Source: a bacterium (GTDB lineage: Bacteria > AUK180). Taken from it: DNA of 58,961 bases. The notes beneath the pieces were generated by a model that was given only the letters and a program-made list of their open reading frames with translations, had not been told where the DNA came from and did not search any database. Of the stretch, positions 1-58,961 are shown in pieces (the stretch's first letter is position 1; each line of letters starts with the position of its first letter). The DNA is taken from NCBI GenBank assembly GCA_023144005.1, contig JAGLGN010000010.1, positions 1-58,961 on the forward strand, read 5' to 3'. Made by a program: the position numbers and the translations under genes.

Positions 1-122
1 AAATGCATGAACTCGTTCGGAAGTTCCCTCTCTCAAACAGCATGTCATTTTTCCTCGAACATTCGTTCCTGCCTCTAAAAGCTCAAATAAATATTCACTC
101 CTTCCGGAACTCTCGGTTGGGC

Positions 123-139
123 GCACGGCTGCGCCGTGC
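123..139. repeat. Small palindrome, 7-bp stem and 3-nt loop
   Basis: GCACGGC-TGC-GCCGTGC is a perfect 7-bp stem with a 3-nt loop. It belongs to a set with the same geometry but different stem sequences (also 384-400, 8304-8320, 8491-8507). No T-tract follows, so it is not an obvious terminator. Confidence 0.6.
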
Positions 140-383
140 TCGAGGGGGGTGAGAGACGAAGCAGAGAAAACACCATCAGCCATTACTCCTGTATTTATGG
201 ATCAGAACACTGGATGTCATTTTTTGCACTGATACTCACCACGGCGATCACTCATTAAAATCCCAAAACTCGTTAGCTTTAGCTCACTCAAACAATTGGA
301 TATTTTCGGCTTCGCCATCATTCATTCTTGCCGTTAAAAATGTCAATGTCACTTAAACGGTTCAAAACTCTTTTGGGTTGGTC

Positions 384-400
384 GCCCGGCGCTGCCGGGC
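384..400. repeat. Small palindrome, 7-bp stem and 3-nt loop
   Basis: GCCCGGC-GCT-GCCGGGC is a perfect 7-bp stem. A GGTTGG-type word lies just upstream, as at 123-139. Relative to that copy one stem pair has changed from A-T to C-G, so pairing is kept. Confidence 0.6.
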
Positions 401-545
401 TCCCGATGAGCGGAGGTGGGAAGGAAACGAAGAAGAGGAGAATGTCATCCAGAGGGAGTCGGCGATCGTGGGATCCAGTTTTATTTCATCCCGTCTTTTC
501 CCACTCACCTATCACCCATTGCGACACCATTTAGTTCTCTACAGG

Positions 546-559
546 CCTCTACCCTCTAT
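546..559. repeat. Heptad array CCTCTAC-CCTCTAT
   Basis: Two in-phase 7-bp units directly abut the stop codon of the minus-strand ABC-F gene (560-562). The same CCTCNAN heptad recurs at 8453, 9879, 13904, 30983 and 50098. Confidence 0.55.
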
Positions 560-2347
560 TTATGAATCAGATACCAGATCTCTCAATTTACTTTCAATGT
601 TTAGCTTTAATTCATAAATATTATTGAATTTCTGTTCTGCCTTTTTTATTTTTCTATTGGTTTTTGTCAACTCTTCAGAAGAAGCATCCTCCCGGAGAAG
701 CTCCAATTGAAAAAGTTCTTCTTCCAATTTCTCCAGAGAAGACCCCAATTTTTCCAGACGGGCCCGGTAATCATTGCGCTTTTTGCGTTTTTCTTTAGGA
801 TTCAGCAGATTTACGGCTTTACTGCCGATCTCTTCGCTGATCTCATCCGTTAAATGCTTATCTCTGATATAATGATATGATCCATAGTATTCGTGCAGGA
901 CCTTATTTTTAATGGTCAGCACTTTATTAACAAGTCCGTCAAAGAGATCTGAATGATGACTTATCAGTAGCACCGCTCCCGGAAACGATTTCAAAACATC
1001 TTTAAATACGCCTACCGTCCTTATGTCCAAATGATGTGTGGGTTCATCGAGGATCAGTAGATTGGCTCTCTTTGAAACCAATTCCATCAGACCGACTCTT
1101 GCCTTCTCGCCGCCGGAAAGAACTCCGATCTTTCGGTCAAGATCATGGAAGAAGAGAAATCTAGCCAATATCATCCGGTATTCCGGACCGAATAACCGTT
1201 GGACAAAATCTTCAAGACGCATATCCTTGATCTCCGCCATCTCTCTATCCTGAGAAAAATATGCGATCGATGTCATCGAATCAACTTCGATGCGGGACAT
1301 ATTTCTTTCGACGATCCGATCATTCGCTATCGCTTTCACAATAGTGGTTTTTCCGCTTCCATTGGCTCCCAGAAACCCTAATTTATCATCACGCTCTATC
1401 TTAAAGGAACCGCTCTTGATGATCGTATCGTCGCCGTATGATAATTCCAATGATTCGGCGCGCAGGTAGACCCTGGGCTGCTTCGGCACATTCAAAAAAG
1501 CCAATTTCACTGAATTTTCATGCCTTATCGGCACATCGGATGTATTTTCCAGTATTTTATTAAGCACCTTCTGCCTCGTACGCGCCTGCTTCGTCGTACT
1601 TTTATCGGCAATATTCTTTCTGATGAATTCCTTTAATTTCTTTATCTTCTCTTCCCGTGTGGCGGCATCCGCTTCTCCCTTCTCTATCAACTCTTCTTTC
1701 CTTTTCATATATTCATGGAAGCCGCATGCGAACTGAGAAAATTTTCTATTGTCCATATCAATGATATCCGTGGACAGAAGATCGATAAGATCGGGATTAT
1801 GGGAAACGAAGAGAATTATTTTCGCGGATTGCTTCAACTTCTCCGCAATACTCCCCAGTATCTTGATATCAAGATGGTTCTCCGGTTCGTCCAGAAGAAG
1901 AATATCGGGATTTCCCGTGATAATTCCCGCTAAAGCGGCGCGCATCATAAAGCCGCCGGAAAATTCCGCGAGAGGGCGATCAAGGTCATCGGAAGAAAAT
2001 CCCATAAGAAGCAGATTGGCTATCAACTCACCTTCAAGCAGATCCCAGCCCGATGCTGCTTGCTTTAAATTATGTGATGCGATATTCCACACGGAATCCT
2101 CCAGATCAACATCATCAAAAGGTTCTTGCGGAAGGTAACCTATATTCAATTTGCCAAGTCCAAAGATATCTCCTTCGTGATCAGTTAACTTACCCGCAAG
2201 TATCTTCAAGAGAGTCGATTTACCGCATCCGTTCGGGCCGACAAGGGCATATCTCTTGCTTTCACCGAAGGATAAGGATGCATTCTCAATGATCCTCCTT
2301 GCGGCTATTGTATAATTGAGGGCATTGAACCCAAAAGAGAGTGCCAT
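560..2347 (-). CDS. ABC-F family ATPase
   Basis: A cytoplasmic duplicated ATPase of the ABC-F family, whose characterised members act on ribosomes (translation-factor or target-protection roles); no transmembrane segments are present. Domain 1 has Walker A GPNGCGKST (37-45), signature FSGG (129-132) and Walker B ILLLDEP (149-155). Domain 2 has GANGSGKTT and LSGGEKARVGL. A charged coiled-coil tail follows, as in Uup/YdiF-type proteins. The family hallmark LDEPTNHLD is altered in both halves (LDEPENHLD, LDEPTHHLD). The ATG has an AAGGA site and starts 1 nt after the radical-SAM stop, so it is the last gene of the smpB-to-ABC-F run. The precise subfamily cannot be fixed by eye. Confidence 0.9.
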   Translation of the reverse strand: MALSFGFNALNYTIAARRIIENASLSFGESKRYALVGPNGCGKSTLLKILAGKLTDHEGDIFGLGKLNIGYLPQEPFDDVDLEDSVWNIASHNLKQAASGWDLLEGELIANLLLMGFSSDDLDRPLAEFSGGFMMRAALAGIITGNPDILLLDEPENHLDIKILGSIAEKLKQSAKIILFVSHNPDLIDLLSTDIIDMDNRKFSQFACGFHEYMKRKEELIEKGEADAATREEKIKKLKEFIRKNIADKSTTKQARTRQKVLNKILENTSDVPIRHENSVKLAFLNVPKQPRVYLRAESLELSYGDDTIIKSGSFKIERDDKLGFLGANGSGKTTIVKAIANDRIVERNMSRIEVDSMTSIAYFSQDREMAEIKDMRLEDFVQRLFGPEYRMILARFLFFHDLDRKIGVLSGGEKARVGLMELVSKRANLLILDEPTHHLDIRTVGVFKDVLKSFPGAVLLISHHSDLFDGLVNKVLTIKNKVLHEYYGSYHYIRDKHLTDEISEEIGSKAVNLLNPKEKRKKRNDYRARLEKLGSSLEKLEEELFQLELLREDASSEELTKTNRKIKKAEQKFNNIYELKLNIESKLRDLVSDS

Positions 2348-2348
2348 A

Positions 2349-4601
2349 TTAATCCTTGAAGGTCACAGTCCGCCTTCTCACATTATAAAGAGAAACATCC
2401 CCGTCCACATTTGACACCAAGGTCTTCTTCAAAGATCTCATGTTTCCACTCTCAAAGGGCAGATCGATCTCCCCGGCTTCTCCTGAATCGGTAATATATG
2501 AAAAAAGCGAACTTAAAGGTTTGGGAGAAGAATCCATTTCCGTAACTTCCATTAATTCCAGTCCTGAACAGGAATTGGAATTGAACTTCGCTATCAGGTC
2601 CATCTTCGCGGCTGCGGGAAGCTTGATCCAGAAATACTCTGCCTCGCTTGATGCTCCCAATGGCAGCGCTCCGAAGCCGCTTATCTTATCATTTCGTGAA
2701 AAGCCTTTCTTCTGAGAAATAGGGGTACCCATCATTCGGAATATTCGGGAGATCACATACATCAGATCATTGTTTGAAATGAACGCCGAAACCCCGGACT
2801 TTTTGAAACGCAATAATAATCCCTTCTCCTCTCCTTCAACGGATGATGGAGAAGCGGCTTGCTTTCCTTCCGCCGGGGAAGATGATGTCGGCTGTATATC
2901 TTCGTCACAAACTCCGCAATTCAAACATTTCCCGCTGAAGCAATCCTCAGTTTCCGCATTGTTTTCTGAGCGGGAGGCCTCCATTTCTGTGAATTGCCTT
3001 TTGTTTAGTTGAACTGTGTTTCTCCAATGAGGAGACGGTATTTCATCCAGGAATTTGTACGCCTTATGCTTCTCTATCAGGGCTTCGACCTTAATTGTAT
3101 CTTCGGAAGATATGCCTTCACTATTGATAAAAGGGATTATATCTTCTATTAATTTGCTGACCGTAGAATCGCCGCGGCCAAAAATACATTCAAGATCAGA
3201 TAGGATCAATTTGGGAAATTTCAATCGTATCTCTCTGTATCTGATCCCTTTTCTGATCTTTTCGATCCGTTCTGACAGAACATTTTTCGCCGCCCGGGGC
3301 TCACATTCATATGGGGTATGCGGCTTCGGAGAGAACACTGAAAGCGAAACATTGATCTTAAAACCCTTTCCCATGAACCGCGAGGCCCTGTTAAGAAGGT
3401 CTATCAAAGCATCAATATCCTCTTCTTTTTCTCCCGGAAGGCCCAGCATGAAATAGAGTTTGATCCGTTTCCAGGAATGCCCCTTCACCTTCTTCAGGGT
3501 TTCAAAAAATGTATCATCAGAGATCTTCTTGTTGATCCTTTTTCTCAGCGCTTCACTCCCCGCCTCCAGAGCAAAGGTCAATGAGGTCATTTTTCTGCTT
3601 CCCAATACCTTAAGAAGTTCAGAAGAAACAGAGTCAAGGCGTAATGACGGAAGGGATATCTTCAATCCGGGATGCCTCTCAATGAGTGAGAAGATAAGAG
3701 GCTCCAATTGCGAGTAATCACCCGAAGAAAGAGAAAGCAGATTAACTGCGGATATTCCCTTTTGTCTGATCTCATCACTTATGGAATCAAGAAGGATATT
3801 TACATCACGCTCCCTATGGGGCCGGTAAATATATCCGGCAAGGCAGAAACGGCAGCCGGAAGTGCACCCTCTCATTATCTCAACCTCATAACGCAATTCT
3901 CCGATAGCTGTTATCGGGATCAATTGCTCCCTTGGCGGGAGCGAGGATGCGAAACCGGACCAGCGGGAAATCGGTGCCGGAGTCTGTTCTTCGGTTTTAT
4001 CTGAGGGGATGATCACGCCATCCAGGGCTTTCACCTTCTCAAAAAATAGAGGCGTACGGCCATGTGACTTGTACAATTCGATTATCCGGGGAAAGAGCTC
4101 TTCCCCCTCACCTAAGAAAAGAATATCGAAAAAGTCGAAAAGAGGGGTGGGGTTCATTATACCCGGTCCGCCGCCGATCACTATGGGGTCACTATCATCC
4201 CGGTCCCGTGATCGTCTTTTGATCATCGCAAGATCAAGCATTTTTAAAGCTGCAGGAAAAAGCAGCTCGGAGGGTAATGTGATCCCGAAAAAATCTGCTT
4301 CTTTCACAGAGCGAAAGGTTTCCAGAGTATAAAGGGGGATCTGAGCCGCAGACATTGCAGCGCACATATCTTTATCGGGAAGGTAGCATCTCTCAAAGGC
4401 AATATCGGGATCGTTCTTGAAGATGTCATAAAATATCTTTACCGCAAGATTGGACATTCCCAATTCATAGAGGTCAGGAAAACCGAAAGCGACTCTTAGC
4501 GGAGCATCCGGCTTTCGGATTATTCCGATCTCATTGCCTATGTATCTCTGCGGATATTGGACACTTTGTATTAACGGAAGCAATTTGTCGGGGATATTCA
4601 T
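2349..4601 (-). CDS. Radical SAM protein fused to a radical-SAM-linked C-terminal domain
   Basis: A 750-residue protein matching the uncharacterised radical SAM family often encoded near RNase G/E (TIGR03960 type). The N-terminal ~200 residues resemble the B12-binding-like region of such enzymes. The 4Fe-4S/SAM motif CTSGCRFC supplies C246, C250 and C253. A cysteine cluster (CFSGKCLNCGVC) lies near residue 560. The last ~150 residues resemble the separately encoded 'radical-SAM-linked' DUF2344 domain (TIGR03936), so this looks like a fusion of two commonly adjacent genes. The substrate is unknown; a tRNA/rRNA or cofactor modification role is only a guess from family context. It lies 7 nt after rph, in the same operon. 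Confidence 0.85.
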   Translation of the reverse strand: MNIPDKLLPLIQSVQYPQRYIGNEIGIIRKPDAPLRVAFGFPDLYELGMSNLAVKIFYDIFKNDPDIAFERCYLPDKDMCAAMSAAQIPLYTLETFRSVKEADFFGITLPSELLFPAALKMLDLAMIKRRSRDRDDSDPIVIGGGPGIMNPTPLFDFFDILFLGEGEELFPRIIELYKSHGRTPLFFEKVKALDGVIIPSDKTEEQTPAPISRWSGFASSLPPREQLIPITAIGELRYEVEIMRGCTSGCRFCLAGYIYRPHRERDVNILLDSISDEIRQKGISAVNLLSLSSGDYSQLEPLIFSLIERHPGLKISLPSLRLDSVSSELLKVLGSRKMTSLTFALEAGSEALRKRINKKISDDTFFETLKKVKGHSWKRIKLYFMLGLPGEKEEDIDALIDLLNRASRFMGKGFKINVSLSVFSPKPHTPYECEPRAAKNVLSERIEKIRKGIRYREIRLKFPKLILSDLECIFGRGDSTVSKLIEDIIPFINSEGISSEDTIKVEALIEKHKAYKFLDEIPSPHWRNTVQLNKRQFTEMEASRSENNAETEDCFSGKCLNCGVCDEDIQPTSSSPAEGKQAASPSSVEGEEKGLLLRFKKSGVSAFISNNDLMYVISRIFRMMGTPISQKKGFSRNDKISGFGALPLGASSEAEYFWIKLPAAAKMDLIAKFNSNSCSGLELMEVTEMDSSPKPLSSLFSYITDSGEAGEIDLPFESGNMRSLKKTLVSNVDGDVSLYNVRRRTVTFKD

Positions 4602-4608
4602 TTTCAGA

Positions 4609-5325
4609 TCAGTCGTCTAATAACTCGGTTTCCAATTCAAATATCTTCTCAATGCCGGCTTTGGCTTCATCCAGAACTTTTATGAGAAGCTCCTGTGAGT
4701 AGGTTTTGCCTTCCGCCCCTCCCTGGATCTCTACAATATCTCCTTGTTCATTCAATATAATATTCAGATCAACATCAGCGGTGGAATCTTCGGAGTAATC
4801 CGGATCAACAAGTATCTTATCATCACTTACCGCCACGGAGATCCCCGCAATACGCTGCTTCAAGGGTAGAGATGTGAATAATCCGTTATTCTTCATATGC
4901 CGCAATGCTTCTACGAGAGCTATATATCCTCCGAGCAGACTCGCGATCCGTGTCCCTCCATCTGCCTGTATCACATCGCAATCGATCCAGATCGTCTTCT
5001 TGGGAAGGGCTTCCATATTCACACATGAACGAAGCACCCTACCGAGCAGACGTGATATCTCACTTTGTCTTCCGTCTGGAACTATGCGATTCTCATTGCG
5101 CTTTTTTCTTTGTGAGGTCGATCTCGGGAGCATTCTATATTCCGCGGAGATCCATCCCGATTTGGTTTTCATCAGATGAGGAGGTACCCTGTTCTCTATG
5201 GAGGCAGTAACGGCGATAATATTATTCCCCCACTTCACCCAAGCGGAGCCGTCCGCCCATATACTCCAGTTCTTTTTTATTTCGATCTTTCTTATCTCAT
5301 TATCTTTTCTATGCTCTCTCATCAA
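4609..5325 (-). CDS. rph: Ribonuclease PH
   Basis: A phosphorolytic 3'-5' exoribonuclease that trims tRNA 3' ends. The sequence shows the core RNase PH motifs: SGWISAEYRMLPRST near the N-terminus, GRQSEISRLLGR in the middle and DCDVIQADGGTRIASLLG. The length (238 aa) is normal. The start overlaps the murI stop by 4 nt. It is in the same transcriptional run as tmRNA, whose 3' end needs exonucleolytic trimming; that link is inference. Confidence 0.96.
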   Translation of the reverse strand: MMREHRKDNEIRKIEIKKNWSIWADGSAWVKWGNNIIAVTASIENRVPPHLMKTKSGWISAEYRMLPRSTSQRKKRNENRIVPDGRQSEISRLLGRVLRSCVNMEALPKKTIWIDCDVIQADGGTRIASLLGGYIALVEALRHMKNNGLFTSLPLKQRIAGISVAVSDDKILVDPDYSEDSTADVDLNIILNEQGDIVEIQGGAEGKTYSQELLIKVLDEAKAGIEKIFELETELLDD

Positions 5326-6125
5326 TACCTCTCAATATCTATTTTTGTAATGTCCTCGATCTCTCTTTGCAGGAAATTCACCGAAACCGAGCCGAAATTT
5401 CGCGGAACATCACTCAAATAAAAGCGAATGTCTCCGCGGCCTTTCTTATTCTCAAGGCCATTGTCATGAATATATTTATGAACTTCTTTTGCAACTTCCA
5501 AAGCGGGATTCACCAAACTTACAGAATCTCCGAAATACCTTTGCAGACTGTTGATGAACAGCGGATAATGAGTACAGCCCAGAATAAGAGCTTGCGGTGA
5601 ATTTGCTTTCATCTTTGAAAGATAATGTTCTATTACCGTATCAGCGATATGACTGTCAGAAAGTCCTTCCTCTGCCAATTGTACAAAGAGAGGGCATGCT
5701 TTCTCATACAATAGAGCTTCATTACCCAATTTTTGCTTTAGCATTTTCTGATAACTGCCGGATTCTATGGTGGCGTTAGTGCCGATAATGCCGATCTTTG
5801 ATGTTTCTTCTGAAAGCGAAGCGATGGTGGGTTCGATAACACCGAATATGGGAACTTCATACTTGGCCTTCAATTCGCTCAGGCTGTTGGAAGAGGCGCT
5901 GTTACACGCGACAACGACCATCTTGACTTCCTGAGAGAGAAGGAAATTTACATCCTGGAATGAAAAATGAGTGATGGTCTGCCTTGATTTTGAACCGTAT
6001 GGCACACGGGCAGTATCTCCGAAATACACAAAATTTTCCTCTGGAAGCAGCTGCAGTAATTGATGCAGAACGGTAAGTCCGCCCACACCTGAATCAAATA
6101 TTCCTATCGGATCATTAGTTCCCAT
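5322..6125 (-). CDS. murI: Glutamate racemase
   Basis: Interconverts L- and D-glutamate for peptidoglycan. The N-terminal GIFDSGVGGLTVL motif and both catalytic cysteines are visible: C74 in VVACNSAS and C184 in LGCTHYPLF. The length (267 aa) is typical. It overlaps the end of the amidase gene upstream by 11 nt and the rph start by 4 nt, which indicates translational coupling. Pairing with the amidase makes a small cell-wall module. Confidence 0.96.
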   Translation of the reverse strand: MGTNDPIGIFDSGVGGLTVLHQLLQLLPEENFVYFGDTARVPYGSKSRQTITHFSFQDVNFLLSQEVKMVVVACNSASSNSLSELKAKYEVPIFGVIEPTIASLSEETSKIGIIGTNATIESGSYQKMLKQKLGNEALLYEKACPLFVQLAEEGLSDSHIADTVIEHYLSKMKANSPQALILGCTHYPLFINSLQRYFGDSVSLVNPALEVAKEVHKYIHDNGLENKKGRGDIRFYLSDVPRNFGSVSVNFLQREIEDITKIDIERY

Positions 6126-7443
6126 TAATAAACTTCCTGTAATTTTTTACAATATATGCGTCAATCGCTTCGGCGATCGATTTGGTTAATTTATCCTGAT
6201 GCTTTGCCTTCACAAGGTTTCGAGCCTCACTACGGTTTGAAATGAAGCCGGATTCGATCAGTATTGCAGGCATCGTAGCCCCGTAGAGGACATAAAATCT
6301 TGCATGCTTTACAGGATTGCCGTTCGCGGGGGTGATCTTCTTGAGATCACGGGAAACCATGCCCGCCAAGGTGATCGATTCATTTTCAAATTCATTAGAC
6401 ATCATCGACCAGATTATTTCTCCAAGCATGTCCTGTTTATGCTCTCTCTCCAATTTTATAACATTATTCTCATAGGCCGCAACCTCTCTTGACTCATCAT
6501 CTGAGGCGGATTTCGAAAGATAATAAATGTCGAAGCCCTTGACCTTAGGATTGTAGGCGAAATTCGCATGCAGCGAAATGAAGAGGTCGCCATTATTGGA
6601 ATTGGCAAATTTCGGACGATTGCGCAAAGGAATGAAAATATCCTTTTCTCTGGTCATAAGGACCGAATATCCCATTTTCTCAAGATACGATCTCAGTTTT
6701 TTTGAGAGAGCCAGTACTATGGTCTTCTCTTTCACACCGGTTATTCCAATGGCCCCGGGATCCTTGCCGCCATGCCCGGGGTCAATGATGATACACACCT
6801 TTTTCCGGGAAAATTTAACAGGATCACTGCTTTTGCGGATAATAACCGGGTCCTTTTTATGGGCCTTCGGGGGATCATAGATATATGAGATCATCAATTT
6901 ATCCTCGGAGGGCTGATACTCTTTGAGCTCCTCTACATCATTGAAGCGTAACTCCAGATCTTTGGAATTCACGATCTTAATATATTCGATGCCCATTTCT
7001 GGATAGTAATAGTAATCTTTCTCCAAAAAACACGGGGCCTCTGCCTGAATCTGAAAGATCTTCTTTTTGCTCTTATAAGTGTATTTCATCGGGATATCCG
7101 ATAAAATGCTCACAGTGATCATTTTCTTGTCCTGAGTAAATTTGATATCGAATATACCCTTTTTGACTTTCCAGCGTGCCGCGAATTCGTCCGGGATCAG
7201 GAAGTCATTGCCCTCCATCAGCACCGGGTCTGTCATGCGGAAAACCCGTATTCCCTGATAATAGAAGCTCTCATAGGGAAGAAATTTAAAATCCATTGAT
7301 CGCCATTGTAAGGTTAGAATATTGGAGTATGGGTCATACTCCCACTTTACGTCATTATTCTCGACAAATTCCGACAGCCGGAAGCTGCTCAGAATCGCTG
7401 CCGAGAAGATCAGGATAGAAATGATAAGAAATATCTTCTTCAT
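6115..7443 (-). CDS. N-acetylmuramoyl-L-alanine amidase (Amidase_3), exported
   Basis: A zinc-dependent peptidoglycan amidase cleaving the MurNAc-L-Ala bond. Residues 1-20 form a signal peptide (Lys-Lys then a hydrophobic stretch). Residues ~30-200 form a beta-rich region that may be AMIN-like. The catalytic domain (~215-440) has the expected zinc and catalytic residues: H224 in IIDPGHGGKDPGA, E239, H292 in SLHANF and E397 in LIESGF. The ATG lies only 7 nt from the CCA 3' end of tmRNA, with no Shine-Dalgarno sequence, so expression may depend on the smpB-ssrA transcript. The signal peptide supports this start. Confidence 0.93.
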   Translation of the reverse strand: MKKIFLIISILIFSAAILSSFRLSEFVENNDVKWEYDPYSNILTLQWRSMDFKFLPYESFYYQGIRVFRMTDPVLMEGNDFLIPDEFAARWKVKKGIFDIKFTQDKKMITVSILSDIPMKYTYKSKKKIFQIQAEAPCFLEKDYYYYPEMGIEYIKIVNSKDLELRFNDVEELKEYQPSEDKLMISYIYDPPKAHKKDPVIIRKSSDPVKFSRKKVCIIIDPGHGGKDPGAIGITGVKEKTIVLALSKKLRSYLEKMGYSVLMTREKDIFIPLRNRPKFANSNNGDLFISLHANFAYNPKVKGFDIYYLSKSASDDESREVAAYENNVIKLEREHKQDMLGEIIWSMMSNEFENESITLAGMVSRDLKKITPANGNPVKHARFYVLYGATMPAILIESGFISNRSEARNLVKAKHQDKLTKSIAEAIDAYIVKNYRKFINGN

Positions 7444-7450
7444 ATAGGTA

Positions 7451-7792
7451 TGGTGGAGGCGGCGGGAGTTGAACCCGCGTCCAAAGAAGGGCGTAATACA
7501 GCGTCTACATGCTTATTCCGTCTACATTTCTTACTTCAGATTATCCGACGGGAAGGAATCTGAAGCCAGCAGCGGAAAAGTTTCACTTAAATACCGCCGA
7601 TGCTCCGCCATTTAAGTTATCCGTTCTACCGTGGGTACTACAAAAGGAACGGCACTCCCGCGTACCCTGCTGCTTACTTAAGCAGCTAATGCGTAATTGT
7701 TATTGGCGCTTATAAAAGCTTGATCCGTCACAGTGGATCATCCTGGCATGCAACCATACTCACCTCAACCCTGTCGAAACCTGTTCGCCCCC
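7451..7792 (-). ncRNA. ssrA: tmRNA (ssrA)
   Basis: A 342-nt transfer-messenger RNA that rescues stalled ribosomes with SmpB. The 5' end GGGGGCG pairs with CGCCTCC before A-CCA at the 3' end, giving a 7-bp acceptor stem. It includes the G3-U wobble recognised by alanyl-tRNA synthetase. The T-arm (GGGTTCAACTCCC) and the conserved 5' region GGTTTCGACAGGG are clear, and CCA is encoded. The tag frame lies at 7678-7707. Position 7792 is shared with the last base of the smpB stop codon. Confidence 0.97.
7678..7707 (-). other. tmRNA proteolysis tag frame
   Basis: Reads GCC AAT AAC AAT TAC GCA TTA GCT GCT TAA, i.e. ANNNYALAA then stop. This fits the usual (A)ANDENYALAA-type tag with the protease-recognised YALAA end. 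The acidic residues of the E. coli tag are replaced by asparagine and the tag is one residue shorter. Confidence 0.95.
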
Positions 7793-8256
7793 TAAGCTTT
7801 ATGTTTCATCTGGCGTCTGATATCTCTTTCCGTATCACGGCGCCTGATATCTTGTCTTCGGTCTCTACCCGTTTTTCCGGTAACCAGAGCGATCTCCAGT
7901 TTTACATAAGGGCCGGAAAGGTATATTTTGACCGGGACAATTGTGAACCCTCTTTCGTCTACCTTCTTTCGAAGCCGGACAAGTTCACCTTTTCTCAGCA
8001 AGAGTTTCCTCTTCCTGACAGGATCAGGTTTTACGAAATCGCCATGGTCATAATGGTCGATTCGCATTCCTGTAACAAAGAGCTCGGTTCCTTGAAAGAG
8101 GCAATACGCGCCTCTGAGAGAAACCCTTTTCAGTCGTATAGACTTCACTTCAGAACCTGCAAGAACTATACCCGCCTCAAACTTTTCCTCAACCTGATAC
8201 TTATATATATCCTTATTTCGTGAAATGAGGAGGTATCTTCTGCTTTCTTCTTCCAT
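7792..8256 (-). CDS. smpB: SsrA-binding protein SmpB
   Basis: The RNA-binding partner of tmRNA in trans-translation. Family features are the ISRNK..Y.. start, GIVLAGSEVKSIR, the conserved RGAYC block, and a basic tail (RQDIRRRDTERDIRR). I place the start at 8256 (154 aa). An in-frame ATG 30 nt upstream (8286) sits between the -35 and -10 boxes of a clear promoter, so it cannot be transcribed from that promoter. The stop TAG ends on the first base of mature tmRNA. Confidence 0.95.
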   Translation of the reverse strand: MEEESRRYLLISRNKDIYKYQVEEKFEAGIVLAGSEVKSIRLKRVSLRGAYCLFQGTELFVTGMRIDHYDHGDFVKPDPVRKRKLLLRKGELVRLRKKVDERGFTIVPVKIYLSGPYVKLEIALVTGKTGRDRRQDIRRRDTERDIRRQMKHKA

Positions 8257-8274
8257 TACTACACATAATTGTAC

Positions 8275-8303
8275 ATTATATTGCATTTCGCCGGGATAGT
8301 CAA
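8275..8303 (-). promoter_or_regulatory. Sigma-70-type promoter of smpB-ssrA run
   Basis: On the minus strand TTGACT (8298-8303), a 17-nt spacer and a perfect TATAAT (8275-8280). The ATG at 8256 is 18 nt below the -10 box, giving a leader of about 11-12 nt with no Shine-Dalgarno sequence. A 7-bp-stem palindrome (8304-8320) directly abuts the -35 box. Confidence 0.8.
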
Positions 8304-8320
8304 GTGAAGCGGAGCTTCAC
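8304..8320. repeat. Palindrome abutting the smpB -35 box
   Basis: GTGAAGC-GGA-GCTTCAC is a perfect 7-bp inverted repeat with a 3-nt centre. It could be an operator, or simply another member of the small-palindrome set (123, 384, 8491). Confidence 0.55.
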
Positions 8321-8335
8321 AGAGGCTATAGAGAA

Positions 8336-8370
8336 GTGAATAGTGAAAAGTGAATAATGAATAGTGATGG
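8336..8370. repeat. 7-bp periodic array (GTGAATA-type)
   Basis: Five in-phase heptads: GTGAATA, GTGAAAA, GTGAATA, ATGAATA, GTGATGG. Non-coding. Confidence 0.7.
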
Positions 8371-8396
8371 AAAACACAAGAAGCAAATGCCGGGTG

Positions 8397-8422
8397 GATT
8401 GCCTGCTTTCGCGGGAATGACG
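8397..8422. repeat. Degenerate copy of CATTCCCGC-type palindrome
   Basis: A diverged version of the element at 49526-49550: CCTGC-TTTC-GCGGG still pairs with one G-U. Flanking GGATT and AATGAC words match the other copy. Confidence 0.5.
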
Positions 8423-8452
8423 GAAGTATTTTCTCTCCCTTTCTCCAACCAA

Positions 8453-8480
8453 CCTCCAGCCTCAAACTTCTAGCCTCTAC
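8453..8480. repeat. Heptad array CCTCNAN
   Basis: Four in-phase units: CCTCCAG, CCTCAAA, CTTCTAG, CCTCTAC. A 7-bp-stem palindrome follows at 8491-8507. Confidence 0.65.
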
Positions 8481-8490
8481 ATTCCTGCTT

Positions 8491-8507
8491 CGTTCGCTGC
8501 GCGAACG
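8491..8507. repeat. Small palindrome, 7-bp stem and 3-nt loop
   Basis: CGTTCGC-TGC-GCGAACG, the same geometry and loop as 123-139 with an unrelated stem; a GGGTTG word follows. Confidence 0.6.
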
Positions 8508-8576
8508 ATGGGTTGAAATACTTCCCTTTTTTTCTTATACTTTAACGGTGTACTGTATCACAATGACAGTTCACTA

Positions 8577-8693
8577 TGAAAAGCAGGGGTGCTTATTCGC
8601 TGAGAAGGCAATGCCTACCCTTTGAACCTGATGCGGTTAATACCGACGAAGGAAGCTTGTTCTACTCCTGCTGCTTTTCAAAAGGAGTATTTT
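8577..8693 (+). promoter_or_regulatory. TPP riboswitch with Shine-Dalgarno-sequestering expression platform
   Basis: The THI element consensus is present: GGGGTGC (8587-8592 region), CTGAGA (8600-8605), ACCCTTTGAACCTGAT (8617-8632) and GTTAATACCGACGAAGGAA (8636-8654). Aptamer P1 can form AAGC 8581-8584 with GCTT 8655-8658. Downstream TACTCC (8663-8668) pairs with GGAGTA (8684-8689), which contains the ribosome binding site. The alternative helix TGAAAAGCA (8577-8585) with TGCTTTTCA (8672-8680) would exclude both P1 and that hairpin. This predicts translational repression on TPP binding. Confidence 0.93.
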
Positions 8694-9737
8694 ATGTCAG
8701 AATTACCGCTCGGAAAAATTTCACCTGAGATTTTCAAGGAGATCATCTACCCGAGATTGGGAGCGAGATCAGCCAATGTTATTATCGGCCCGCAGAACGG
8801 AGTTGATATTGCTATTACAAAGGTCGGGAATAAGGTGATGGCGACCACAACTGACCCTGTCTTCATTGTCAAGGAATACGGTTTCAAGAAGGCGGCATGG
8901 TTCGCAGTTCATATCCTGGTGTCCGACATTGTTACAAGCGGACTGAAGCCGGCCTATCTTTCCATTGACCTCAATCTTCCGGTTGAAATCAATAAGGAAG
9001 AATTGAAGATACTCTGGAAAACCGTTCACGAAGAATGTGAAAAACTTGGGATTGCCATCATAAGCGGACATACAGCGAGATATGACGGGTGTAATTATCC
9101 GATGGTCGGGGGAGCGACCGTTATCGCCATTGGCGATGAAGATGAATACATCGCTCCGACCATGGCGGCTCCCGGGGACGATATCATCGTAACAAAGGGT
9201 TGCGCGATCGAAGCGGCGGGATTATTCGCCGCAACATTCCCGGATAAGATCAAAGAGGAATTAGGAGAAGAAGTTTTCCAAAAAGCGGATGAATTGTTCT
9301 TCAAGATGTCGGTTGTGAAAGAAGCCGAACTCGCACGGGAGTTCGGCCTGCGCGATAAGGGGATCACCTCAATGCACGACGCTACGGAGGGAGGAGTTTT
9401 CGGAGGTCTCTATGAGGTCGCAAGAGCATCGAATGTCGGAATGGATATTCACAAAGAAGAGATCATAATCAAAAGCGAAGTGGAAGCGATATGTAAAAGA
9501 TTCGAGATGGACCCGTATATCTCGATCTCGGAAGGGACGATGATAATCACGATCAAGCCCGCCTATTCTGATAAATTCATCAAGCTCTTAAAGGATAACT
9601 CCATTGAGGCCTCAATTATCGGTAAGGTGAATGAGAGCGGTATAATAAGAGTTTTTGAGAATGGTAAAAGCACTGTCCTCGAACATCCGGAGACAGATCC
9701 TTTCTGGGGAGCATTCGCCAAGGCATTTCAGGATTAA
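8694..9737 (+). CDS. AIR synthase-related (HypE/PurM-like) protein under TPP control
   Basis: A 347-residue protein of the PurM/ThiL/HypE ATP-binding superfamily. Visible features are the N-terminal GPQNGVDIAI strand-turn (where ThiL/HypE carry a GDDAA motif), ATTTDPVF, a SGHTARYDGCNYPMVGGAT segment and HDATEGGVFGGLYEVAR, the glycine-rich motif of the C-terminal domain. I start at 8694 (AAAGGAG 6-7 nt upstream), because earlier in-frame codons lie inside the riboswitch. Riboswitch control implies a role in thiamine synthesis, salvage or phosphorylation; a ThiL-like kinase is possible, but the substrate cannot be read from sequence. There are no thi neighbours. Confidence 0.85.
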   Translation: MSELPLGKISPEIFKEIIYPRLGARSANVIIGPQNGVDIAITKVGNKVMATTTDPVFIVKEYGFKKAAWFAVHILVSDIVTSGLKPAYLSIDLNLPVEINKEELKILWKTVHEECEKLGIAIISGHTARYDGCNYPMVGGATVIAIGDEDEYIAPTMAAPGDDIIVTKGCAIEAAGLFAATFPDKIKEELGEEVFQKADELFFKMSVVKEAELAREFGLRDKGITSMHDATEGGVFGGLYEVARASNVGMDIHKEEIIIKSEVEAICKRFEMDPYISISEGTMIITIKPAYSDKFIKLLKDNSIEASIIGKVNESGIIRVFENGKSTVLEHPETDPFWGAFAKAFQD

Positions 9738-9772
9738 ATGAGATGAATCATAAATAGAGGCCTATAGAGAAA

Positions 9773-9807
9773 TGGACAATTGACAATGGACAATGGACAA
9801 TTAAAAA
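9773..9807. repeat. 7-bp periodic array (TGGACAA-type)
   Basis: TGGACAA, TTGACAA, TGGACAA, TGGACAA and a degenerate TTAAAAA follow in exact 7-bp phase. Confidence 0.7.
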
Positions 9808-9878
9808 AAATAAATAGTGAACAATGAAGAAATGAACAATGAATATTTGGAGAGGGTATTTACTCCACTCTGCACTAA

Positions 9879-9906
9879 CCTCGAACCTCTAGCCTCCATC
9901 CTCTAT
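9879..9906. repeat. Heptad array CCTCNAN
   Basis: CCTCGAA, CCTCTAG, CCTCCAT, CCTCTAT in phase, preceded by the word CTGCACTAA that also precedes the arrays at 30983 and 50098. Confidence 0.65.
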
Positions 9907-9942
9907 TTATGAATCAGAGCGCTAGCGTTCTGATTCGTAAAT
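9905..9942 (-). terminator. 38-bp palindrome at the HD-gene stop (possible terminator or fused MITE ends)
   Basis: ATTTATGAATCAGA...TCTGATTCGTAAAT: 17 of 19 pairs are Watson-Crick and the other two can be G-U in RNA. The arms match the terminal sequence of the 270-bp MITE-like family, as if a right and a left end were joined without an interior. It overlaps the stop codon of the minus-strand HD gene. Confidence 0.55.
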
Positions 9943-10457
9943 CAAAGTTCCTTAAGAATAGACCTTAATTCCTTATCTTCTATGTCTCTATCCGCCGTTT
10001 GAAGAAATTCTTGAAGGTCAATACCGGTACTTTCCATATAGAGCGATGCCTGGAGACCCATTTCAAATCTGTCCAGATCCTTAACTAAAGCTCCTTCAGG
10101 AGTCCTTCTGTACTCAAAATCCTTCCATAATTCAAAAAGCTCATGTCCGTTTGGAAGTTTTGACAATATTTTTTCCACTTCCTCTTCCTCTATCGCGCTT
10201 TTTGATTCATGCGGAAATTCATCACGGGGAGTGATGTCCCCCAATACGGTTTCTCCCAATTCGTGAATGAGGGCGATCTTCATCGCCTTCTCCTGATCAA
10301 GTCCCCTCTCTTTGGCGACAAGCATTGCAAGCAAGGCCACGCCGAAGGTGTGACTCGCAACATCTTCACTATTAGGGACTCCCACAAGCTTCCAGCCTCT
10401 TCGTGGAAGCTCTTTCAAAGTAAGGGCGCGCAAAACCAATTCTAAGATCTCTTTCAT
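9942..10457 (-). CDS. HD-domain phosphohydrolase, YfbR/HDDC2-like
   Basis: A 171-aa protein with the HD_3 pattern: SHTFGVALLAML supplies the first metal-binding His, then IALIHELGETVLGDITP, and LVKDLDRFEMGLQA supplies the distal Asp. In relatives the central motif is HD (HDLAE...GDI); here it is HE. YfbR-type enzymes hydrolyse deoxynucleoside 5'-monophosphates, but the substrate of this protein is not certain. It is encoded 9 nt after a sensor kinase and is likely cotranscribed. Confidence 0.8.
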   Translation of the reverse strand: MKEILELVLRALTLKELPRRGWKLVGVPNSEDVASHTFGVALLAMLVAKERGLDQEKAMKIALIHELGETVLGDITPRDEFPHESKSAIEEEEVEKILSKLPNGHELFELWKDFEYRRTPEGALVKDLDRFEMGLQASLYMESTGIDLQEFLQTADRDIEDKELRSILKEL

Positions 10458-10466
10458 ATTAAATTA

Positions 10467-11801
10467 TCAAGCGAGCTCAAGATAAAAGAAGAATTCGACG
10501 CCGATATCTCCTTCACTCTTAATAAATAGTTCTGATCCATGTTCTCTCAAGATCTTTTGGGAAATATACAGTCCTAAACCGGTTCCCGGAAATTTTCTAT
10601 CGAGACCGCCGCCGGACTGATAGAATTTTTCAAAGATCTTATCCTGTTCTTCCTTAGGGATCGCTATAGCATCGTCCTCTACCGAGAGACGCACCCGTTT
10701 GTCTTCTGTATCGATGATCTTCACTGATATCATATTTCCGGTGCCGGTAAACTTCAGGGCGTTCAAAAGGAGATTTTCAAGAACTATCGATATCTGAGAG
10801 GGATTCCCCTTGATATCAATGTCCGCAAGAGTCGCTTTGAAGATCCGGCCTTCCTTTTCACACACTTCACTGAATTCTTCGGCAAGCGGGTTGAATATCT
10901 CTATGGCCGAGAAGTTTTCCATGGTTACCGTTTCATGCTCTTTCTCAAGTTCACCCATATTAAAAAGGTCGCTTACCGTATTAAAAAGCCGCTTTACATT
11001 CTTTTCCATTGTATTCAGGCGTTTCTGACTTTTTGAGTCCTGAAGGCGCTCATCATTTTTTAGAAGGTCCACATATCCGCTTAAAATCGTGATCGGTGTC
11101 TTCAGCTCATGCGAGATATTTGAGACATACTCTGTTTTCAGAAGATCGGCATCCTCCAATTTTCTCACGGAACTGTCGAGCATTTTGTTCTTTATCTCGA
11201 TATCCCGCTTGTATCGCTCCAACATATTCGCTTGGTAGGCATTTTTCTCAAACTCGATATTTCTAAAGGTCGCAAGAAGAAAAACGATACTAATTGAAAC
11301 AGTGACCCTTGGCACCGAGTATATGAATTGATTTTTATCGGGAGTAAATAAGTAGAGAATAATGTATGCATATACAAGAGAAGAGACATAGAAAATGACT
11401 AGGCCCTTCGTCGGAAATATTATGGCGGCTACAATGATAAGTAGGCCCAATACCAGGATATAGTAATCATGCCCATAATACAGGAGCTCATGTATTTGAA
11501 GTAAGGTGGCTGCAAGCATTGATATCACTATCAGGATAGTGAAAAAGACCCAGTTATATTTTATCTTGTCCCTAAAGAGCCAAACCGGCAGATATAAAGT
11601 GAACAGGGTCAAACCGGAAAAAAGAATCAACAGCGGAGACGGGGCGCCGTTAATAATCTCATTTATTGAATATCCTACAAGGAGTACCAGGGAAAGCAGC
11701 AGGTTGACCGGAGTGATTTTTTTACTCGACACCTCATTTTTTTGGAGACGTTCTTCACGTATTAATGTGCGGATCAGCCTTTTTTCTGAATCGATATTCA
11801 A
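10467..11801 (-). CDS. Membrane sensor histidine kinase (paralogue 1)
   Basis: 444 aa. About six hydrophobic segments lie between residues 30 and 180 with no large extracytoplasmic domain. A coiled linker precedes HisKA, with H231 in SNISHELKTPITIL. The HATPase domain has N-box (LENLLLNALKF) and G-box (GTGLGLYIS) residues. It overlaps the upstream paralogue by 4 nt and precedes the HD gene. No response regulator is encoded nearby, so the partner is elsewhere. The signal is unknown; the many-helix sensor suggests a membrane or lipid-soluble cue (inference). Confidence 0.92.
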   Translation of the reverse strand: MNIDSEKRLIRTLIREERLQKNEVSSKKITPVNLLLSLVLLVGYSINEIINGAPSPLLILFSGLTLFTLYLPVWLFRDKIKYNWVFFTILIVISMLAATLLQIHELLYYGHDYYILVLGLLIIVAAIIFPTKGLVIFYVSSLVYAYIILYLFTPDKNQFIYSVPRVTVSISIVFLLATFRNIEFEKNAYQANMLERYKRDIEIKNKMLDSSVRKLEDADLLKTEYVSNISHELKTPITILSGYVDLLKNDERLQDSKSQKRLNTMEKNVKRLFNTVSDLFNMGELEKEHETVTMENFSAIEIFNPLAEEFSEVCEKEGRIFKATLADIDIKGNPSQISIVLENLLLNALKFTGTGNMISVKIIDTEDKRVRLSVEDDAIAIPKEEQDKIFEKFYQSGGGLDRKFPGTGLGLYISQKILREHGSELFIKSEGDIGVEFFFYLELA

Positions 11802-13144
11802 CTTAATCCTTCCTCGGCCGCTCTCAGGTCAAAATAGAAAGTACTCCCCTTCTTCTCCTGACTTATCAGACAAAGGTCGGAGTTATGCTTCTCCACGATC
11901 TGTCTTGCGATATACAGACCCAGGCCGGTTCCCCCGTATTTTCTGGAAAGGCCGCCTTCCGCCTGATAGAATTTATCAAAGATGCGGCCTTTGTCTTTCT
12001 CGGAAATGCCGATACCCTGATCAATCACCGAGATGCGCACTTTTTTTCCATTAGGTTCGGCCTTAATGAGAATTTCAGAACCCTCATGCGAATATTTTAC
12101 CGCATTGATCAATAAATTCTCTATCAGCACCGAAATATCTCCGCAATTGCCTATCACATATCTATCATCGGAAACAAGTAAATTCAATTCTCTTTTATTT
12201 TCAAGGAAGAAATCACGATAATCATCTTTTATCTGAGAAAATAATATATCCAATGAAAAAGGCTCCATGGAGGTTGCTTTACCGATGTCAGCAACACGGG
12301 AAAAATTGAAAAGATCGGTCACTGTATCAAAAAGACGCTTCACATTGCGGTCCATGGTATCCAGGCGGCGCGAAGTGGGATCGGAACGGATCTCTTCATC
12401 ATTCTTGAGCAGCTCCAGATTTCCCATTAAAATCGTGATCGGAGTTTTCAGCTCATGAGAAATATTTGAAATATAGTCCGTTCTCTGCGCATTCATCTCC
12501 TCTATCTTCTCAATTGATTGATCAAGTACTTTATTTTTAATAAGAAGCTTGCTATTGAGAGCTTTGACCTCCTCCTGTGCGATAACGCGTTTGCCTAAAT
12601 TTCGGAAGCGCATCGAAGTAAAGAGCACACCAAGAAAGATGCTCACCATGCCGTTAATAATATTTCCAAGTATGTTATCCCTCGCGGGTTGAAACAAGAA
12701 CACCATCGCAGTAAAGATCAGTATCATGGAGACTCCCATAAATACAGCGTCCTGAGGAACAAAGATCAAGGAAATGTGAAGAAGTAGAACCGCAATAAGG
12801 AATACCGCGACATCTCCTGATGTGTGAAATTCATGCAGCTGTATTAAAATAATGGCTATGACGGTGAATGTTATGATAACAAGGAATGTATTTCTGACAT
12901 TTCTTATATTTTTTTTGAATAAATAGAAGCCGCCGTAAATGATGACCAGAATAATATGACCGAGCGTAACGACATTCCCCGGATAAACTACTATGTCCCT
13001 GACAAATAAATCGATTATAAGAAGTAGAGAGAATATAAGGAACATCGGAAGCGAAAAGCTCTCAAGAGATCGACGATTGAGAATCTGCCTCTCTTTCTCG
13101 ATCCTTTCTGAGATATTTACCTGCGGTATTTCCGAGTTGCCCAT
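11798..13144 (-). CDS. Membrane sensor histidine kinase (paralogue 2)
   Basis: 448 aa from the ATG at 13144. The architecture matches the downstream paralogue: ~6 membrane segments, HisKA with H230 in SNISHELKTPITILMGN, HATPase with LIENLLINAVKYS and GTGLGLYIARQIVEKH. Near-identical spacing and motifs imply a local duplication. The longest frame would begin with TTG at 13177, but that codon is part of a likely -35 box, so I prefer 13144. That choice leaves almost no leader and no Shine-Dalgarno. Confidence 0.9.
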   Translation of the reverse strand: MGNSEIPQVNISERIEKERQILNRRSLESFSLPMFLIFSLLLIIDLFVRDIVVYPGNVVTLGHIILVIIYGGFYLFKKNIRNVRNTFLVIITFTVIAIILIQLHEFHTSGDVAVFLIAVLLLHISLIFVPQDAVFMGVSMILIFTAMVFLFQPARDNILGNIINGMVSIFLGVLFTSMRFRNLGKRVIAQEEVKALNSKLLIKNKVLDQSIEKIEEMNAQRTDYISNISHELKTPITILMGNLELLKNDEEIRSDPTSRRLDTMDRNVKRLFDTVTDLFNFSRVADIGKATSMEPFSLDILFSQIKDDYRDFFLENKRELNLLVSDDRYVIGNCGDISVLIENLLINAVKYSHEGSEILIKAEPNGKKVRISVIDQGIGISEKDKGRIFDKFYQAEGGLSRKYGGTGLGLYIARQIVEKHNSDLCLISQEKKGSTFYFDLRAAEEGLS

Positions 13145-13149
13145 ATTGT

Positions 13150-13177
13150 ATTTTAGCACATTTTTACCGAGAGACAA
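13150..13177 (-). promoter_or_regulatory. Possible promoter of the kinase operon, leaderless start
   Basis: Minus strand TTGTCT (13172-13177), 16-nt spacer, TAAAAT (13150-13155). The ATG at 13144 is 5 nt beyond the -10 box, so transcription would start at or next to the start codon. Confidence 0.45.
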
Positions 13178-13400
13178 AGAAAACCACGATAATATTTTTC
13201 GTCTGCTGGCTGAAACAATGTACGCGTGAAGTAGAGAATATCATTCAAAAATTAAGCTTCGCAGTGGACCCAGGTACAAGTGACCCAGTGGAACAATGGG
13301 AGAGGAATAAGAAAAATCGTTATTTGCAGAAAGGATTGTTGAAAGGTTCAAGGTTATGCTTCGCAGAGCACAAGCAACAAGTGGGTAAGGAAAAGAGAAG

Positions 13401-13527
13401 CACATCCGTAACCGGAAAATCGTTATTTCGCTAACAGCAATTAAATTGTCCGTTAAAATAATATAACGCCGGAACGAAGTAAGATATGGGACATGTCGTA
13501 CACCGCAGGTGTTCGTCTGTCCCGATG
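13401..13527 (-). repeat. Dispersed repeat family 2 with 36-nt hairpin (copy 1)
   Basis: On the minus strand this aligns with 54167-54293 and in part with 50023-50077; shared blocks include CATCGGGACAGACGAAC, TACGACATGTCCCATATCTT and ATTTTCCGGTTACGG. The hairpin (13488-13523) is closed by GGGACA/TGTCCC with an inner CACC/GGTG stem. Confidence 0.75.
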
Positions 13528-13570
13528 GAAAAGTTCCAAGCGTAGAGTTGAAAATTGCGGAGCAATACGA

Positions 13571-13841
13571 GTGATCTGATTCATAAATACGTTAACAATG
13601 ACTGACGCTATTTTGCTCCGTATTCAAGACGCGAGGAGCGCTGCATACCCACAGCGGTATTTAAGCAACGAGCAACGCAGAAGACAGAAAAAGAGCCTCA
13701 GTCCGAAGGGAATATTATCTTTGGTCAATTTCTTCCTCTCTCTTCGCTTACGGACCACAAAGGGTACGCCGCGCTTATTGTTCGTTGGAATTGACTCAAA
13801 TCTAAACATTCCATTGTCATCGTATTTATGAATCAGACCAC
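13571..13841 (-). mobile_element. MITE-like element, copy A (271 bp)
   Basis: Terminal inverted repeats of ~29 bp start GTGATCTGATTCATAAATAC on the left and GTGGTCTGATTCATAAATAC on the other strand at the right end. The interior matches the copies at 49633 and 54437 in reverse orientation. The short open frames inside are not conserved as proteins and no transposase is present. Confidence 0.75.
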
Positions 13842-13903
13842 CAGACTCTACGCTCGTTAAAATTACATGTGCAAATCAACACATAATATTGAATCTAAAA
13901 GTA

Positions 13904-13931
13904 ACTCCAGCCTCAAACCTCGTGCCTAATT
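13904..13931. repeat. Heptad array running into the arcC stop codon
   Basis: ACTCCAG, CCTCAAA, CCTCGTG, CCTAATT in phase; the last unit covers the arcC stop (13926-13928). Confidence 0.55.
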
Positions 13932-14873
13932 ATTTCTTGTTATCGTGGTTCCCGCCTTGCCTTGTACTGCGCGGCTAAGGTTCTCAGGATTTGTAATGAT
14001 CGCCTTCTTTCCACCCGCTTCAAGATAATCGATAACTGCCTTGATCTTGGGAAGCATCGAACCCGGAGCGAAATGACCGGCCGCCATATATTCCTTGGCC
14101 TGCTCCACTGTGATATGATCTAGTTCCTTCTGATCAGGTTTTCCGAAATTGAGGGCAACCTTCTCCACCGCCGTTGCGACAATAAAGACATCAGCCTGAA
14201 TATTGCCCGCCAGAAGCGCGCTTGCATTGTCCTTGTCAATAACCGCCGCGACACCGGTGATATCACCCTTTTCATCTTTTATCACCGGAATACCGCCGCC
14301 GCCAACACAGACTACGATAAAATTTTCATCAAGCAATTTCTTTATTGCGTTTATCTCGATGATCTCCACCGGCAGAGGAGAAGCCACAACCCTGCGGTAT
14401 CCCCTTCCGGCATCCTCAACTACTGCCCATCCAAGATTTTTCTTCTCTTCGATCTCTTCTTTTGTATAGAAGGGACCGATGGGTTTGCTTGGGTTCTTGA
14501 AAGCATCGTCATCTTTATCCACCAGCACCTGAGTAACCAGAGTTACTGCCTGTCGATCTGTTATGCCTTTTCTACGTAAAATATTGCCAACGGCACGCTG
14601 AAGGGCGTAACCGATCGCACCCTGAGTATCCGCACCACAGGCATCCAGAGGAACTGAGTGAAGCTGTTTTGATGCTATCTCGGCTCTCAGAAGGATGAAT
14701 CCGACCTGTGGGCCGTTCCCATGAGTAATGACCACATCATGGCCTGCCTTTATAAGCTCGGTAATATGATCTGCTGTCTCCATAATACAATCGAACTGGT
14801 CCGCAACGGTCTGATGCTGTTTATCTTTGATCAGAGAGTTCCCGCCTATAGCTATTACTATCCTACTCATCAT
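13926..14873 (-). CDS. arcC: Carbamate kinase
   Basis: Makes ATP from carbamoyl phosphate and ADP (or the reverse). 315 aa, with family motifs RIVIAIGGNSLI at the N-terminus, VVITHGNGPQVG, the GRGYRRVVASPLP segment, CVGGGGIPV and FAPGSMLPKIKA. The ATG follows an AGGAGT site and lies 6 nt after the stop of the carbamoyltransferase. It is the energy-conserving last step of this three-gene operon. No arginine deiminase is nearby. Confidence 0.96.
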   Translation of the reverse strand: MMSRIVIAIGGNSLIKDKQHQTVADQFDCIMETADHITELIKAGHDVVITHGNGPQVGFILLRAEIASKQLHSVPLDACGADTQGAIGYALQRAVGNILRRKGITDRQAVTLVTQVLVDKDDDAFKNPSKPIGPFYTKEEIEEKKNLGWAVVEDAGRGYRRVVASPLPVEIIEINAIKKLLDENFIVVCVGGGGIPVIKDEKGDITGVAAVIDKDNASALLAGNIQADVFIVATAVEKVALNFGKPDQKELDHITVEQAKEYMAAGHFAPGSMLPKIKAVIDYLEAGGKKAIITNPENLSRAVQGKAGTTITRNN

Positions 14874-14879
14874 TTACTC

Positions 14880-15899
14880 CTACTCACCCATTGTAAGCGC
14901 CATAATGGCCTTCTGAGCATGGAGTCGATTCTCGGCTATGTCAACACATATAGACCTTTTTCCCGAAGCTACCTCATCGCTAACCTCATGGCCTCTGTCA
15001 ATAGGCATAGGATGCGAGAAAAGCCCGTTATCAGTAAGTTTCATCTTTTCTTCATCACAGATCCAGTCAGTGTACGGAAGTGCTTTTTTAACCTCGTCCT
15101 CTTTGTGAAATTCACCATCATGATATGCATCAGGACTCATCCAGTTTCTGGAATATACCACATGAGCATCTTCATATGCTTCAGCGGGATCATGGCTGAT
15201 AGAGAAATCCATTCCGTTCTCGGCGCAGTTCTTTTTTGTCCACTCACAGACCTGAGGGTCAAGGTCATACCCTTTCGGATAGGCAATTCGGACATTCATT
15301 CCCATCCTTGAACAGATGAGCATGGATTCCTGAACACTGCAATGAGATCTTGCCAGAGCACCATGGCCCCAGACATGAACTATGGTTTTTCCCTTCAGTT
15401 CTTTACCGAGATGGGCTCTGTATCCTTGAACATCCGCAATTCCCTGGCAGGGATGATATTTGTCATGTGCCATACTTATAATAGGAATGTCCGAATATTC
15501 AGCATACTCGCGGATAAGGTCATCGCCTTCTCCGTAAGCGCCTATCTTGGCTTCAAGTATTCTGATGCCGAGTCCGACACCGTATCTTGACATGACATTG
15601 GCGGCGTCTTCAATTGTCTCGCCGGCTGATGTAGCAGTTTTAAGCCTCATGGATTTCGGCTCCAGAAAGAGGGCATGCCCCCCAAGTTCCGTAGCAGCGA
15701 TCTCAAATGATTGCCTTGTCCTTACTGAAGGATTGTAAAAGAACATCAGAAAACTTCTGTTTTTCAGAACAACCGCATATTTATCAGAAAATCTCTCTTT
15801 CTTCATATCCTCAGCCAGTTCAAGTGTCTGGATGAGCTCTTCCTTTGTCCATTCCTGTGTAGTTATCAAATGTTTGCCGTAAAGGTTTGATCTTGCCAT
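14880..15899 (-). CDS. Carbamoyltransferase of uncertain substrate (acetyl-/succinylornithine transcarbamylase-like)
   Basis: 339 aa with the two-domain transcarbamylase pattern. The carbamoyl-phosphate loop is FYNPSVRTRQSFE rather than the STRTR of ordinary ornithine transcarbamylase. The usual HCLP motif is HPMPIDRGHEV, so the cysteine is lost. HPCQGIADVQ and AENRLHAQKAIMA are present. These changes recall the knotted acetylornithine/succinylornithine branch, but the substrate cannot be read off. It has an AAGGAG ribosome binding site and lies between arcC and a second transcarbamylase, so phosphorolysis of a carbamoyl compound feeding ArcC is plausible. Confidence 0.85.
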   Translation of the reverse strand: MARSNLYGKHLITTQEWTKEELIQTLELAEDMKKERFSDKYAVVLKNRSFLMFFYNPSVRTRQSFEIAATELGGHALFLEPKSMRLKTATSAGETIEDAANVMSRYGVGLGIRILEAKIGAYGEGDDLIREYAEYSDIPIISMAHDKYHPCQGIADVQGYRAHLGKELKGKTIVHVWGHGALARSHCSVQESMLICSRMGMNVRIAYPKGYDLDPQVCEWTKKNCAENGMDFSISHDPAEAYEDAHVVYSRNWMSPDAYHDGEFHKEDEVKKALPYTDWICDEEKMKLTDNGLFSHPMPIDRGHEVSDEVASGKRSICVDIAENRLHAQKAIMALTMGE

Positions 15900-15910
15900 A
15901 TCAATTCTCC

Positions 15911-16987
15911 TTAAAGCCTTCCGCCCATGAGAAGAGCCATTATGGCCTTGTGGGCGTGAAGCCGGTTCTCGGCCTCATCAATAACAACAGATTTCGAGCC
16001 GTCAATAACTTCATCTGAAACTTCCTGACCGCGATCCGCTGGTAGGCAATGCATATAGACTGCATTCTGATCTGTAAGGTCCATCTGCTTTTGAGTTGTC
16101 ATCCAGCTCTTTGCAGCATTATTGAGTTTTTCCGCTTCATCGTGATTTTTTTGCTTAATGGTCTTTCCTGATTCATCGGTATATGTGAAGCACGGAACAG
16201 AGCCCCATGATTTCGGATAGACTACATCGGCACCTTTGAATCCCTCTTCAAAATCATTGGTGATCTTGAATGAACCCTTATACTGCTTAGAGAATTTCTT
16301 TGTAGCGGCGATCACATCAGGATCCAACTCAAAGCCTGCCGGATGCGCGAGAGTTACATTGGCACCCATTTTTGCAGCAGCCATGATGACACTCTGAGGC
16401 ACTGCTCTGGGTTTTTCAATAGAACCGGAATAGGCCCAGGACATAGTGATGTTCAGTCCCTTGAATCCGTCGAATTTCTCCTTGATGGTGATCATATCGG
16501 CAAGAGCCTGCGTAGGATGGTATTTATCACACTCCATGTTAATAATGGGATTATTCGAATATTCAGCAAATTCCTTGATCGTAGCATTGGCAAAGCCGTA
16601 GATCCACTGTGCGGGAGGACCATACATCCTGATAGAGAGGGCATCACCAACCCTGTCAAGCATCTCGGCAACATCTTTTATTCTTTCGGTCTTATAAGGA
16701 ATATCGTATCCCTTTCTTGCGGGCATATAAGTCTTGCCTGGGTCCAGCTCAACATAGTAGCCTCCAAGCTGCTGAATGCCGGCTGCAAATGTGCTTCTTG
16801 TTCTCAATGATTGATTAAAGAACATTGAAAAGAGCGTCTTTCCCTTAAGTATATAATTCGTATCCTCTCCCATCAGGAATTTTCTCTTGAGATAGAGAGC
16901 TACATCGATCATTGTTTCCCATTCTTCTTTCGTGTAGTCGAGCTCTGCATCGATCCAGTCTCGACCTCTAAATAAATTTGTTTTCAT
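15911..16987 (-). CDS. Knotted carbamoyltransferase, YgeW/AOTCase-like
   Basis: 358 aa. Similar to E. coli YgeW in the diagnostic stretch MSWAYSGSIEKPRAVPQSVI and in AHPAGFELDPDV, with FNQSLRTRSTFA, HPTQALADM and a canonical HCLPADRGQEVSDEV. The first gene of the operon, with a GGAGG site 5 nt before ATG. YgeW-type enzymes occur next to carbamate kinase in purine/ureide degradation clusters, which suggests a catabolic carbamoyl donor such as oxalurate-type or other ureido compounds; this is inference. Confidence 0.87.
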   Translation of the reverse strand: MKTNLFRGRDWIDAELDYTKEEWETMIDVALYLKRKFLMGEDTNYILKGKTLFSMFFNQSLRTRSTFAAGIQQLGGYYVELDPGKTYMPARKGYDIPYKTERIKDVAEMLDRVGDALSIRMYGPPAQWIYGFANATIKEFAEYSNNPIINMECDKYHPTQALADMITIKEKFDGFKGLNITMSWAYSGSIEKPRAVPQSVIMAAAKMGANVTLAHPAGFELDPDVIAATKKFSKQYKGSFKITNDFEEGFKGADVVYPKSWGSVPCFTYTDESGKTIKQKNHDEAEKLNNAAKSWMTTQKQMDLTDQNAVYMHCLPADRGQEVSDEVIDGSKSVVIDEAENRLHAHKAIMALLMGGRL

Positions 16988-17365
16988 ATAACCTCCGTTA
17001 CTATTTTTAAAACATTATTTTTTCTAAATGATACGGTCCGCAGTACAGCGGCCGTCAATCTGCTTTGATATAAACATCCTATAGTTGCTGAATTTTGACT
17101 TGTTTCGTGTTTCATATTTTCAAGGGTAATATTATAATAAAATAAGCAATAAAAATCAAGCGAAAATCAATAACCTCCGATATTTTCTGAAATAATTCTA
17201 ACATTAAACTCTAATTTGATAAGAAGCTTGACAGAAAGGTGCCGAATCCTTAAGGAATCACAACAAAATACGGAAGACACGGTGACTGCTTCTTACTTCA
17301 AGCCATGAATTGGATAATTCCAAGGAAGATCCGGGGGCGGCCGTTCTGAGCCGCCCCCGAAGGGA
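16988..17365. other. Intergenic region
   Basis: No gene seen. AT-rich DNA at 17090-17220 probably carries the promoter of the carbamoyltransferase operon (minus), but I cannot choose a single -35/-10 pair. It ends in a strong hairpin at 17332-17359. Confidence 0.6.
17332..17359 (-). terminator. GC-rich hairpin after the giant gene
   Basis: Perfect 10-bp stem CGGGGGCGGC / GCCGCCCCCG with an 8-nt loop, 6 nt past the stop of the 4422-aa gene. No T-run follows, so it may be a Rho-independent terminator without U-tract or an mRNA 3'-end stabiliser. Confidence 0.65.
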
Positions 17366-20300
17366 TCATTTGATCAATGCGAATTTACAGGTCACCGTTT
17401 CTTCAGCTCCCTTGAAGACGATAAGATATACGCCTGATGCATAATCTTCCAGTTTGGATTTTGAAAGATCATAACGGTCCGTATAACCCCCGCTGCCCAA
17501 TTGCGGACTCTGTGTATCATCGAAGTCAACAAGTGAAATATCAAGTAGCTCACCGGAAACGGAGTATATCAAGATCTCTTCGACCACCCACTTTGTTTCA
17601 AAGGAAAGCGGCGCTGTAAGATCAGCGGCATAATAAGGATTAGGATAGACCACGACATCGCCGAGATCATCAGAAACAACCGATGCCTTTGAGGCAATTG
17701 CGTAAATACCCAGTGAATATACCTCGGCGCTGACATAACCGCCTATGCTATCCAACTCTACTTTTGATGTGAGCTCTTCCCAATCGCCCATCACTTCATT
17801 GTAATAAAGGAGTTTCAATGAGGAGGGTAACCGGTCTTTCAGCTCTTCATTCATAAAGTGTATCGAAACCACCGCATTTAGCATGGCATCGTCATTGCCG
17901 GCCGATGAGAATTTTCTGGATTCGCCAATATATTCATAATTTCGCATGATCTCTGGAATATGTATCGGTGACTCGATGGTAAGCGAGCTCAGATATCCGA
18001 CATCCGTGATCTCCATCGATGAGAGCGAATAATCCTGGACCCGGAGTCCGGATTTTGTGAATCCCTGAGTGATCTGATGATTGATCACATTCAGAGAATA
18101 AATGCCCCCAGAGTCACGGCTTGTATAGATAAACTGATCACCGCCCGCGGGAGCCCATTTCATGAAGCCTTCATTGTAAGGATTCGCCTCAAGAACGGAT
18201 CCATCGGATTGCGAACCGTCCACGGCTTCGTAATAGGCATCAAAGTTAGCGGAAGCGAATTCAGCATCCGGATCGGTCCAGAAATCAACATTTGAGAATA
18301 CATTGTTCTGATCGATCACATATGAGACCTGAGTACCGTCAACCGAAATACTCGGAGACCAGCATGGCTCGGAATACCCCGATATGAGCTCAACATCTGA
18401 ATTGGCCCAGGAAGATACGGTATTGACCGCAGCGATATAAGATTGAATATTATCGATCACATAGATATCACTGTTCGTTACACCCTCACCCGCATGCCTT
18501 CTTACAAAGGTGATCGCCGTATTGTCCGGAGCCCATTTCGGCTGCATTAATTTATCTGAGACAGCATATGTGTCGGTATAAGTTCCCGAGGTCAACTCGG
18601 TGAGTTTGACAAGGCTGACATCAGTATTTCTTATAGTTACAGGGTTACATACCCACAACTCACCGGAAATAGAACATAGCAACATTTCCGTCCCTGAGGC
18701 TTGGTTCGACCAGCTTCCCCAATGCGGATCACACCATCTACCCCAATTGCTGGTAAATTCCGAAGCCGGTTCCATAAGGACAGAAGGTTCGCCCCCTGTA
18801 GTTGAGATCCTCCTGATCTGAGTATATCCGCCGCCGTCCGCTGTAAAGGCGAAGTACACGCCATTGGTAGAAAATGTGAACTGACCGGCATGCGAAACAT
18901 TATCCGCATCCACTGTAACCTGCATTGCACCCGTTCCATCACGGTTCTGCTTCCATATATTGGATTTACCCGTCAATATATTGTAAACGATATAAGCGAC
19001 CTCGGTTCCGTCCTTTGACCACTCAGGGAACAAAATCGGATTATCCCCTTCAAGAAGAGGAGTAGGCGCTATAAAGGTCGTCAATTTATGTGAATCGGTA
19101 ACAGGATGGAAGTATGCGTCCTGCATCGCTCCGATGATCTCAATGGTGTACTCAACGCCCGGGGTGAGCGACGCACAGTCAAAATAACCGCTAGTGATAT
19201 CGCCGCTGAATGTCAAGGCCGTCAAACTCACCTCATTGGCGGGAGTGGCGGTTTCATAAAGGAGGTATTTCGCGACATCGTCGGCGGTCGCCATGTCAAC
19301 TTCATGTGTAAAGGAGAATTCGATCCGTATCAATGACGGTGCCGTAGCATAGTAGAAGCCGAATGGGAAATTTGAAGTTCCAGGCGTACCATAGGATGAA
19401 TCCGGCGGATTCCACTGTGTGGTCTCATTGCCCCATGAGCTTTGCTCATCGGAACAGGCCATGAGATCTTCCTTGGTTATGGAATAGCCCTGATCGAACC
19501 ATGCAGAAGTGTAGATCAGCATGTCGATAGTATCGCCGGTCGCGTCCTTCAGAATCACTTCATCTCCGGTATTACCCAAAGCGAAAGCACCCGGGCCGCC
19601 TGAGGCTCTATTATAAACGAAATCAACTTCTACATAATCATTCAAGATCAGATTATCCGTAGCACCCAGGACCAGATAGTCATAGGCGGGAACCGACGGA
19701 CACCCCGCGGGGATCGTATAAGTATCGATGCCGGTGTCAGATAAGCTCCATCCCACTATGGAGATAGGGCTGTCCGTAGGATTGTAAAGCTCTATCCACT
19801 CACCTTCTTCATTGGTGATCTCCGCACGCGGATATATCATGATCTCACTGATCATTACGGTGTCGCCTTTAGGCAGACACTCTTCCGGGATCGCGAACTT
19901 CTCATTCGAATATGGACTCTCAAATGGGTCCTTATCCGTATCGTAACTGGTCACCACATAATAATATGTGACTCCGTTAATAAGGCCGCTGTCAGAATAT
20001 TGAGAAACCACAGTGGTCGTCACCTCTGAATACGGGCCGCCTGACTCGGTAGAATTGTAGATGACATAATGATCTACATCGGCAACATCGGACCAGTCGA
20101 TAAAGACATAGTTATTCCCGCCCACACAAGTAATAAGAAGAGGGGTAATGGGGGGATTCGGCATGTAAACAGCGGCTTCGTCCGTGCCTTCTGTTTCCAG
20201 AACATTACAATTATAAGTAGCTATCATATAATAATTGGTATCGCCTTTAATGACTGAGTAATCATCGTATGCAAGTGTCTGAAGATCCGTTTCGATAAGC

Positions 20301-23300
20301 GTTGAAGCATCTATTGTGAAAGGTGTTTCCGTTGAACGGTACACCGAATAGAAGATCCGGTCAGGATTCTCCGCATCTATGGCAGCGTCCCAGCTAACCG
20401 AGATATGGGCCCCATTCTCGATTCCGGCAACATTTGAGATCCCGGACACCGCCCAATCGGGAGCTGTTACATCACTGTAATTACAAAGATCATTGCTTTC
20501 ATTCCAGGTGGTTTCCTGCTCGGTAAATCCGGCGGAAGCCCAATCATAACCGTTATTAGTGCCGCCTGTGCCGTTGGGAAGCCGCTGCGCGGTATTTCCC
20601 GCGGTAAATGTATGGCCGAAATCAGAGGCCTGATCGACCCTGATCCCCGATGCGTCATAAAGATAGACATTATCCCCTGAGATCACGACATCAGCCATGG
20701 GGGTTCCGGCATCTCTTGTAAATACAAGATAACTGTCAGCGGTAACCGTTCCGGAAAGAGTCCCTATACCTCCGACCGAATCATCGGCGTCGGTAAAGAG
20801 CCATCCGGTAACATCAATATCACCGCCGGTGGGGTTATAGAGTTCCAGAACATTTGTATCGGATCCCGCATCCTTCATATATTCGTTAATAACAACGGAA
20901 GTTCCAAGAGAAACCGCCGGAGCGTCATTGACACTGCCGAAAGTAGGTGTAATATCCCTGTTCCAATCATCCGCATCACTGCCTGTTGTAGCAATTCTTG
21001 CTGTTGAATAACCGGTATAAGCGATAGGAGCGCCGCCCTCAACACCGTATGCGACCTGATCGATCGTAGTCACGCCTATCGTCATCACAATGGTATTTCC
21101 GAGATTTGACAGCCCTATATTATCAGGGAAGAAGGTAAGGTATTCACCGGGTTCGATATACGATCTTCCGGTAACTACATCGACCTCGTCCACGCCTGTA
21201 TATGATTCAATATCCACGGAGCAGAGATTGAATGTGTCAATACCCGATGTATTGTAGAGCTCAATGCGCTCTGTGCCTTTGGCTGAGAACTCATTGATAA
21301 GTATATCACCAAACCCGGGATCAGAGAACTTGGAGGTAGGCGTACCGGATATCTCAACTGTATTTGTATCCTCATTGCCCCTGGAATCTTCAGCCCTCAC
21401 AACGAAATAATACTGAGTGCCGTTCTCCAGGCCGGTAACCAGATAACTCAGAGAAGAAGTTGAATATGAAAGAGATGAGAAGTTCTGACCGGCTGACGCG
21501 GTAGACATATACACATTGTAAACGATCGGCGTCGAAGTATCGGTCGCCGTATTCCATGCCAGCTCAAGTTCGCCGCCCAATTGCGTATCGGTCACGCTCT
21601 GTATCCCCGCGAAAACAGGAGGAGTAAGATCCGGTGGACCGGTGGTATCATTGTAAAGCTCCACAAACTCATATTCGTATGAGGAAGCGTCGGAATATTC
21701 ATTCACTATAACGCCGGCATTGGAAGAAGCGCCGACCCCGCTTCCCGGCGTCGCGGAAGTAGATGCGCTCATCGTCCAGCTCGTGGTGTCTCCCGCCGGA
21801 TCACCCGGATTTGTCCTTTCCACGGTATTATTGGAACTCAGGATCAGTGATGAAGGTCCATCCTGGGAAACATCACTATCATCCAGAAGTTCGAAATACT
21901 CATCTCCGTTGATAAGAGGCATTTGATCGGAAGAGTTCACATAGATCACATCTGAAGCGAGTGTCACTCCCCAGAAGGTCTCAAATGCTGACTTGTCCGC
22001 ATTTCTACCGACAACAAGGTATCCGCCTTCCGGTATGATAATACCATTGGGAATAGTGTATGTATTAGTAGAACTGTACTGAACGATCTTCCATCCCGAA
22101 ACATCTATATCATTCTGTGACGGGACATCAGGAACAGCGGAAAGCTGATTGGAGTTAGCGCTGACCGCGGGATATTTCTCCGCGTCATAATTGACAACGA
22201 CATAATAGTATGTAGTGCCATTGGTCAATCCGGTCTGTTCATAGGAATTAACGGTTGTGGAAGTGATAAGTGTATAAGGGCCGCCGTCAAATGTAGAATA
22301 GTAAACCCTGTACTCATCAGATCCGGTAACCGAAGACCAGGTCAATCCCACTAAGGTATCGCCGCCATTGGCAGTAAGTAATGTAGGCGACTGGGCAGGA
22401 TCGGTAGGAATACCGAAATCCTCATCTGAATTTGAAGTTTGAAGAGCGGCACAGTTATAGGCTTGAACGATATAATAATAAGTGGTACCGTTCGTCAGTC
22501 CAGTATCATTGTATGTCAATGTCGAAATATTTGTATCTATCAGCGTAGTCGCATCGACCGTAAATCCGGTTTCGGTGCTTCTATACAAGGCATACTTGAT
22601 ATAATCGCCATTCTCCGTATCCGTAGCGGCATCCCAGGTTATATCCAGTGTTCCACCGCTTTGAGCGTCGGTCACCGCGATATTAGAACCGGAAGCCCAT
22701 ACGGGAGCGGTTACATCGCCGGTATCGCATCCTGCGCCGCAATCCATCGTATGCGCACCCAAATATGAAACCGTATCTATGGCATAGGCATCCCATTCCC
22801 CTGCCGGATCGAAGGCATCACTGCCGTTTGCATCGCCGGCAGTAATAGAGCTCTTTCTCACCAATGTATGATTTACTGTGGTCGTCGGCTCAGTGCCCCA
22901 GAAACTTCCCGGATCGGTACCGATCTGTCCGATAACATCAACATAAGTCGATGTGCTTATCTTATAAAGCGCCATAGCATCATCGCCATTGAAACCGCAG
23001 GCATTATTTACAATACCGGCATACAGCGTTGCAGCTGAATTCATATAAACGATCGTCTGGCCGTCCGCTAAACTTCCTGATAAAGAGACATCGCTTGTAG
23101 GAGTGGATGCGCCGTTAGCAAAGAGCTGCAATTTGTACCCTGAAAGATCAATTGAATTCCCGGTACCATTATATACTTCAATGTACTTTTCACTGGCCGA
23201 GCCTTCAATGTACTCGGATATTATAAGATCAGTAGCGCAGCCGCCCACCGCTTCGGGGGTTATCGCGACCGCCTCATCGGAAGAGGTCATGGCAAGAGGA

Positions 23301-26300
23301 ACACAGTTTTTCGCGACGACCTTGTAATAATATGTACTTGCCGAAGAAAGCGTTGAATCCGTATAGAGGATCACTGAAAGATCCGACACTACCAGGGTAG
23401 CTGTTGCAGTATCTACGGGCGAAGTATCGCTTCTATAAAGGTCATAAGTGATATCCGCATTCTCAGCGTCCGTGGCTGCATCCCAGGACAGGTCTGCTGT
23501 AGTAGCTGTAGAATCGTCAACGGTGATATTGGAAACACCGCTGGATGCCCAATCCGGAGAAGTGGTATCCCCTGTATCGCATCCCGCAGCAACGATATCC
23601 GCTGCATTTCTGGGATTCAATCTATAGCGGTCGTATCCGTAAAGGACAATACCTGTGACCGAAGAATACTCATCACCGGATGACATTGAAACATTGTAGA
23701 AGGTATCGTCCACATCCAATTCATTGGTTCCCGATTGATCCTTGATCCTCCAATTTCCGTTCGCGTCCGTAGAAGAGCTCACAACAACATTGTAGAAGGT
23801 CATCAAGACACCCTCATAGGGCTCCTGTGAAGCAGAACATGTAACACCGGGCAAGGTGCCGCCGAAATTCTCCACAGTATCCGTGGCTGCGGCGTGAGGT
23901 GTATTCCCTGTCGTATTTACCGAATATGAGGTTACGGAAATTAATTCGGTTAAGCCGAAATACTCATCAACGGTTCCCGTAACGGTGATCGAATCACCAA
24001 TTGACGGACTATTTGTAGCATCGTATATAAGAACACCATACCATCCTCCGGCAGCCTCTTCGATAACATAATTACCGGTAGCCGATGCGGAGACAATACC
24101 GGAAAGTGTTACTACCTGGCCGTCGTAGGGAGAATCATAACATCCCGTGCCGACGCTGGCTGTATATTGAACATCATAAATGGTGACTGCACCCAGAGGA
24201 ACATCTGCCTGAACCTCGTCAGAAGCGGTCATCTCAAGAGGAACACAGTTCTTTGCGACAACCTTATAATAGTAAGTGGTGCCGGCAGAAACCGTATTGT
24301 CAGTATATGTGTCTGCTGTAGCGTTGGAAGAAACTAGAGTCGCCGTGGATGTATCCACAGGCGTGGTCTCGCTTCTGTAAAGGTCATATTTTACAGCTTC
24401 GGTGGTATTCTCCGAATCTGTGGCAACATCCCAGGCAAGAGCAACGCTGGATGTCGTGGAATTGGTAACAGCGATATTCGAGATACCGGATGATGCCCAA
24501 TCCGGGGGAGTGGTGTCCCCGGTATCACAAGTACTACTGCCGCCGGCGGCATCATAGTATATCTCGACAAATTCATTCGCAAATGCCTCCGCGTCCGAAT
24601 ATTCGTTGATAACAACGCCTGCGGAAGAGGGTGTACCGACACCGGAACCCGGTGTTGCATTAGTCCTTGCGGAAGCTGTCCAGGAACCTGCCAAGGTGCC
24701 GTCGTCGCCGGGATTGTTCCTCTCCGCGGTCTGGCCGCTCGTGAGTACAAGGCCGGTTATGCCGTCGATCAGGGTCGAGGTATCATCCTCTAATTTATAT
24801 GTTTCACCGCCATTGATCTGCGGGCATACATTTGCTGAATTCAGATATACCGCATTGGCAGGCAATGAAACTCCCCATGCGGTTTCAAATGCGGCCTGCG
24901 TGGCATCACGACCCACGATAAGGTATCCGCCCGCTTGGATCTTGGTGTCTGCAGGGAAGGTATAATTAGCGCCATTATCGATCTGAGTTATTTTCCAGCC
25001 GGAAACATCGATCTCCGGAGGAGTCCCTATAGTGATCTGGAAAGTATCGGTCTCTGAATAGGGTCCGTCCGCTGAAATATTCAAGGTAAAAGTAATAATA
25101 GTTCCCACGGGACATCCCGCGTCAACAGAAAATGCATATGCTGTTGAGCAAGTGGAAGTACCGCCGGAGGTAATATCGGGATAATTTGATGAGTTGCCGG
25201 TAATAGTAATGTAAGTGCTTCCCGTTGAAAGAGTGGCGGAAACATTCGTTGCCGTACTGGTACCGCTGTTTCCAAGGTCAACAGACATCGAAACCGACTC
25301 ACCGGGATCAGCAACACCGTCAGAATTACCCGATGAATCATCTATGACATTGGAAGAATAAGACAGGGCGACAGGATCTGAAAGGACCAGGCCCTGAATG
25401 AACTCGTCCCAATTATTCGACGGCGCGATCAAAGTGGAATCATAGTAGTCGTCATAATCCGAAGTGGAGTATGGATAATAGATACCTACGCCATAACAGT
25501 CATATCCCGTTTCCGCGAAATTATTGGTCACGGCGCTGTTAATAACGGATCTCACATTTACCGCTTCATCCTTGACCGATTGCGGGATCGCCGCAGCCTC
25601 AAGATTAAGGCATAGATTATAGAGGTCTATCTGATCATCATAAGGAATTGAAGAATCAAGCTCAAAAGTAGCTCCTCTTGCTGATAATATCTGGGCGGAA
25701 TATGAGTTCAATGCGTATCTCAGCTCGACCGCCAAATCATTTATAGCAGAGGTAAGTGTATCTGACCATGCCAGATCAACAGAGGACTGAGTATCTCCAT
25801 TAGATCCGCCTTCACCGTCAGCATAGGCATCGACAACAGCATTTGAAAGCTGAAGCGGAGTAAGATTCCCATTGGCTACAGCGAGGTCATTCAGGAAAAT
25901 GTCATACGACCATCCCTCAAGCCACTCGGACATCTCAGAGGCGACCATATAATCAAAATACGGGGCGGATTCCGCATTATTCTCCCACATCTGGTCAAGA
26001 CATACATCGTATCCGACTATGTCGAGTTTAGCTCCATAATAAGAGTAAATGTCACTGAATGCGGATCCCATTTCACCAAGAACGCCCGGGGTACCTGAAG
26101 TGAAGTAGATATAATCGCCGCTGGTATCATCGGAAGAAGCGCCCTTATATGAAGCGAGGTTATCAGAGACATTCCTCCAGCCGTCGCCATGATCCCAGAT
26201 CACGAGCATATAATGCTGCGCGGGATAATTATCATAAACCCACTCGGCAAAATCAACCAATGTCTGGCCGTCACCCATATTGGCTTCGCCTATATCGGAT

Positions 26301-29300
26301 ACGGCATTGGCGGCATCTGGGGTCATTCCATTAGTAATATAGAATCTCTTGGTACTTGTCCAGTCGCCATAAGCGGTGCTATACCCGGAGATCCTGTCCA
26401 TCTGGACAACAATATTTATATTCGCGTCAGAACCGACAGAAGACATTTCAAGGAAATCGTCCAGGCCGTCTGCCTCGAGATTATTATCGCAATTAAGAAA
26501 TACTGCGATCGTCCAATCCTTTCCTGAAAGAGTGGGAGTCCCGGAATCTTCGTCGGTATTAGTGGTCTGCAGGCCTGCGCAATTATACGCCTGCACGGTA
26601 TAAAAATACTCAAGGCCATTCGTTAATCCGGAATCATCATATGAAGTTGTGGTAAGCCCGGTATCGATCAAGGTGCCGGCACCGGGAGTAAAATCTGCTG
26701 TTAAAGAACGGTATATTGCGTACAAAACAGGATTTTCAGGATCGGTGGCTGTATTCCATGTGATCTGGAGAGCGCCGCCGGTACCCGGGTCGGTAACAGC
26801 TATCAGAGAATCGCCGCCGCCGAAAACAGGAGCGCTGACATCACCCATATCACAAGTGGCCGCAACTATGTCGGATGCATCTCTGGGATTCAGTCTGTAA
26901 CGGTCATATTCGTAAAGTATGACACCGGTAACCGAATCAAGCTGCTCGCCGAGTGTCATGGAAGCGGAATAAAATCTATCGTCAACATCCAATTCATTGG
27001 TGCCCGATTGGTCTTTAATTCTCCAGCGGCCGCTGGCATCAGTCGAAGAGCTGACCTCTACATCATAGAAAGTCACCAAAACACCTTCATAGGTCTCCTG
27101 GGTCGCACCGCAGGAAATACCCGGAAGTGCGCCGCCATACGCCTCAACGGTCAATGTCGAAGCGCTATCTACTGTATTACCCGTAGAATTGACCGTATAA
27201 GAAGTGATCGTTGTCATTTCGGTCAGGCCGAAATATTCATCCACTGTACCGGTAATGGTAACCGAATCTCCCCTCGTGGGAGTATTTACTGAATCATATA
27301 CCAGGACACCGTGCCATGATCCGGAAGCTTCTTCAAGTATATATCTACTGGTCCCTGTTGCGGAAACAATACCCGAAATGGTCACGACTTGTCCAAGATA
27401 TGCGGAATCATAACATTCTGTGCCGATGCTGGCGGTGTATTGCACATCATAGATCGTAAGAGACGAGGGAGTCGGCACCGTTACGCCGATCTCATCCGTT
27501 GCTGTCTTTTCAAGCGGCACACAATTCTTCGCAACTACCTTGTAATAATAGGTGGTGCCTGAAGAAACCGTATTGTCGGTATATGTGAGCGCTGTACCGT
27601 CGGAAGAAACAAGCGTAGCTGTGGATGTATCCACAGGTGAGCTCTCGCTTCTGTAAAGGTCATATTTTATCGCTTCTGTCGTATTCTCTGAATCTGCGGC
27701 AATATCCCAGGCAAGAGCAACGCTGGATGTAGTGGAATTGGTAACAGCGATATTTGATATGCCGGATGATGCCCAATCGGGCGGCGTGGTGTCCCCTGTA
27801 TCACAGGAGCCGCTGCCGCCGGAGGAGTCATAATAAAGCTCGATAAATGCGAGAGTGTAACTGGCGGCCTGATCAGCATACTCATTTATCACAAGGCCCG
27901 CGTCCGATGCGGTTCCAGCTCCTGCACCCGGTGTCGGAGAAGCGTCAATACTTGTCCAGCTGCCGATCAGAGAAGCATCGTCACCGGGATTATTCCTTGT
28001 AACAGTAAAGGGATCCGCGCCGAAATTATTATAAGTGGTCTCGATACTGGCTGCACCATCGGTCAATTCATAATATTCGTCGCCGTTGATAACGGGGAAT
28101 CCGTTGCCGCCGATAACGTCAAATCCGTTAAAATAAATCGTGCCGGCGGGCAAAGACCCGTATTCCGCCTCGAACTCGGCTTGAGTTGCCTGACGGGCAA
28201 TAACAACATATCCGCCCGGATCAATAGAGGTGGATGCTGGAAATGTAAATGTCGCGTCTGCGGCATACTGTATGATCTGATAACCGGAAATATCAAGAGG
28301 CGTCCCGCTGCCGCCGGAAGCGGTAGGGGTCGCGGATAATTCATTTGAGTAATTACTTAGAGCAGGCAATTTTGCCGTATCATAATTCTTCACCGTATAA
28401 TAATAGGTCGTTCCGTTGACCAATCCGGTATGCGTATATGTGGTCAAGGTCGTGGTATCAATATAAGTATAGGGTTCGCCTGTGGTCGTTGAATAATACA
28501 CTCTATACTCATCGGAGCCGGTTACGGCAGACCAGGAAAGGGCAACTTCACCGTCGGACGCATTGGCACTTGACAAGGTTGGCGCTGATGCCGGATCGGT
28601 AGGTATGCCGATTCCCTCATCGGTATTTGTGGATTGAACAGGGACGCAATTGTATGTCTGAACCGTATAGTAATAAGTCGTGCCTAAGGTAAGTCCGGTG
28701 TCAGTATATGAGGTTGAGGCGCCTGTATTGATAAGCGTTCCCGCACCGGGGGTAAAATTCGGAGTAAGGGATCTGTATAAAGCATATTCCACACTGGCTG
28801 GATTCTCAGAATCATTCGCAAGATTCCAGGATACCTGAAGAACGGTGCCGTTTTCCTGATCCGCCACCGATATTCCTGAAGTTCCTCCGGAAAATACCGG
28901 AGCAGTAGTATCACCGCTATTGCATGAACCGCCTGCGGGAGCGTCATAATAAAGCTCAATATAAGCAAGTGTATAGCTGCTGCCTTGATCGGCATACTCG
29001 TTTATCACAAGACCCGCATCCGATGTGGTTCCCACTCCGGCGCCCGGGGTCGGCGCGGCGTCAATGCTTGTCCAGCTGCCGATCAGAGAGGCATCATCAC
29101 CGGGATTGTTCCTTGAAACAGTAAAGGGATCCGCGCCGAAATTATTATAAGTGGTCTCGATACTGGCTGCGCCATCGGTCAATTCATAATATTCATCACC
29201 GTTGATGACAGGGAAGCCGTTACCGCCGATAACATCGAATCCGTTAAAATACATCGTGCCGGCGGGTAATGCTCCATACTCGGTCTCAAACTCCGCCAAG

Positions 29301-30634
29301 GTAGCCTGACGTGCGATAACAACATATCCGCCCGGATCAATTGAGGTAGAAGCCGGAAATGTAAATGTCGCATCTGCCGTATACTGTATGATCTGATAAC
29401 CTGAAATATCCAGGGGGCTGGAGCCGCCGCTTGCGGTGGGAACTCCATAGGCCTCGTCGGAAACATTATTCAATGTGGAAAGAGGAACACAATTTACAGC
29501 GGCAACACGATAATAATATGTTGTATCGTTGGTCAAGCCCGTATCGGTATAAAGTGATTCCGATAATGAAGAAACTATGAGATTGCCCGCGCCGGGTGTA
29601 AAGCCCGAAGTGGCGTCCCTGTATAAAGTGTAAGTGAAGTTGGGATTTTCCGTATCAACCGCATCATCCCAATCCAGGCCATTCACCGTATTGCCGGGAG
29701 TAATAGTAAGATTTGAAATGCCGCTGGCAGCCCAATCCGGGGCCGTAATATCCGTGCCGTCACAGGAGCTTTCCAGAAGCCATTCCATACCGTTCATAAA
29801 GGCGACACGGTCATCGGCTTCATTCCAGCCATCGTATAAGGTGTCTCCCGAATATCCTGTCCCGTCATCGGCAGGTGATGAATCGCCCACCGCGCAGACG
29901 CGGCCCGATCCGTATTCCGCAGATGCGAACATGGCATATGTGCCGCCTACGGAGTCCCTCCAGATATGTCCTTTCGCTGTGGCGTTGTTTCCCGTATTGA
30001 GAGTAACCGCTGTGCCGCCGTGGAAGGCGAAAGAAGAGACATCGCCGTATGATCCGTGAACTATCGGATCACCCGCGTCCGAAGCTACGTAACTCGAAGT
30101 ATAGGTAAAATCATCATATGTTTCGTCCACCTGGAAATGAAGTCCGAAATAGGTCTCTGTACCGAAATCGTTCCATATCTCAGGGGAATCCCAACCATTG
30201 CTGTTTCGATCGGAGATCCAATGGTCAGCGACCATGAAAAGACCGCCGCCTGCATTTACAAATGCCAGGATAGCGTCTCTTTCCGATGTTGTGAATTGAT
30301 TCTGCGGCTCGCAGACCACAAAGACATCATAATTAGAAAGGTCATAGGCATTTGATCCGTCACCATATGTTATGCCATAGGATGATGTTAATGTATGACA
30401 TGTATGCCCCGCCTCATATGATTCAAAGCCCCATGCGGATATTGCGCCGTCCCAATCATCTTCCGCGGCGGGATCCGAAGGACTCGGGACAGGATAATTC
30501 GTATCGATCACCCAATCAGCATTACCTGCCCGCTGATCCTTAGTATAATCAAAAAGTATGTTTGCAGAAAATCCATTCACGCCGATGCCAAGGAGCAGCA
30601 CGGCCAACACGAAAACCAGAGATAATTTCTTCAT
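17366..30634 (-). CDS. Giant secreted multidomain protein with clostripain-type (C11) protease
   Basis: 4422 aa. Residue positions are approximate. 1-24: signal peptide. 25-290: ThuA/GATase-like domain. Then FN3-like modules (…DWASSGISNI…Y.LYRS…TYYY.V.A.NC.) alternate with about eight lamin-tail-like modules (INEY…E.VELYY). 1061-1261 and 2148-2348: two copies of an OB-fold-like (DUF5689-type) domain. 1371-1755: peptidase C11, with catalytic His in VIWDHGDGW (~1480) and Cys in GYDVCLDQ (~1542). 3861-4195: TolB/WD40-like propeller. 4330-4422: C-terminal domain starting VVYPNPYY, resembling T9SS-type sorting domains. Start: GGAG 5 nt before ATG. Probably an exported surface protein for adhesion and proteolysis; sorting route is inference. 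Confidence 0.88.
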   Translation of the reverse strand: MKKLSLVFVLAVLLLGIGVNGFSANILFDYTKDQRAGNADWVIDTNYPVPSPSDPAAEDDWDGAISAWGFESYEAGHTCHTLTSSYGITYGDGSNAYDLSNYDVFVVCEPQNQFTTSERDAILAFVNAGGGLFMVADHWISDRNSNGWDSPEIWNDFGTETYFGLHFQVDETYDDFTYTSSYVASDAGDPIVHGSYGDVSSFAFHGGTAVTLNTGNNATAKGHIWRDSVGGTYAMFASAEYGSGRVCAVGDSSPADDGTGYSGDTLYDGWNEADDRVAFMNGMEWLLESSCDGTDITAPDWAASGISNLTITPGNTVNGLDWDDAVDTENPNFTYTLYRDATSGFTPGAGNLIVSSLSESLYTDTGLTNDTTYYYRVAAVNCVPLSTLNNVSDEAYGVPTASGGSSPLDISGYQIIQYTADATFTFPASTSIDPGGYVVIARQATLAEFETEYGALPAGTMYFNGFDVIGGNGFPVINGDEYYELTDGAASIETTYNNFGADPFTVSRNNPGDDASLIGSWTSIDAAPTPGAGVGTTSDAGLVINEYADQGSSYTLAYIELYYDAPAGGSCNSGDTTAPVFSGGTSGISVADQENGTVLQVSWNLANDSENPASVEYALYRSLTPNFTPGAGTLINTGASTSYTDTGLTLGTTYYYTVQTYNCVPVQSTNTDEGIGIPTDPASAPTLSSANASDGEVALSWSAVTGSDEYRVYYSTTTGEPYTYIDTTTLTTYTHTGLVNGTTYYYTVKNYDTAKLPALSNYSNELSATPTASGGSGTPLDISGYQIIQYAADATFTFPASTSIDPGGYVVIARQATQAEFEAEYGSLPAGTIYFNGFDVIGGNGFPVINGDEYYELTDGAASIETTYNNFGADPFTVTRNNPGDDASLIGSWTSIDASPTPGAGAGTASDAGLVINEYADQAASYTLAFIELYYDSSGGSGSCDTGDTTPPDWASSGISNIAVTNSTTSSVALAWDIAADSENTTEAIKYDLYRSESSPVDTSTATLVSSDGTALTYTDNTVSSGTTYYYKVVAKNCVPLEKTATDEIGVTVPTPSSLTIYDVQYTASIGTECYDSAYLGQVVTISGIVSATGTSRYILEEASGSWHGVLVYDSVNTPTRGDSVTITGTVDEYFGLTEMTTITSYTVNSTGNTVDSASTLTVEAYGGALPGISCGATQETYEGVLVTFYDVEVSSSTDASGRWRIKDQSGTNELDVDDRFYSASMTLGEQLDSVTGVILYEYDRYRLNPRDASDIVAATCDMGDVSAPVFGGGDSLIAVTDPGTGGALQITWNTATDPENPVLYAIYRSLTADFTPGAGTLIDTGLTTTSYDDSGLTNGLEYFYTVQAYNCAGLQTTNTDEDSGTPTLSGKDWTIAVFLNCDNNLEADGLDDFLEMSSVGSDANINIVVQMDRISGYSTAYGDWTSTKRFYITNGMTPDAANAVSDIGEANMGDGQTLVDFAEWVYDNYPAQHYMLVIWDHGDGWRNVSDNLASYKGASSDDTSGDYIYFTSGTPGVLGEMGSAFSDIYSYYGAKLDIVGYDVCLDQMWENNAESAPYFDYMVASEMSEWLEGWSYDIFLNDLAVANGNLTPLQLSNAVVDAYADGEGGSNGDTQSSVDLAWSDTLTSAINDLAVELRYALNSYSAQILSARGATFELDSSIPYDDQIDLYNLCLNLEAAAIPQSVKDEAVNVRSVINSAVTNNFAETGYDCYGVGIYYPYSTSDYDDYYDSTLIAPSNNWDEFIQGLVLSDPVALSYSSNVIDDSSGNSDGVADPGESVSMSVDLGNSGTSTATNVSATLSTGSTYITITGNSSNYPDITSGGTSTCSTAYAFSVDAGCPVGTIITFTLNISADGPYSETDTFQITIGTPPEIDVSGWKITQIDNGANYTFPADTKIQAGGYLIVGRDATQAAFETAWGVSLPANAVYLNSANVCPQINGGETYKLEDDTSTLIDGITGLVLTSGQTAERNNPGDDGTLAGSWTASARTNATPGSGVGTPSSAGVVINEYSDAEAFANEFVEIYYDAAGGSSTCDTGDTTPPDWASSGISNIAVTNSTTSSVALAWDVATDSENTTEAVKYDLYRSETTPVDTSTATLVSSNATADTYTDNTVSAGTTYYYKVVAKNCVPLEMTASDEVQADVPLGAVTIYDVQYTASVGTGCYDSPYDGQVVTLSGIVSASATGNYVIEEAAGGWYGVLIYDATNSPSIGDSITVTGTVDEYFGLTELISVTSYSVNTTGNTPHAAATDTVENFGGTLPGVTCSASQEPYEGVLMTFYNVVVSSSTDANGNWRIKDQSGTNELDVDDTFYNVSMSSGDEYSSVTGIVLYGYDRYRLNPRNAADIVAAGCDTGDTTSPDWASSGVSNITVDDSTATTADLSWDAATDAENADITYDLYRSDTSPVDTATATLVVSDLSVILYTDSTLSSASTYYYKVVAKNCVPLAMTSSDEAVAITPEAVGGCATDLIISEYIEGSASEKYIEVYNGTGNSIDLSGYKLQLFANGASTPTSDVSLSGSLADGQTIVYMNSAATLYAGIVNNACGFNGDDAMALYKISTSTYVDVIGQIGTDPGSFWGTEPTTTVNHTLVRKSSITAGDANGSDAFDPAGEWDAYAIDTVSYLGAHTMDCGAGCDTGDVTAPVWASGSNIAVTDAQSGGTLDITWDAATDTENGDYIKYALYRSTETGFTVDATTLIDTNISTLTYNDTGLTNGTTYYYIVQAYNCAALQTSNSDEDFGIPTDPAQSPTLLTANGGDTLVGLTWSSVTGSDEYRVYYSTFDGGPYTLITSTTVNSYEQTGLTNGTTYYYVVVNYDAEKYPAVSANSNQLSAVPDVPSQNDIDVSGWKIVQYSSTNTYTIPNGIIIPEGGYLVVGRNADKSAFETFWGVTLASDVIYVNSSDQMPLINGDEYFELLDDSDVSQDGPSSLILSSNNTVERTNPGDPAGDTTSWTMSASTSATPGSGVGASSNAGVIVNEYSDASSYEYEFVELYNDTTGPPDLTPPVFAGIQSVTDTQLGGELELAWNTATDTSTPIVYNVYMSTASAGQNFSSLSYSTSSLSYLVTGLENGTQYYFVVRAEDSRGNEDTNTVEISGTPTSKFSDPGFGDILINEFSAKGTERIELYNTSGIDTFNLCSVDIESYTGVDEVDVVTGRSYIEPGEYLTFFPDNIGLSNLGNTIVMTIGVTTIDQVAYGVEGGAPIAYTGYSTARIATTGSDADDWNRDITPTFGSVNDAPAVSLGTSVVINEYMKDAGSDTNVLELYNPTGGDIDVTGWLFTDADDSVGGIGTLSGTVTADSYLVFTRDAGTPMADVVISGDNVYLYDASGIRVDQASDFGHTFTAGNTAQRLPNGTGGTNNGYDWASAGFTEQETTWNESNDLCNYSDVTAPDWAVSGISNVAGIENGAHISVSWDAAIDAENPDRIFYSVYRSTETPFTIDASTLIETDLQTLAYDDYSVIKGDTNYYMIATYNCNVLETEGTDEAAVYMPNPPITPLLITCVGGNNYVFIDWSDVADVDHYVIYNSTESGGPYSEVTTTVVSQYSDSGLINGVTYYYVVTSYDTDKDPFESPYSNEKFAIPEECLPKGDTVMISEIMIYPRAEITNEEGEWIELYNPTDSPISIVGWSLSDTGIDTYTIPAGCPSVPAYDYLVLGATDNLILNDYVEVDFVYNRASGGPGAFALGNTGDEVILKDATGDTIDMLIYTSAWFDQGYSITKEDLMACSDEQSSWGNETTQWNPPDSSYGTPGTSNFPFGFYYATAPSLIRIEFSFTHEVDMATADDVAKYLLYETATPANEVSLTALTFSGDITSGYFDCASLTPGVEYTIEIIGAMQDAYFHPVTDSHKLTTFIAPTPLLEGDNPILFPEWSKDGTEVAYIVYNILTGKSNIWKQNRDGTGAMQVTVDADNVSHAGQFTFSTNGVYFAFTADGGGYTQIRRISTTGGEPSVLMEPASEFTSNWGRWCDPHWGSWSNQASGTEMLLCSISGELWVCNPVTIRNTDVSLVKLTELTSGTYTDTYAVSDKLMQPKWAPDNTAITFVRRHAGEGVTNSDIYVIDNIQSYIAAVNTVSSWANSDVELISGYSEPCWSPSISVDGTQVSYVIDQNNVFSNVDFWTDPDAEFASANFDAYYEAVDGSQSDGSVLEANPYNEGFMKWAPAGGDQFIYTSRDSGGIYSLNVINHQITQGFTKSGLRVQDYSLSSMEITDVGYLSSLTIESPIHIPEIMRNYEYIGESRKFSSAGNDDAMLNAVVSIHFMNEELKDRLPSSLKLLYYNEVMGDWEELTSKVELDSIGGYVSAEVYSLGIYAIASKASVVSDDLGDVVVYPNPYYAADLTAPLSFETKWVVEEILIYSVSGELLDISLVDFDDTQSPQLGSGGYTDRYDLSKSKLEDYASGVYLIVFKGAEETVTCKFALIK

Positions 30635-31027
30635 ATATGCTCCAACATTTATTTTATCATTTTTACCTTATTAAAACACAATTTATGTTCAAGTTTCGTT
30701 CCACTATTGAATTATTATTGAGAAATATTGTAAATATGTATCAATTGGGAGCTAATAACGCTCTAAGAAGTATTGTTGATGCCTGTTTTACGGGGAAATA
30801 TTCCAGATTTCTGGAAAGTACTACTAAATGTCGGAATGACGGAATACAGTGAATGCATTAAAAGAAATTGACAATGACGCTACGCAGGGCACAAGTGACA
30901 AGAGCACAAGTGACAAGTGAGGAAATGAAGGATTAGGGATAGAGAATGAGAGAGACGGATTTGATTTCTTTTTCTGCACTAACCTCAAACCTCTAGCCTC
31001 TAACCTCTATTTATGGATCAGATCACT
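30635..31027. other. Intergenic region upstream of the giant gene
   Basis: No gene seen. AT-rich DNA at 30640-30730 should contain the promoter of the minus-strand giant gene (TTGAAC near 30690 is a candidate -35). Loose 7-bp-periodic ACAAGTG DNA lies at 30895-30925, a CCTCNAN array at 30983-31010, and a solo MITE right end at 31008-31027 directly before copy B. Confidence 0.6.
30983..31010. repeat. Heptad array CCTCNAN
   Basis: CCTCAAA, CCTCTAG, CCTCTAA, CCTCTAT in phase, preceded by CTGCACTAA. Confidence 0.65.
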
Positions 31028-31673
31028 GTGTTCTGATTCATAATTACTATGACAATGGAATTTTTAGATTTGAGTTAATTCCAACGAACAATGAGTACGG
31101 CGTACCCTTTGTGGTCCGCAAGCGAAGAGAGAGGAAGAAATTGACCAAAGATGACATTCCCTTCGGGCTGAAGCTCTTTTTCCGACTTCTGCGTTTCAAG
31201 TGCTCTGATTTAAAATACGATGACAATGGAATATATGAATTTGAGGCAATTCCAACGAATAATGAGCGCAGCGTACCCTCTGTGGTCCGTGAGCGAAGAA
31301 TGAGGAAGAAATTGACCAAATATGATATTCCCTCCGGGCTAAAACTCTTTTTCTGTCTTCAGCGTTCCTCGTCCCTTACATACCGCTACGGGTATGCAGC
31401 GCTCCTCGCGTCTTGAATACAACACAAAATAGTTTCAGCCATTGTTATCGGATTTTGAATCAGAGCACTATAGTCCCTTACATACCGCTGCGGGTATGCA
31501 GCGCTCCTCGCGTCTTGAATACAACACAAAATAGTTTCAGCCATTGTTATCGGATTTTGAATCAGAGCACTATAGTCGCTTACATACCGCTGCGGGTATG
31601 CAGCGCTCCTTGCGTCTTAAATACAACACAAAATAGCTTCAGCCATTGTTACAGTATTTATGTATCAGATCAC
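31028..31673 (+). mobile_element. Expanded MITE-like element, copy B (646 bp)
   Basis: Starts with GTGTTCTGATTCATAA and ends in TATTTATGTATCAGATCAC, the family termini. Unlike the 269-271 bp copies it contains the left half twice (offset ~171 bp; second copy from ~31200, itself starting with a TIR-like GTGCTCTGATT) and the right half three times (102-bp period). Confidence 0.7.
31375..31673 (+). repeat. Three tandem 102-bp units inside MITE copy B
   Basis: Units begin at 31375, 31477 and 31579 with CTTACATACCGC and each ends in a TIR-like ...GAATCAGAGCAC or variant. The first two are nearly identical; the third has a few changes. Confidence 0.8.
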
Positions 31674-32677
31674 TTTAGCATGGACTTCATATAGGATTTA
31701 TCGAAGAAGTTAACACCCTCCAAAGCATATCTGAAGTCCTTAATAATACCAAAGATCTTTTTAACCACCATCGGGCCGAAAACAAGATTAAGTTTATCTA
31801 TGAATTCATTAAGTAAAAGCGCTACAGCGGTCACAAATGATTCCACATCCAGGTCCACTCCGGAAAGATCGATATTATCGGTTTCGATCAGAACATTTTT
31901 TATCTCGGGGATTTTCTGAGCTAATTTATCCACGCCGGAATTAAAGTATTTTACAAGATTATCGGGGGAATGCTCCTTGCCGAGTTCTTCCAGGGTCTTC
32001 TGAAGGATCTTTTCCATCAGATCTACTATATGAGGTGATAATTGCGGTTCTATCTCAACCGGGTTATCAAAAATATTGATCTGCACGCCTTCCTCTTCCT
32101 CCTTGAATAAGTGAACGAGTGAATCCAGAAGAAGTGTAATGTCATTTCTTTTTATCGTTTCTTCCAGAAACGGCTGAAGATCGTCACAGAGATAGAGATA
32201 GGAAAGCTCCCCATTCTCCACGAAGATCAGATTAGAGGAATTCTTATAAATGAACTCGATAAACCCATTGTACTTATTTTTTATCATAACGGAGAATAAT
32301 TTGTTCACATCAGTAAATCTGGTATTCAGGTTGTATTTGGGTTTTGCGTAGAATTTGTTCAGTATACCGTTCAAAATATTTTCATCTATCTCAAAAAAGG
32401 ACATTGAGGCATCTTCGTCCTTTTTCTTGAATTCCTTCATCTTCCTCAATATGGACAGCATGGAGGCCGGTTGAAATTCATCATCTTTAATCGTTCCGCT
32501 GGAAAAAAGCTCACCCTTTCTGAAAAAGAGCAGGGATTGCTCATGGGGAAAAATAACAGATACACAGGCATCTATCTTGGCCCTTCTGTCGGTTTGCGCA
32601 TGAATAATAATGTTATCTACATCGACATATCTGACCGGTGCCAGGGCAATAATTTCTCTGATCTTAGGAATATTCAT
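31670..32677 (-). CDS. Uncharacterised protein at the end of the V-ATPase operon
   Basis: 335 aa, not recognised with confidence. It has no signal peptide or membrane segment. The middle part (GFIEFIYKNSSNLIFVENGELSYLYL) has the strand-turn-strand shape of DUF4388/PATAN-like sensory modules, and an N-terminal half with SVIFPHEQSLLFFRKGEL repeats that shape. It overlaps the subunit D gene by 14 nt, so it is translationally coupled to the V-ATPase genes. A role in ATPase assembly or regulation is conceivable but unproven. Its 3' end touches MITE copy B by 4 bp. Confidence 0.75.
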   Translation of the reverse strand: MNIPKIREIIALAPVRYVDVDNIIIHAQTDRRAKIDACVSVIFPHEQSLLFFRKGELFSSGTIKDDEFQPASMLSILRKMKEFKKKDEDASMSFFEIDENILNGILNKFYAKPKYNLNTRFTDVNKLFSVMIKNKYNGFIEFIYKNSSNLIFVENGELSYLYLCDDLQPFLEETIKRNDITLLLDSLVHLFKEEEEGVQINIFDNPVEIEPQLSPHIVDLMEKILQKTLEELGKEHSPDNLVKYFNSGVDKLAQKIPEIKNVLIETDNIDLSGVDLDVESFVTAVALLLNEFIDKLNLVFGPMVVKKIFGIIKDFRYALEGVNFFDKSYMKSMLK

Positions 32678-33305
32678 TTTCTTCTCTCTTTTTTACTATC
32701 ATTTCTTTAACTTTCATAAGCTGCGTCAATTCCGATCTTGATCTTTCATCCAATTTCATATTAATGAATTTAATTGCATCTTCAAAATTCGGGATCAGGA
32801 TATACTCTAATGAATTTACCCTTCTTCTTGTTTTTTCTATCTCGGCAGCCAAAAGGTAAATGGCCTTCTCGATCGAAGAAAGTTCAAGCATTTTCTTTAC
32901 AATATTGATATAATCGGCTATCGCGTCGTCAAGGTGCACATTTGTCTGTGACAGGGAATAAGAGAAGATATTTCCTTTGATCTCGACTTCCAGTTCGGGA
33001 ACATCGATATTCATTATCTTTCTGCTTCCAACCTTCAACTCCGCTTCTACAGGGGAAGAATAAATAAATTCATTGAAATCAAGACGGGACATATTTATCT
33101 GAGCGTGGAACATCTTCTTATAAGCAATACGCAAACTGGATTCAATATCACCGCGTTTCTTCTGATATTCCCTGACCAATTTTATGAATCGGCGCACCAG
33201 CTCCTCTAATTTATCCTTGAGAAGTTTATGCCCCTTTTTCGCCAACTTCAATTTCTTTTTATAGGAAAGAAGCGACATTCTCGTAGCATTGATCTGCAGC
33301 TGCAT
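32664..33305 (-). CDS. atpD: V-type ATP synthase subunit D
   Basis: The central rotor shaft of V1. 213 aa, with the family N-terminus NATRMSLLSYKKKLKLAKKGHKLLKDKLEEL and long helices at both ends. Encoded 10 nt after subunit B. Confidence 0.94.
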   Translation of the reverse strand: MQLQINATRMSLLSYKKKLKLAKKGHKLLKDKLEELVRRFIKLVREYQKKRGDIESSLRIAYKKMFHAQINMSRLDFNEFIYSSPVEAELKVGSRKIMNIDVPELEVEIKGNIFSYSLSQTNVHLDDAIADYINIVKKMLELSSIEKAIYLLAAEIEKTRRRVNSLEYILIPNFEDAIKFINMKLDERSRSELTQLMKVKEMIVKKREENEYS

Positions 33306-33315
33306 AATATTTACC

Positions 33316-34737
33316 CTAAAGCGCTTGAGTGAACTTCTTCAGGTGAGTCTCCAGTTTCTCCACTGCTTCACTATCATAATACTTGTTGATAAGATCATCT
33401 TTGATCCTCTTCAGGTCTGATTTGGAGAATTTTTTCAGCAGTTTCCATCCCAGATCCAGAGTATACTGTATGGTTCTGTTCTCATCATCGCCCTGACTGA
33501 TATAATATCGCTCGAAGTCATCGGAAAAAGAGAGATAGATCTTGTCCTTCTCAGAAAGAGCGCCTTCCCCCAGGATCACGGCCAATTCTCTTGCTTCAAG
33601 TCCCTGAGCATACATAGCGAAAAGCTGATTGAAAAGATCGGCATGATCTTCGCGCGTCCTTCCTTCACCGATACCTTTATCCTTAAGACGTGAAAGCGAT
33701 GCCTGTACATCTACGGGCGGGTAAATACCTTTTTTGAGCAATGCTCTCGACAGGATGATCTGTCCCTCGGTGATATACCCGGTAAGATCGGGAACCGGAT
33801 GCGTTTTATCGTCTTCGGGCATTGTAAGGATTGGGATCTGAGTGATCGAACCGCTTTTACCTTTGATACGGCCCGCTCTTTCATAAATACCCGCAAGATC
33901 AGTATAGAGATAGCCCGGGTAGCCGCGGCGGCCCGGAACTTCTTTTCTTGCGGCGGAGATCTCGCGAAGGGCTTCGCAGTAATTCGTCAGATCCGTCATA
34001 ATGACCAGAACATGCAAGTCCTTCTCGAACGCAAGATACTCGGCGGTGGTCAAGGCCATCCTCGGAATAGCGATACGCTCAATGGCTGGGTCATCCGCCA
34101 GATTGATAAACAGAACCGCGCGCTCAATAGCGCCGGTTCTTTTAAAATCGGAAATAAAATAGTCGGCTTCCTCGTAGGTTATACCCATCGCGGCAAACAC
34201 AACAGCAAAGTCCTCGCCCTTTCCTACGACCTTAGCCTGTCTCGCTATCTGCGCCGCCATCTGAGCATGGGGAAGGCCGGAACCGGAAAATATAGGCAGT
34301 TTCTGGCCTCTGACCAGCGTATTGAGCCCATCAATACATGAGAATCCCGTTTGTATGAATTCCGAGGGATATGTTCTGGAATAAGGGTTGATCGGTGTAC
34401 CGTTGATATCACGCTTCTCTTCCGGAACGATCTCGCCGCCATCATCAATAGGACGGCCCTGTCCGTCAAACACACGGCCCAGCATATCGGATGAAAGGGA
34501 TATCTCAATGGATTTTCCCTGGAATCGAATCTTCGCCTGAGGAAGGTTCAGTCCTGATGAGCCTTCAAATATCTGTATCAAGGCTCTATCTCTGTCAACT
34601 TCAAGCACCTGGCCTCGGCGAATATCTCCATTTCCTAATTCTATTTCCACCAGCTCCTCATATTTAATCCCTTCGACCTTCTCAACTAAAAGAAGCGGCC
34701 CGGAAATCTCTTTTGAAGTCTTATATTCTCTTGCCAT
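33316..34737 (-). CDS. atpB: V-type ATP synthase subunit B
   Basis: The non-catalytic nucleotide-site subunit of V1. 473 aa, with [22 protein letters not shown] in place of a P-loop, as expected for B, then [16 protein letters not shown] and the Arg-rich [10 protein letters not shown] segment. One nucleotide separates it from subunit A. Confidence 0.96.
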
Positions 34738-34738
34738 C

Positions 34739-36520
34739 TTATTCCTCCACCGCTGTCAGGAGTTCCTTTATTTCTTTCGAAATGGAATCCTTTATCTTGT
34801 CTATATCTTCAAGCTTATTTTCGGGTATATATTTCATTCTCGCTATACGCTCAATGGATTGGATCTCGGAAAGTTCGTCAACCTTGATCCCGTTCTTGAT
34901 CCCGGTAGTGGATTCTTCCCACATAAAGAGAATGGTATCAAGCATCTTGAACATCTTCTCAAAAGAAGTATAGGTATCAATATCGGAAAAAGCGTTCTGA
35001 TGCAGAAAATCCTCTCTGATCAATCTCGATATCTCAAGGGTTAATCTGTCTCCCTGTGATAGGGACTCGACACCCACCAGACGCACGATCTCGATCAATT
35101 CCGATTCTTCCTGAAGGAGCCTCAATGCCGCCATTCTCATTTCCGACCAGCGGGGATCCACCTTCGCTTCAACCTCTTCTTGAATATTGTCATAATACAG
35201 AGAATATGAATTTATCCACGATATCGCGGGGAAATGCCTCCGGTAAGCCAATGCGGATTCCAATCCCCAGAAAACCTTCACAACCCTGAGCGTGGCCTGA
35301 ACAACGGGATCTGAAAGATCTCCCCCGGGAGGGGAAACAGCGCCTATGACTGACAAAGTACCATGTCTATCGTCTTCGGAAAGACATGTAACATCACCAG
35401 CTCGTTCATAAAATCCCGCGATACGAGTTCCGAGATAGGCAGGATACCCTTCTTCCCCGGGCATCTCTTCGAGACGGCCGGACATTTCTCGCAATGCTTC
35501 TGCCCAGCGGGAAGTCGAATCCGCCATCAGCGCGACATCATATCCCATATCCCTGAAATATTCCGCGAGCGTGATGCCTGTAAATATTGAGGCCTCTCTT
35601 GCGGCAACGGGCATATTGGAGGTATTTGCGATCAGAATGGTTTTCTCCATCAAAGATCTACCGGTATTCGGATCCACCAATTCCGGTAATTCATTGAGAA
35701 CATCGGTCATCTCATTTCCACGCTCACCGCAGCCGACATACACGACAATCTGAGCATCAGCCCACTTTGCCAGCTGATGCTGGATTACGGTTTTGCCTGA
35801 ACCGAATGGGCCCGGCACGCATGCCGTACCGCCTTTGGCTATGGGGAAAAATGCATCGATCACACGCTGTCCTGTGACAAGCTGTCCGGTCGGAGGATTT
35901 TTCTTCTTAAACGGACGGCCTCTTCTGACCGGCCATTTCTGCATGAGCTTGATCTCAAATTCCTTTCCGTTAGCCGCTTTGATCACGGCAATGGTTTCCT
36001 CAACTGTGAACTCACCTTTTTTAATAGAGGCCAATTCTCCTTCAGGGGCATTCGGCGGGACCATGATGTAATGTTCAATGGTCTCATTTTCCTGGACCAT
36101 TCCCACGATAGTACCGGGAAAGACCTTGGCGCCCTTTTCCATAGAAGGTTCAAAGGCCCATTTCTTCTCTTTATCAATACCGGAAACTTCAATGCCTCTT
36201 GAAATAAAATCGCCTGAAATTTCAGAGATCTTCTTCAAGGGCCTTTGGATACCGTCATAGATCGTTGACATCAAGCCGGGGCCGAGCTCAACGGACAAGG
36301 GAGCTCCGGTAGATACTACCTTCTCTCCGGGTCCGATACCGCCGGTCTCTTCATACACCTGAATATAAGCATGATCGCTATGGATCTCGATAACTTCGCC
36401 AATGAGGCCGAGATCACCGACCTTAACAACATCGAACATATTGACCTGTGCCATACCACCCGCGACGACCAGGGGGCCGGCAACCTTCGTAATAGTTCCT
36501 TCTACACGCTTCTCGGTCAT
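34739..36520 (-). CDS. atpA: V-type ATP synthase subunit A
   Basis: The catalytic V1 subunit. 593 aa with P-loop GPFGSGKT near residue 237, the A-subunit-specific insertion (~115-200), [16 protein letters not shown] and [14 protein letters not shown]. Length and motifs are typical of bacterial/archaeal A subunits. Confidence 0.97.
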
Positions 36521-36523
36521 AGT

Positions 36524-36838
36524 TTATTCCTCTTTCATTAAGTTGGGTCCAACAACTTTTTCTATCAATTTAACGATATCCTCCCTTGAACTTTCTTCGC
36601 TGTCCAGAACGGATGGGATCAGCGTAACAATGGGATACGGTTTTTTCATCGTATTGTTCACTTCTTTTTCAATGAACAATACCAGTTCTTCTGTTATAAA
36701 AATAATTAGTTTTTTCTGGGAGACCGCCTTTTTAAAGATCTCCTTGACATTTTCCGCATCGGCGATCAATGTCTCAAATCCTATCGCTTGGAAAGGGAAA
36801 ATAGTTTCCTTATCTCCGATTATCGCGATCTGGCTCAT
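36524..36838 (-). CDS. atpF: V-type ATP synthase subunit F
   Basis: The small rotor subunit of V1 (104 aa). The Rossmann-like start IAIIGDKETIFPFQAIGFET and LIIFITEELV are characteristic. It overlaps the subunit C gene by 4 nt and precedes subunit A by 3 nt. Confidence 0.9.
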   Translation of the reverse strand: MSQIAIIGDKETIFPFQAIGFETLIADAENVKEIFKKAVSQKKLIIFITEELVLFIEKEVNNTMKKPYPIVTLIPSVLDSEESSREDIVKLIEKVVGPNLMKEE

Positions 36839-37830
36839 ATCAACTCCATGATCTCTTCGAAAGAAATATTTCTCATCTTCGCTAAAAAGATCTTTCTCAA
36901 TATCTTGAGTTCCTCTTTTTTCTTGTAAAAATATGAGATCAGTACTTCAATACCCATTGTGATGAATTCCGATTGAGACCGCAATCCAACAATGAACTCC
37001 CCCTTAGAGGCCGTGAAGTGTTTCAGTATCTCCACAGGGTCCTTAACATTCTGGGGAAACAATGAGCCATATTCTCCTTTATAATACTTTACGAGAGCCT
37101 TAAAATCCCAATCCGCCATTTTTTTCAGATCGGAAGTGGGGGTGAAACCGTTCTCCAAAAGCAGCAGATGCCCGAAATCGAATATGGAATTCCTCATCAG
37201 AATGTAAGCGTTGATCAGCTCGATATTGTGCCGATTCAAATAGACCAGAAAGGGAGAATCGATCTTAACGGACTCCTTTATGAGCTCGCCGTAATAGAAT
37301 TTGTCGACCATCTCATTTATTCGAAGTTCGCCGTTATTAGCTTCACGGATATTATCGTTAAAATCGACAAAGAGATGCTTATACCTTTCCGGTATCACCT
37401 TCTCGTCAAAATTGCCGTCCTCTACTATTTCCGCTCCGATATCGCCGTAGGGAAAGAGTTTCTCTTCATAATCCTTCCCGTAATACACATGCTTCAGGAT
37501 CATCTTTATATTGTATGAATCGAAGTAGAGATTGAAAAAATCCCTGATGCCCTTTTCCGGTGAAAGGAAAGTGAGCTCATCGATCAAGTCCTTGTAGACC
37601 TGAAAGAGCAATTCCTCAAAGAGGAGGTCTCTCTCAAATTTTTCAATATACGGTTTGTAACAGGATTCAGAAAGTTCGGAAAAGAAATGATCCATATTCT
37701 TGGCGGAAGCGAGCTTTGCTATCTTCTGTCTGTCCAGGAGGTTTGTCTCGAGAGCGCGTATGCGCCCTGACGCGTAGGCGTACCTCCCGTCAAAGGTAGT
37801 ATAAGGATAAAATTCAGTCCCTAATGTCAT
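36835..37830 (-). CDS. atpC: V-type ATP synthase subunit C
   Basis: The socket subunit linking the rotor shaft to the K ring. 331 aa, mostly helical, with YAYASGRIRALETNLL at the N-terminus as in V-ATPase C/AC39 proteins. It overlaps both neighbours by 4 nt. The identification leans on gene order as well as sequence. Confidence 0.9.
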   Translation of the reverse strand: MTLGTEFYPYTTFDGRYAYASGRIRALETNLLDRQKIAKLASAKNMDHFFSELSESCYKPYIEKFERDLLFEELLFQVYKDLIDELTFLSPEKGIRDFFNLYFDSYNIKMILKHVYYGKDYEEKLFPYGDIGAEIVEDGNFDEKVIPERYKHLFVDFNDNIREANNGELRINEMVDKFYYGELIKESVKIDSPFLVYLNRHNIELINAYILMRNSIFDFGHLLLLENGFTPTSDLKKMADWDFKALVKYYKGEYGSLFPQNVKDPVEILKHFTASKGEFIVGLRSQSEFITMGIEVLISYFYKKKEELKILRKIFLAKMRNISFEEIMELI

Positions 37831-38408
37831 TTAAAAAGCTCTCTTGCGATCTCTGTCATTTTCTTCTCTTTGATCGACTTAATTATTACTTCAAAGGAAA
37901 GATTCACATCATAGCTCTTGCCGGTAAAGAGAAGGCCATGCTCAAATTTATCGGTATTACCCATGAACTTGAGCTGAAGTTCATTGCTCCCCTTGACGAT
38001 ATCAGAAATAAATGTCTCATCAAGATGCTTCTCTTTCGACCCTACCCAGCATTCATTGGTCTGCTGGATGATATCAAGATCGATAAAGCTCTTGACGAAA
38101 TTCTGATAGTCACCCTTGGGAAGTTTCAATACCGCGCTTTCAAGCTCTGTAAATACTGCATCTAAGGCCTCTTTCTTCTTGCGATTCAACTTAAGTTTCG
38201 CAGAGGAAGTGTGCGCCATATAAAGCCGGTCGAACTTTCTTTCGGTCTCTATGCCTATACGCACTTTCTCGGACTGAAGGCGGTTATCAATATTCTTTTT
38301 CACGATCTTGATCTTCTCAGCTTTTTCCTTCGCGGCTTGCCTAAGGATGACTTCCTTCTCCTCCTGATACTCTGAAATTATCTTCTGAAGGATCTGGTCA
38401 ATAGCCAT
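37827..38408 (-). CDS. atpE: V-type ATP synthase subunit E
   Basis: Peripheral stalk subunit, 193 aa. A charged N-terminal helix (EYQEEKEVILRQAAKEKAEKIK) is followed by a globular C-terminal part, the usual E architecture. It lies 3 nt after subunit K. Confidence 0.88.
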   Translation of the reverse strand: MAIDQILQKIISEYQEEKEVILRQAAKEKAEKIKIVKKNIDNRLQSEKVRIGIETERKFDRLYMAHTSSAKLKLNRKKKEALDAVFTELESAVLKLPKGDYQNFVKSFIDLDIIQQTNECWVGSKEKHLDETFISDIVKGSNELQLKFMGNTDKFEHGLLFTGKSYDVNLSFEVIIKSIKEKKMTEIARELFK

Positions 38409-38411
38409 TTA

Positions 38412-38885
38412 CTATCCTATTTTGAGACTTGAAATGGGCCACAGCCAGGCAAAGAAGGATATAACAAATCCTAAGATGGCATAGAACTCAACGATAGCTG
38501 CGAGGATCAAACTCTTTGCAGATTCCTTCGGCTGCTTGCCCGTCAACATAATTCCGGCTGCGCAAACACGGCCCTGATAGATAGCCGAGAACAGTCCCGC
38601 GAAAGCTACAGGAAGAGCCGCGAAAAAGAAATACCAACCCTGCTCAGGCGTGATCGCGTAATTAAACTGCTGAAGTTTCAGAAGAAGCAAAAATGCGATC
38701 GCAAACCCGTAAATACCCTGAGTTCCGGGAAGTGCTACGAGGATAAGGTATTTTCCGAAATGCTCAGATGTTTCCGTCAACGCTCCGGCTGCCGCCTGTC
38801 CCGCTGTACCGATACCATTTGCCGATCCTATACCCGAAAGAACCACCGCAAGAAAAATACCTGCTAATGCCCATGCTAAACCCAT
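38412..38885 (-). CDS. atpK: V-type ATP synthase subunit K (rotor ring), Na+-type
   Basis: 157 aa forming two hairpins (four membrane helices). Ligands of the Na+ site known from Enterococcus hirae NtpK are conserved: L52/T55/Q56 in LPGTQGIYG, Q104 in FSAIYQGRV and E133 in AAIVEFYAILG. The first hairpin has no carboxylate and the only ion-binding Glu is in the second, as in E. hirae. This predicts Na+ rather than H+ coupling (inference from the known site). Confidence 0.95.
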   Translation of the reverse strand: MGLAWALAGIFLAVVLSGIGSANGIGTAGQAAAGALTETSEHFGKYLILVALPGTQGIYGFAIAFLLLLKLQQFNYAITPEQGWYFFFAALPVAFAGLFSAIYQGRVCAAGIMLTGKQPKESAKSLILAAIVEFYAILGFVISFFAWLWPISSLKIG

Positions 38886-38894
38886 AAGGTCCTC

Positions 38895-40844
38895 CTAATT
38901 ATTTTCGTCATTGTCATACACTGTGAAACGGTATTCATTTCTGAACGGTTCATACGGAGTACCGGCACCTTCAAAGAACTGCTGGAAGAACTCCACAAAT
39001 TGAAGCCGCAAAGAATGAACAAATGCCCCAAGCGCATTCAATAAAATATTTATAATATGCCCCACAATAAGGAGCAATGCCGCCAGCACATAGCCGGGGA
39101 TCTTCATAAGATCCACAAGTACAGCGGCAACTGTATTCAAAACGAATATCAATATGCCCGTGGCTAGTCCCAGGGCAAATAAGCGCATATATGAAAGGAT
39201 ATCACCCATAAGGCCGGTAAAGCCGAAAAACGCGTTGTAGCCACCCTTGAGCACTCTTTTGACGCCCTTGGATTCCGGAGCGGAAAAGATGACATTCATT
39301 AATAATGATGTGACAAATATGATACCCCACAATTGGCCGTTCACCTTCGCTCCCATAAGCATAGCGGCCAATTGAATGCCGGAATATATCATGAGTACGC
39401 TGGGAAGGTTCTGCATGATGCCATTGAAGAAATTCTTTCGTTTGAATTCCTTGAACATATTCATGAAGAAGCCCAGGCCAACTTGAACGGCCCCAAGGTA
39501 AATAGCGAATTTCATAAAGGGTATGGCGCTCTTATCGAGATTGTCAATACTCAGGTTCAATGGTACAAAACGCGCCACCGCCACGGGTAATGCGATCCCG
39601 AAAAAACCGCCGGTAAGGATGCCCATGACAATAGTTGCCAGTCCGGAGAAGAAAAAGACATAAACAAGCCCGATGGACTTGCCCAAGAACTTTCTCGCTT
39701 TCTTATTCAGCAGTACCAGGCCGGTGACCACGCTAATGATCAAGCCGTATCCCGCGTCCGTGAGACAAAAACCGAAAAAGAAAGTAAAAAAGAGTGAAAT
39801 AAAGATAGTCGGGTCTATTTCCGAATAACTCGGCCTGCCATACATATCCGTGATGGTCTCATAGAAAGCGGCCGGTCCGACATTCGAAAGCTCCACAGGC
39901 ACTTCATCTTCGGGAGCGGGGTCTCTGACCTCGATAAATATCCCTTCAAAGCCATTGAATTTTTCAGCTACCGCCTTCTCCTTTGCGGAAGGAATGAATC
40001 CCGAGATGCAAACTGTTTTTGCGGATTCGGGAAGATTGACGGAAAGATTCCGCTGTTTCTTCAGATTCTCAAAGCGATCGATCGTGATCTTAACCGGTCT
40101 GATCTTCGAAATATATTCACTGAGGGAGGCTTCTGTCTCTTTTATCTGAGAAGACAATGACCTGATCGACGAGTGCGCTTTTTCGATCTCTTCGCTCGGA
40201 ATAGAGTCAAAAGCGGATAAGGAGAATACTTCCGCATCATATTTCTTATTGAGCTCAAGCAGCTTTTCTTCCTGATCCAATAATGAAAGCAGAGCGTATC
40301 CTGTCTTACCGCCCGCCTCACCCGTCATTTCTACGTGGAAAAGGTCGATCTCTGATAATGCGGACATATATTCCGAAGCCGCAAGGGTCTTAACGGTGTA
40401 TATTCTCCCGAGCGTTTTTTTGGAATCACATATCACATTCAGAGGGACCTTAAGATCCGATACGACACCGAGTTGCTCGATATGATGCCTATGTGTAGTG
40501 ATATCAGATTGCTTCTCTCTGTCAACTCGGGCATGCTCCATTACCTTTTCATGCAACTCATCTATCTCGTTATCCGAGAGATAAGGAAGAGGGGATCGTG
40601 CGGAGATCATAACCTTTTCACCCTGGAAAAAAGAGCGCTCTTCATTGTCCAGAGGAGAAAGGTTATCGTATATTCGGTACAATTTTTCTAATTGTGAGTC
40701 TATCTGCCCCCTCTCGGGGTTCTTTGTTTCCAGTGTCCGGGAATCTACGTGGACAACACCGAGCTCTGAAAGGTCTTTAAGGATACGCTCCCGTTCAGAT
40801 TTCAGGCCGATAATGTCTACTTTCTTAAATTTCCTGATCGACAT
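38895..40844 (-). CDS. atpI: V-type ATP synthase subunit I
   Basis: The membrane stator (a-subunit equivalent). 649 aa: a cytoplasmic N-terminal half with coiled coils (~1-310), then about seven membrane segments beginning at FISLFFTFFFGFCLTDAGYG. The C-terminus holds LYMRLFALGLATG-type residues (SYMRLFALGLATGIL), carrying the essential Arg, and FVHSLRLQFVEFFQQF. Lies 9 nt before subunit K. Confidence 0.95.
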   Translation of the reverse strand: MSIRKFKKVDIIGLKSERERILKDLSELGVVHVDSRTLETKNPERGQIDSQLEKLYRIYDNLSPLDNEERSFFQGEKVMISARSPLPYLSDNEIDELHEKVMEHARVDREKQSDITTHRHHIEQLGVVSDLKVPLNVICDSKKTLGRIYTVKTLAASEYMSALSEIDLFHVEMTGEAGGKTGYALLSLLDQEEKLLELNKKYDAEVFSLSAFDSIPSEEIEKAHSSIRSLSSQIKETEASLSEYISKIRPVKITIDRFENLKKQRNLSVNLPESAKTVCISGFIPSAKEKAVAEKFNGFEGIFIEVRDPAPEDEVPVELSNVGPAAFYETITDMYGRPSYSEIDPTIFISLFFTFFFGFCLTDAGYGLIISVVTGLVLLNKKARKFLGKSIGLVYVFFFSGLATIVMGILTGGFFGIALPVAVARFVPLNLSIDNLDKSAIPFMKFAIYLGAVQVGLGFFMNMFKEFKRKNFFNGIMQNLPSVLMIYSGIQLAAMLMGAKVNGQLWGIIFVTSLLMNVIFSAPESKGVKRVLKGGYNAFFGFTGLMGDILSYMRLFALGLATGILIFVLNTVAAVLVDLMKIPGYVLAALLLIVGHIINILLNALGAFVHSLRLQFVEFFQQFFEGAGTPYEPFRNEYRFTVYDNDENN

Positions 40845-40852
40845 CTAATTTC

Positions 40853-41176
40853 TCATCCTTTTTTGAATTCTTTTATGATACCGGCTACGATTGAGCTTTT
40901 TCTTTCATTAAGCTTGCGGTCTATTTCAGCAAAAGCGGCACCCATTTCATTCTCAAGTTCCTTGACTTTCTTCTGATACTTCCCATCGTTTTCTTTCTCG
41001 GCGGTTCTTCTGCTTTCACCTATCTCTTTATCAGCGATCTCATTGAATTCCTTGATCTTTTTATCCGCATCAAAAAGGATCGAAGCGGCTTCCTTTTTCG
41101 CTGTGTCAATAAGTTTTTGCCCTTTGCCCTCTTCTTCTTTTACCAATTTGAAAGGATCCGTTCTGTCGGCTTCCAT
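40853..41176 (-). CDS. V-type ATP synthase subunit G/H (peripheral stalk)
   Basis: 107 aa, almost entirely a charged coiled coil (KLVKEEEGKGQKLIDTAKKEAA...), which is the form of the stalk subunit that pairs with E. First gene of the operon, with GGAG 6 nt before ATG. Sequence alone is low-complexity; position before subunit I supports the call. Confidence 0.82.
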   Translation of the reverse strand: MEADRTDPFKLVKEEEGKGQKLIDTAKKEAASILFDADKKIKEFNEIADKEIGESRRTAEKENDGKYQKKVKELENEMGAAFAEIDRKLNERKSSIVAGIIKEFKKG

Positions 41177-41206
41177 TTTTGGCTCCTTTTCTACATAATA
41201 ATGTAT

Positions 41207-41234
41207 ATTATAGCGGTTTAAGTTTTTTTTTCAA
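41207..41234 (-). promoter_or_regulatory. Promoter of the V-ATPase operon
   Basis: Minus strand TTGAAA (41229-41234), 16-nt spacer, perfect TATAAT (41207-41212), 30 nt before the first start codon and downstream of tRNA-Pro. An A9 run lies at the -35/spacer border. Confidence 0.7.
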
Positions 41235-41250
41235 CAGGGAGAATGAAAAA

Positions 41251-41324
41251 TCGGGGCGACTGGATTCGAACCAGCGACACCTGGCCCCCCATGCCAGTGC
41301 GCTACCGGACTGCGCTACGCCCCG
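41251..41324 (-). tRNA. tRNA-Pro (GGG)
   Basis: 74 nt without encoded CCA. Acceptor CGGGGCG pairs with CGCCCCG, the anticodon stem is CTGGC/GCCAG around a loop ATGGGGG (anticodon GGG, reads CCC/CCU), and the T-arm is CTGGTTCGAATCCAG. C1-G72 and discriminator A fit bacterial tRNA-Pro. It starts 6 nt after the MerR-type gene. Confidence 0.95.
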
Positions 41325-41330
41325 ATAAGA

Positions 41331-41636
41331 TCAGATCATGTCATTGATACGGTCGATCAATGAATTGAGCCTTATTATAATGTTTTCTATATTTTTGTCA
41401 ACTTTTTTTGAATACAATTTCCGAATAGCGTCATAACTATAACCGTCATCGCGCCATTTCTTTATCTTCTTTAATACTTCCAGATTTTTGACAGTAAAAA
41501 ACCGGCGGCCGTTGTCGTCTGTATGCACCTTCAATTGTGGTATACCTTTTTCCCAATTTCTAATGGTTTGAGATGTTACACTCACCATTTCAGCCACCTC
41601 GGAAACGGAGTAAAATATCTTCTTTTTTTCTGTCAT
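41331..41636 (-). CDS. Small MerR-type DNA-binding regulator
   Basis: 101 aa. The N-terminal winged helix-turn-helix is clear (YSVSEVAEMVSVTSQTIRNWEK), then the wing (NGRRFFTVKNLEVLKKIKKWRDDGYSYDAIRKL) and a short coiled coil, with no effector domain. No Shine-Dalgarno sequence is visible before the ATG. It lies between HU and tRNA-Pro; a MerR-type gene beside an HU/IHF gene is a known arrangement in other bacteria. Target unknown. Confidence 0.88.
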   Translation of the reverse strand: MTEKKKIFYSVSEVAEMVSVTSQTIRNWEKGIPQLKVHTDDNGRRFFTVKNLEVLKKIKKWRDDGYSYDAIRKLYSKKVDKNIENIIIRLNSLIDRINDMI

Positions 41637-41644
41637 GATTTGAT

Positions 41645-41670
41645 GACGGGGAGAGAGAACTCCCCCCGTC
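41645..41670 (-). terminator. Hairpin between HU and the MerR-type gene
   Basis: GACGGGG (41645-41651) pairs with CCCCGTC (41664-41670), extended by inner pairs. It lies after the HU stop and before the MerR start; no U-run, so termination may be partial. Confidence 0.5.
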
Positions 41671-41691
41671 GGTTGTCAGAATGGTCGCTAG

Positions 41692-41991
41692 TTATTTCTT
41701 ATTAGCAACAACTTCTTTGAGCTTGGAGCTGGCTGAGAAATGAGGAACGTCCTTCGCGGGGATCATAATCGACTGACCGGTCTTGGGATTGATTCCTTTC
41801 TTTTTGTTTCTGTGCTTTGTGGAAAAGGTTCCGAATCCGATAAGAGTAACTTTCTTTTTTGTCTTAAGTGCTCCGGTAACTTCATCAATAAAAGCGTTGA
41901 CGGCTTTCTGAGCCTGAACTTTTGTCACACCAGCTTTTTCAGCAATTGCAGCAACCATTTCCTTCTTTGTAAGGTTTACAGCTTTCTTCAT
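41692..41991 (-). CDS. HU/IHF-family histone-like DNA-binding protein
   Basis: 99 aa. Motifs KKEMVAAIAEKAGVTKVQAQKAVNAF, LIGFGTFSTKHRNKKKGINPKTGQ (DNA-binding arm) and IPAKDVPHFSASSKLKE are diagnostic. A strong AGGAGG site precedes ATG. HU versus IHF subunit cannot be decided safely. Last clear gene of the eutN-to-HU run. Confidence 0.97.
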   Translation of the reverse strand: MKKAVNLTKKEMVAAIAEKAGVTKVQAQKAVNAFIDEVTGALKTKKKVTLIGFGTFSTKHRNKKKGINPKTGQSIMIPAKDVPHFSASSKLKEVVANKK

Positions 41992-42009
41992 AATAACCTC
42001 CTGTGATTA

Positions 42010-43023
42010 TCAGTAAAAAATTTCATCTTTTAATGAACGGCCCATCAATTCGACGATCCCCTCTTTAACGGAGAGGCCGCGGTACATTATTCCGTAGAGT
42101 ACTTTCGTGATAGGCATATCTATCTTTTTCTTAATAGCTAATTCCTGCATTATCTCTGTTGTGGCGACGCCTTCAGCGACCATTTTCATCCCTTCTCGAA
42201 TGGAAGCTACGCTGCGCCCCTTTCCGAGCTCTCTGCCTACATAATGATTTCTCGACAGATCGCTGGTACAGGTGACTATCAGGTCCCCGATTCCGGAAAG
42301 CCCGTAAAAGGTATCCCTGCGGGAGCCCTCTTCGGTACCGAAACGAATCATTTCATAAAGAGCACGAGTGATATATGCGGATCGGGCATTTACACCCAGT
42401 TCCATTTGGTCAATGATGCCTGCACCAATGGCCATGATATTTTTAAGAACTCCACCCAATTCCACGCCGATCACATCATCCGACGCATAGCAGCGGAAGT
42501 ACTCATTGGAAAAGACCTCTGATAGGCTCCTGGCTAATTTGATATCTCCGGAAGCGATCGTAACAGCGGTCAGCCGCTTTCTGGCAACCTCTTCCGCATG
42601 TGAAGGGCCGGACAGCACCGCGTACTTATCTTTAAAAGAATCTCCCAGCGCATCCTTCCAAAGTTCGGAAACACGGCGTTTGCCGGGAATATCGAATCCT
42701 TTGGTAGCACTTATGACAGCCTGAAGATGATCCGCGTGGCGTGCTACCGCGTCAGATATCTCATGCACTCCCATGGCCGGAACGGCTGAAAGAACAAGTT
42801 CAGCGCCGGACAGAGCTTCTTCGAGATCATCTAAAAGAGCAATATTTTCCGGGATCTTCACTCCCGGAAGAAAATGCGTATTCTCACGATGCTTTCGTAT
42901 GTTTTCCAAAGTCTCAGGAAAGTGGTCCCAAATGGTGACTATGCCGTCATCTGAAATATTGTTATTCAGCAGAATTGCGAGGGCTGTCCCCCATCCGCCG
43001 GAACCGAGCACCGTAATTTTCAT
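42010..43023 (-). CDS. gpsA: Glycerol-3-phosphate dehydrogenase [NAD(P)+]
   Basis: Makes sn-glycerol 3-phosphate for phospholipids. 337 aa with the nucleotide-binding GSGGWGTALA (7-16), the ISATKGFD segment holding the catalytic Lys, GVELGGVLKNIMAIGAG and GLSGIGDLIVTC. It follows plsY by 78 nt, so the two first steps of glycerolipid synthesis are together. Confidence 0.96.
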   Translation of the reverse strand: MKITVLGSGGWGTALAILLNNNISDDGIVTIWDHFPETLENIRKHRENTHFLPGVKIPENIALLDDLEEALSGAELVLSAVPAMGVHEISDAVARHADHLQAVISATKGFDIPGKRRVSELWKDALGDSFKDKYAVLSGPSHAEEVARKRLTAVTIASGDIKLARSLSEVFSNEYFRCYASDDVIGVELGGVLKNIMAIGAGIIDQMELGVNARSAYITRALYEMIRFGTEEGSRRDTFYGLSGIGDLIVTCTSDLSRNHYVGRELGKGRSVASIREGMKMVAEGVATTEIMQELAIKKKIDMPITKVLYGIMYRGLSVKEGIVELMGRSLKDEIFY

Positions 43024-43101
43024 GGTAGATTATACAGATTTGAAAAGGAAAAATCAAGTCTTTTTCAATTATATCGGGCGATTACAAGGATTGACAGAAT
43101 T

Positions 43102-43707
43102 TCAGAAAAGCTTCTTTTCTTGTCTTTTAACCAACCTCGCTATATTTGCGCGGTGTTTCAGTATAATAAACAGGGAGATGAGAATTAAGAATATTTTTTG
43201 CCCAAAGGTGAAAGGAAATAGGAATGTTTGGACAAATACCGTGATAGCACCTAAGATCGAAGCAAGGGAAACGATATGAAAAATGGCAAATAAAATAGCA
43301 AAAACCACAAAGGCGAGCATTACCTGGAATGGAAAAAGTACCACCATTACACCAAGGGTCGTAGCTACGCCTTTACCGCCTTTAAAAGAAAGGAAAATGG
43401 AAAAGACATGTCCCAGGACAAGAACAGCTCCGCAGATAACCAAGGAATCATTTATATCAAGAAAGGGCGGAAGAAGATCCGGAAATGCCCTTAAAAGAAG
43501 GAGCGGGCCGGCGGATTTGAGAGCATCCAGCAGAAGCGAGATCACTCCCCAAAATACCCCTATTGCCCTGAATGCGTTTGTGGCGCCGACATTTCCCGAA
43601 CCTATCGTTCTCAGGTCTTTACCTGAAACTAATCTTACTATAATAAAGGAAAAGGGGATGCTGCCGATAAGATAGAGCAACGGAAACGTCAGGAACCAGA
43701 GCCTCAT
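43102..43707 (-). CDS. plsY: Acyl-phosphate:glycerol-3-phosphate acyltransferase
   Basis: Membrane enzyme that acylates G3P. 201 aa, several membrane segments, with the three conserved cytoplasmic motifs: GSGNVGATNAFR, FKGGKGVATTLG and the C-terminal loop around FLFPFTFG. The start overlaps der by 4 nt. Confidence 0.95.
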   Translation of the reverse strand: MRLWFLTFPLLYLIGSIPFSFIIVRLVSGKDLRTIGSGNVGATNAFRAIGVFWGVISLLLDALKSAGPLLLLRAFPDLLPPFLDINDSLVICGAVLVLGHVFSIFLSFKGGKGVATTLGVMVVLFPFQVMLAFVVFAILFAIFHIVSLASILGAITVFVQTFLFPFTFGQKIFLILISLFIILKHRANIARLVKRQEKKLF

Positions 43708-45023
43708 CTTCTCTCCACAAGGTCTATTTGAAGGGGTATGCCCTGAAGTCCCAATTTCTCGGTGAGCCGCTTCTCCAAGAATCTGATAAGTGTTTTATTC
43801 ACATGCCTTTTGGAGTTGATGAACAGTTTGAAAGTGGGCGGACGGTTATCCGTCTGCGTACCGTAATACATCTTGAAGCTGCGTGAGGCGGAAGGGAGAT
43901 TATCGGCCATGATGAGCTGAAATACTGAATTCAACTTCGAGGTCGGGAATTTTATCCGGTACTTCTGGAAGTAAACGAAAGCCGCATCCATCACCTTGCC
44001 TACATTCTGACCCTGCGTCGCTGATATGACCTCAATGCCTACGCCAGGGAAAAAGGAGAACTTATCCTTTATCTCCTGGTCCAGGGATTTTCTTTTTTCA
44101 TGCCTGTCCGTATCTACAAGATCCCATTTATTTCCCAGTATCAAAAGGCATTTCTGCCGGTTTCGAACAAGCGCGGCGATCTTCTGGTCCTGCACTGTCA
44201 AGCCCTTATCAATGTCGAACATGAGAAAGACAATATCAGAACGCTCAATTGACTTTATGGTCCTCAGAATAGAGTACACCTCTACCTTATTATTTACCTT
44301 GGCCTTTCTTCTCAGCCCGGCGGTGTCTATAAGAGTTACTGCGATACCATGGAATTTTATCTCTGAATCTACTGAATCCCTTGTAGTACCCGGCATTTCA
44401 GAGACGATCATCCTTTTTTTCCCCAAGAGGAAATTCACAAGACTGGATTTCCCGGAATTGGGTTGGCCGACAATGGCGATCTTCATATTATCATCGACCT
44501 TCTTGGCCGCCTTTCTTATGCTCGGTAATTTCACAGCGATCTCATCTATAGCGTCGGTGAGGGTCGTAAGGTTCTTCCTATGTGAAGCGGAGATCGGAAT
44601 GATCTTTTTAATACCAAGCTTATTGAATTCATAGAGAAATTCATTCTGATCATCATTATCGATCTTGTTTACAGCAAGGATAACGGGTTTGCTGTGCTTC
44701 CGCAGGATCTCGGCAACATCCTCATCGCTGGGCATAAGCCCCACGCGGCCGTCTACTACAAAAATGGAAATATCAGATTCGGTAACGGCCATAAGTGTCT
44801 GCTCGCGTATCTTGGAAATAATTCCGGTTTCATCAGTGTCATATCCACCGGTATCGACAAGGATGATCCTGAACCCCTCTCGATTGATACTGCCGTATTT
44901 TCGGTCCCTTGTTATACCGGGATCCTTCTCGGTAATGGCATCATTACTTCCCAAAATAGCATTAAAGAGAGTGGATTTACCTACATTCGGACGTCCTATT
45001 AAGGCAACTACATAATCTTTCAT
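43704..45023 (-). CDS. der: Ribosome-biogenesis GTPase Der (EngA)
   Basis: 439 aa with two G domains in tandem: GRPNVGKST (10-18) with NKID, and GQPNSGKSS with NKWD, followed by the C-terminal KH-like domain (FKMYYGTQTDNRPPTFKLFIN...). Acts in 50S subunit maturation. 5 nt after hflX. Confidence 0.97.
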   Translation of the reverse strand: MKDYVVALIGRPNVGKSTLFNAILGSNDAITEKDPGITRDRKYGSINREGFRIILVDTGGYDTDETGIISKIREQTLMAVTESDISIFVVDGRVGLMPSDEDVAEILRKHSKPVILAVNKIDNDDQNEFLYEFNKLGIKKIIPISASHRKNLTTLTDAIDEIAVKLPSIRKAAKKVDDNMKIAIVGQPNSGKSSLVNFLLGKKRMIVSEMPGTTRDSVDSEIKFHGIAVTLIDTAGLRRKAKVNNKVEVYSILRTIKSIERSDIVFLMFDIDKGLTVQDQKIAALVRNRQKCLLILGNKWDLVDTDRHEKRKSLDQEIKDKFSFFPGVGIEVISATQGQNVGKVMDAAFVYFQKYRIKFPTSKLNSVFQLIMADNLPSASRSFKMYYGTQTDNRPPTFKLFINSKRHVNKTLIRFLEKRLTEKLGLQGIPLQIDLVERR

Positions 45024-45028
45024 ATTCG

Positions 45029-46114
45029 TTATTTTACCTTTTCTTTGTAATTTTTCAAAATTGCCTTGAATTGGCTCAACCCTTCCCCTGTTTTTCCTGA
45101 AATAAAAACACCCTCGGGAAATCGCTTACTGAAGGCCTGATGCCTGTCTCGGGCGGATCTCAGGTCTAATTTATTGAATACGGTCAATACCTGCTTCTTT
45201 TCATCAAGGATCTTCTCCAAATGCGATTCGACCGTTTCCATCTGTATCCCGAGGTCCCTGGCGGACAGATCATAGAGTAAAATGATCAGATCCACTTGAT
45301 TCAGGATATTCATCGTGGTTTTGAACGCGAGCTCTAAGCCTTTCGGAAGGTTTCTTATAAATCCTATTGTATCCACTACGAGAATATTCTCACCTCCAAC
45401 CCAACTTTTTTTGACAAGCGTATCCAATGTAGTGAATGGTTTATTCATGGTCTTGCTATTGAATTTCGCAAGGGAGTTCAATACCGTGGTCTTACCCGAA
45501 TTCGCATACCCGCATAGTGCCGCCTGAAAAAGGCCCTTTCTCTGTTTGCCTTGCTCTGAATAATCCACGGAGAGCTTTTTTATTCTTTTATTGATTGCGG
45601 ATATACGTTTCAATACCGTTCTTTTCTCATATTCAAGCGTCTGCTCTCCCGGACCTCTCGTGCCTATACCGGCGCCAAGCCGGGATAGGTCATTGCGGCC
45701 TTTCAGCCTTGGCAGGAGGTATTTCAAGCGCGCCAATTCAACCTGAAGTTTGGCCTCACTCGTCTTGGCATGTTCGTGAAATATCTCAATGATCGTTTCT
45801 TCCCTGTCGATAATGAAGATGCCCATCGGGCCGAAGTATTCTTCCAGATTGAACTTCTGTGTCGGAGAGAGCGTTCCCATGAATGCCAGCATCTCGGCAT
45901 CTTTCTCCGTAGCTTCAGCAGCCAATTGTTCCATACGGTATTTCGAGATCAATGTAGCGGGTAGTTTTCTTTTCAGATCGAATTTCCGCTCACCTACGGA
46001 ATGTATTCCGATAGCGGATATCAACATTCGGAATTCTCTTAAGAATTCTTTCTGAAACACAGTGTCTTCAGCATTAACTAATGGATATACGATGAGGCAG
46101 CGCCTTTTAGACAT
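45029..46114 (-). CDS. hflX: GTPase HflX
   Basis: Ribosome-associated GTPase that splits stalled 70S/100S ribosomes. 361 aa with the family signature GAGIGTRGPGEQTLE (148-162) and the G1 motif GYANSGKTT (202-210). The start overlaps hfq by 8 nt, matching the classic miaA-hfq-hflX order. Confidence 0.95.
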   Translation of the reverse strand: MSKRRCLIVYPLVNAEDTVFQKEFLREFRMLISAIGIHSVGERKFDLKRKLPATLISKYRMEQLAAEATEKDAEMLAFMGTLSPTQKFNLEEYFGPMGIFIIDREETIIEIFHEHAKTSEAKLQVELARLKYLLPRLKGRNDLSRLGAGIGTRGPGEQTLEYEKRTVLKRISAINKRIKKLSVDYSEQGKQRKGLFQAALCGYANSGKTTVLNSLAKFNSKTMNKPFTTLDTLVKKSWVGGENILVVDTIGFIRNLPKGLELAFKTTMNILNQVDLIILLYDLSARDLGIQMETVESHLEKILDEKKQVLTVFNKLDLRSARDRHQAFSKRFPEGVFISGKTGEGLSQFKAILKNYKEKVK

Positions 46115-46325
46115 CCTGGATTCTGAAACCTTTCTCCGGCTCGATTACATTGATAGAACTCTTATATACAGCGAAGTCCTTGTCTTTGCCCTCTATGATA
46201 ATGATATATTGGTCGAAGGCCTTGATCGTTCCGGTAAGAAAATCCCCTCCGGAAAACCTCACGGTTACTTCTACTTTTTTCTTCTTCAATTGATTTAAAA
46301 AGGGTTCTTGAAAATTTACGCCCAT
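46107..46325 (-). CDS. hfq: RNA chaperone Hfq
   Basis: 72 aa, Sm-like fold. The N-terminal FQEPFLNQLKKKKVEVTVRF, Sm1 with AFDQYIIII and Sm2 with YKSSINVI (usual YKHAIS) are recognisable. It sits between miaA (1-nt gap) and hflX (8-nt overlap), the same order as in gammaproteobacteria, which strengthens the call. The Sm2 box is divergent (His replaced by Ser). Confidence 0.93.
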   Translation of the reverse strand: MGVNFQEPFLNQLKKKKVEVTVRFSGGDFLTGTIKAFDQYIIIIEGKDKDFAVYKSSINVIEPEKGFRIQDV

Positions 46326-46326
46326 T

Positions 46327-47229
46327 TCATTCTCCTATCTCGTCCAGAATATTTATTGTATCTGATTTTACATCAAAGGTCAAACCAATATCTATGCGCT
46401 CTTCGTATCTTTTGAACCAGGTGATCTGCCTTTTCGCGTAATTTCTCTCCTTCTGCTTGACCTTTGCAAACAGCTCTGCACGGGTTTTGATATCTCCCCG
46501 CAGAAATTCGATGATCTCCTTGAACCCCAAGGCCTTCGTAGAGTCGTCAACGATCTTTTTTTCAAATAATTCATTCACTTGATCGACCCAGCCCTGCTCG
46601 AACCAATTGTCTATTCTCCTCTCGATACGCTGATAGAGGTCTTCCCGAGCACATGTCAGATTTATCAGTTTATAATCCGAAAATACACGATTATTGAAGG
46701 ATTCCTCTTTCAAAGACGAGAGGGTCTTCCCGGTAAGAAAATAGATCTCCAGTGCGCGGCTGATCCTTACGGGGTCATTGGAAGATATTCGGGAGGCGTA
46801 TTCGGGATCAACATCCTTTACCATTGCGTGCACCTCTTCCCAGGAACTCTCCTTGGCTTTCTGCCTTATCTCAAGCCGCAGTTTTTCATCCCTCGGAAGA
46901 TCAGGAGCAATGCCTCTTATCAATGCCTCGACGAACAGGCCGGTGCCCCCGCTGATAATACACGGGCCGTCAATTTTCTTCAAGGCCTCTTTCACATCCA
47001 AAGAGTAATTATAGGCGGAGTAATAAGCATTGGGAGATACGAAATCACAAAGATGCATTTTCACGCCCTGAAGTTCTTCGGGAGACGGCTTTCCGGTGCC
47101 GATATCAAGGAGTTTGAATACTTGAACGGAATCCGCGGAGATGATCTCGGCTTTGATCTCTTTTGCGACCCTTATCGCGAGTTCGGTCTTTCCTATCCCT
47201 GTCGGGCCTACTATAAATATGGGAAGCAT
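46327..47229 (-). CDS. miaA: tRNA dimethylallyltransferase
   Basis: Adds an isopentenyl group to A37 of tRNAs reading UNN codons. 300 aa with P-loop GPTGIGKT (8-15), ISADSVQVFKLLDIGTGKP and the DNPVRI-type segment NDPVRISRALEI, plus QITWFKRY near the C-terminus. Overlaps the ymdB-like stop codon by one base. Confidence 0.97.
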   Translation of the reverse strand: MLPIFIVGPTGIGKTELAIRVAKEIKAEIISADSVQVFKLLDIGTGKPSPEELQGVKMHLCDFVSPNAYYSAYNYSLDVKEALKKIDGPCIISGGTGLFVEALIRGIAPDLPRDEKLRLEIRQKAKESSWEEVHAMVKDVDPEYASRISSNDPVRISRALEIYFLTGKTLSSLKEESFNNRVFSDYKLINLTCAREDLYQRIERRIDNWFEQGWVDQVNELFEKKIVDDSTKALGFKEIIEFLRGDIKTRAELFAKVKQKERNYAKRQITWFKRYEERIDIGLTFDVKSDTINILDEIGE

Positions 47230-48023
47230 CAGTACTGTCTGAACACCCTTTCAATATGAACAGCTTTCGCATCCTTTACCGAGTAATCAACGGCAATGCC
47301 CTGAATACTGGGCTGTGACGAAGCGACCTCGAAACGTGAAGGTGTGGAATACAGAAAATTCTTTATCACGGATTTCAGGGTGATACCGATAACTGAATCA
47401 TATGGGCCGCACATTCCAAGATCTGTTATATATGCGGTTCCATTGGGCATTATCCTTTCATCGGAAGTTTGGATATGTGTATGTGTGCCGAAGATCCCTG
47501 ATATCTTGCCGTCAAAGTAAAGGCCCATGGCTCTCTTCTCACTTGTGGCCTCGGCATGGAAATCGACCCAGATCGGTCCTTCAAAATCACTGTATTTTGC
47601 GAGGAGATCTTCTAAAGTTCTGAAGGGACAGTCAAATTCCGTGTTGATCAAAATCCTCCCGTGGAGATTTATGATCATCGTCTTCAATCCCTTGGCGACT
47701 TCATAGATCCCTATCCTCTGTCCGGGAACGCCTTTAGGGTAATTCGCTGGAATCAGTAATTGATCCGTTTCATCAATTATCTTCAAGACCTGTTTGACGC
47801 CGAAAAGGTGATTGCCTGAAGTAACAACATCTACACCCGCCTCCAATACCTCGTAAAAACCTTTCTCATTGATACCGTTGCCGTGGGCGAGGTTCTCGCC
47901 GTTCGCTACGGTGAAATCAACATTCATTTCCTTCTGAATATCTTTAAGGTTTGAAAGTAAACTGCGGCGGCCGGGCTTGCCGAATATATCGCCCAGAAAC
48001 AGAAACCGGAATTTATTCTTCAT
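47229..48023 (-). CDS. YmdB-type metallophosphoesterase
   Basis: 264 aa from ATG 48023 (an upstream TTG at 48041 is less likely). Matches the TIGR00282 family: FLGDIFGKPGR, ANGENLAHGNGI, VTSGNHLFG, DFHAEATSEKRAMG and GTHTHIQTSDERI carry the di-metal ligands. Family members hydrolyse cyclic nucleotides (2',3'- and 3',5'-cNMP) and influence RNA turnover and development. Overlaps the EutN-like gene by 11 nt. Confidence 0.93.
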   Translation of the reverse strand: MKNKFRFLFLGDIFGKPGRRSLLSNLKDIQKEMNVDFTVANGENLAHGNGINEKGFYEVLEAGVDVVTSGNHLFGVKQVLKIIDETDQLLIPANYPKGVPGQRIGIYEVAKGLKTMIINLHGRILINTEFDCPFRTLEDLLAKYSDFEGPIWVDFHAEATSEKRAMGLYFDGKISGIFGTHTHIQTSDERIMPNGTAYITDLGMCGPYDSVIGITLKSVIKNFLYSTPSRFEVASSQPSIQGIAVDYSVKDAKAVHIERVFRQY

Positions 48024-48291
48024 CCAGATAGACCTTATCAACTATCGCTACGATGACAGCGTCTATGGGCATTTCAAGATCATTCAGCGCTACTCTGGAT
48101 GAGCGGCCCTGAACGGTGACCAGAACATAATCCCCGATACCGGCCTGTGTGACATCTATCGCTTCGAAAGAATCTCCTGCGGCTTTTTTTGTATTGAGAT
48201 CATACGGCTGTACCATCAATATTTTTTTACCGACATACTTCTCTTCTTTTTTTGTCGCGACAATATTGCCGATTACCTTCGCGTATATCAT
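48013..48291 (-). CDS. EutN/CcmL-family microcompartment vertex protein (orphan)
   Basis: 92 aa from ATG 48291, with GAGGA 5 nt upstream. The longer frame to 48336 begins inside the promoter. It shows the pentamer-forming BMC-P pattern: AKVIGNIVATKKEEKYVGKKILMVQPYDL, then AIDVTQAGIGDYVLVTVQG.SSR and PIDAVIVAIVDKV. Such proteins cap carboxysome or metabolosome shells, but no shell hexamer or encapsulated enzyme is encoded here. It heads an operon with tRNA modification, RNA and lipid genes, so a shell-independent role is possible. Confidence 0.9.
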   Translation of the reverse strand: MIYAKVIGNIVATKKEEKYVGKKILMVQPYDLNTKKAAGDSFEAIDVTQAGIGDYVLVTVQGRSSRVALNDLEMPIDAVIVAIVDKVYLDEE

Positions 48292-48307
48292 AATGTCCTC
48301 ATTGTTT

Positions 48308-48336
48308 ATTATATGGGATTTTCCGTTCTTCTGCAA
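48308..48336 (-). promoter_or_regulatory. Promoter of the eutN-miaA-hfq operon
   Basis: Minus strand TTGCAG (48331-48336), 17-nt spacer, perfect TATAAT (48308-48313). The predicted leader is about 10 nt and includes the GAGGA site. Confidence 0.75.
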
Positions 48337-48502
48337 ATCGCTTTGCGTGTGATGTGTAGTAGATTGTTCAAATGTTGAATGTTCAAAAGTTCAAATGTTC
48401 AAAGTTGAGAAAGGGGTCTACTGGGATACTGGGTCACTGGGCCACTTACTAATAATTGTTAACTGTCAATTGTCAATTTCTCTATAAGACTCTCTTTGTG
48501 AA
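48337..48502. repeat. Periodic low-complexity gap
   Basis: No gene. Loose 7-8 bp periodic DNA: GTTCAAATG/TTGAATG units at 48366-48405, ACTGGG(NN) units at 48420-48445 and TGTCAAT units at 48466-48478. Confidence 0.55.
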
Positions 48503-49237
48503 TCAACCTGCGTGACATGACATTTGGACCGAGGCGGATTTATTGCTCTGTTTGACATTCCATACGGTTTTACCGATAAGATAATTAATGATACCTCTAT
48601 AGATGATCGACTGAGCCGCTTCCGAGGGGTGCATTCCGTCCTCACAGATCAGCTCATGATATCTTCCACGCAAAAGAAATTCGCTTCTGATGTCAATCAC
48701 ATCTATGCCGAATGAGGTGCTGACATCTTCTAAAATAGAACTGTATGTTTCATGATGGGAGTAGATCACACTTTTGGCTCCGAGCCATTTCAGAATATTT
48801 CTCTCGGAAAGCCCTTGTGAAATATGAGCAAAGAACCGCTCCGCGAACAATGGAGGTAGATTCAGTGCGATAACACCGATGCCGGCATCTTGGAATTTAC
48901 GATAGACCGCGGCGAGATTCATCGCATAATCTTCACGCGGCACAACTGGAGAATGCTCTCCGAAAGGATCACCTGAAATTAGATCCCATTTGTAATTGCA
49001 GTCATTGCCGCCCACTTGAAAGAATACAAGGTCGGGCTTCCTTTCAATATATGACTCCAGTCTTTTGAGCAGCTTCTCGCTTGTCATCCCGAATTTAGCA
49101 TAATTCTCTATCTTAAAATTCGTGGACTCCGCAAATCTTTTAACAAAGGAGTTCTTCGAGATCTGAAAGCGTTCATTTTCATATATCACACCTTTCATTA
49201 TCGAGTCACCTATGAAAGCTACTTTCTTTTCAAACAT
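48503..49237 (-). CDS. SGNH/GDSL-family hydrolase
   Basis: 244 aa from ATG 49237 (AAAGGAGAG upstream; the longer frame to 49294 has no site). Block I is FIGDSIMKG with nucleophile S12, block III is GGND (76-79), and the catalytic Asp/His are D200 and H203 in EDGMHPSEA. No signal peptide, so probably cytoplasmic. Esterase, lipase or acyl-hydrolase activity is likely; the substrate is unknown. Confidence 0.88.
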   Translation of the reverse strand: MFEKKVAFIGDSIMKGVIYENERFQISKNSFVKRFAESTNFKIENYAKFGMTSEKLLKRLESYIERKPDLVFFQVGGNDCNYKWDLISGDPFGEHSPVVPREDYAMNLAAVYRKFQDAGIGVIALNLPPLFAERFFAHISQGLSERNILKWLGAKSVIYSHHETYSSILEDVSTSFGIDVIDIRSEFLLRGRYHELICEDGMHPSEAAQSIIYRGIINYLIGKTVWNVKQSNKSASVQMSCHAG

Positions 49238-49632
49238 ATATCTCTCCTTTATTATTCCCTTCAATACATAGAGTCGCTTCTCCCAATGAAACAAGGTTGT
49301 TGCTTATTGTCTTTTTCATATCTATATCATTATATACTTTTTACACTATATTGTCAATACTTATTTTTGCGCAACTGTATTCTGATAGATATATGACTGT
49401 TTTGGGTTAATTGCCTAGTAATGGCGTTAGTTCTTTGATTCCTGAATGCGGTGACAGTCGTTCACGAGTGATGGATGTACACGGTTGGATGTACGAAGTG
49501 AAAAGTAGAGAAAGGAAATATAGATGGATTCCCGCTTTCGCGGGAATGACAAAAGAGAGAGGGATAGCATTCGAAAATGTGTGGAGATTGTTCTCGGGTG
49601 ATTTTAAACCCATTCTCCCTCCACCCGCCCAG
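49238..49632. other. Intergenic region with REP-like palindrome
   Basis: No gene seen. The first ~130 bp is AT-rich and likely carries the hydrolase promoter. It contains the palindrome at 49526-49550. Confidence 0.6.
49526..49550. repeat. CATTCCCGC-type palindromic repeat
   Basis: ATTCCCGC-TTTC-GCGGGAAT, an 8-bp stem with a 4-nt loop flanked by GG and GAC. This matches the 'GTCATTCCCGCGAAAGCGGGAATCC'-style repeat widely dispersed in many bacterial genomes. Confidence 0.75.
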
Positions 49633-49901
49633 GTGATCTGAGTCATAAATAAGATGGCAATGGAATGTTTAGATTTGAGGTAATTCCAACGAACAATGAG
49701 CGCAGCGTACCCTTGTGGTCCGCAAGCGAAGAGAGAGGAAGAAATTGACCAAAGATTAGATTCCCTTCGGGCCGAAGCTCTTTTCTGTCTTCTGTGTTGC
49801 TCGTTACTTACATACCGCCTTGGGTATGCAGTGTTCCTCGCGCCTTGAATCCGTAACAAAATAGCTTCAGCCATTGCTATCGTATTTATGACTCAGAACA
49901 C
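49633..49901 (+). mobile_element. MITE-like element, copy C (269 bp)
   Basis: Left end GTGATCTGAGTCATAAATAA, right end CGTATTTATGACTCAGAACAC. The interior contains the shared blocks AATTCCAACGAACAATGAGC, TTGTGGTCCGCAAGCGAAGA and TTCCCTTCGGGC. The open frames in it are not protein-like in other copies. Confidence 0.78.
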
Positions 49902-50107
49902 TATTCTCCAGGGACGGAGGTGGTGAATTTTTCAACCTACTTATTTATCTGAATTGGATGTATTTAGTTAAAATATTCAACCTTCCGTCCGGTAGGCTGA
50001 TAGCTCCGGCGTTCTATTGTTTCAACGGATGATTGTGATGAAAGAATCGAAATAACGATTTTCCGGTTACGGATGTGATTCCCTTTTTCTGCACTAACCT
50101 CGAACCT
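49902..50107. other. Gap downstream of the acyl-CoA synthetase
   Basis: No gene. 50023-50077 is a partial copy of dispersed repeat family 2 (ends in TTTTCCGGTTACGGATGTG). 50098-50111 is a CCTCGAA-CCTCTAT heptad pair; the second unit contains the acyl-CoA synthetase stop codon. Confidence 0.65.
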
Positions 50108-52078
50108 CTATTTGGTTTTAGCCTTCTTCTTGCCTAAGGAAAGTTTAGCTATGATATGATTATACTGCTCCATAACATATTTCCTCTTTAACTTCAGCGT
50201 GTGCGTTAATTCTTTGCCGACAGTAAAACTCTTTCTCATAAGAACAATATTCGAGATATTCTCAAATGGCCTGAAGCCGGTCTTTGGATTGACCAGGCGG
50301 CGGGCTTCACCCTTAATGAGTTTTTTAGCATCACTATTTTCAATTGTTTCGTCACCGTCAGCGACGATATCTTCTTTGCGAAGCTTGAGTGTATCGGCTA
50401 ATTTTTCCAATGTCTCATTCCCGATAACGATCAGAGCTTCCAGGGTTTTCTTGTCCTGCCCTAATAGAACCGCATGATCAATGTAAACACTGGTCCGCAG
50501 AGTTTCTTCAATCGGTATGGGCTCAACATTCTCACCGCCGAGAAGGACTATGGTATCCTTTTCTCTTCCTACGATAACATAATCACCGCTTTCCGTTAAG
50601 ACCGCAAGATCGCCTGTGTTCAGCCAGCCGTCATCGCAGAGCATTTCTTTTGTTTTCTCGGGATTCTTGTAATACCCGCGCATTACCTGAGGGCCGCGCG
50701 CGTAAAGGACTCCCTTCTCACCTATTTCAGTCACCTTGCCGGCGCTGTTTAAGACCCTCACTTCTGTTTCCATAAACGGGATTCCTGTCGCGCCCAGAGT
50801 ATTTCTCCCGGGCCGTCTCGACATGATCCCGGGAGATGATTCGGTCATCCCGTAAGCATTGTAAAGATTTATACCTATCGAATTAAAAAAGTTATCACAG
50901 TATCTCGGCAAGGAGCCCGCGCCCGAATAGGAAGAGCGCATATTCTTTCCTAATTTCTGCTTTATCGGCTTGAAAATAACACCGGCAAGCAAATGGATCG
51001 GGAAAAGTAAAACCAATCGGATAAGATCCCAGGTTCCAGCGAAGAACCTTCTGAAGAGACTACGCCTTTTAAATGACAGATACGCACCTGATAAATGTTT
51101 CCTGGAAAGTACCCAATAGAAATTCCCCTTTAATGAGATAAAGAAGATGAATCTCGCTACGGGTGATTTCTCCTTCACCTTTTGCATTATCCGCTCATAG
51201 ATATTCTGCCATACCCTGGGAACGGAGGCAAAGACATGCGGATTCTGTTCGGCAAGGTCTGCGGACATATTCCTTGGGTCGGAATATACATTTGCCATTG
51301 TCCCGGCCTGAGTACAGAATTCAAAACTGCGTTCGTATACATGCCAGATGGGAAGGATATTCAAACTCTTATCCTGGCCCCTGTGCTTTATCTCAAGAAC
51401 CGGTGTGATCGCTCTGACATTATGCAGAAAATTCGTATGGTCCAGCATTACACCCTTGGGGTTTCCGGTGGTCCCAGATGTATAAACAATCGATACCAAA
51501 GTTTTTGGATCGATCTTCTTGATGAGCTCTGTATATAGGTCCGGCTCTTTCTCAAGCCTCTTTCCACCCTTCTCCATGAGTTCATCATAAAATACCACCT
51601 GCTTTAATTCTTTTAACATCTTAGCATATGGTTGTTTTGACGCCGGTTTATCCATAATGAAAATATGTTTCACCGCTTTGATCTTGTCGGGAGCGTGATC
51701 AAACAGGGCATCAAGCAGACCAAGATCGGGGAGGATCATATACTTAGAGTCGGAATGCTCAAGCAGGACAATAAGCTCTTTAGTAGAAGAATCGGTACCT
51801 CTTGGAACGGATGGGGCTCCGATACCCATCAGGGCATAGTCGGTACAAGCCCATTCATAACGGTTATCGACGAATATGCAGACATGATCATTTAATTCTA
51901 CACCATATTCTACGAATCCAGCCGCGATAGTCTCGATATCTCTGAAGAACTGAAAGTAGGTAACCTTCTTCCAGCCTGTGTTCTCTCTGTAATAATGTGA
52001 ATACGCATCAGGATAGTCATTTCTGTTAGCAAGAGGCATTTCGCACAAATTGTTGAATATATATTTAGTCGTTTTCAT
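50108..52078 (-). CDS. Long-chain acyl-CoA synthetase (AMP-forming)
   Basis: Activates fatty acids via acyl-AMP to acyl-CoA. 656 aa with the AMP-binding motif YTSGTTGNPKGVML, NILPIWHVYER, the NAYGMTESSPG loop and LNTGDLAV. Long internal basic/hydrophobic segments (~310-375) fit a membrane-associated FadD-like enzyme of the bacterial/eukaryotic long-chain branch. Transcribed alone; AAGGTG lies ~10 nt before ATG. Its stop codon is formed inside a CCTCTAT heptad. Confidence 0.93.
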   Translation of the reverse strand: MKTTKYIFNNLCEMPLANRNDYPDAYSHYYRENTGWKKVTYFQFFRDIETIAAGFVEYGVELNDHVCIFVDNRYEWACTDYALMGIGAPSVPRGTDSSTKELIVLLEHSDSKYMILPDLGLLDALFDHAPDKIKAVKHIFIMDKPASKQPYAKMLKELKQVVFYDELMEKGGKRLEKEPDLYTELIKKIDPKTLVSIVYTSGTTGNPKGVMLDHTNFLHNVRAITPVLEIKHRGQDKSLNILPIWHVYERSFEFCTQAGTMANVYSDPRNMSADLAEQNPHVFASVPRVWQNIYERIMQKVKEKSPVARFIFFISLKGNFYWVLSRKHLSGAYLSFKRRSLFRRFFAGTWDLIRLVLLFPIHLLAGVIFKPIKQKLGKNMRSSYSGAGSLPRYCDNFFNSIGINLYNAYGMTESSPGIMSRRPGRNTLGATGIPFMETEVRVLNSAGKVTEIGEKGVLYARGPQVMRGYYKNPEKTKEMLCDDGWLNTGDLAVLTESGDYVIVGREKDTIVLLGGENVEPIPIEETLRTSVYIDHAVLLGQDKKTLEALIVIGNETLEKLADTLKLRKEDIVADGDETIENSDAKKLIKGEARRLVNPKTGFRPFENISNIVLMRKSFTVGKELTHTLKLKRKYVMEQYNHIIAKLSLGKKKAKTK

Positions 52079-52097
52079 CTATAAAGCACCTTTTTAG

Positions 52098-52126
52098 AAA
52101 ATAGCACATTTTGACTAATTTTACAA
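52098..52126 (-). promoter_or_regulatory. Possible promoter of the acyl-CoA synthetase
   Basis: Minus strand TTGTAA (52121-52126), 17-nt spacer, TATTTT (52098-52103), 20 nt before the start codon. Confidence 0.4.
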
Positions 52127-52339
52127 GAAACAATGCAGGTGGACACGGAACAAGTGAAACAGAAGTACGAAGTACGGGGGGCGATGTACGAGGGGTAAAA
52201 GATCGCTCGCAAGTTCAAGGTTGAGGTAAAAATATCTTTGTACTCCATCTTTTATCTGTTCATTTCTCAATTCTTCATTTCACTTCTTAAACCTTGCCCA
52301 TTGTTCCTTGTTCCTTGTGCACTTGTCCCTGGGTCCACT
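52127..52339. other. Intergenic periodic DNA
   Basis: No gene. Loose 7-8 bp periodic stretches, e.g. GAAGTACGAAGTACG (52170s) and TTCCTTG/GGTCCACTG units at 52305-52345. Confidence 0.55.
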
Positions 52340-52418
52340 GGGTCCACTGGCACCTTATGTATGGTGCCGCTATTGACACAGTAAATTAAATAATATAGAA
52401 TATTCCGAGGTTGGTGTA
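52340..52418 (+). promoter_or_regulatory. Promoter-bearing direct repeat, copy 1
   Basis: Contains a GGCACC/GGTGCC hairpin (52349-52368), then TTGACA (52373-52378), a 17-nt spacer and TAGAAT (52396-52401). This is a consensus-like promoter pointing to the TPR gene at 52477. A nearly identical 78-bp copy lies at 54364-54441. Confidence 0.75.
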
Positions 52419-52476
52419 GATAGGAGACCATTAAGATTTGAGAAGGAATTTTGCACCGACATCCCCCTTTTAGATA

Positions 52477-53904
52477 ATGAAGGAAAAAAAAAGAGAGAGA
52501 TTTAACTTTTATTTGAGAGCCCTCAAAGGACTATCTAATATATATATAAATGTTGGCCAATACAATGACTCTATGAAAATAGAGAAGCAGATTGAGAGTA
52601 CTAATATTGATGAATTGGAGAAGTATCATACATGGATACAGCAAGCTCTGATCTATGAACTCACTTCCAGGTTTGATGAAGCAAAAGAAATACTGACGCA
52701 AATAATTACTGATACTCCGCATTCCCTAGTTGCCGTCAAGGCTTTGGGGAAGTTATGTTGGATCAATAGACTGCAGGGAGATTTCAATACAGCCGCAACA
52801 TATGGAGATCAGGGTATCGCTATTGTTGCAAACCTGAGGGAGGCTGATTCAGACTCAGAAGACCTGCTTAAGACAGAAGCATCGTTATTGAGCAGCATAG
52901 CGGCAATATATTGGAATAAAGGGGAATTTCAAAATGCAATAGATTTTTACAGTAGAGCAATTTATCTTCATAAAAAAACAACTGATATTAACTTCCTTGG
53001 CACTCTATATTCAAATATCGGGGCCGTATATTTGCATATGGGGAATTCTGATAAAGCCGAATCTCTATTTATCAAGCAGATGAAGTTTTCTCAAAAAACA
53101 GGCAATAAACTTGGGATGGCTATGGCAGCGAATAATCTTGGTGTCGTATATATTCAGAAAAATGATCTGGATAAAGCTGTTACTCTAAACAGAAAGGCGC
53201 TGAAATTGGCTTATGAATTGGGGGATAAATTCGGAATAGAGAGCGTATCGATAAATTTGGGAAGTATATACCTTATACAGGCGTGCTATGATAGAGCCGA
53301 GAAAATGTTTTTTGATGCATTAGCAATATCCGAGAAAATAAATGATAAACCTACGCAGGCATCATGCTATATGTATATAGGGGAGTTCTATTTGGAAACT
53401 GATGTAATGAACAAAGCAAGGAAATATTTAAGGAAGGCGTGGAGCGACTTAAGCTCATTAGGTGATCGAACATACCTTTGCGTCACAGCCGGTTTATTGG
53501 CGGAATACGGAATAAAAAAACTATCTAGAGGAAAGACTAATCGTAAAAAGAACATTGATGAGATAAAGGAGTTCATTGAGAAAAAGCGCCGATATGCATC
53601 CGAGATAGGTGCTGAGCATGAAAATAATCATGCTGACCTTCTGGAGGCAATGCTTTGGGGAAAAACAAAAACTCGGTCAGTAAAGGAAATAAGAGAACGA
53701 TTTGAAGAATGCAGTTATAAGTATAAAAAAATGAACATGCTGACAGAGCTTGGAAAAGCTTACTATAATTATTGTGAATTTTTGTTTTTGTCGGGTGAAT
53801 CAGCAATGGGCATATATAAAATGTGTGAAAGGGTTCTAAAAAAAGGAAAAAACATTCATTATTTGAGTAAATTGGAACGCAGCGAAGAGAAGCACAAGGC
53901 GTAG
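52477..53904 (+). CDS. Tetratricopeptide-repeat protein
   Basis: 475 aa composed of helical TPR units (e.g. SSIAAIYWNKGEFQNAIDFYSRAI, SNIGAVYLHMGNSDKAESLF, NNLGVVYIQKNDLDKAVTLNRKAL). No signal peptide, membrane segment or catalytic domain. The sequence resembles the C-terminal TPR part of larger signalling proteins (kinase/ATPase-TPR), so it may be a detached fragment; no matching N-terminal part lies upstream. No Shine-Dalgarno precedes the ATG. It is AT-rich relative to its neighbours. Its location between two copies of a promoter repeat and next to the export cassette leaves open a regulatory or scaffold role. Confidence 0.78.
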   Translation: MKEKKRERFNFYLRALKGLSNIYINVGQYNDSMKIEKQIESTNIDELEKYHTWIQQALIYELTSRFDEAKEILTQIITDTPHSLVAVKALGKLCWINRLQGDFNTAATYGDQGIAIVANLREADSDSEDLLKTEASLLSSIAAIYWNKGEFQNAIDFYSRAIYLHKKTTDINFLGTLYSNIGAVYLHMGNSDKAESLFIKQMKFSQKTGNKLGMAMAANNLGVVYIQKNDLDKAVTLNRKALKLAYELGDKFGIESVSINLGSIYLIQACYDRAEKMFFDALAISEKINDKPTQASCYMYIGEFYLETDVMNKARKYLRKAWSDLSSLGDRTYLCVTAGLLAEYGIKKLSRGKTNRKKNIDEIKEFIEKKRRYASEIGAEHENNHADLLEAMLWGKTKTRSVKEIRERFEECSYKYKKMNMLTELGKAYYNYCEFLFLSGESAMGIYKMCERVLKKGKNIHYLSKLERSEEKHKA

Positions 53905-54363
53905 AGTTTAGCGAATATCGGGGACTGTTGTTGTATTCATTGCAAATTGCTCTTCCATCAGACATAATCTCCCTTCATCATTATAATTATTGTACTATTT
54001 TCATATTGAAATGCAACATTCACCTCCATTACCTGCAAGTATCTGTATCCTTCGCGAAATGCTCAGGATTACAGAGGACAGGTGTGGATAAAGTTTGCAT
54101 ATGATTCTAATGAGGCAAAGAGTTTACACGCTCCACTTCCTGTCAACTCTTTGCTTGGTACTTTTACATCGGGACAGACGAACGCCTACGGCGTACGACA
54201 TGTCCCATATCTTGGTTGGGGTACGGCGTGAAACGATTGTAACAGAAAATTTAATGTATTAAGCGAAATATTGATTTTCCGGTTACGGGTGTGAATATTG
54301 GCTTCGTTTCCACCTCGTACCTCGCACTTCGTACTTCGTACTCAGTCTGCGCAGCAGGCTGCC
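53905..54363. other. Intergenic region with repeat family 2
   Basis: No convincing gene. An ATG-less open stretch at about 54005-54230 could be a gene remnant. Contains the family-2 repeat (54167-54293) and 7-bp periodic CACTTCG/TACTTCG units at 54325-54350. Confidence 0.55.
54167..54293 (+). repeat. Dispersed repeat family 2 with 36-nt hairpin (copy 2)
   Basis: Aligns with the minus strand of 13401-13527. The hairpin at 54171-54206 has the same GGGACA/TGTCCC closing stem but an inner stem CGCC/GGCG in place of CACC/GGTG. Confidence 0.75.
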
Positions 54364-54441
54364 GGGTCCACTGGCACCTTATGAATGGTGCCGCTATTGA
54401 CACAGTAAATTAAATAATATAGAATATTTTGAGGTGGTGTA
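54364..54441 (+). promoter_or_regulatory. Promoter-bearing direct repeat, copy 2
   Basis: Same as 52340-52418 with a few changes. TTGACA at 54397-54402, a 17-nt spacer and TAGAAT at 54420-54425. It faces the export cassette; MITE copy D begins inside its last bases and lies between this promoter and the ABC gene. Confidence 0.72.
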
Positions 54442-54705
54442 CTGTTTCATAAATACGATGACAATGGAATTTGTAGATTTGAGTCAATTCCAACGAACGA
54501 TAAGTGTGGCGTACCTTTAGTGGTACGTAAACGAAAAGAGAGGACGAAATTGACCAAAGATGATATTCCCTTCGGGCTGAAGCTCTTTTCTGTCTTCTGT
54601 GTTGCTCGTTGCTTACATACCGCAGTGGGTATGCGGTGGGCCTGGTGCCTCTCATGCTAAACAAAGTAGCATCAGCCATTGTCAACTTATTTATGAATCA
54701 GGACA
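54437..54705 (+). mobile_element. MITE-like element, copy D (269 bp)
   Basis: Left end GTGTACTGTTTCATAAATAC, right end TTATTTATGAATCAGGACAC. The interior shares the family blocks (GAAATTGACCAAAGATGATA, TTCCCTTCGGGCTGAAGC). It ends 17 bp before the ABC exporter start, just upstream of its AAGGAGG site. Confidence 0.78.
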
Positions 54706-54722
54706 CTATATAAGGAGGAGAA

Positions 54723-56453
54723 GTGAAGAAGTACGGACAGCTATGGCGTTTTTCCAAACTCATTCGTCCCTATTGGGGCAATATAGTCCAGTCGATAGTT
54801 CTTGGAATAATAATCACCATACTCTCTCTTCCGATCCCATGGTTCACAAAGATCCTTATTGACACGGTTTATCCTGAAAGCAATGTAGATCTCCTGTATT
54901 TCATTCTGCTTACACTGCTTTTATTTTCTGTTGTGCAGGCACTTTTTAATTTCCTCAGAAATTATTTTATGTATAGCCTAGGCCTTAAGATGTGGACAGA
55001 GCTTCAATTCAAGTTCTTTAAACACCTTTTAAAGCTTTCCTTCAATTTTTTCGATTCAAGGAAAGTTGGAGAGGTCATGTCGAGATTTCAGGACGCGGGA
55101 GAATCTCTCTACCGGATCATGGACATAATTAACCGTGTCATCATGAGTACACTTTCGATAATAATTTTCCCTGTGATTATCTTTTTAATAAACTGGAAGC
55201 TCGCACTTATCGCAATCTGCCTGATACCCGTGGATGCACTGGTCTTCTTCTATACCAATAAATACATACATAAATTTTCTAAAAAGGCAGTAGAAGCGGG
55301 GGCAGAGCTTTCCGCAAAGAATTTCGAAACGCTTTCAGGCATCCGGACGGTTCAATCGCTGAAGATAGAGAAGCAGATAACCGGCAAGATAAAAAGCCTC
55401 TATTCCGAAATGCTTAATGCGCGCTTAAAGACAGGTCTTTTACAAAACGGCTCCCAGATGGCTCTCGGAGTAATAAGGGCGGTCACGCGCTTTTTATACA
55501 TGTGGTTCGGCTGGGTCCAGATACTCAACGGCGATCTGACCCTTGGGAAATACCTCGCTTTCACCATGTTCATCGGCTACCTTTATGATCCTTTGAGACA
55601 GCTCGTTACCCTCAGTCAGGACATTCAGATAACCCTTATCCACACCGGAAGGTTCTTTGAGTTCTATGACATTAAACCGAAGATACATGATACCTCTGAG
55701 GCAAAAGAGCTGCCGGAGAATATCAAAGGCGATATCGTATTCAAAGATGTGAATTTTTCCTATGAAAAGGGGCAAGCAATTTTGAAAAATATTAATATGA
55801 ATATCCCGCAAGGCAATACCGTAGCGCTCGTGGGAAAGAGCGGGGTCGGCAAATCTACTATCGCATGCCTTATTCAGAGATTTTACGATCCTGACTCAGG
55901 AAGCATACATATAGATGAGTATGATATAAAAAAAGTAAAGGTGGAATCTCTCCGAAGTAAGATGGGGACGGTGATGCAGGATCCGTTTCTGTTCTACGGG
56001 ACGATCCTTGATAATATCACGCTTGAAAGAGGGGCGATCGATATGCAAAGAGTGAAGAAGGCCGCCGAAATGGCGTATGCCGATACCTTTATTGAGGCAT
56101 TCCCCAAAGGTTACGATACGATCATCGGAGAGAGAGGACTCCGTCTTTCACAGGGACAAAAACAGAGGATAACCATTGCCCGGATCCTCTATGTTAATCC
56201 TTCGATCCTGATCATTGACGAGGGGACATCATCACTTGACCTTGAATCCGAACAGTATATCCAAAGTGCTTTAAAGAAGATCAGGAAGGGCCGTACGACC
56301 GTAGTTATAGCGCATCGCCTTTCTACGATCAAAGATGCGGATATTATATTCGTGATAGACGAAGGGACGATCAAGGAAAAAGGTACTCATGAAGAGCTCA
56401 TGGCGGATTCCGTGGTTTATAGAAACCTCTACGACCGTCTGACGGTGATATAA
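54723..56453 (+). CDS. ABC exporter, fused membrane and ATPase domains
   Basis: 576 aa from GTG 54723 (TAAGGAGGAG just upstream). Six membrane helices (~20-310), then an ATPase with Walker A GKSGVGKST (~378-386), signature LSQGQ in place of LSGGQ, Walker B ILIIDEG and H-loop AHRLST. No N-terminal C39 peptidase, so it cannot itself cleave a double-glycine leader. The helix-rich first half is of the type-IV (MsbA/lipid or peptide) exporter class. First gene of a four-gene operon with a HlyD-like protein, an AhpD-like protein and a metallopeptidase; a peptide substrate is inferred from context. Confidence 0.93.
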   Translation: MKKYGQLWRFSKLIRPYWGNIVQSIVLGIIITILSLPIPWFTKILIDTVYPESNVDLLYFILLTLLLFSVVQALFNFLRNYFMYSLGLKMWTELQFKFFKHLLKLSFNFFDSRKVGEVMSRFQDAGESLYRIMDIINRVIMSTLSIIIFPVIIFLINWKLALIAICLIPVDALVFFYTNKYIHKFSKKAVEAGAELSAKNFETLSGIRTVQSLKIEKQITGKIKSLYSEMLNARLKTGLLQNGSQMALGVIRAVTRFLYMWFGWVQILNGDLTLGKYLAFTMFIGYLYDPLRQLVTLSQDIQITLIHTGRFFEFYDIKPKIHDTSEAKELPENIKGDIVFKDVNFSYEKGQAILKNINMNIPQGNTVALVGKSGVGKSTIACLIQRFYDPDSGSIHIDEYDIKKVKVESLRSKMGTVMQDPFLFYGTILDNITLERGAIDMQRVKKAAEMAYADTFIEAFPKGYDTIIGERGLRLSQGQKQRITIARILYVNPSILIIDEGTSSLDLESEQYIQSALKKIRKGRTTVVIAHRLSTIKDADIIFVIDEGTIKEKGTHEELMADSVVYRNLYDRLTVI

Positions 56454-57137
56454 ATGGAAAGTAAAAAATACTTCGATATAACGAAAAAACTTGTTGTTTA
56501 TGTTCTCTGGTTATTCATCTTACTTCTGATATCGTTATTTGTTCTGACAAATATTTTTGAAGGAAGTGAGACCATTACCGTATCCGGAAATCTGTATCCG
56601 TCAAAGATGCAGTATATCAAAGATAAGGATGCGGCAGTAATAATAAAAGACGGGGAGAGGGTCATAAAGGGACAATCTCTAATTGCTGCTTCAGAGATAA
56701 AGTCCACGGACAAGATCATAATCGCTGAAATCAACGGAGAAGTCCACATCAGAGAGGCACTCGGGAAGGTTCGTGAGATCTTCATTTATGACCCTGATTC
56801 TTGGGAAGCAGAAGTATTTATTCCCGAAAACCAGCTGAACAGGATCAACACCGATTTGCAGACCATCGTTTTGATAAACGCGCTTTCGCATATGGACCAC
56901 GGCACAATTGACGGGAGATTGGCGAAGATAGGAAGGGTACCGATGCGCGGGGACATGCTGCCGGCGATATTTTACAATTCTACCGTTTCACTCTCCGGAG
57001 ATGCCCTGACAAAAATGATCGACAATAGAAGATTGTTCCCGGGCATGAGCGTTAAGTGCCGTATCGTTTTGAAAAGGGACAAGGTTTTTAAACTCTTTTA
57101 TGATAAGATGGTGAAAAAGGTGTTCTATGAAAATTGA
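56454..57137 (+). CDS. HlyD-like membrane-anchored accessory protein
   Basis: 227 aa starting 1 nt after the ABC stop. One N-terminal membrane segment (~11-33) is followed by an extracytoplasmic beta-rich region with short half-lipoyl-like motifs (KDGERVIKGQSLI, AEINGEVHIREALG) and a beta-barrel-like stretch (WEAEVFIPENQLNRI...) ending in FPGMSVKCRIVL, a common close in membrane-fusion proteins. It lacks the long alpha hairpin of full HlyD proteins. Most likely it couples the exporter to the periplasm or wall. The sequence match is weak; the call leans on architecture and position. Confidence 0.65.
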   Translation: MESKKYFDITKKLVVYVLWLFILLLISLFVLTNIFEGSETITVSGNLYPSKMQYIKDKDAAVIIKDGERVIKGQSLIAASEIKSTDKIIIAEINGEVHIREALGKVREIFIYDPDSWEAEVFIPENQLNRINTDLQTIVLINALSHMDHGTIDGRLAKIGRVPMRGDMLPAIFYNSTVSLSGDALTKMIDNRRLFPGMSVKCRIVLKRDKVFKLFYDKMVKKVFYEN

Positions 57138-57495
57138 TGATAGTATCCGTGAGAAAAAAAGGAAAGAACTGGCGGAAAAGTTCATAAGCGAGGTATCTGA
57201 GGTAAGTCCGGCGTTTTCGAAACATTTCAGCTGCTTCTGGAAGGACAAGAGATGTGGTGGAGCCATGCAGGATAAAGATAGAGAGCTCCTCATGCTTCTG
57301 GCTGGGCTCGTGGACAATTGCGAACCCTGCGTGAGATTTCACATGGCAAATGCGATGAAGCAGGGAGCTGCTGAAGCCGAGATCTTCGAGACCATTTCCG
57401 TAGCGGTGGTCATGTGTTCCGACCCCAATATCCATGAACACGTAAAATATTGTCTGAGTATTTATGAAAAATTTAAAAAGAATCTCATTAAATAA
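57127..57495 (+). CDS. AhpD-like (carboxymuconolactone decarboxylase family) CxxC protein
   Basis: 122 aa. The AhpD/CMD signature is present: CEPCVRFH, with C65, C68 and H72 (family pattern CxxC...H). This supports thiol-disulfide or peroxidase-type chemistry. Four other cysteines (C36, C43, C97, C109) are unusual for so small a member. It overlaps the HlyD-like gene by 11 nt and the peptidase by 32 nt. Next to a cysteine-rich peptide gene it could form, reduce or protect disulfides; this is inference. Confidence 0.85.
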   Translation: MKIDDSIREKKRKELAEKFISEVSEVSPAFSKHFSCFWKDKRCGGAMQDKDRELLMLLAGLVDNCEPCVRFHMANAMKQGAAEAEIFETISVAVVMCSDPNIHEHVKYCLSIYEKFKKNLIK

Positions 57496-58684
57496 CGACC
57501 TTCAATTATTGATATCTGCATATGGAGAGTTCCTGCGTGAATACGGCATTTTCCACCGCACTATGCTCGAATTCCCAAACACATTCGGCTACAATGAGAT
57601 CAAAAAAAGTATCGATAAGAATCTATCTGAGCTACGGCGATATTCACCCGATAGTAATCTTGAAAAACTTCTTCTACATCAGATGGAATTCGCTTATGGC
57701 GTATTTGAATGTTTTTCCGATTACTATTTCATGTTTCCTGAAAAACCAATCGACGAGCTGTTGAAAAAGATCTTCGGCAATTCAATACTTGATGATGCGG
57801 AAGAGATGATAAGGCACCTGGATTACAGGAAGATCTGGGATTATTACAAATTAGAGGACCGGTACTCGCATCAGCGGATCACCCTTTACAATAATGAACT
57901 GGACGAGAAGATCAGAAAAGTATTCGATCATATTAAAAGGAGCGCGGTCCAGTGGGGCGTGGAAAGGGATATTATTCCTGAAGGCCTTCAGATCGAGATC
58001 GAGCTGAGCTCTTTCGGCAACGGTTCAAATTACGATCCTGAAACTAAACGGATTGAGATAGACAGGAATTATTTTCTTGTTTTTTCCGATGGAGCTGAAA
58101 AGAAGATAAATCCCCTTCTCGTAATTCCTACTGTGTTTCATGAATTTTTCGGCCATGCATTGAACGGCGTATATTCTGAGCAATTACCGCTTCCTTTTCA
58201 GGCTGATTGGAACGCCGACCCTCAAATATTCAACAAATCAGTATCCGAGGGCATTGCCGGCATAGCTGCCGAATGGTCGCTTGAACTAATCGAAGAACGC
58301 AAGGATGAATTCAATATCAACGATCAGGATATCACCTATCTGAAAGAACTGCTTAAGATAAATCCGATCATGAGCATGATCAGCGGATATTTCGGGTATT
58401 TGAGATTTAAAGGAGCCGAGGATCCTGATTTCAACCCTACGGAAAAATTGATTGAGATATCAAATAACCGAGGTTTCGCGTACAATATGTCCCAGCAGCG
58501 AATTCCGGATATGCAGAAACTCATTTATCAAATATCTTCTTATCGCGGTAAATCCCTCGTGAGAAGCGTCTATAATGACCTCATAGCTCAAGGCAAAGAC
58601 GTGGCAACCGCCGACAAGGCAATTCTTTCTGCTAATTCCGGCCTTCACATCTATAAAGAACTTGTAGGATCGATCACTTCCTGA
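57464..58684 (+). CDS. HExxxH metallopeptidase, DUF1704/MATCAP-like
   Basis: 406 aa, no signal peptide or membrane segment. The active-site helix reads VFHEFFGHALNG: H226, E227 and H231 give HExxxH, one residue longer than HExxH. About 31 residues on, SVSEGIAGIAAEW (E262) matches in position and pattern the QEGLA motif that supplies the third ligand in DUF1704 ('QEGLA motif') proteins and in the related MATCAP tubulin carboxypeptidases. The intervening NG..S.QLPLPF also resembles that family's NG..QPL. An M3-type oligopeptidase with an inserted residue is the alternative. A peptide-trimming role in the export cassette is inferred. Confidence 0.78.
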   Translation: MKNLKRISLNNDLQLLISAYGEFLREYGIFHRTMLEFPNTFGYNEIKKSIDKNLSELRRYSPDSNLEKLLLHQMEFAYGVFECFSDYYFMFPEKPIDELLKKIFGNSILDDAEEMIRHLDYRKIWDYYKLEDRYSHQRITLYNNELDEKIRKVFDHIKRSAVQWGVERDIIPEGLQIEIELSSFGNGSNYDPETKRIEIDRNYFLVFSDGAEKKINPLLVIPTVFHEFFGHALNGVYSEQLPLPFQADWNADPQIFNKSVSEGIAGIAAEWSLELIEERKDEFNINDQDITYLKELLKINPIMSMISGYFGYLRFKGAEDPDFNPTEKLIEISNNRGFAYNMSQQRIPDMQKLIYQISSYRGKSLVRSVYNDLIAQGKDVATADKAILSANSGLHIYKELVGSITS

Positions 58685-58732
58685 AAATTACGCTTAGAAT
58701 TTCCTTTTGATTCAAAGGGAAAAAGTTCCACC

Positions 58733-58767
58733 AAAAAAAAAGGGGGACCGGAAAACCGATCCCCCTT
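58733..58767 (-). terminator. Intrinsic terminator of the Cys-rich peptide gene
   Basis: Minus-strand RNA: GGGGGAUCGG-UUUU-CCGGUCCCCC, a fully paired stem with one U-G pair, followed by a run of nine U. Read on the plus strand the same position is a C-A mismatch and the tail is TTAAAATTTT, so it is better suited to the minus-strand gene, though it may serve the peptidase operon too. Confidence 0.88.
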
Positions 58768-58794
58768 AAAATTTTCTCTAAGTATTAGTATTGA

Positions 58795-58961
58795 TTAGAG
58801 ATGTAAGAATTTGCTACGGCAACCGTACCAAGGACATGTTCCATTTCCTGAACCGCCCTGATCACCATTGTCGCCACAGAAGTTAGGATCTTCTGAGCAA
58901 AGTGCGCAAAGTGTAACTACAGCGTCATCAGCTTTCTTTCTTTCGGGTGTTGTGATAAATT
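58795..58961 (-). CDS. Small Cys/Gly-rich peptide, C-terminal part only (start outside window)
   Basis: The open frame from 58959 to the TAA at 58795-58797 gives 54 residues; the N-terminus lies beyond the window. A charged stretch (PERKKADDAVV) is followed by TLCALCSEDPNFCGD, a Gly/Asn-rich linker (NGDQGGSGNG) and TCPWYGCRSKFLHL. It has five Cys (two as CxxC), one Trp and seven Gly. This leader-plus-cysteine-core look is typical of secreted or ribosomally synthesised modified peptides. Its own strong terminator argues it is a real gene. It converges on the exporter-AhpD-peptidase operon, whose substrate it may be. No family recognised. Confidence 0.72.
   Translation of the reverse strand, partial: FITTPERKKADDAVVTLCALCSEDPNFCGDNGDQGGSGNGTCPWYGCRSKFLHL

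Follow-up and report, generated by a model that had tools for sequence, protein, structure and literature searches.

The window analysed here is the whole of contig C2 (58,961 bases) of a Candidatus Mcinerneyibacteriota MAG (genome G000), and towards its end it carries four plus-strand genes that abut or overlap in the order ABC exporter, HlyD-like adaptor, AhpD-like protein and putative metallopeptidase, gene calls and domain searches agreeing here with an earlier sequence-only reading. The exporter (54723-56453, 576 aa) shows a membrane and an ATPase domain only (Pfam ABC_membrane, residues 24-291, 9.8e-43; ABC_tran, residues 354-502, 2.3e-30), and the N-terminal C39 peptidase expected for double-glycine (C39) export was absent in the Pfam domain search, as had been read. 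Its orthologues in class-level relatives are 63-64% identical and lie in the same operon order. The short, membrane-anchored HlyD-like adaptor (56454-57137) has weak HlyD matches under the curated cut-offs (TIGR01843, 2.4e-11, 43 bits vs a cut-off of 208.65; HlyD_3, 0.0024), and its orthologue in genome G006 is longer (302 aa). The AhpD/CMD-like protein (57127-57495; Pfam CMD, 8.6e-12; PDB relatives 1vke and 5dik, AhpD) does have the six cysteines first noticed, but only the CxxC pair, C65 and C68, is invariant across four genomes. Finally, the putative zinc metallopeptidase (57464-58684), a candidate leader peptidase with an HEFFGH...SEGIA arrangement, keeps its HEFFGHAL-like HExxGHAL and SEGIA motifs invariant in three genomes. 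This protein fell in no family of Pfam, NCBIfam or PADLOC and gave no meaningful match to PDB profiles; its AlphaFold model was poor (pLDDT 58), and a fold search returned no significant match, with gluzincin-like hints (M3, M32, thermolysin family, IrrE). A congener (L010) and a class-level relative (L011) have the operon genes in the same order; these two were also the only matches of a contig scan for the putative metallopeptidase.

A TPR protein at 52477-53904 was considered as part of the cluster and rejected, as it is not kept beside the operon in the congener G001. At least four sites in the window hold a dispersed intergenic repeat of ~270 bases, 78-91% alike (54435-54707, 49632-49904, 31028-31678 and 13570-13843); one copy immediately precedes the ABC gene, and pieces of the repeat are found close to where the congener's contigs end. 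The window also contains two pairs of diverged direct repeats resembling duplicated gene segments (23586-24572 with 26859-27848, ~75% identical; 27815-28294 with 28931-29410, ~86% identical).

Convergent to the export operon, the small Cys-rich peptide gene proposed from the sequence is indeed present on the minus strand (58795-58961), as the last precursor gene of a Cys-rich array with its 5' end cut; its product reads (MK)FITTPERKKADDAVVTLCALCSEDPNFCGDNGDQGGSGNGTCPWYGCRSKFLHL, where the MK start is taken from relatives. The frame itself (58795-58959) comprises 54 codons and a stop, a few bases short of the expected ATG, and the gene is incomplete because the window is the entire contig, which stops inside it. 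The terminator described as tight lies 27 bases beyond the stop of the frame, on the peptide's strand (58740-58767, a 12-bp stem and a T run); it folds better than 200 of 200 shuffles (z -4.2), and G001 has an identical sequence behind its last peptide gene. Homologous precursor copies occur at L006:3-152(-), L006:173-382(-), L032:13641-13868 and L032:13883-14083, with three more in L057 and one in L058, sharing an MK[YF]IxTP leader and a CxLCSEDPxFC core. Changes between the G000 and G001 precursors fall mainly on third codon positions, with dN/dS values of about 0.15 (69-codon pair) and 0.13 (partial pair); the peptide frame is therefore a gene and not a chance reading, and the peptides are under purifying selection. 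The frame is conserved in four genomes and does not belong to a long unrelated protein, so both outcomes that would have counted against the peptide were averted. A TTGACA-17-TATAAT promoter stands upstream of the first precursor gene in both G000 and G001. In genome G005, three tandem precursor genes (L057:3738-4451) carry an extra Cys-rich half, YCPALGxCNNYAxCKKCPALxNGNPCPQExACG, before their CALCSEDPKFC end, and a 231-aa putative zincin with HEMAHRF and a downstream FFEGFA is encoded ~1.6 kb from that array (L057:6111-6806).

Sequences homologous to the final 88 bases of the window open another contig of the same genome, C3 (L006), which begins inside further peptide copies in an orientation matching the end of C2, so that the truncated array faces the window end. 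Of the two copies on the minus strand of C3, both with a CALCSEDPxFCG motif, that at L006:3-152 is cut by the contig start, whereas that at L006:173-382 encodes a complete precursor of 69 aa. Three genes whose ends overlap form an operon that diverges from the peptides: grasp1, a 306-aa degenerate ATP-grasp protein of no family (L006:665-1585), a radical SAM/SPASM maturase (L006:1527-2942, or from 1566) and grasp2, a RimK-like ATP-grasp protein (L006:2939-3877), array and operon together lying in L006:1-3877. Since the orientation fits and the break falls within a repeated gene, a single locus made of the export operon, the converging peptide array and the diverging modification operon is well supported; with the C2-C3 gap spanned by no contig, the join is one that we infer. 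The sequence-only reading had reported no standard marker, a statement overturned by the SPASM radical SAM and RimK-like ATP-grasp genes beside the peptide copies on C3: their seeming absence was an artefact, because the contig edge hid them.

The maturase combines the radical SAM motif CxxxCxxC (CNFRCEYC) with a seven-Cys SPASM motif, C329-X13-G-X4-C348 ... C389-X2-C-X5-C-X3-C402 ... C416, at positions invariant in four genomes. It matches the Clo7bot maturase model TIGR04334 over its full length with 357.5 bits (cut-off 600) and TIGR04463, also over its full length, with 320 bits (cut-off 525), followed by CefB (NF038107) with 249 bits (cut-off 600) and the PapB model NF047865 with 152.7 bits (cut-off 340). 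The closest solved structure is 5wgg (68.7 bits), the thioether-forming enzyme CteB. A viperin reading (PADLOC, 52 bits) was rejected as generic radical SAM similarity. Grasp2 matches RimK at 1.5e-12 and TIGR04187 at 3.7e-22, and the RimK model TIGR00768 scores it as well as TIGR04187 does, but its closest solved relative is 7drm, the plesiocin synthetase PsnB (126 bits, 1.4e-35, vs 43 bits for alpha-L-glutamate ligases), with the CdnC structure 7mgv and 5ig9 also matched at a distance behind. Its catalytic positions are retained, and LLE.NSSP and YKANVGG are conserved in four genomes. Profile comparison relates grasp1 to grasp2 (E 2.7e-5) and BLASTP relates it to an ATP-grasp protein of genome G142 (24% identity over ~310 residues, E 2e-13); it is a diverged ATP-grasp protein in which both the lysine-glycine motif and the metal ligands E.N are missing, and it is therefore probably not catalytic. 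An AlphaFold model of it (pLDDT 41) was discarded as too poor. Genome G142 has a tandem of one active and one degenerate ATP-grasp gene, together with SPASM radical SAM and HlyD genes and no obvious precursor (L105:219-6010), which means that such a pairing is not unique to the source cluster.

The co-occurrence proposed for the peptide and the peptidase was followed with profiles of the peptide, radical SAM, grasp2 and peptidase in a sample of 386 genomes. The peptide profile matches four genomes (G000, G001, G005 and G006), all Candidatus Mcinerneyibacteriota, and the same four carry the closest radical SAM (E<=3.6e-204; next genome 4e-153) and grasp2 (E<=4.7e-173; next genome 2.4e-53) proteins. 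The peptidase is matched in three of these four, and in none of the 382 peptide-free genomes; it was not found in G006 (72% complete), whose AhpD-HlyD-ABC locus has no peptidase, so that the export operon with the zincin-motif protein occurs in three of the four peptide-bearing genomes. Neither peptide nor peptidase, nor orthologues of the radical SAM and grasp2 proteins, were found in G002-G004, from the family of the source genome. The congener G001 has grasp2, the radical SAM gene and grasp1 with two precursors and the terminator on one contig and the export operon on another, both contigs ending in or near the dispersed repeat, which would explain the assembly break. In G006, a 43-aa precursor is convergent with AhpD-HlyD-ABC on one 3.2-kb contig and grasp1-radical SAM-grasp2 lies on another. 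The cluster genes of G005 are spread over separate contigs, one with the export operon and its peptidase, one with the radical SAM-grasp2 pair and one with the three-precursor array; the precursor contig (8.5 kb) holds none of the other cluster genes and has unrelated genes on both sides, so these peptides may be unlinked to the rest. Physical links thus join the peptide to grasp1-radical SAM-grasp2 in G000 and G001 and to AhpD-HlyD-ABC in G006, and no genome has peptide, radical SAM and exporter all on one contig.

The leader pattern M-x-[FYW]-[ILV]-x-x-P, present in the short Cys-rich precursors of G000, G001, G005 and G006, recurs in short Cys-containing frames next to related maturase genes of seven more genomes (G272, G142, G302, G025, G172, G056 and G123), and the present maturase is a member of the same superclade. 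Pattern-bearing short ORFs with at least two Cys number 18 in 45.7 kb near these and related radical SAM genes, vs two in 117.5 kb of these loci at a greater distance from the enzyme, a count that is not a fair test, as the pattern was drawn from part of the counted loci and only L072 (MKWIVTPSSTLPDDTCINQDC...), seen afterwards, is independent. In G056 (L094:7832-11159), two tandem Clo7bot-like radical SAM genes have four Cys-rich precursors on their flanks, whose leaders read MEFxNxP or MNFINFP. No homologues of grasp1 or grasp2 were found in nine loci examined around related radical SAM enzymes, so that the ATP-grasp pair is, as far as sampled, a Mcinerneyibacteriota addition to a Clo7bot-like core.

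Taken together, the locus is very probably one end of a RiPP gene cluster that makes, modifies and exports small Cys-rich peptides. Among radical-SAM RiPP clusters it belongs to the Clo7bot-like kind, here extended by ATP-grasp proteins, because related maturases adjoin Cys-rich peptides with the same leader pattern. With Clo7bot (TIGR04333/TIGR04334), TIGR04463 and CefA/CefB (NF038108/NF038107) it shares a full-length maturase of the same superclade, several Cys-rich precursors alongside and the leader pattern; unlike them, its maturase scores far below the cut-offs, its peptides match no family model (for TIGR04333, a best of 9.6 bits vs a cut-off of 31, over profile positions 1-8, by the G006 peptide), and the cluster also encodes two ATP-grasp-like proteins, an AhpD-like protein and a zincin. 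The ranthipeptide maturases CteB (5wgg) and PapB (NF047865) are likewise seven-Cys SPASM enzymes acting on Cys-rich substrates with conserved acidic residues, but the PapB precursor motif is Cys-X3-Asp, a spacing from which the CSED of the present precursors differs, and the maturase lies below the PapB cut-off. As to the graspetide synthetases (7drm, CdnC and MdnC), grasp2 is homologous over its full length and keeps the catalytic positions, whereas its putative substrates have a Cys-rich core, and inspection of the alignment did not reveal Phhx(1,2)h, the motif of graspetide leaders (PMC8939145), in the MK[YF]IxTP leaders; the pairing of a degenerate ATP-grasp protein with a Clo7bot-like radical SAM enzyme is a further difference. 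Loci with ATP-grasp and SPASM enzymes (grasp-with-spasm, branch 5) have been described for Bacteroidetes (PMC8939145), and these (TIGR04192/TIGR04193) also direct both enzymes at small peptides, some with conserved Cys; however, grasp2 reaches only 27.1 bits against the TIGR04192 cut-off of 230, and the best matches of the radical SAM enzyme do not include TIGR04193. The G142 locus L105 resembles the source cluster in its tandem ATP-grasp proteins, one of them without catalytic positions, together with radical SAM and HlyD, but no Cys-rich peptide was found alongside and it has further genes that the source cluster lacks. In the literature searched, the combination of a Clo7bot-like radical SAM enzyme with an active/degenerate ATP-grasp pair was not found. 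The combination of radical SAM and ATP-grasp with an inactive-looking twin thus appears new, whereas the concept itself is known: graspetide synthesis that depends on a partner protein was demonstrated in another system, where the partner is a different one (PMC13097080).

Of the two possibilities left by the sequence-only reading, a RiPP-like or a disulfide-peptide system, only the former stands. A disulfide peptide formed without RiPP enzymes, through AhpD-like thiol chemistry and a protease only, would suit the window taken alone, with just its transport, AhpD-like and peptidase genes; this reading was rejected once radical SAM and ATP-grasp genes were found adjoining the peptide family on C3 and in the congener, and with a co-occurrence that is complete across the 386 genomes it is highly improbable. 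That the export operon serves another substrate and is a mere neighbour of the array would agree with the scattering of peptide, radical SAM and exporter over different contigs and with the exporter-free peptide contig of G005, but the arrangement in G006, where the peptide converges on AhpD-HlyD-ABC as in the window, and the restriction of the peptidase to peptide-bearing genomes make it unlikely.

There is a considerable chance, though clearly below one half, that the radical SAM enzyme alone modifies the peptide, as in Clo7bot-like systems, and that the ATP-grasp protein adds a terminal amino acid in the manner of RimK or has another substrate. No grasp homologue lies near the related radical SAM enzymes that share the leader pattern, and the equal RimK score of grasp2 would fit this role; against it, the grasp2 gene comes immediately after that of the radical SAM enzyme in each of the four genomes, and its product is much closer to 7drm than to the alpha-L-glutamate ligases. 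Our favoured reading, that both cross-link chemistries act together, is held tentatively and at somewhat short of even probability. The same reserve applies to the wider proposal of a hybrid RiPP class, in which a single Cys-rich precursor might receive radical-SAM thioether and ATP-grasp ester or amide links, with a dead ATP-grasp partner and a new zincin replacing C39.

The most likely pathway for such a two-chemistry cluster, in which we infer the bonds formed, the order of steps, leader recognition, what the AhpD-like protein and the peptidase do, export and the biological activity, would start with the expression from a strong promoter of several precursors with an MK[YF]IxTPE leader and one or two CxLCSEDPxFC core units. 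The SPASM radical SAM enzyme would recognise the leader and install thioether cross-links from core Cys, likely of the ranthipeptide type, to acidic or neighbouring residues, and grasp2, of the RimK/graspetide type, would add an ester or amide link on a conserved Glu/Asp, the degenerate grasp1 being probably its substrate-binding partner. During maturation the CxxC AhpD-like protein may handle free thiols or peroxide. The HExxH protein would be the best candidate for leader removal, in place of a C39 domain, although it is not universal, as it is missing from the G006 locus. The product would leave the cell through the C39-less ABC exporter and the short HlyD-like adaptor.

The cluster illustrates that assemblies can break at repeated precursor genes, which hides a cluster's defining enzymes from view, and the leader pattern M-x-[FYW]-[ILV]-x-x-P provides a simple handle for precursors missed by current family models. 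Moreover, the pair of an active and a degenerate ATP-grasp protein, recurring in an unrelated genome, gives a concrete model for partner-dependent ligation. These data add an uncultured candidate phylum to the range of Clo7bot-like radical-SAM peptides and couple such peptides to a graspetide-type ligase, a pairing of SPASM enzyme and graspetide-type ligase so far described mainly in Bacteroidetes and with other enzyme families.

Follow-up and report, generated by a model that had tools for sequence, protein, structure and literature searches.

The stretch of DNA analyzed here, referred to below as the window, is a complete contig of 58,961 nucleotides (contig C2 of genome G000), and it raises a question at its very end: does the short reading frame that runs off the contig encode a peptide, and if so, what is made of that peptide? 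The frame lies on the minus strand at 58795..58961, with its codons at 58795-58959 and its 5' end open, which agrees with the preliminary description, where it had been proposed as a partial gene without a start. It reads FITTPERKKADDAVVTLCALCSEDPNFCGDNGDQGGSGNGTCPWYGCRSKFLHL up to its stop codon and holds five cysteines, the stretch LCALCSEDPNFC, a Gly-, Asn-, and Asp-rich linker, and the segment TCPWYGC. Composition-matched random 165-mers contain 0.36 open frames each when all six frames are counted, and 0.004 open frames with at least five cysteines, whereas the repeat motif described below occurred in 0/20,000 of them. Since an open frame of such length is not rare by chance, proof of a gene was sought in homology and selection. 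The sole other genome of the genus (G001) carries a complete orthologue, MKFITTPERKKADGDMVTLCALCSEDPNFCGDNGDGNNAGGNGNGACPWYGCRSKFLHIKPCPQYI, which begins MKFITTP; its ATG lies two codons upstream of the point at which the window ends (the limit set beforehand was about 60), follows AGGAGGATAAA, and is served by the ribosome-binding site AGGAGG, and by this comparison the missing 5' end is Met-Lys. No stop or frameshift interrupts the orthologue. Over 54 codons, the two genomes differ by 19.8 synonymous versus 12.2 nonsynonymous changes, giving a dN/dS of 0.11, which equals the value for the neighboring putative peptidase gene in the same comparison, and the frame of the edge gene is the only one of six without internal stops in both genomes. 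On the strength of this homology and selection, the edge frame is a real gene under purifying selection. That the contig merely ends in an open frame arisen by chance, as the frequency of random frames of this length might suggest, is ruled out by the homology and the dN/dS; with the start, ribosome-binding site, promoter, and terminator conserved as well, and homologues present in two phyla, this reading has a negligible probability.

The edge gene does not stand alone. Contig C3 of the same genome opens inside a second precursor gene and carries a third (L018 3-152 and 173-382, both minus); two adjacent copies occur in G001, three tandem copies in G005, and a single copy in G006. The edge peptide is thus the last of a tandem set of precursors of a ribosomally synthesized, modified peptide (RiPP), with at least three paralogues in G000 and two in G001. 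The paralogues are near-identical in DNA across 40 to 90 bases, which is probably why the assembly breaks at the end of the window. The sequence probably continues in contig C3, to judge from synteny combined with homology, the join being suggested from one side by the gene order of G001 and from the other by that of the exporter genes. In G001, the exporter operon also ends near a contig edge (L132) and its intergenic DNA is different, so that precursors and exporter are at most presumed neighbors there; in G006, precursor and exporter operon share a single contig (L020). The set and its cluster are accordingly split over two contigs and extend beyond what can be seen from the window, and the case illustrates how tandem precursor genes can go unnoticed at the ends of contigs, since assemblies break at repeats.

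All full-length precursors begin MK[FY]I-x-TP, and in the edge gene this leader-like N-terminal part corresponds to FITTPERKKADDAVVTL (58907..58959, minus), its boundary with the core being placed by inference from alignments. The core repeat follows at 58867..58911 (minus) as T-x-C-x-x-C-S-E-D-P-x-F-C-G, here TLCALCSEDPNFCGD. Across ten precursors from five genomes and two phyla, the repeat takes the general form T-x-C-x-x-C-x-E-D-x-x-x-C, and 13/13 copies retain its Thr, three Cys, Glu, and Asp without exception. A second cysteine segment, TCPWYGCRSK (58810..58839, minus), is confined to the last precursor in G000 and in G001. The count of five cysteines noted earlier is right for the edge copy and does not carry over to its paralogues, which have 4 to 9, whereas the suggestion of a leader-core peptide is borne out by the tandem paralogues, the conserved N-terminus, the variable core, and the adjoining maturase genes, one for a RiPP maturase of the radical SAM/SPASM type and one for an ATP-grasp ligase of the graspetide type. 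Transcription signals frame the set, with a consensus promoter in front and one terminator behind. The promoter ahead of the first precursor of G001 matches 12/12 consensus positions with a 17-nt spacer, occurs also in G000, and has a similar counterpart in the Holophagales locus discussed below, and a second promoter (11/12 consensus positions) faces the maturase genes. The terminator claimed behind the frame is present as a 12-pair stem with one G-U pair and a T-run (58740..58767, read 58767-58740 on the minus strand), which begins 27 nt after the stop codon, folds at -23.2 kcal/mol (z -3.9), and is conserved in G001 (L017 14117-14142).

Divergent from the precursors in G000 (C3) and G001 (C102) run three genes encoding, in this order, a degenerate ATP-grasp protein, a radical SAM (rSAM)/SPASM protein, and an ATP-grasp ligase. 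The rSAM protein has the full set of cluster cysteines and contains the SPASM pattern CX3CX2C, CX9-15GX4C - CX2CX5CX3C - C, which in A2 appears as CNFRCEYC, C329-X13-G-X4-C348, C389-X2-C-X5-C-X3-C402, and C416. It reaches the curated cut-off of none of the known families compared: its best NCBIfam matches are TIGR04334 with 361.5 bits (cut-off 600) and TIGR04463 with 320.5 bits (cut-off 525), the PapB profile gives 149 bits (cut-off 340), and its best solved relative is 5wgg, the SCIFF maturase CteB. A single TGA flagged in the rSAM gene of G006 turned out to be no more than the stop that ends an intact frame of 450 residues. The profile of the ligase best matches 7drm (6.1e-37), with glutamate ligases, 5ig9, and 7mgv next, and 7drm, 5ig9, and 7mgv are the graspetide ligases PsnB, MdnC, and CdnC, respectively; the match to RimK is far weaker (8e-10). 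The metal-binding E-x-N is conserved in all copies as LLEANSSPMF or LLECNSSPMF. The first of the three proteins is distantly paralogous to the ligase (hhalign 96%, 1.5e-9; HMM match 6e-6), a kinship that rests on profile comparison because the predicted fold is of low confidence (pLDDT 46), and it is probably not an active ligase, since its metal-binding motif reads QMT, DII, or RVN. In the Holophagales locus (L047, 8320-8430), the N-terminal part of the ligase lies in a different frame from the rest, perhaps through a sequencing error or a frameshift in the metagenome-assembled genome.

The cluster belongs to Candidatus Mcinerneyibacteriota, an uncultured phylum (the G005 contig is L033), in which precursor, rSAM enzyme, ATP-grasp ligase, and HlyD-like protein occur together in the same 4/7 genomes and are absent from the same 3. 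Outside the phylum, a partial set is found in one Holophagales genome (UBA2201, L047), in the order precursor, degenerate ATP-grasp, rSAM, ligase, ABC; homologues of the AhpD-like, HlyD-like, and peptidase proteins were not found at that locus with the profiles used. The ligase occurs in no further genome among 396 Acidobacteriota, and the precursor in 0/379 other bacterial genomes. This distribution bears on whether the peptide might be nothing more than a small Cys-rich protein, secreted or structural, that stays unmodified and lies beside RiPP genes by accident, as would accord with its being matched by no precursor family profile. Within the phylum the co-occurrence is perfect, the genes also adjoin one another in a second phylum (Holophagales, L047), and the leader type is shared with the neighbors of other rSAM enzymes, all of which makes that very improbable. 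A short precursor gene with a conserved N-terminal part adjoins a gene for a peptide-modifying enzyme, as in RiPP systems generally, and the peptide is almost certainly a precursor. A different suggestion is that the cysteines bind metal, the product being an exported metallophore or a metallothionein-like peptide with any modifications secondary. Two CxxC-containing segments per peptide and 4-9 Cys would suit this, but Cys metal binding leaves unexplained why Glu, Asp, and Thr are as invariant as Cys, the rSAM and ligase neighbors are always present, and no metal-regulation gene was seen adjoining the cluster, so that we consider it rather improbable.

When 45 rSAM relatives are placed in a tree, the five enzymes with an ATP-grasp partner form a single clade (support 99/97), and the other members adjoin short precursors that start MK[FYW][IV]..P, without such a ligase. 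The leader therefore goes with the rSAM enzyme, and the ligase was added to it. Caldisericota loci with rSAM relatives (L043-L048, 5474-6583) have precursors of 104-111 residues that start MKWIVNPMDEF and contain about 14-16 Cys, with two copies in one genome, and no family is named for them; behind a Zixibacteria rSAM gene lie two short Pro/Cys precursors (L034 8331-8432 and 8576-8701; MRYIVKP..., ending FFPILPP), and similar ones ending PILPP occur at L037 and L038. As the family evidently works without a ligase where the MK[FYW]I..P leader type has no ATP-grasp neighbor, it is conceivable that only the rSAM enzyme modifies the repeat and that the ligase, labeled RimK-like by Pfam, acts otherwise, for example by adding amino acids to a carboxylate as RimK does. 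The invariant Thr, however, suits an ester donor, and the ligase profile is far nearer to 7drm, matching 5ig9 and 7mgv too, than to RimK; we regard this alternative as unlikely, though worth keeping in sight. Modification by both the rSAM enzyme and the ligase, argued by analogy with their relatives, is the likely course.

On the plus strand, convergent with the edge gene, the window carries an exporter operon that is also found in G001, G005, and G006, and whose genes look operon-like in that their frames overlap or abut. It comprises an ABC transporter permease/ATPase of the MsbA/HlyB-like exporter type without a peptidase domain (54723..56453), a short HlyD-like membrane-fusion protein (56454..57137; a weak profile match, with a full-length HlyD-like partner in G006), an AhpD/carboxymuconolactone-decarboxylase-like protein with C-x-x-C-x-x-x-H (57127..57495), which overlaps both neighbors, and a putative zinc metallopeptidase (57464..58684) with the motifs HE[FY]FGH ... 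SEGIA. The last is present in 3 of the 4 cluster-bearing Mcinerneyibacteriota genomes, and its motifs are invariant in 3 genomes. Its putative peptidase function is read from motif and genome place: the protein has no profile match and no significant fold match in the PDB, its predicted fold is weak (pLDDT 58), and the top PDB rows include zincin peptidases at E values of at least 0.6, to which we give no weight. A MATCAP/DUF1704-like enzyme, suspected from HExxxH and SEGIA, was set aside for want of a supporting Pfam match. Just upstream of the operon, a TPR protein (52477-53904, plus) matches to its repeats only; TPR proteins of similar kind accompany some other RiPP systems. Farther away in the window, a 4422-residue gene (17366-30634, minus) encodes what is probably a giant protein, either secreted or on the cell surface; in it, a clostripain-type (C11) peptidase domain is joined by six or more lamin-tail domains and by fibronectin type III domains. 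Beyond the start of the exporter operon of G001 lies a lipoprotein-like protein of 292 residues whose C-terminus is rich in Cys (L132 5089-5967, plus).

Taken as a whole, the locus is a RiPP cluster of an uncultured phylum whose products are probably heavily cross-linked peptides, and the best explanation, which we hold to be quite likely, is that tandem precursors are cross-linked by both enzymes and then exported. The maturases would bind the short N-terminal MK[FY]I-x-TP leader; the rSAM enzyme would join one or more cysteines of the repeat to an acidic side chain in a ranthipeptide-like thioether; and the ATP-grasp ligase would join the invariant Thr to the other acid in a graspetide-like ester, with one Thr and two acids per repeat leaving one acid for each enzyme. 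A Cys-to-Asp/Glu thioether in the repeat is possible by analogy with PapB, an rSAM relative that links Cys to Asp or Glu and accepts Cys-Xn-Asp with n = 0-6 (PMC9413430); the spacings that the repeat makes available are CX2D, CX1E, and CX5D. The AhpD-like protein might assist in pairing the remaining cysteines; cleavage of the product may fall to the putative peptidase, and the product would leave through the ABC-HlyD exporter, our best guess being a secreted peptide for extracellular competition or signaling. A more daring proposal, which we put forward tentatively and think somewhat more apt to fail than to hold, is that the two unrelated enzymes cross-link the T-x-C-x-x-C-x-E-D-x-x-x-C repeat so that their rings interleave, the ligase forming a Thr-Glu (or Asp) ester and the rSAM enzyme a Cys-Asp (or Glu) thioether, with the degenerate ATP-grasp protein as an obligate partner subunit. 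If the proposed chemistry is right, each repeat would be a compact bicyclic scaffold whose thioether and ester rings share six invariant side chains; a precursor would hold several such units, and the scaffold would be readily testable in E. coli.

How, then, does the cluster relate to known RiPP systems? It resembles the Clo7bot (maturase TIGR04334, peptide TIGR04333) and TIGR04463 systems in that its rSAM/SPASM maturase belongs to their superfamily (361 and 320 bits) and its short tandem Cys-rich precursors start MK[FYW]-[IV]-x-x-P and have no separate long leader. It differs in that the rSAM enzyme falls under both cut-offs, the cluster has in addition a graspetide-type ligase with a degenerate paralogue, the core repeat is TxCxxCxEDxxxC, and the precursors match no known precursor family profile above its cut-off (best 9.6 bits, against TIGR04333 with a cut-off of 31). 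With the ranthipeptides (PapB/freyrasin, CteB/SCIFF) it shares an rSAM/SPASM enzyme and closely spaced Cys and Asp/Glu, but it has no CX3D pattern, scores well below the PapB cut-off, and brings two types of modifying enzyme. The graspetides (plesiocin/PsnB, microviridin/MdnC, chryseoviridin/CdnC) are alike in the profile of their ligase and in a repeated core with an invariant Thr, an acidic pair, and Thr-X6-Glu spacing, which is also the outer ring spacing of the plesiocin motif TTxxxxEE; a graspetide synthetase-type ligase with E-x-N is present, and a Thr donor and Glu/Asp acceptors occur in 13/13 repeats. The points of difference are one Thr and three Cys per repeat, the rSAM partner, the degenerate second ATP-grasp protein, and a locus found in 1 of 396 Acidobacteriota. 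Grasp-with-spasm systems (TIGR04192) likewise pair an ATP-grasp ligase with a SPASM enzyme and conserve Cys and Thr/acid in their precursors, but the ligase here scores 26.9 bits against a cut-off of 230, no precursor profile matches, and those systems occur mainly in Bacteroides with an rSAM enzyme of another family. Membership in the Clo7bot, TIGR04463, PapB, and grasp-with-spasm families is thus rejected on scores below the cut-offs. No description of such a system was found in the literature on Clo7bot and on graspetide-ranthipeptide hybrids, and neither Mcinerneyibacteriota nor the core repeat was found in the RiPP papers and family profiles consulted. The pairing of ATP-grasp with SPASM as such is not new, being known from other families (branch 5 in PMC8939145 and group 14 in PMC13097080); the parts are known, namely a Clo7bot/TIGR04463-like rSAM enzyme and a graspetide-like ligase, and none of the families searched matches their combination or the core repeat. 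Graspetide synthetases join Ser, Thr, or Lys to Asp or Glu, and the first account of partner-dependent graspetide synthesis, which involves an unrelated partner, dates from 2026 (PMC13097080); the pair of an intact ATP-grasp protein and one that lacks the metal site would offer a second case.
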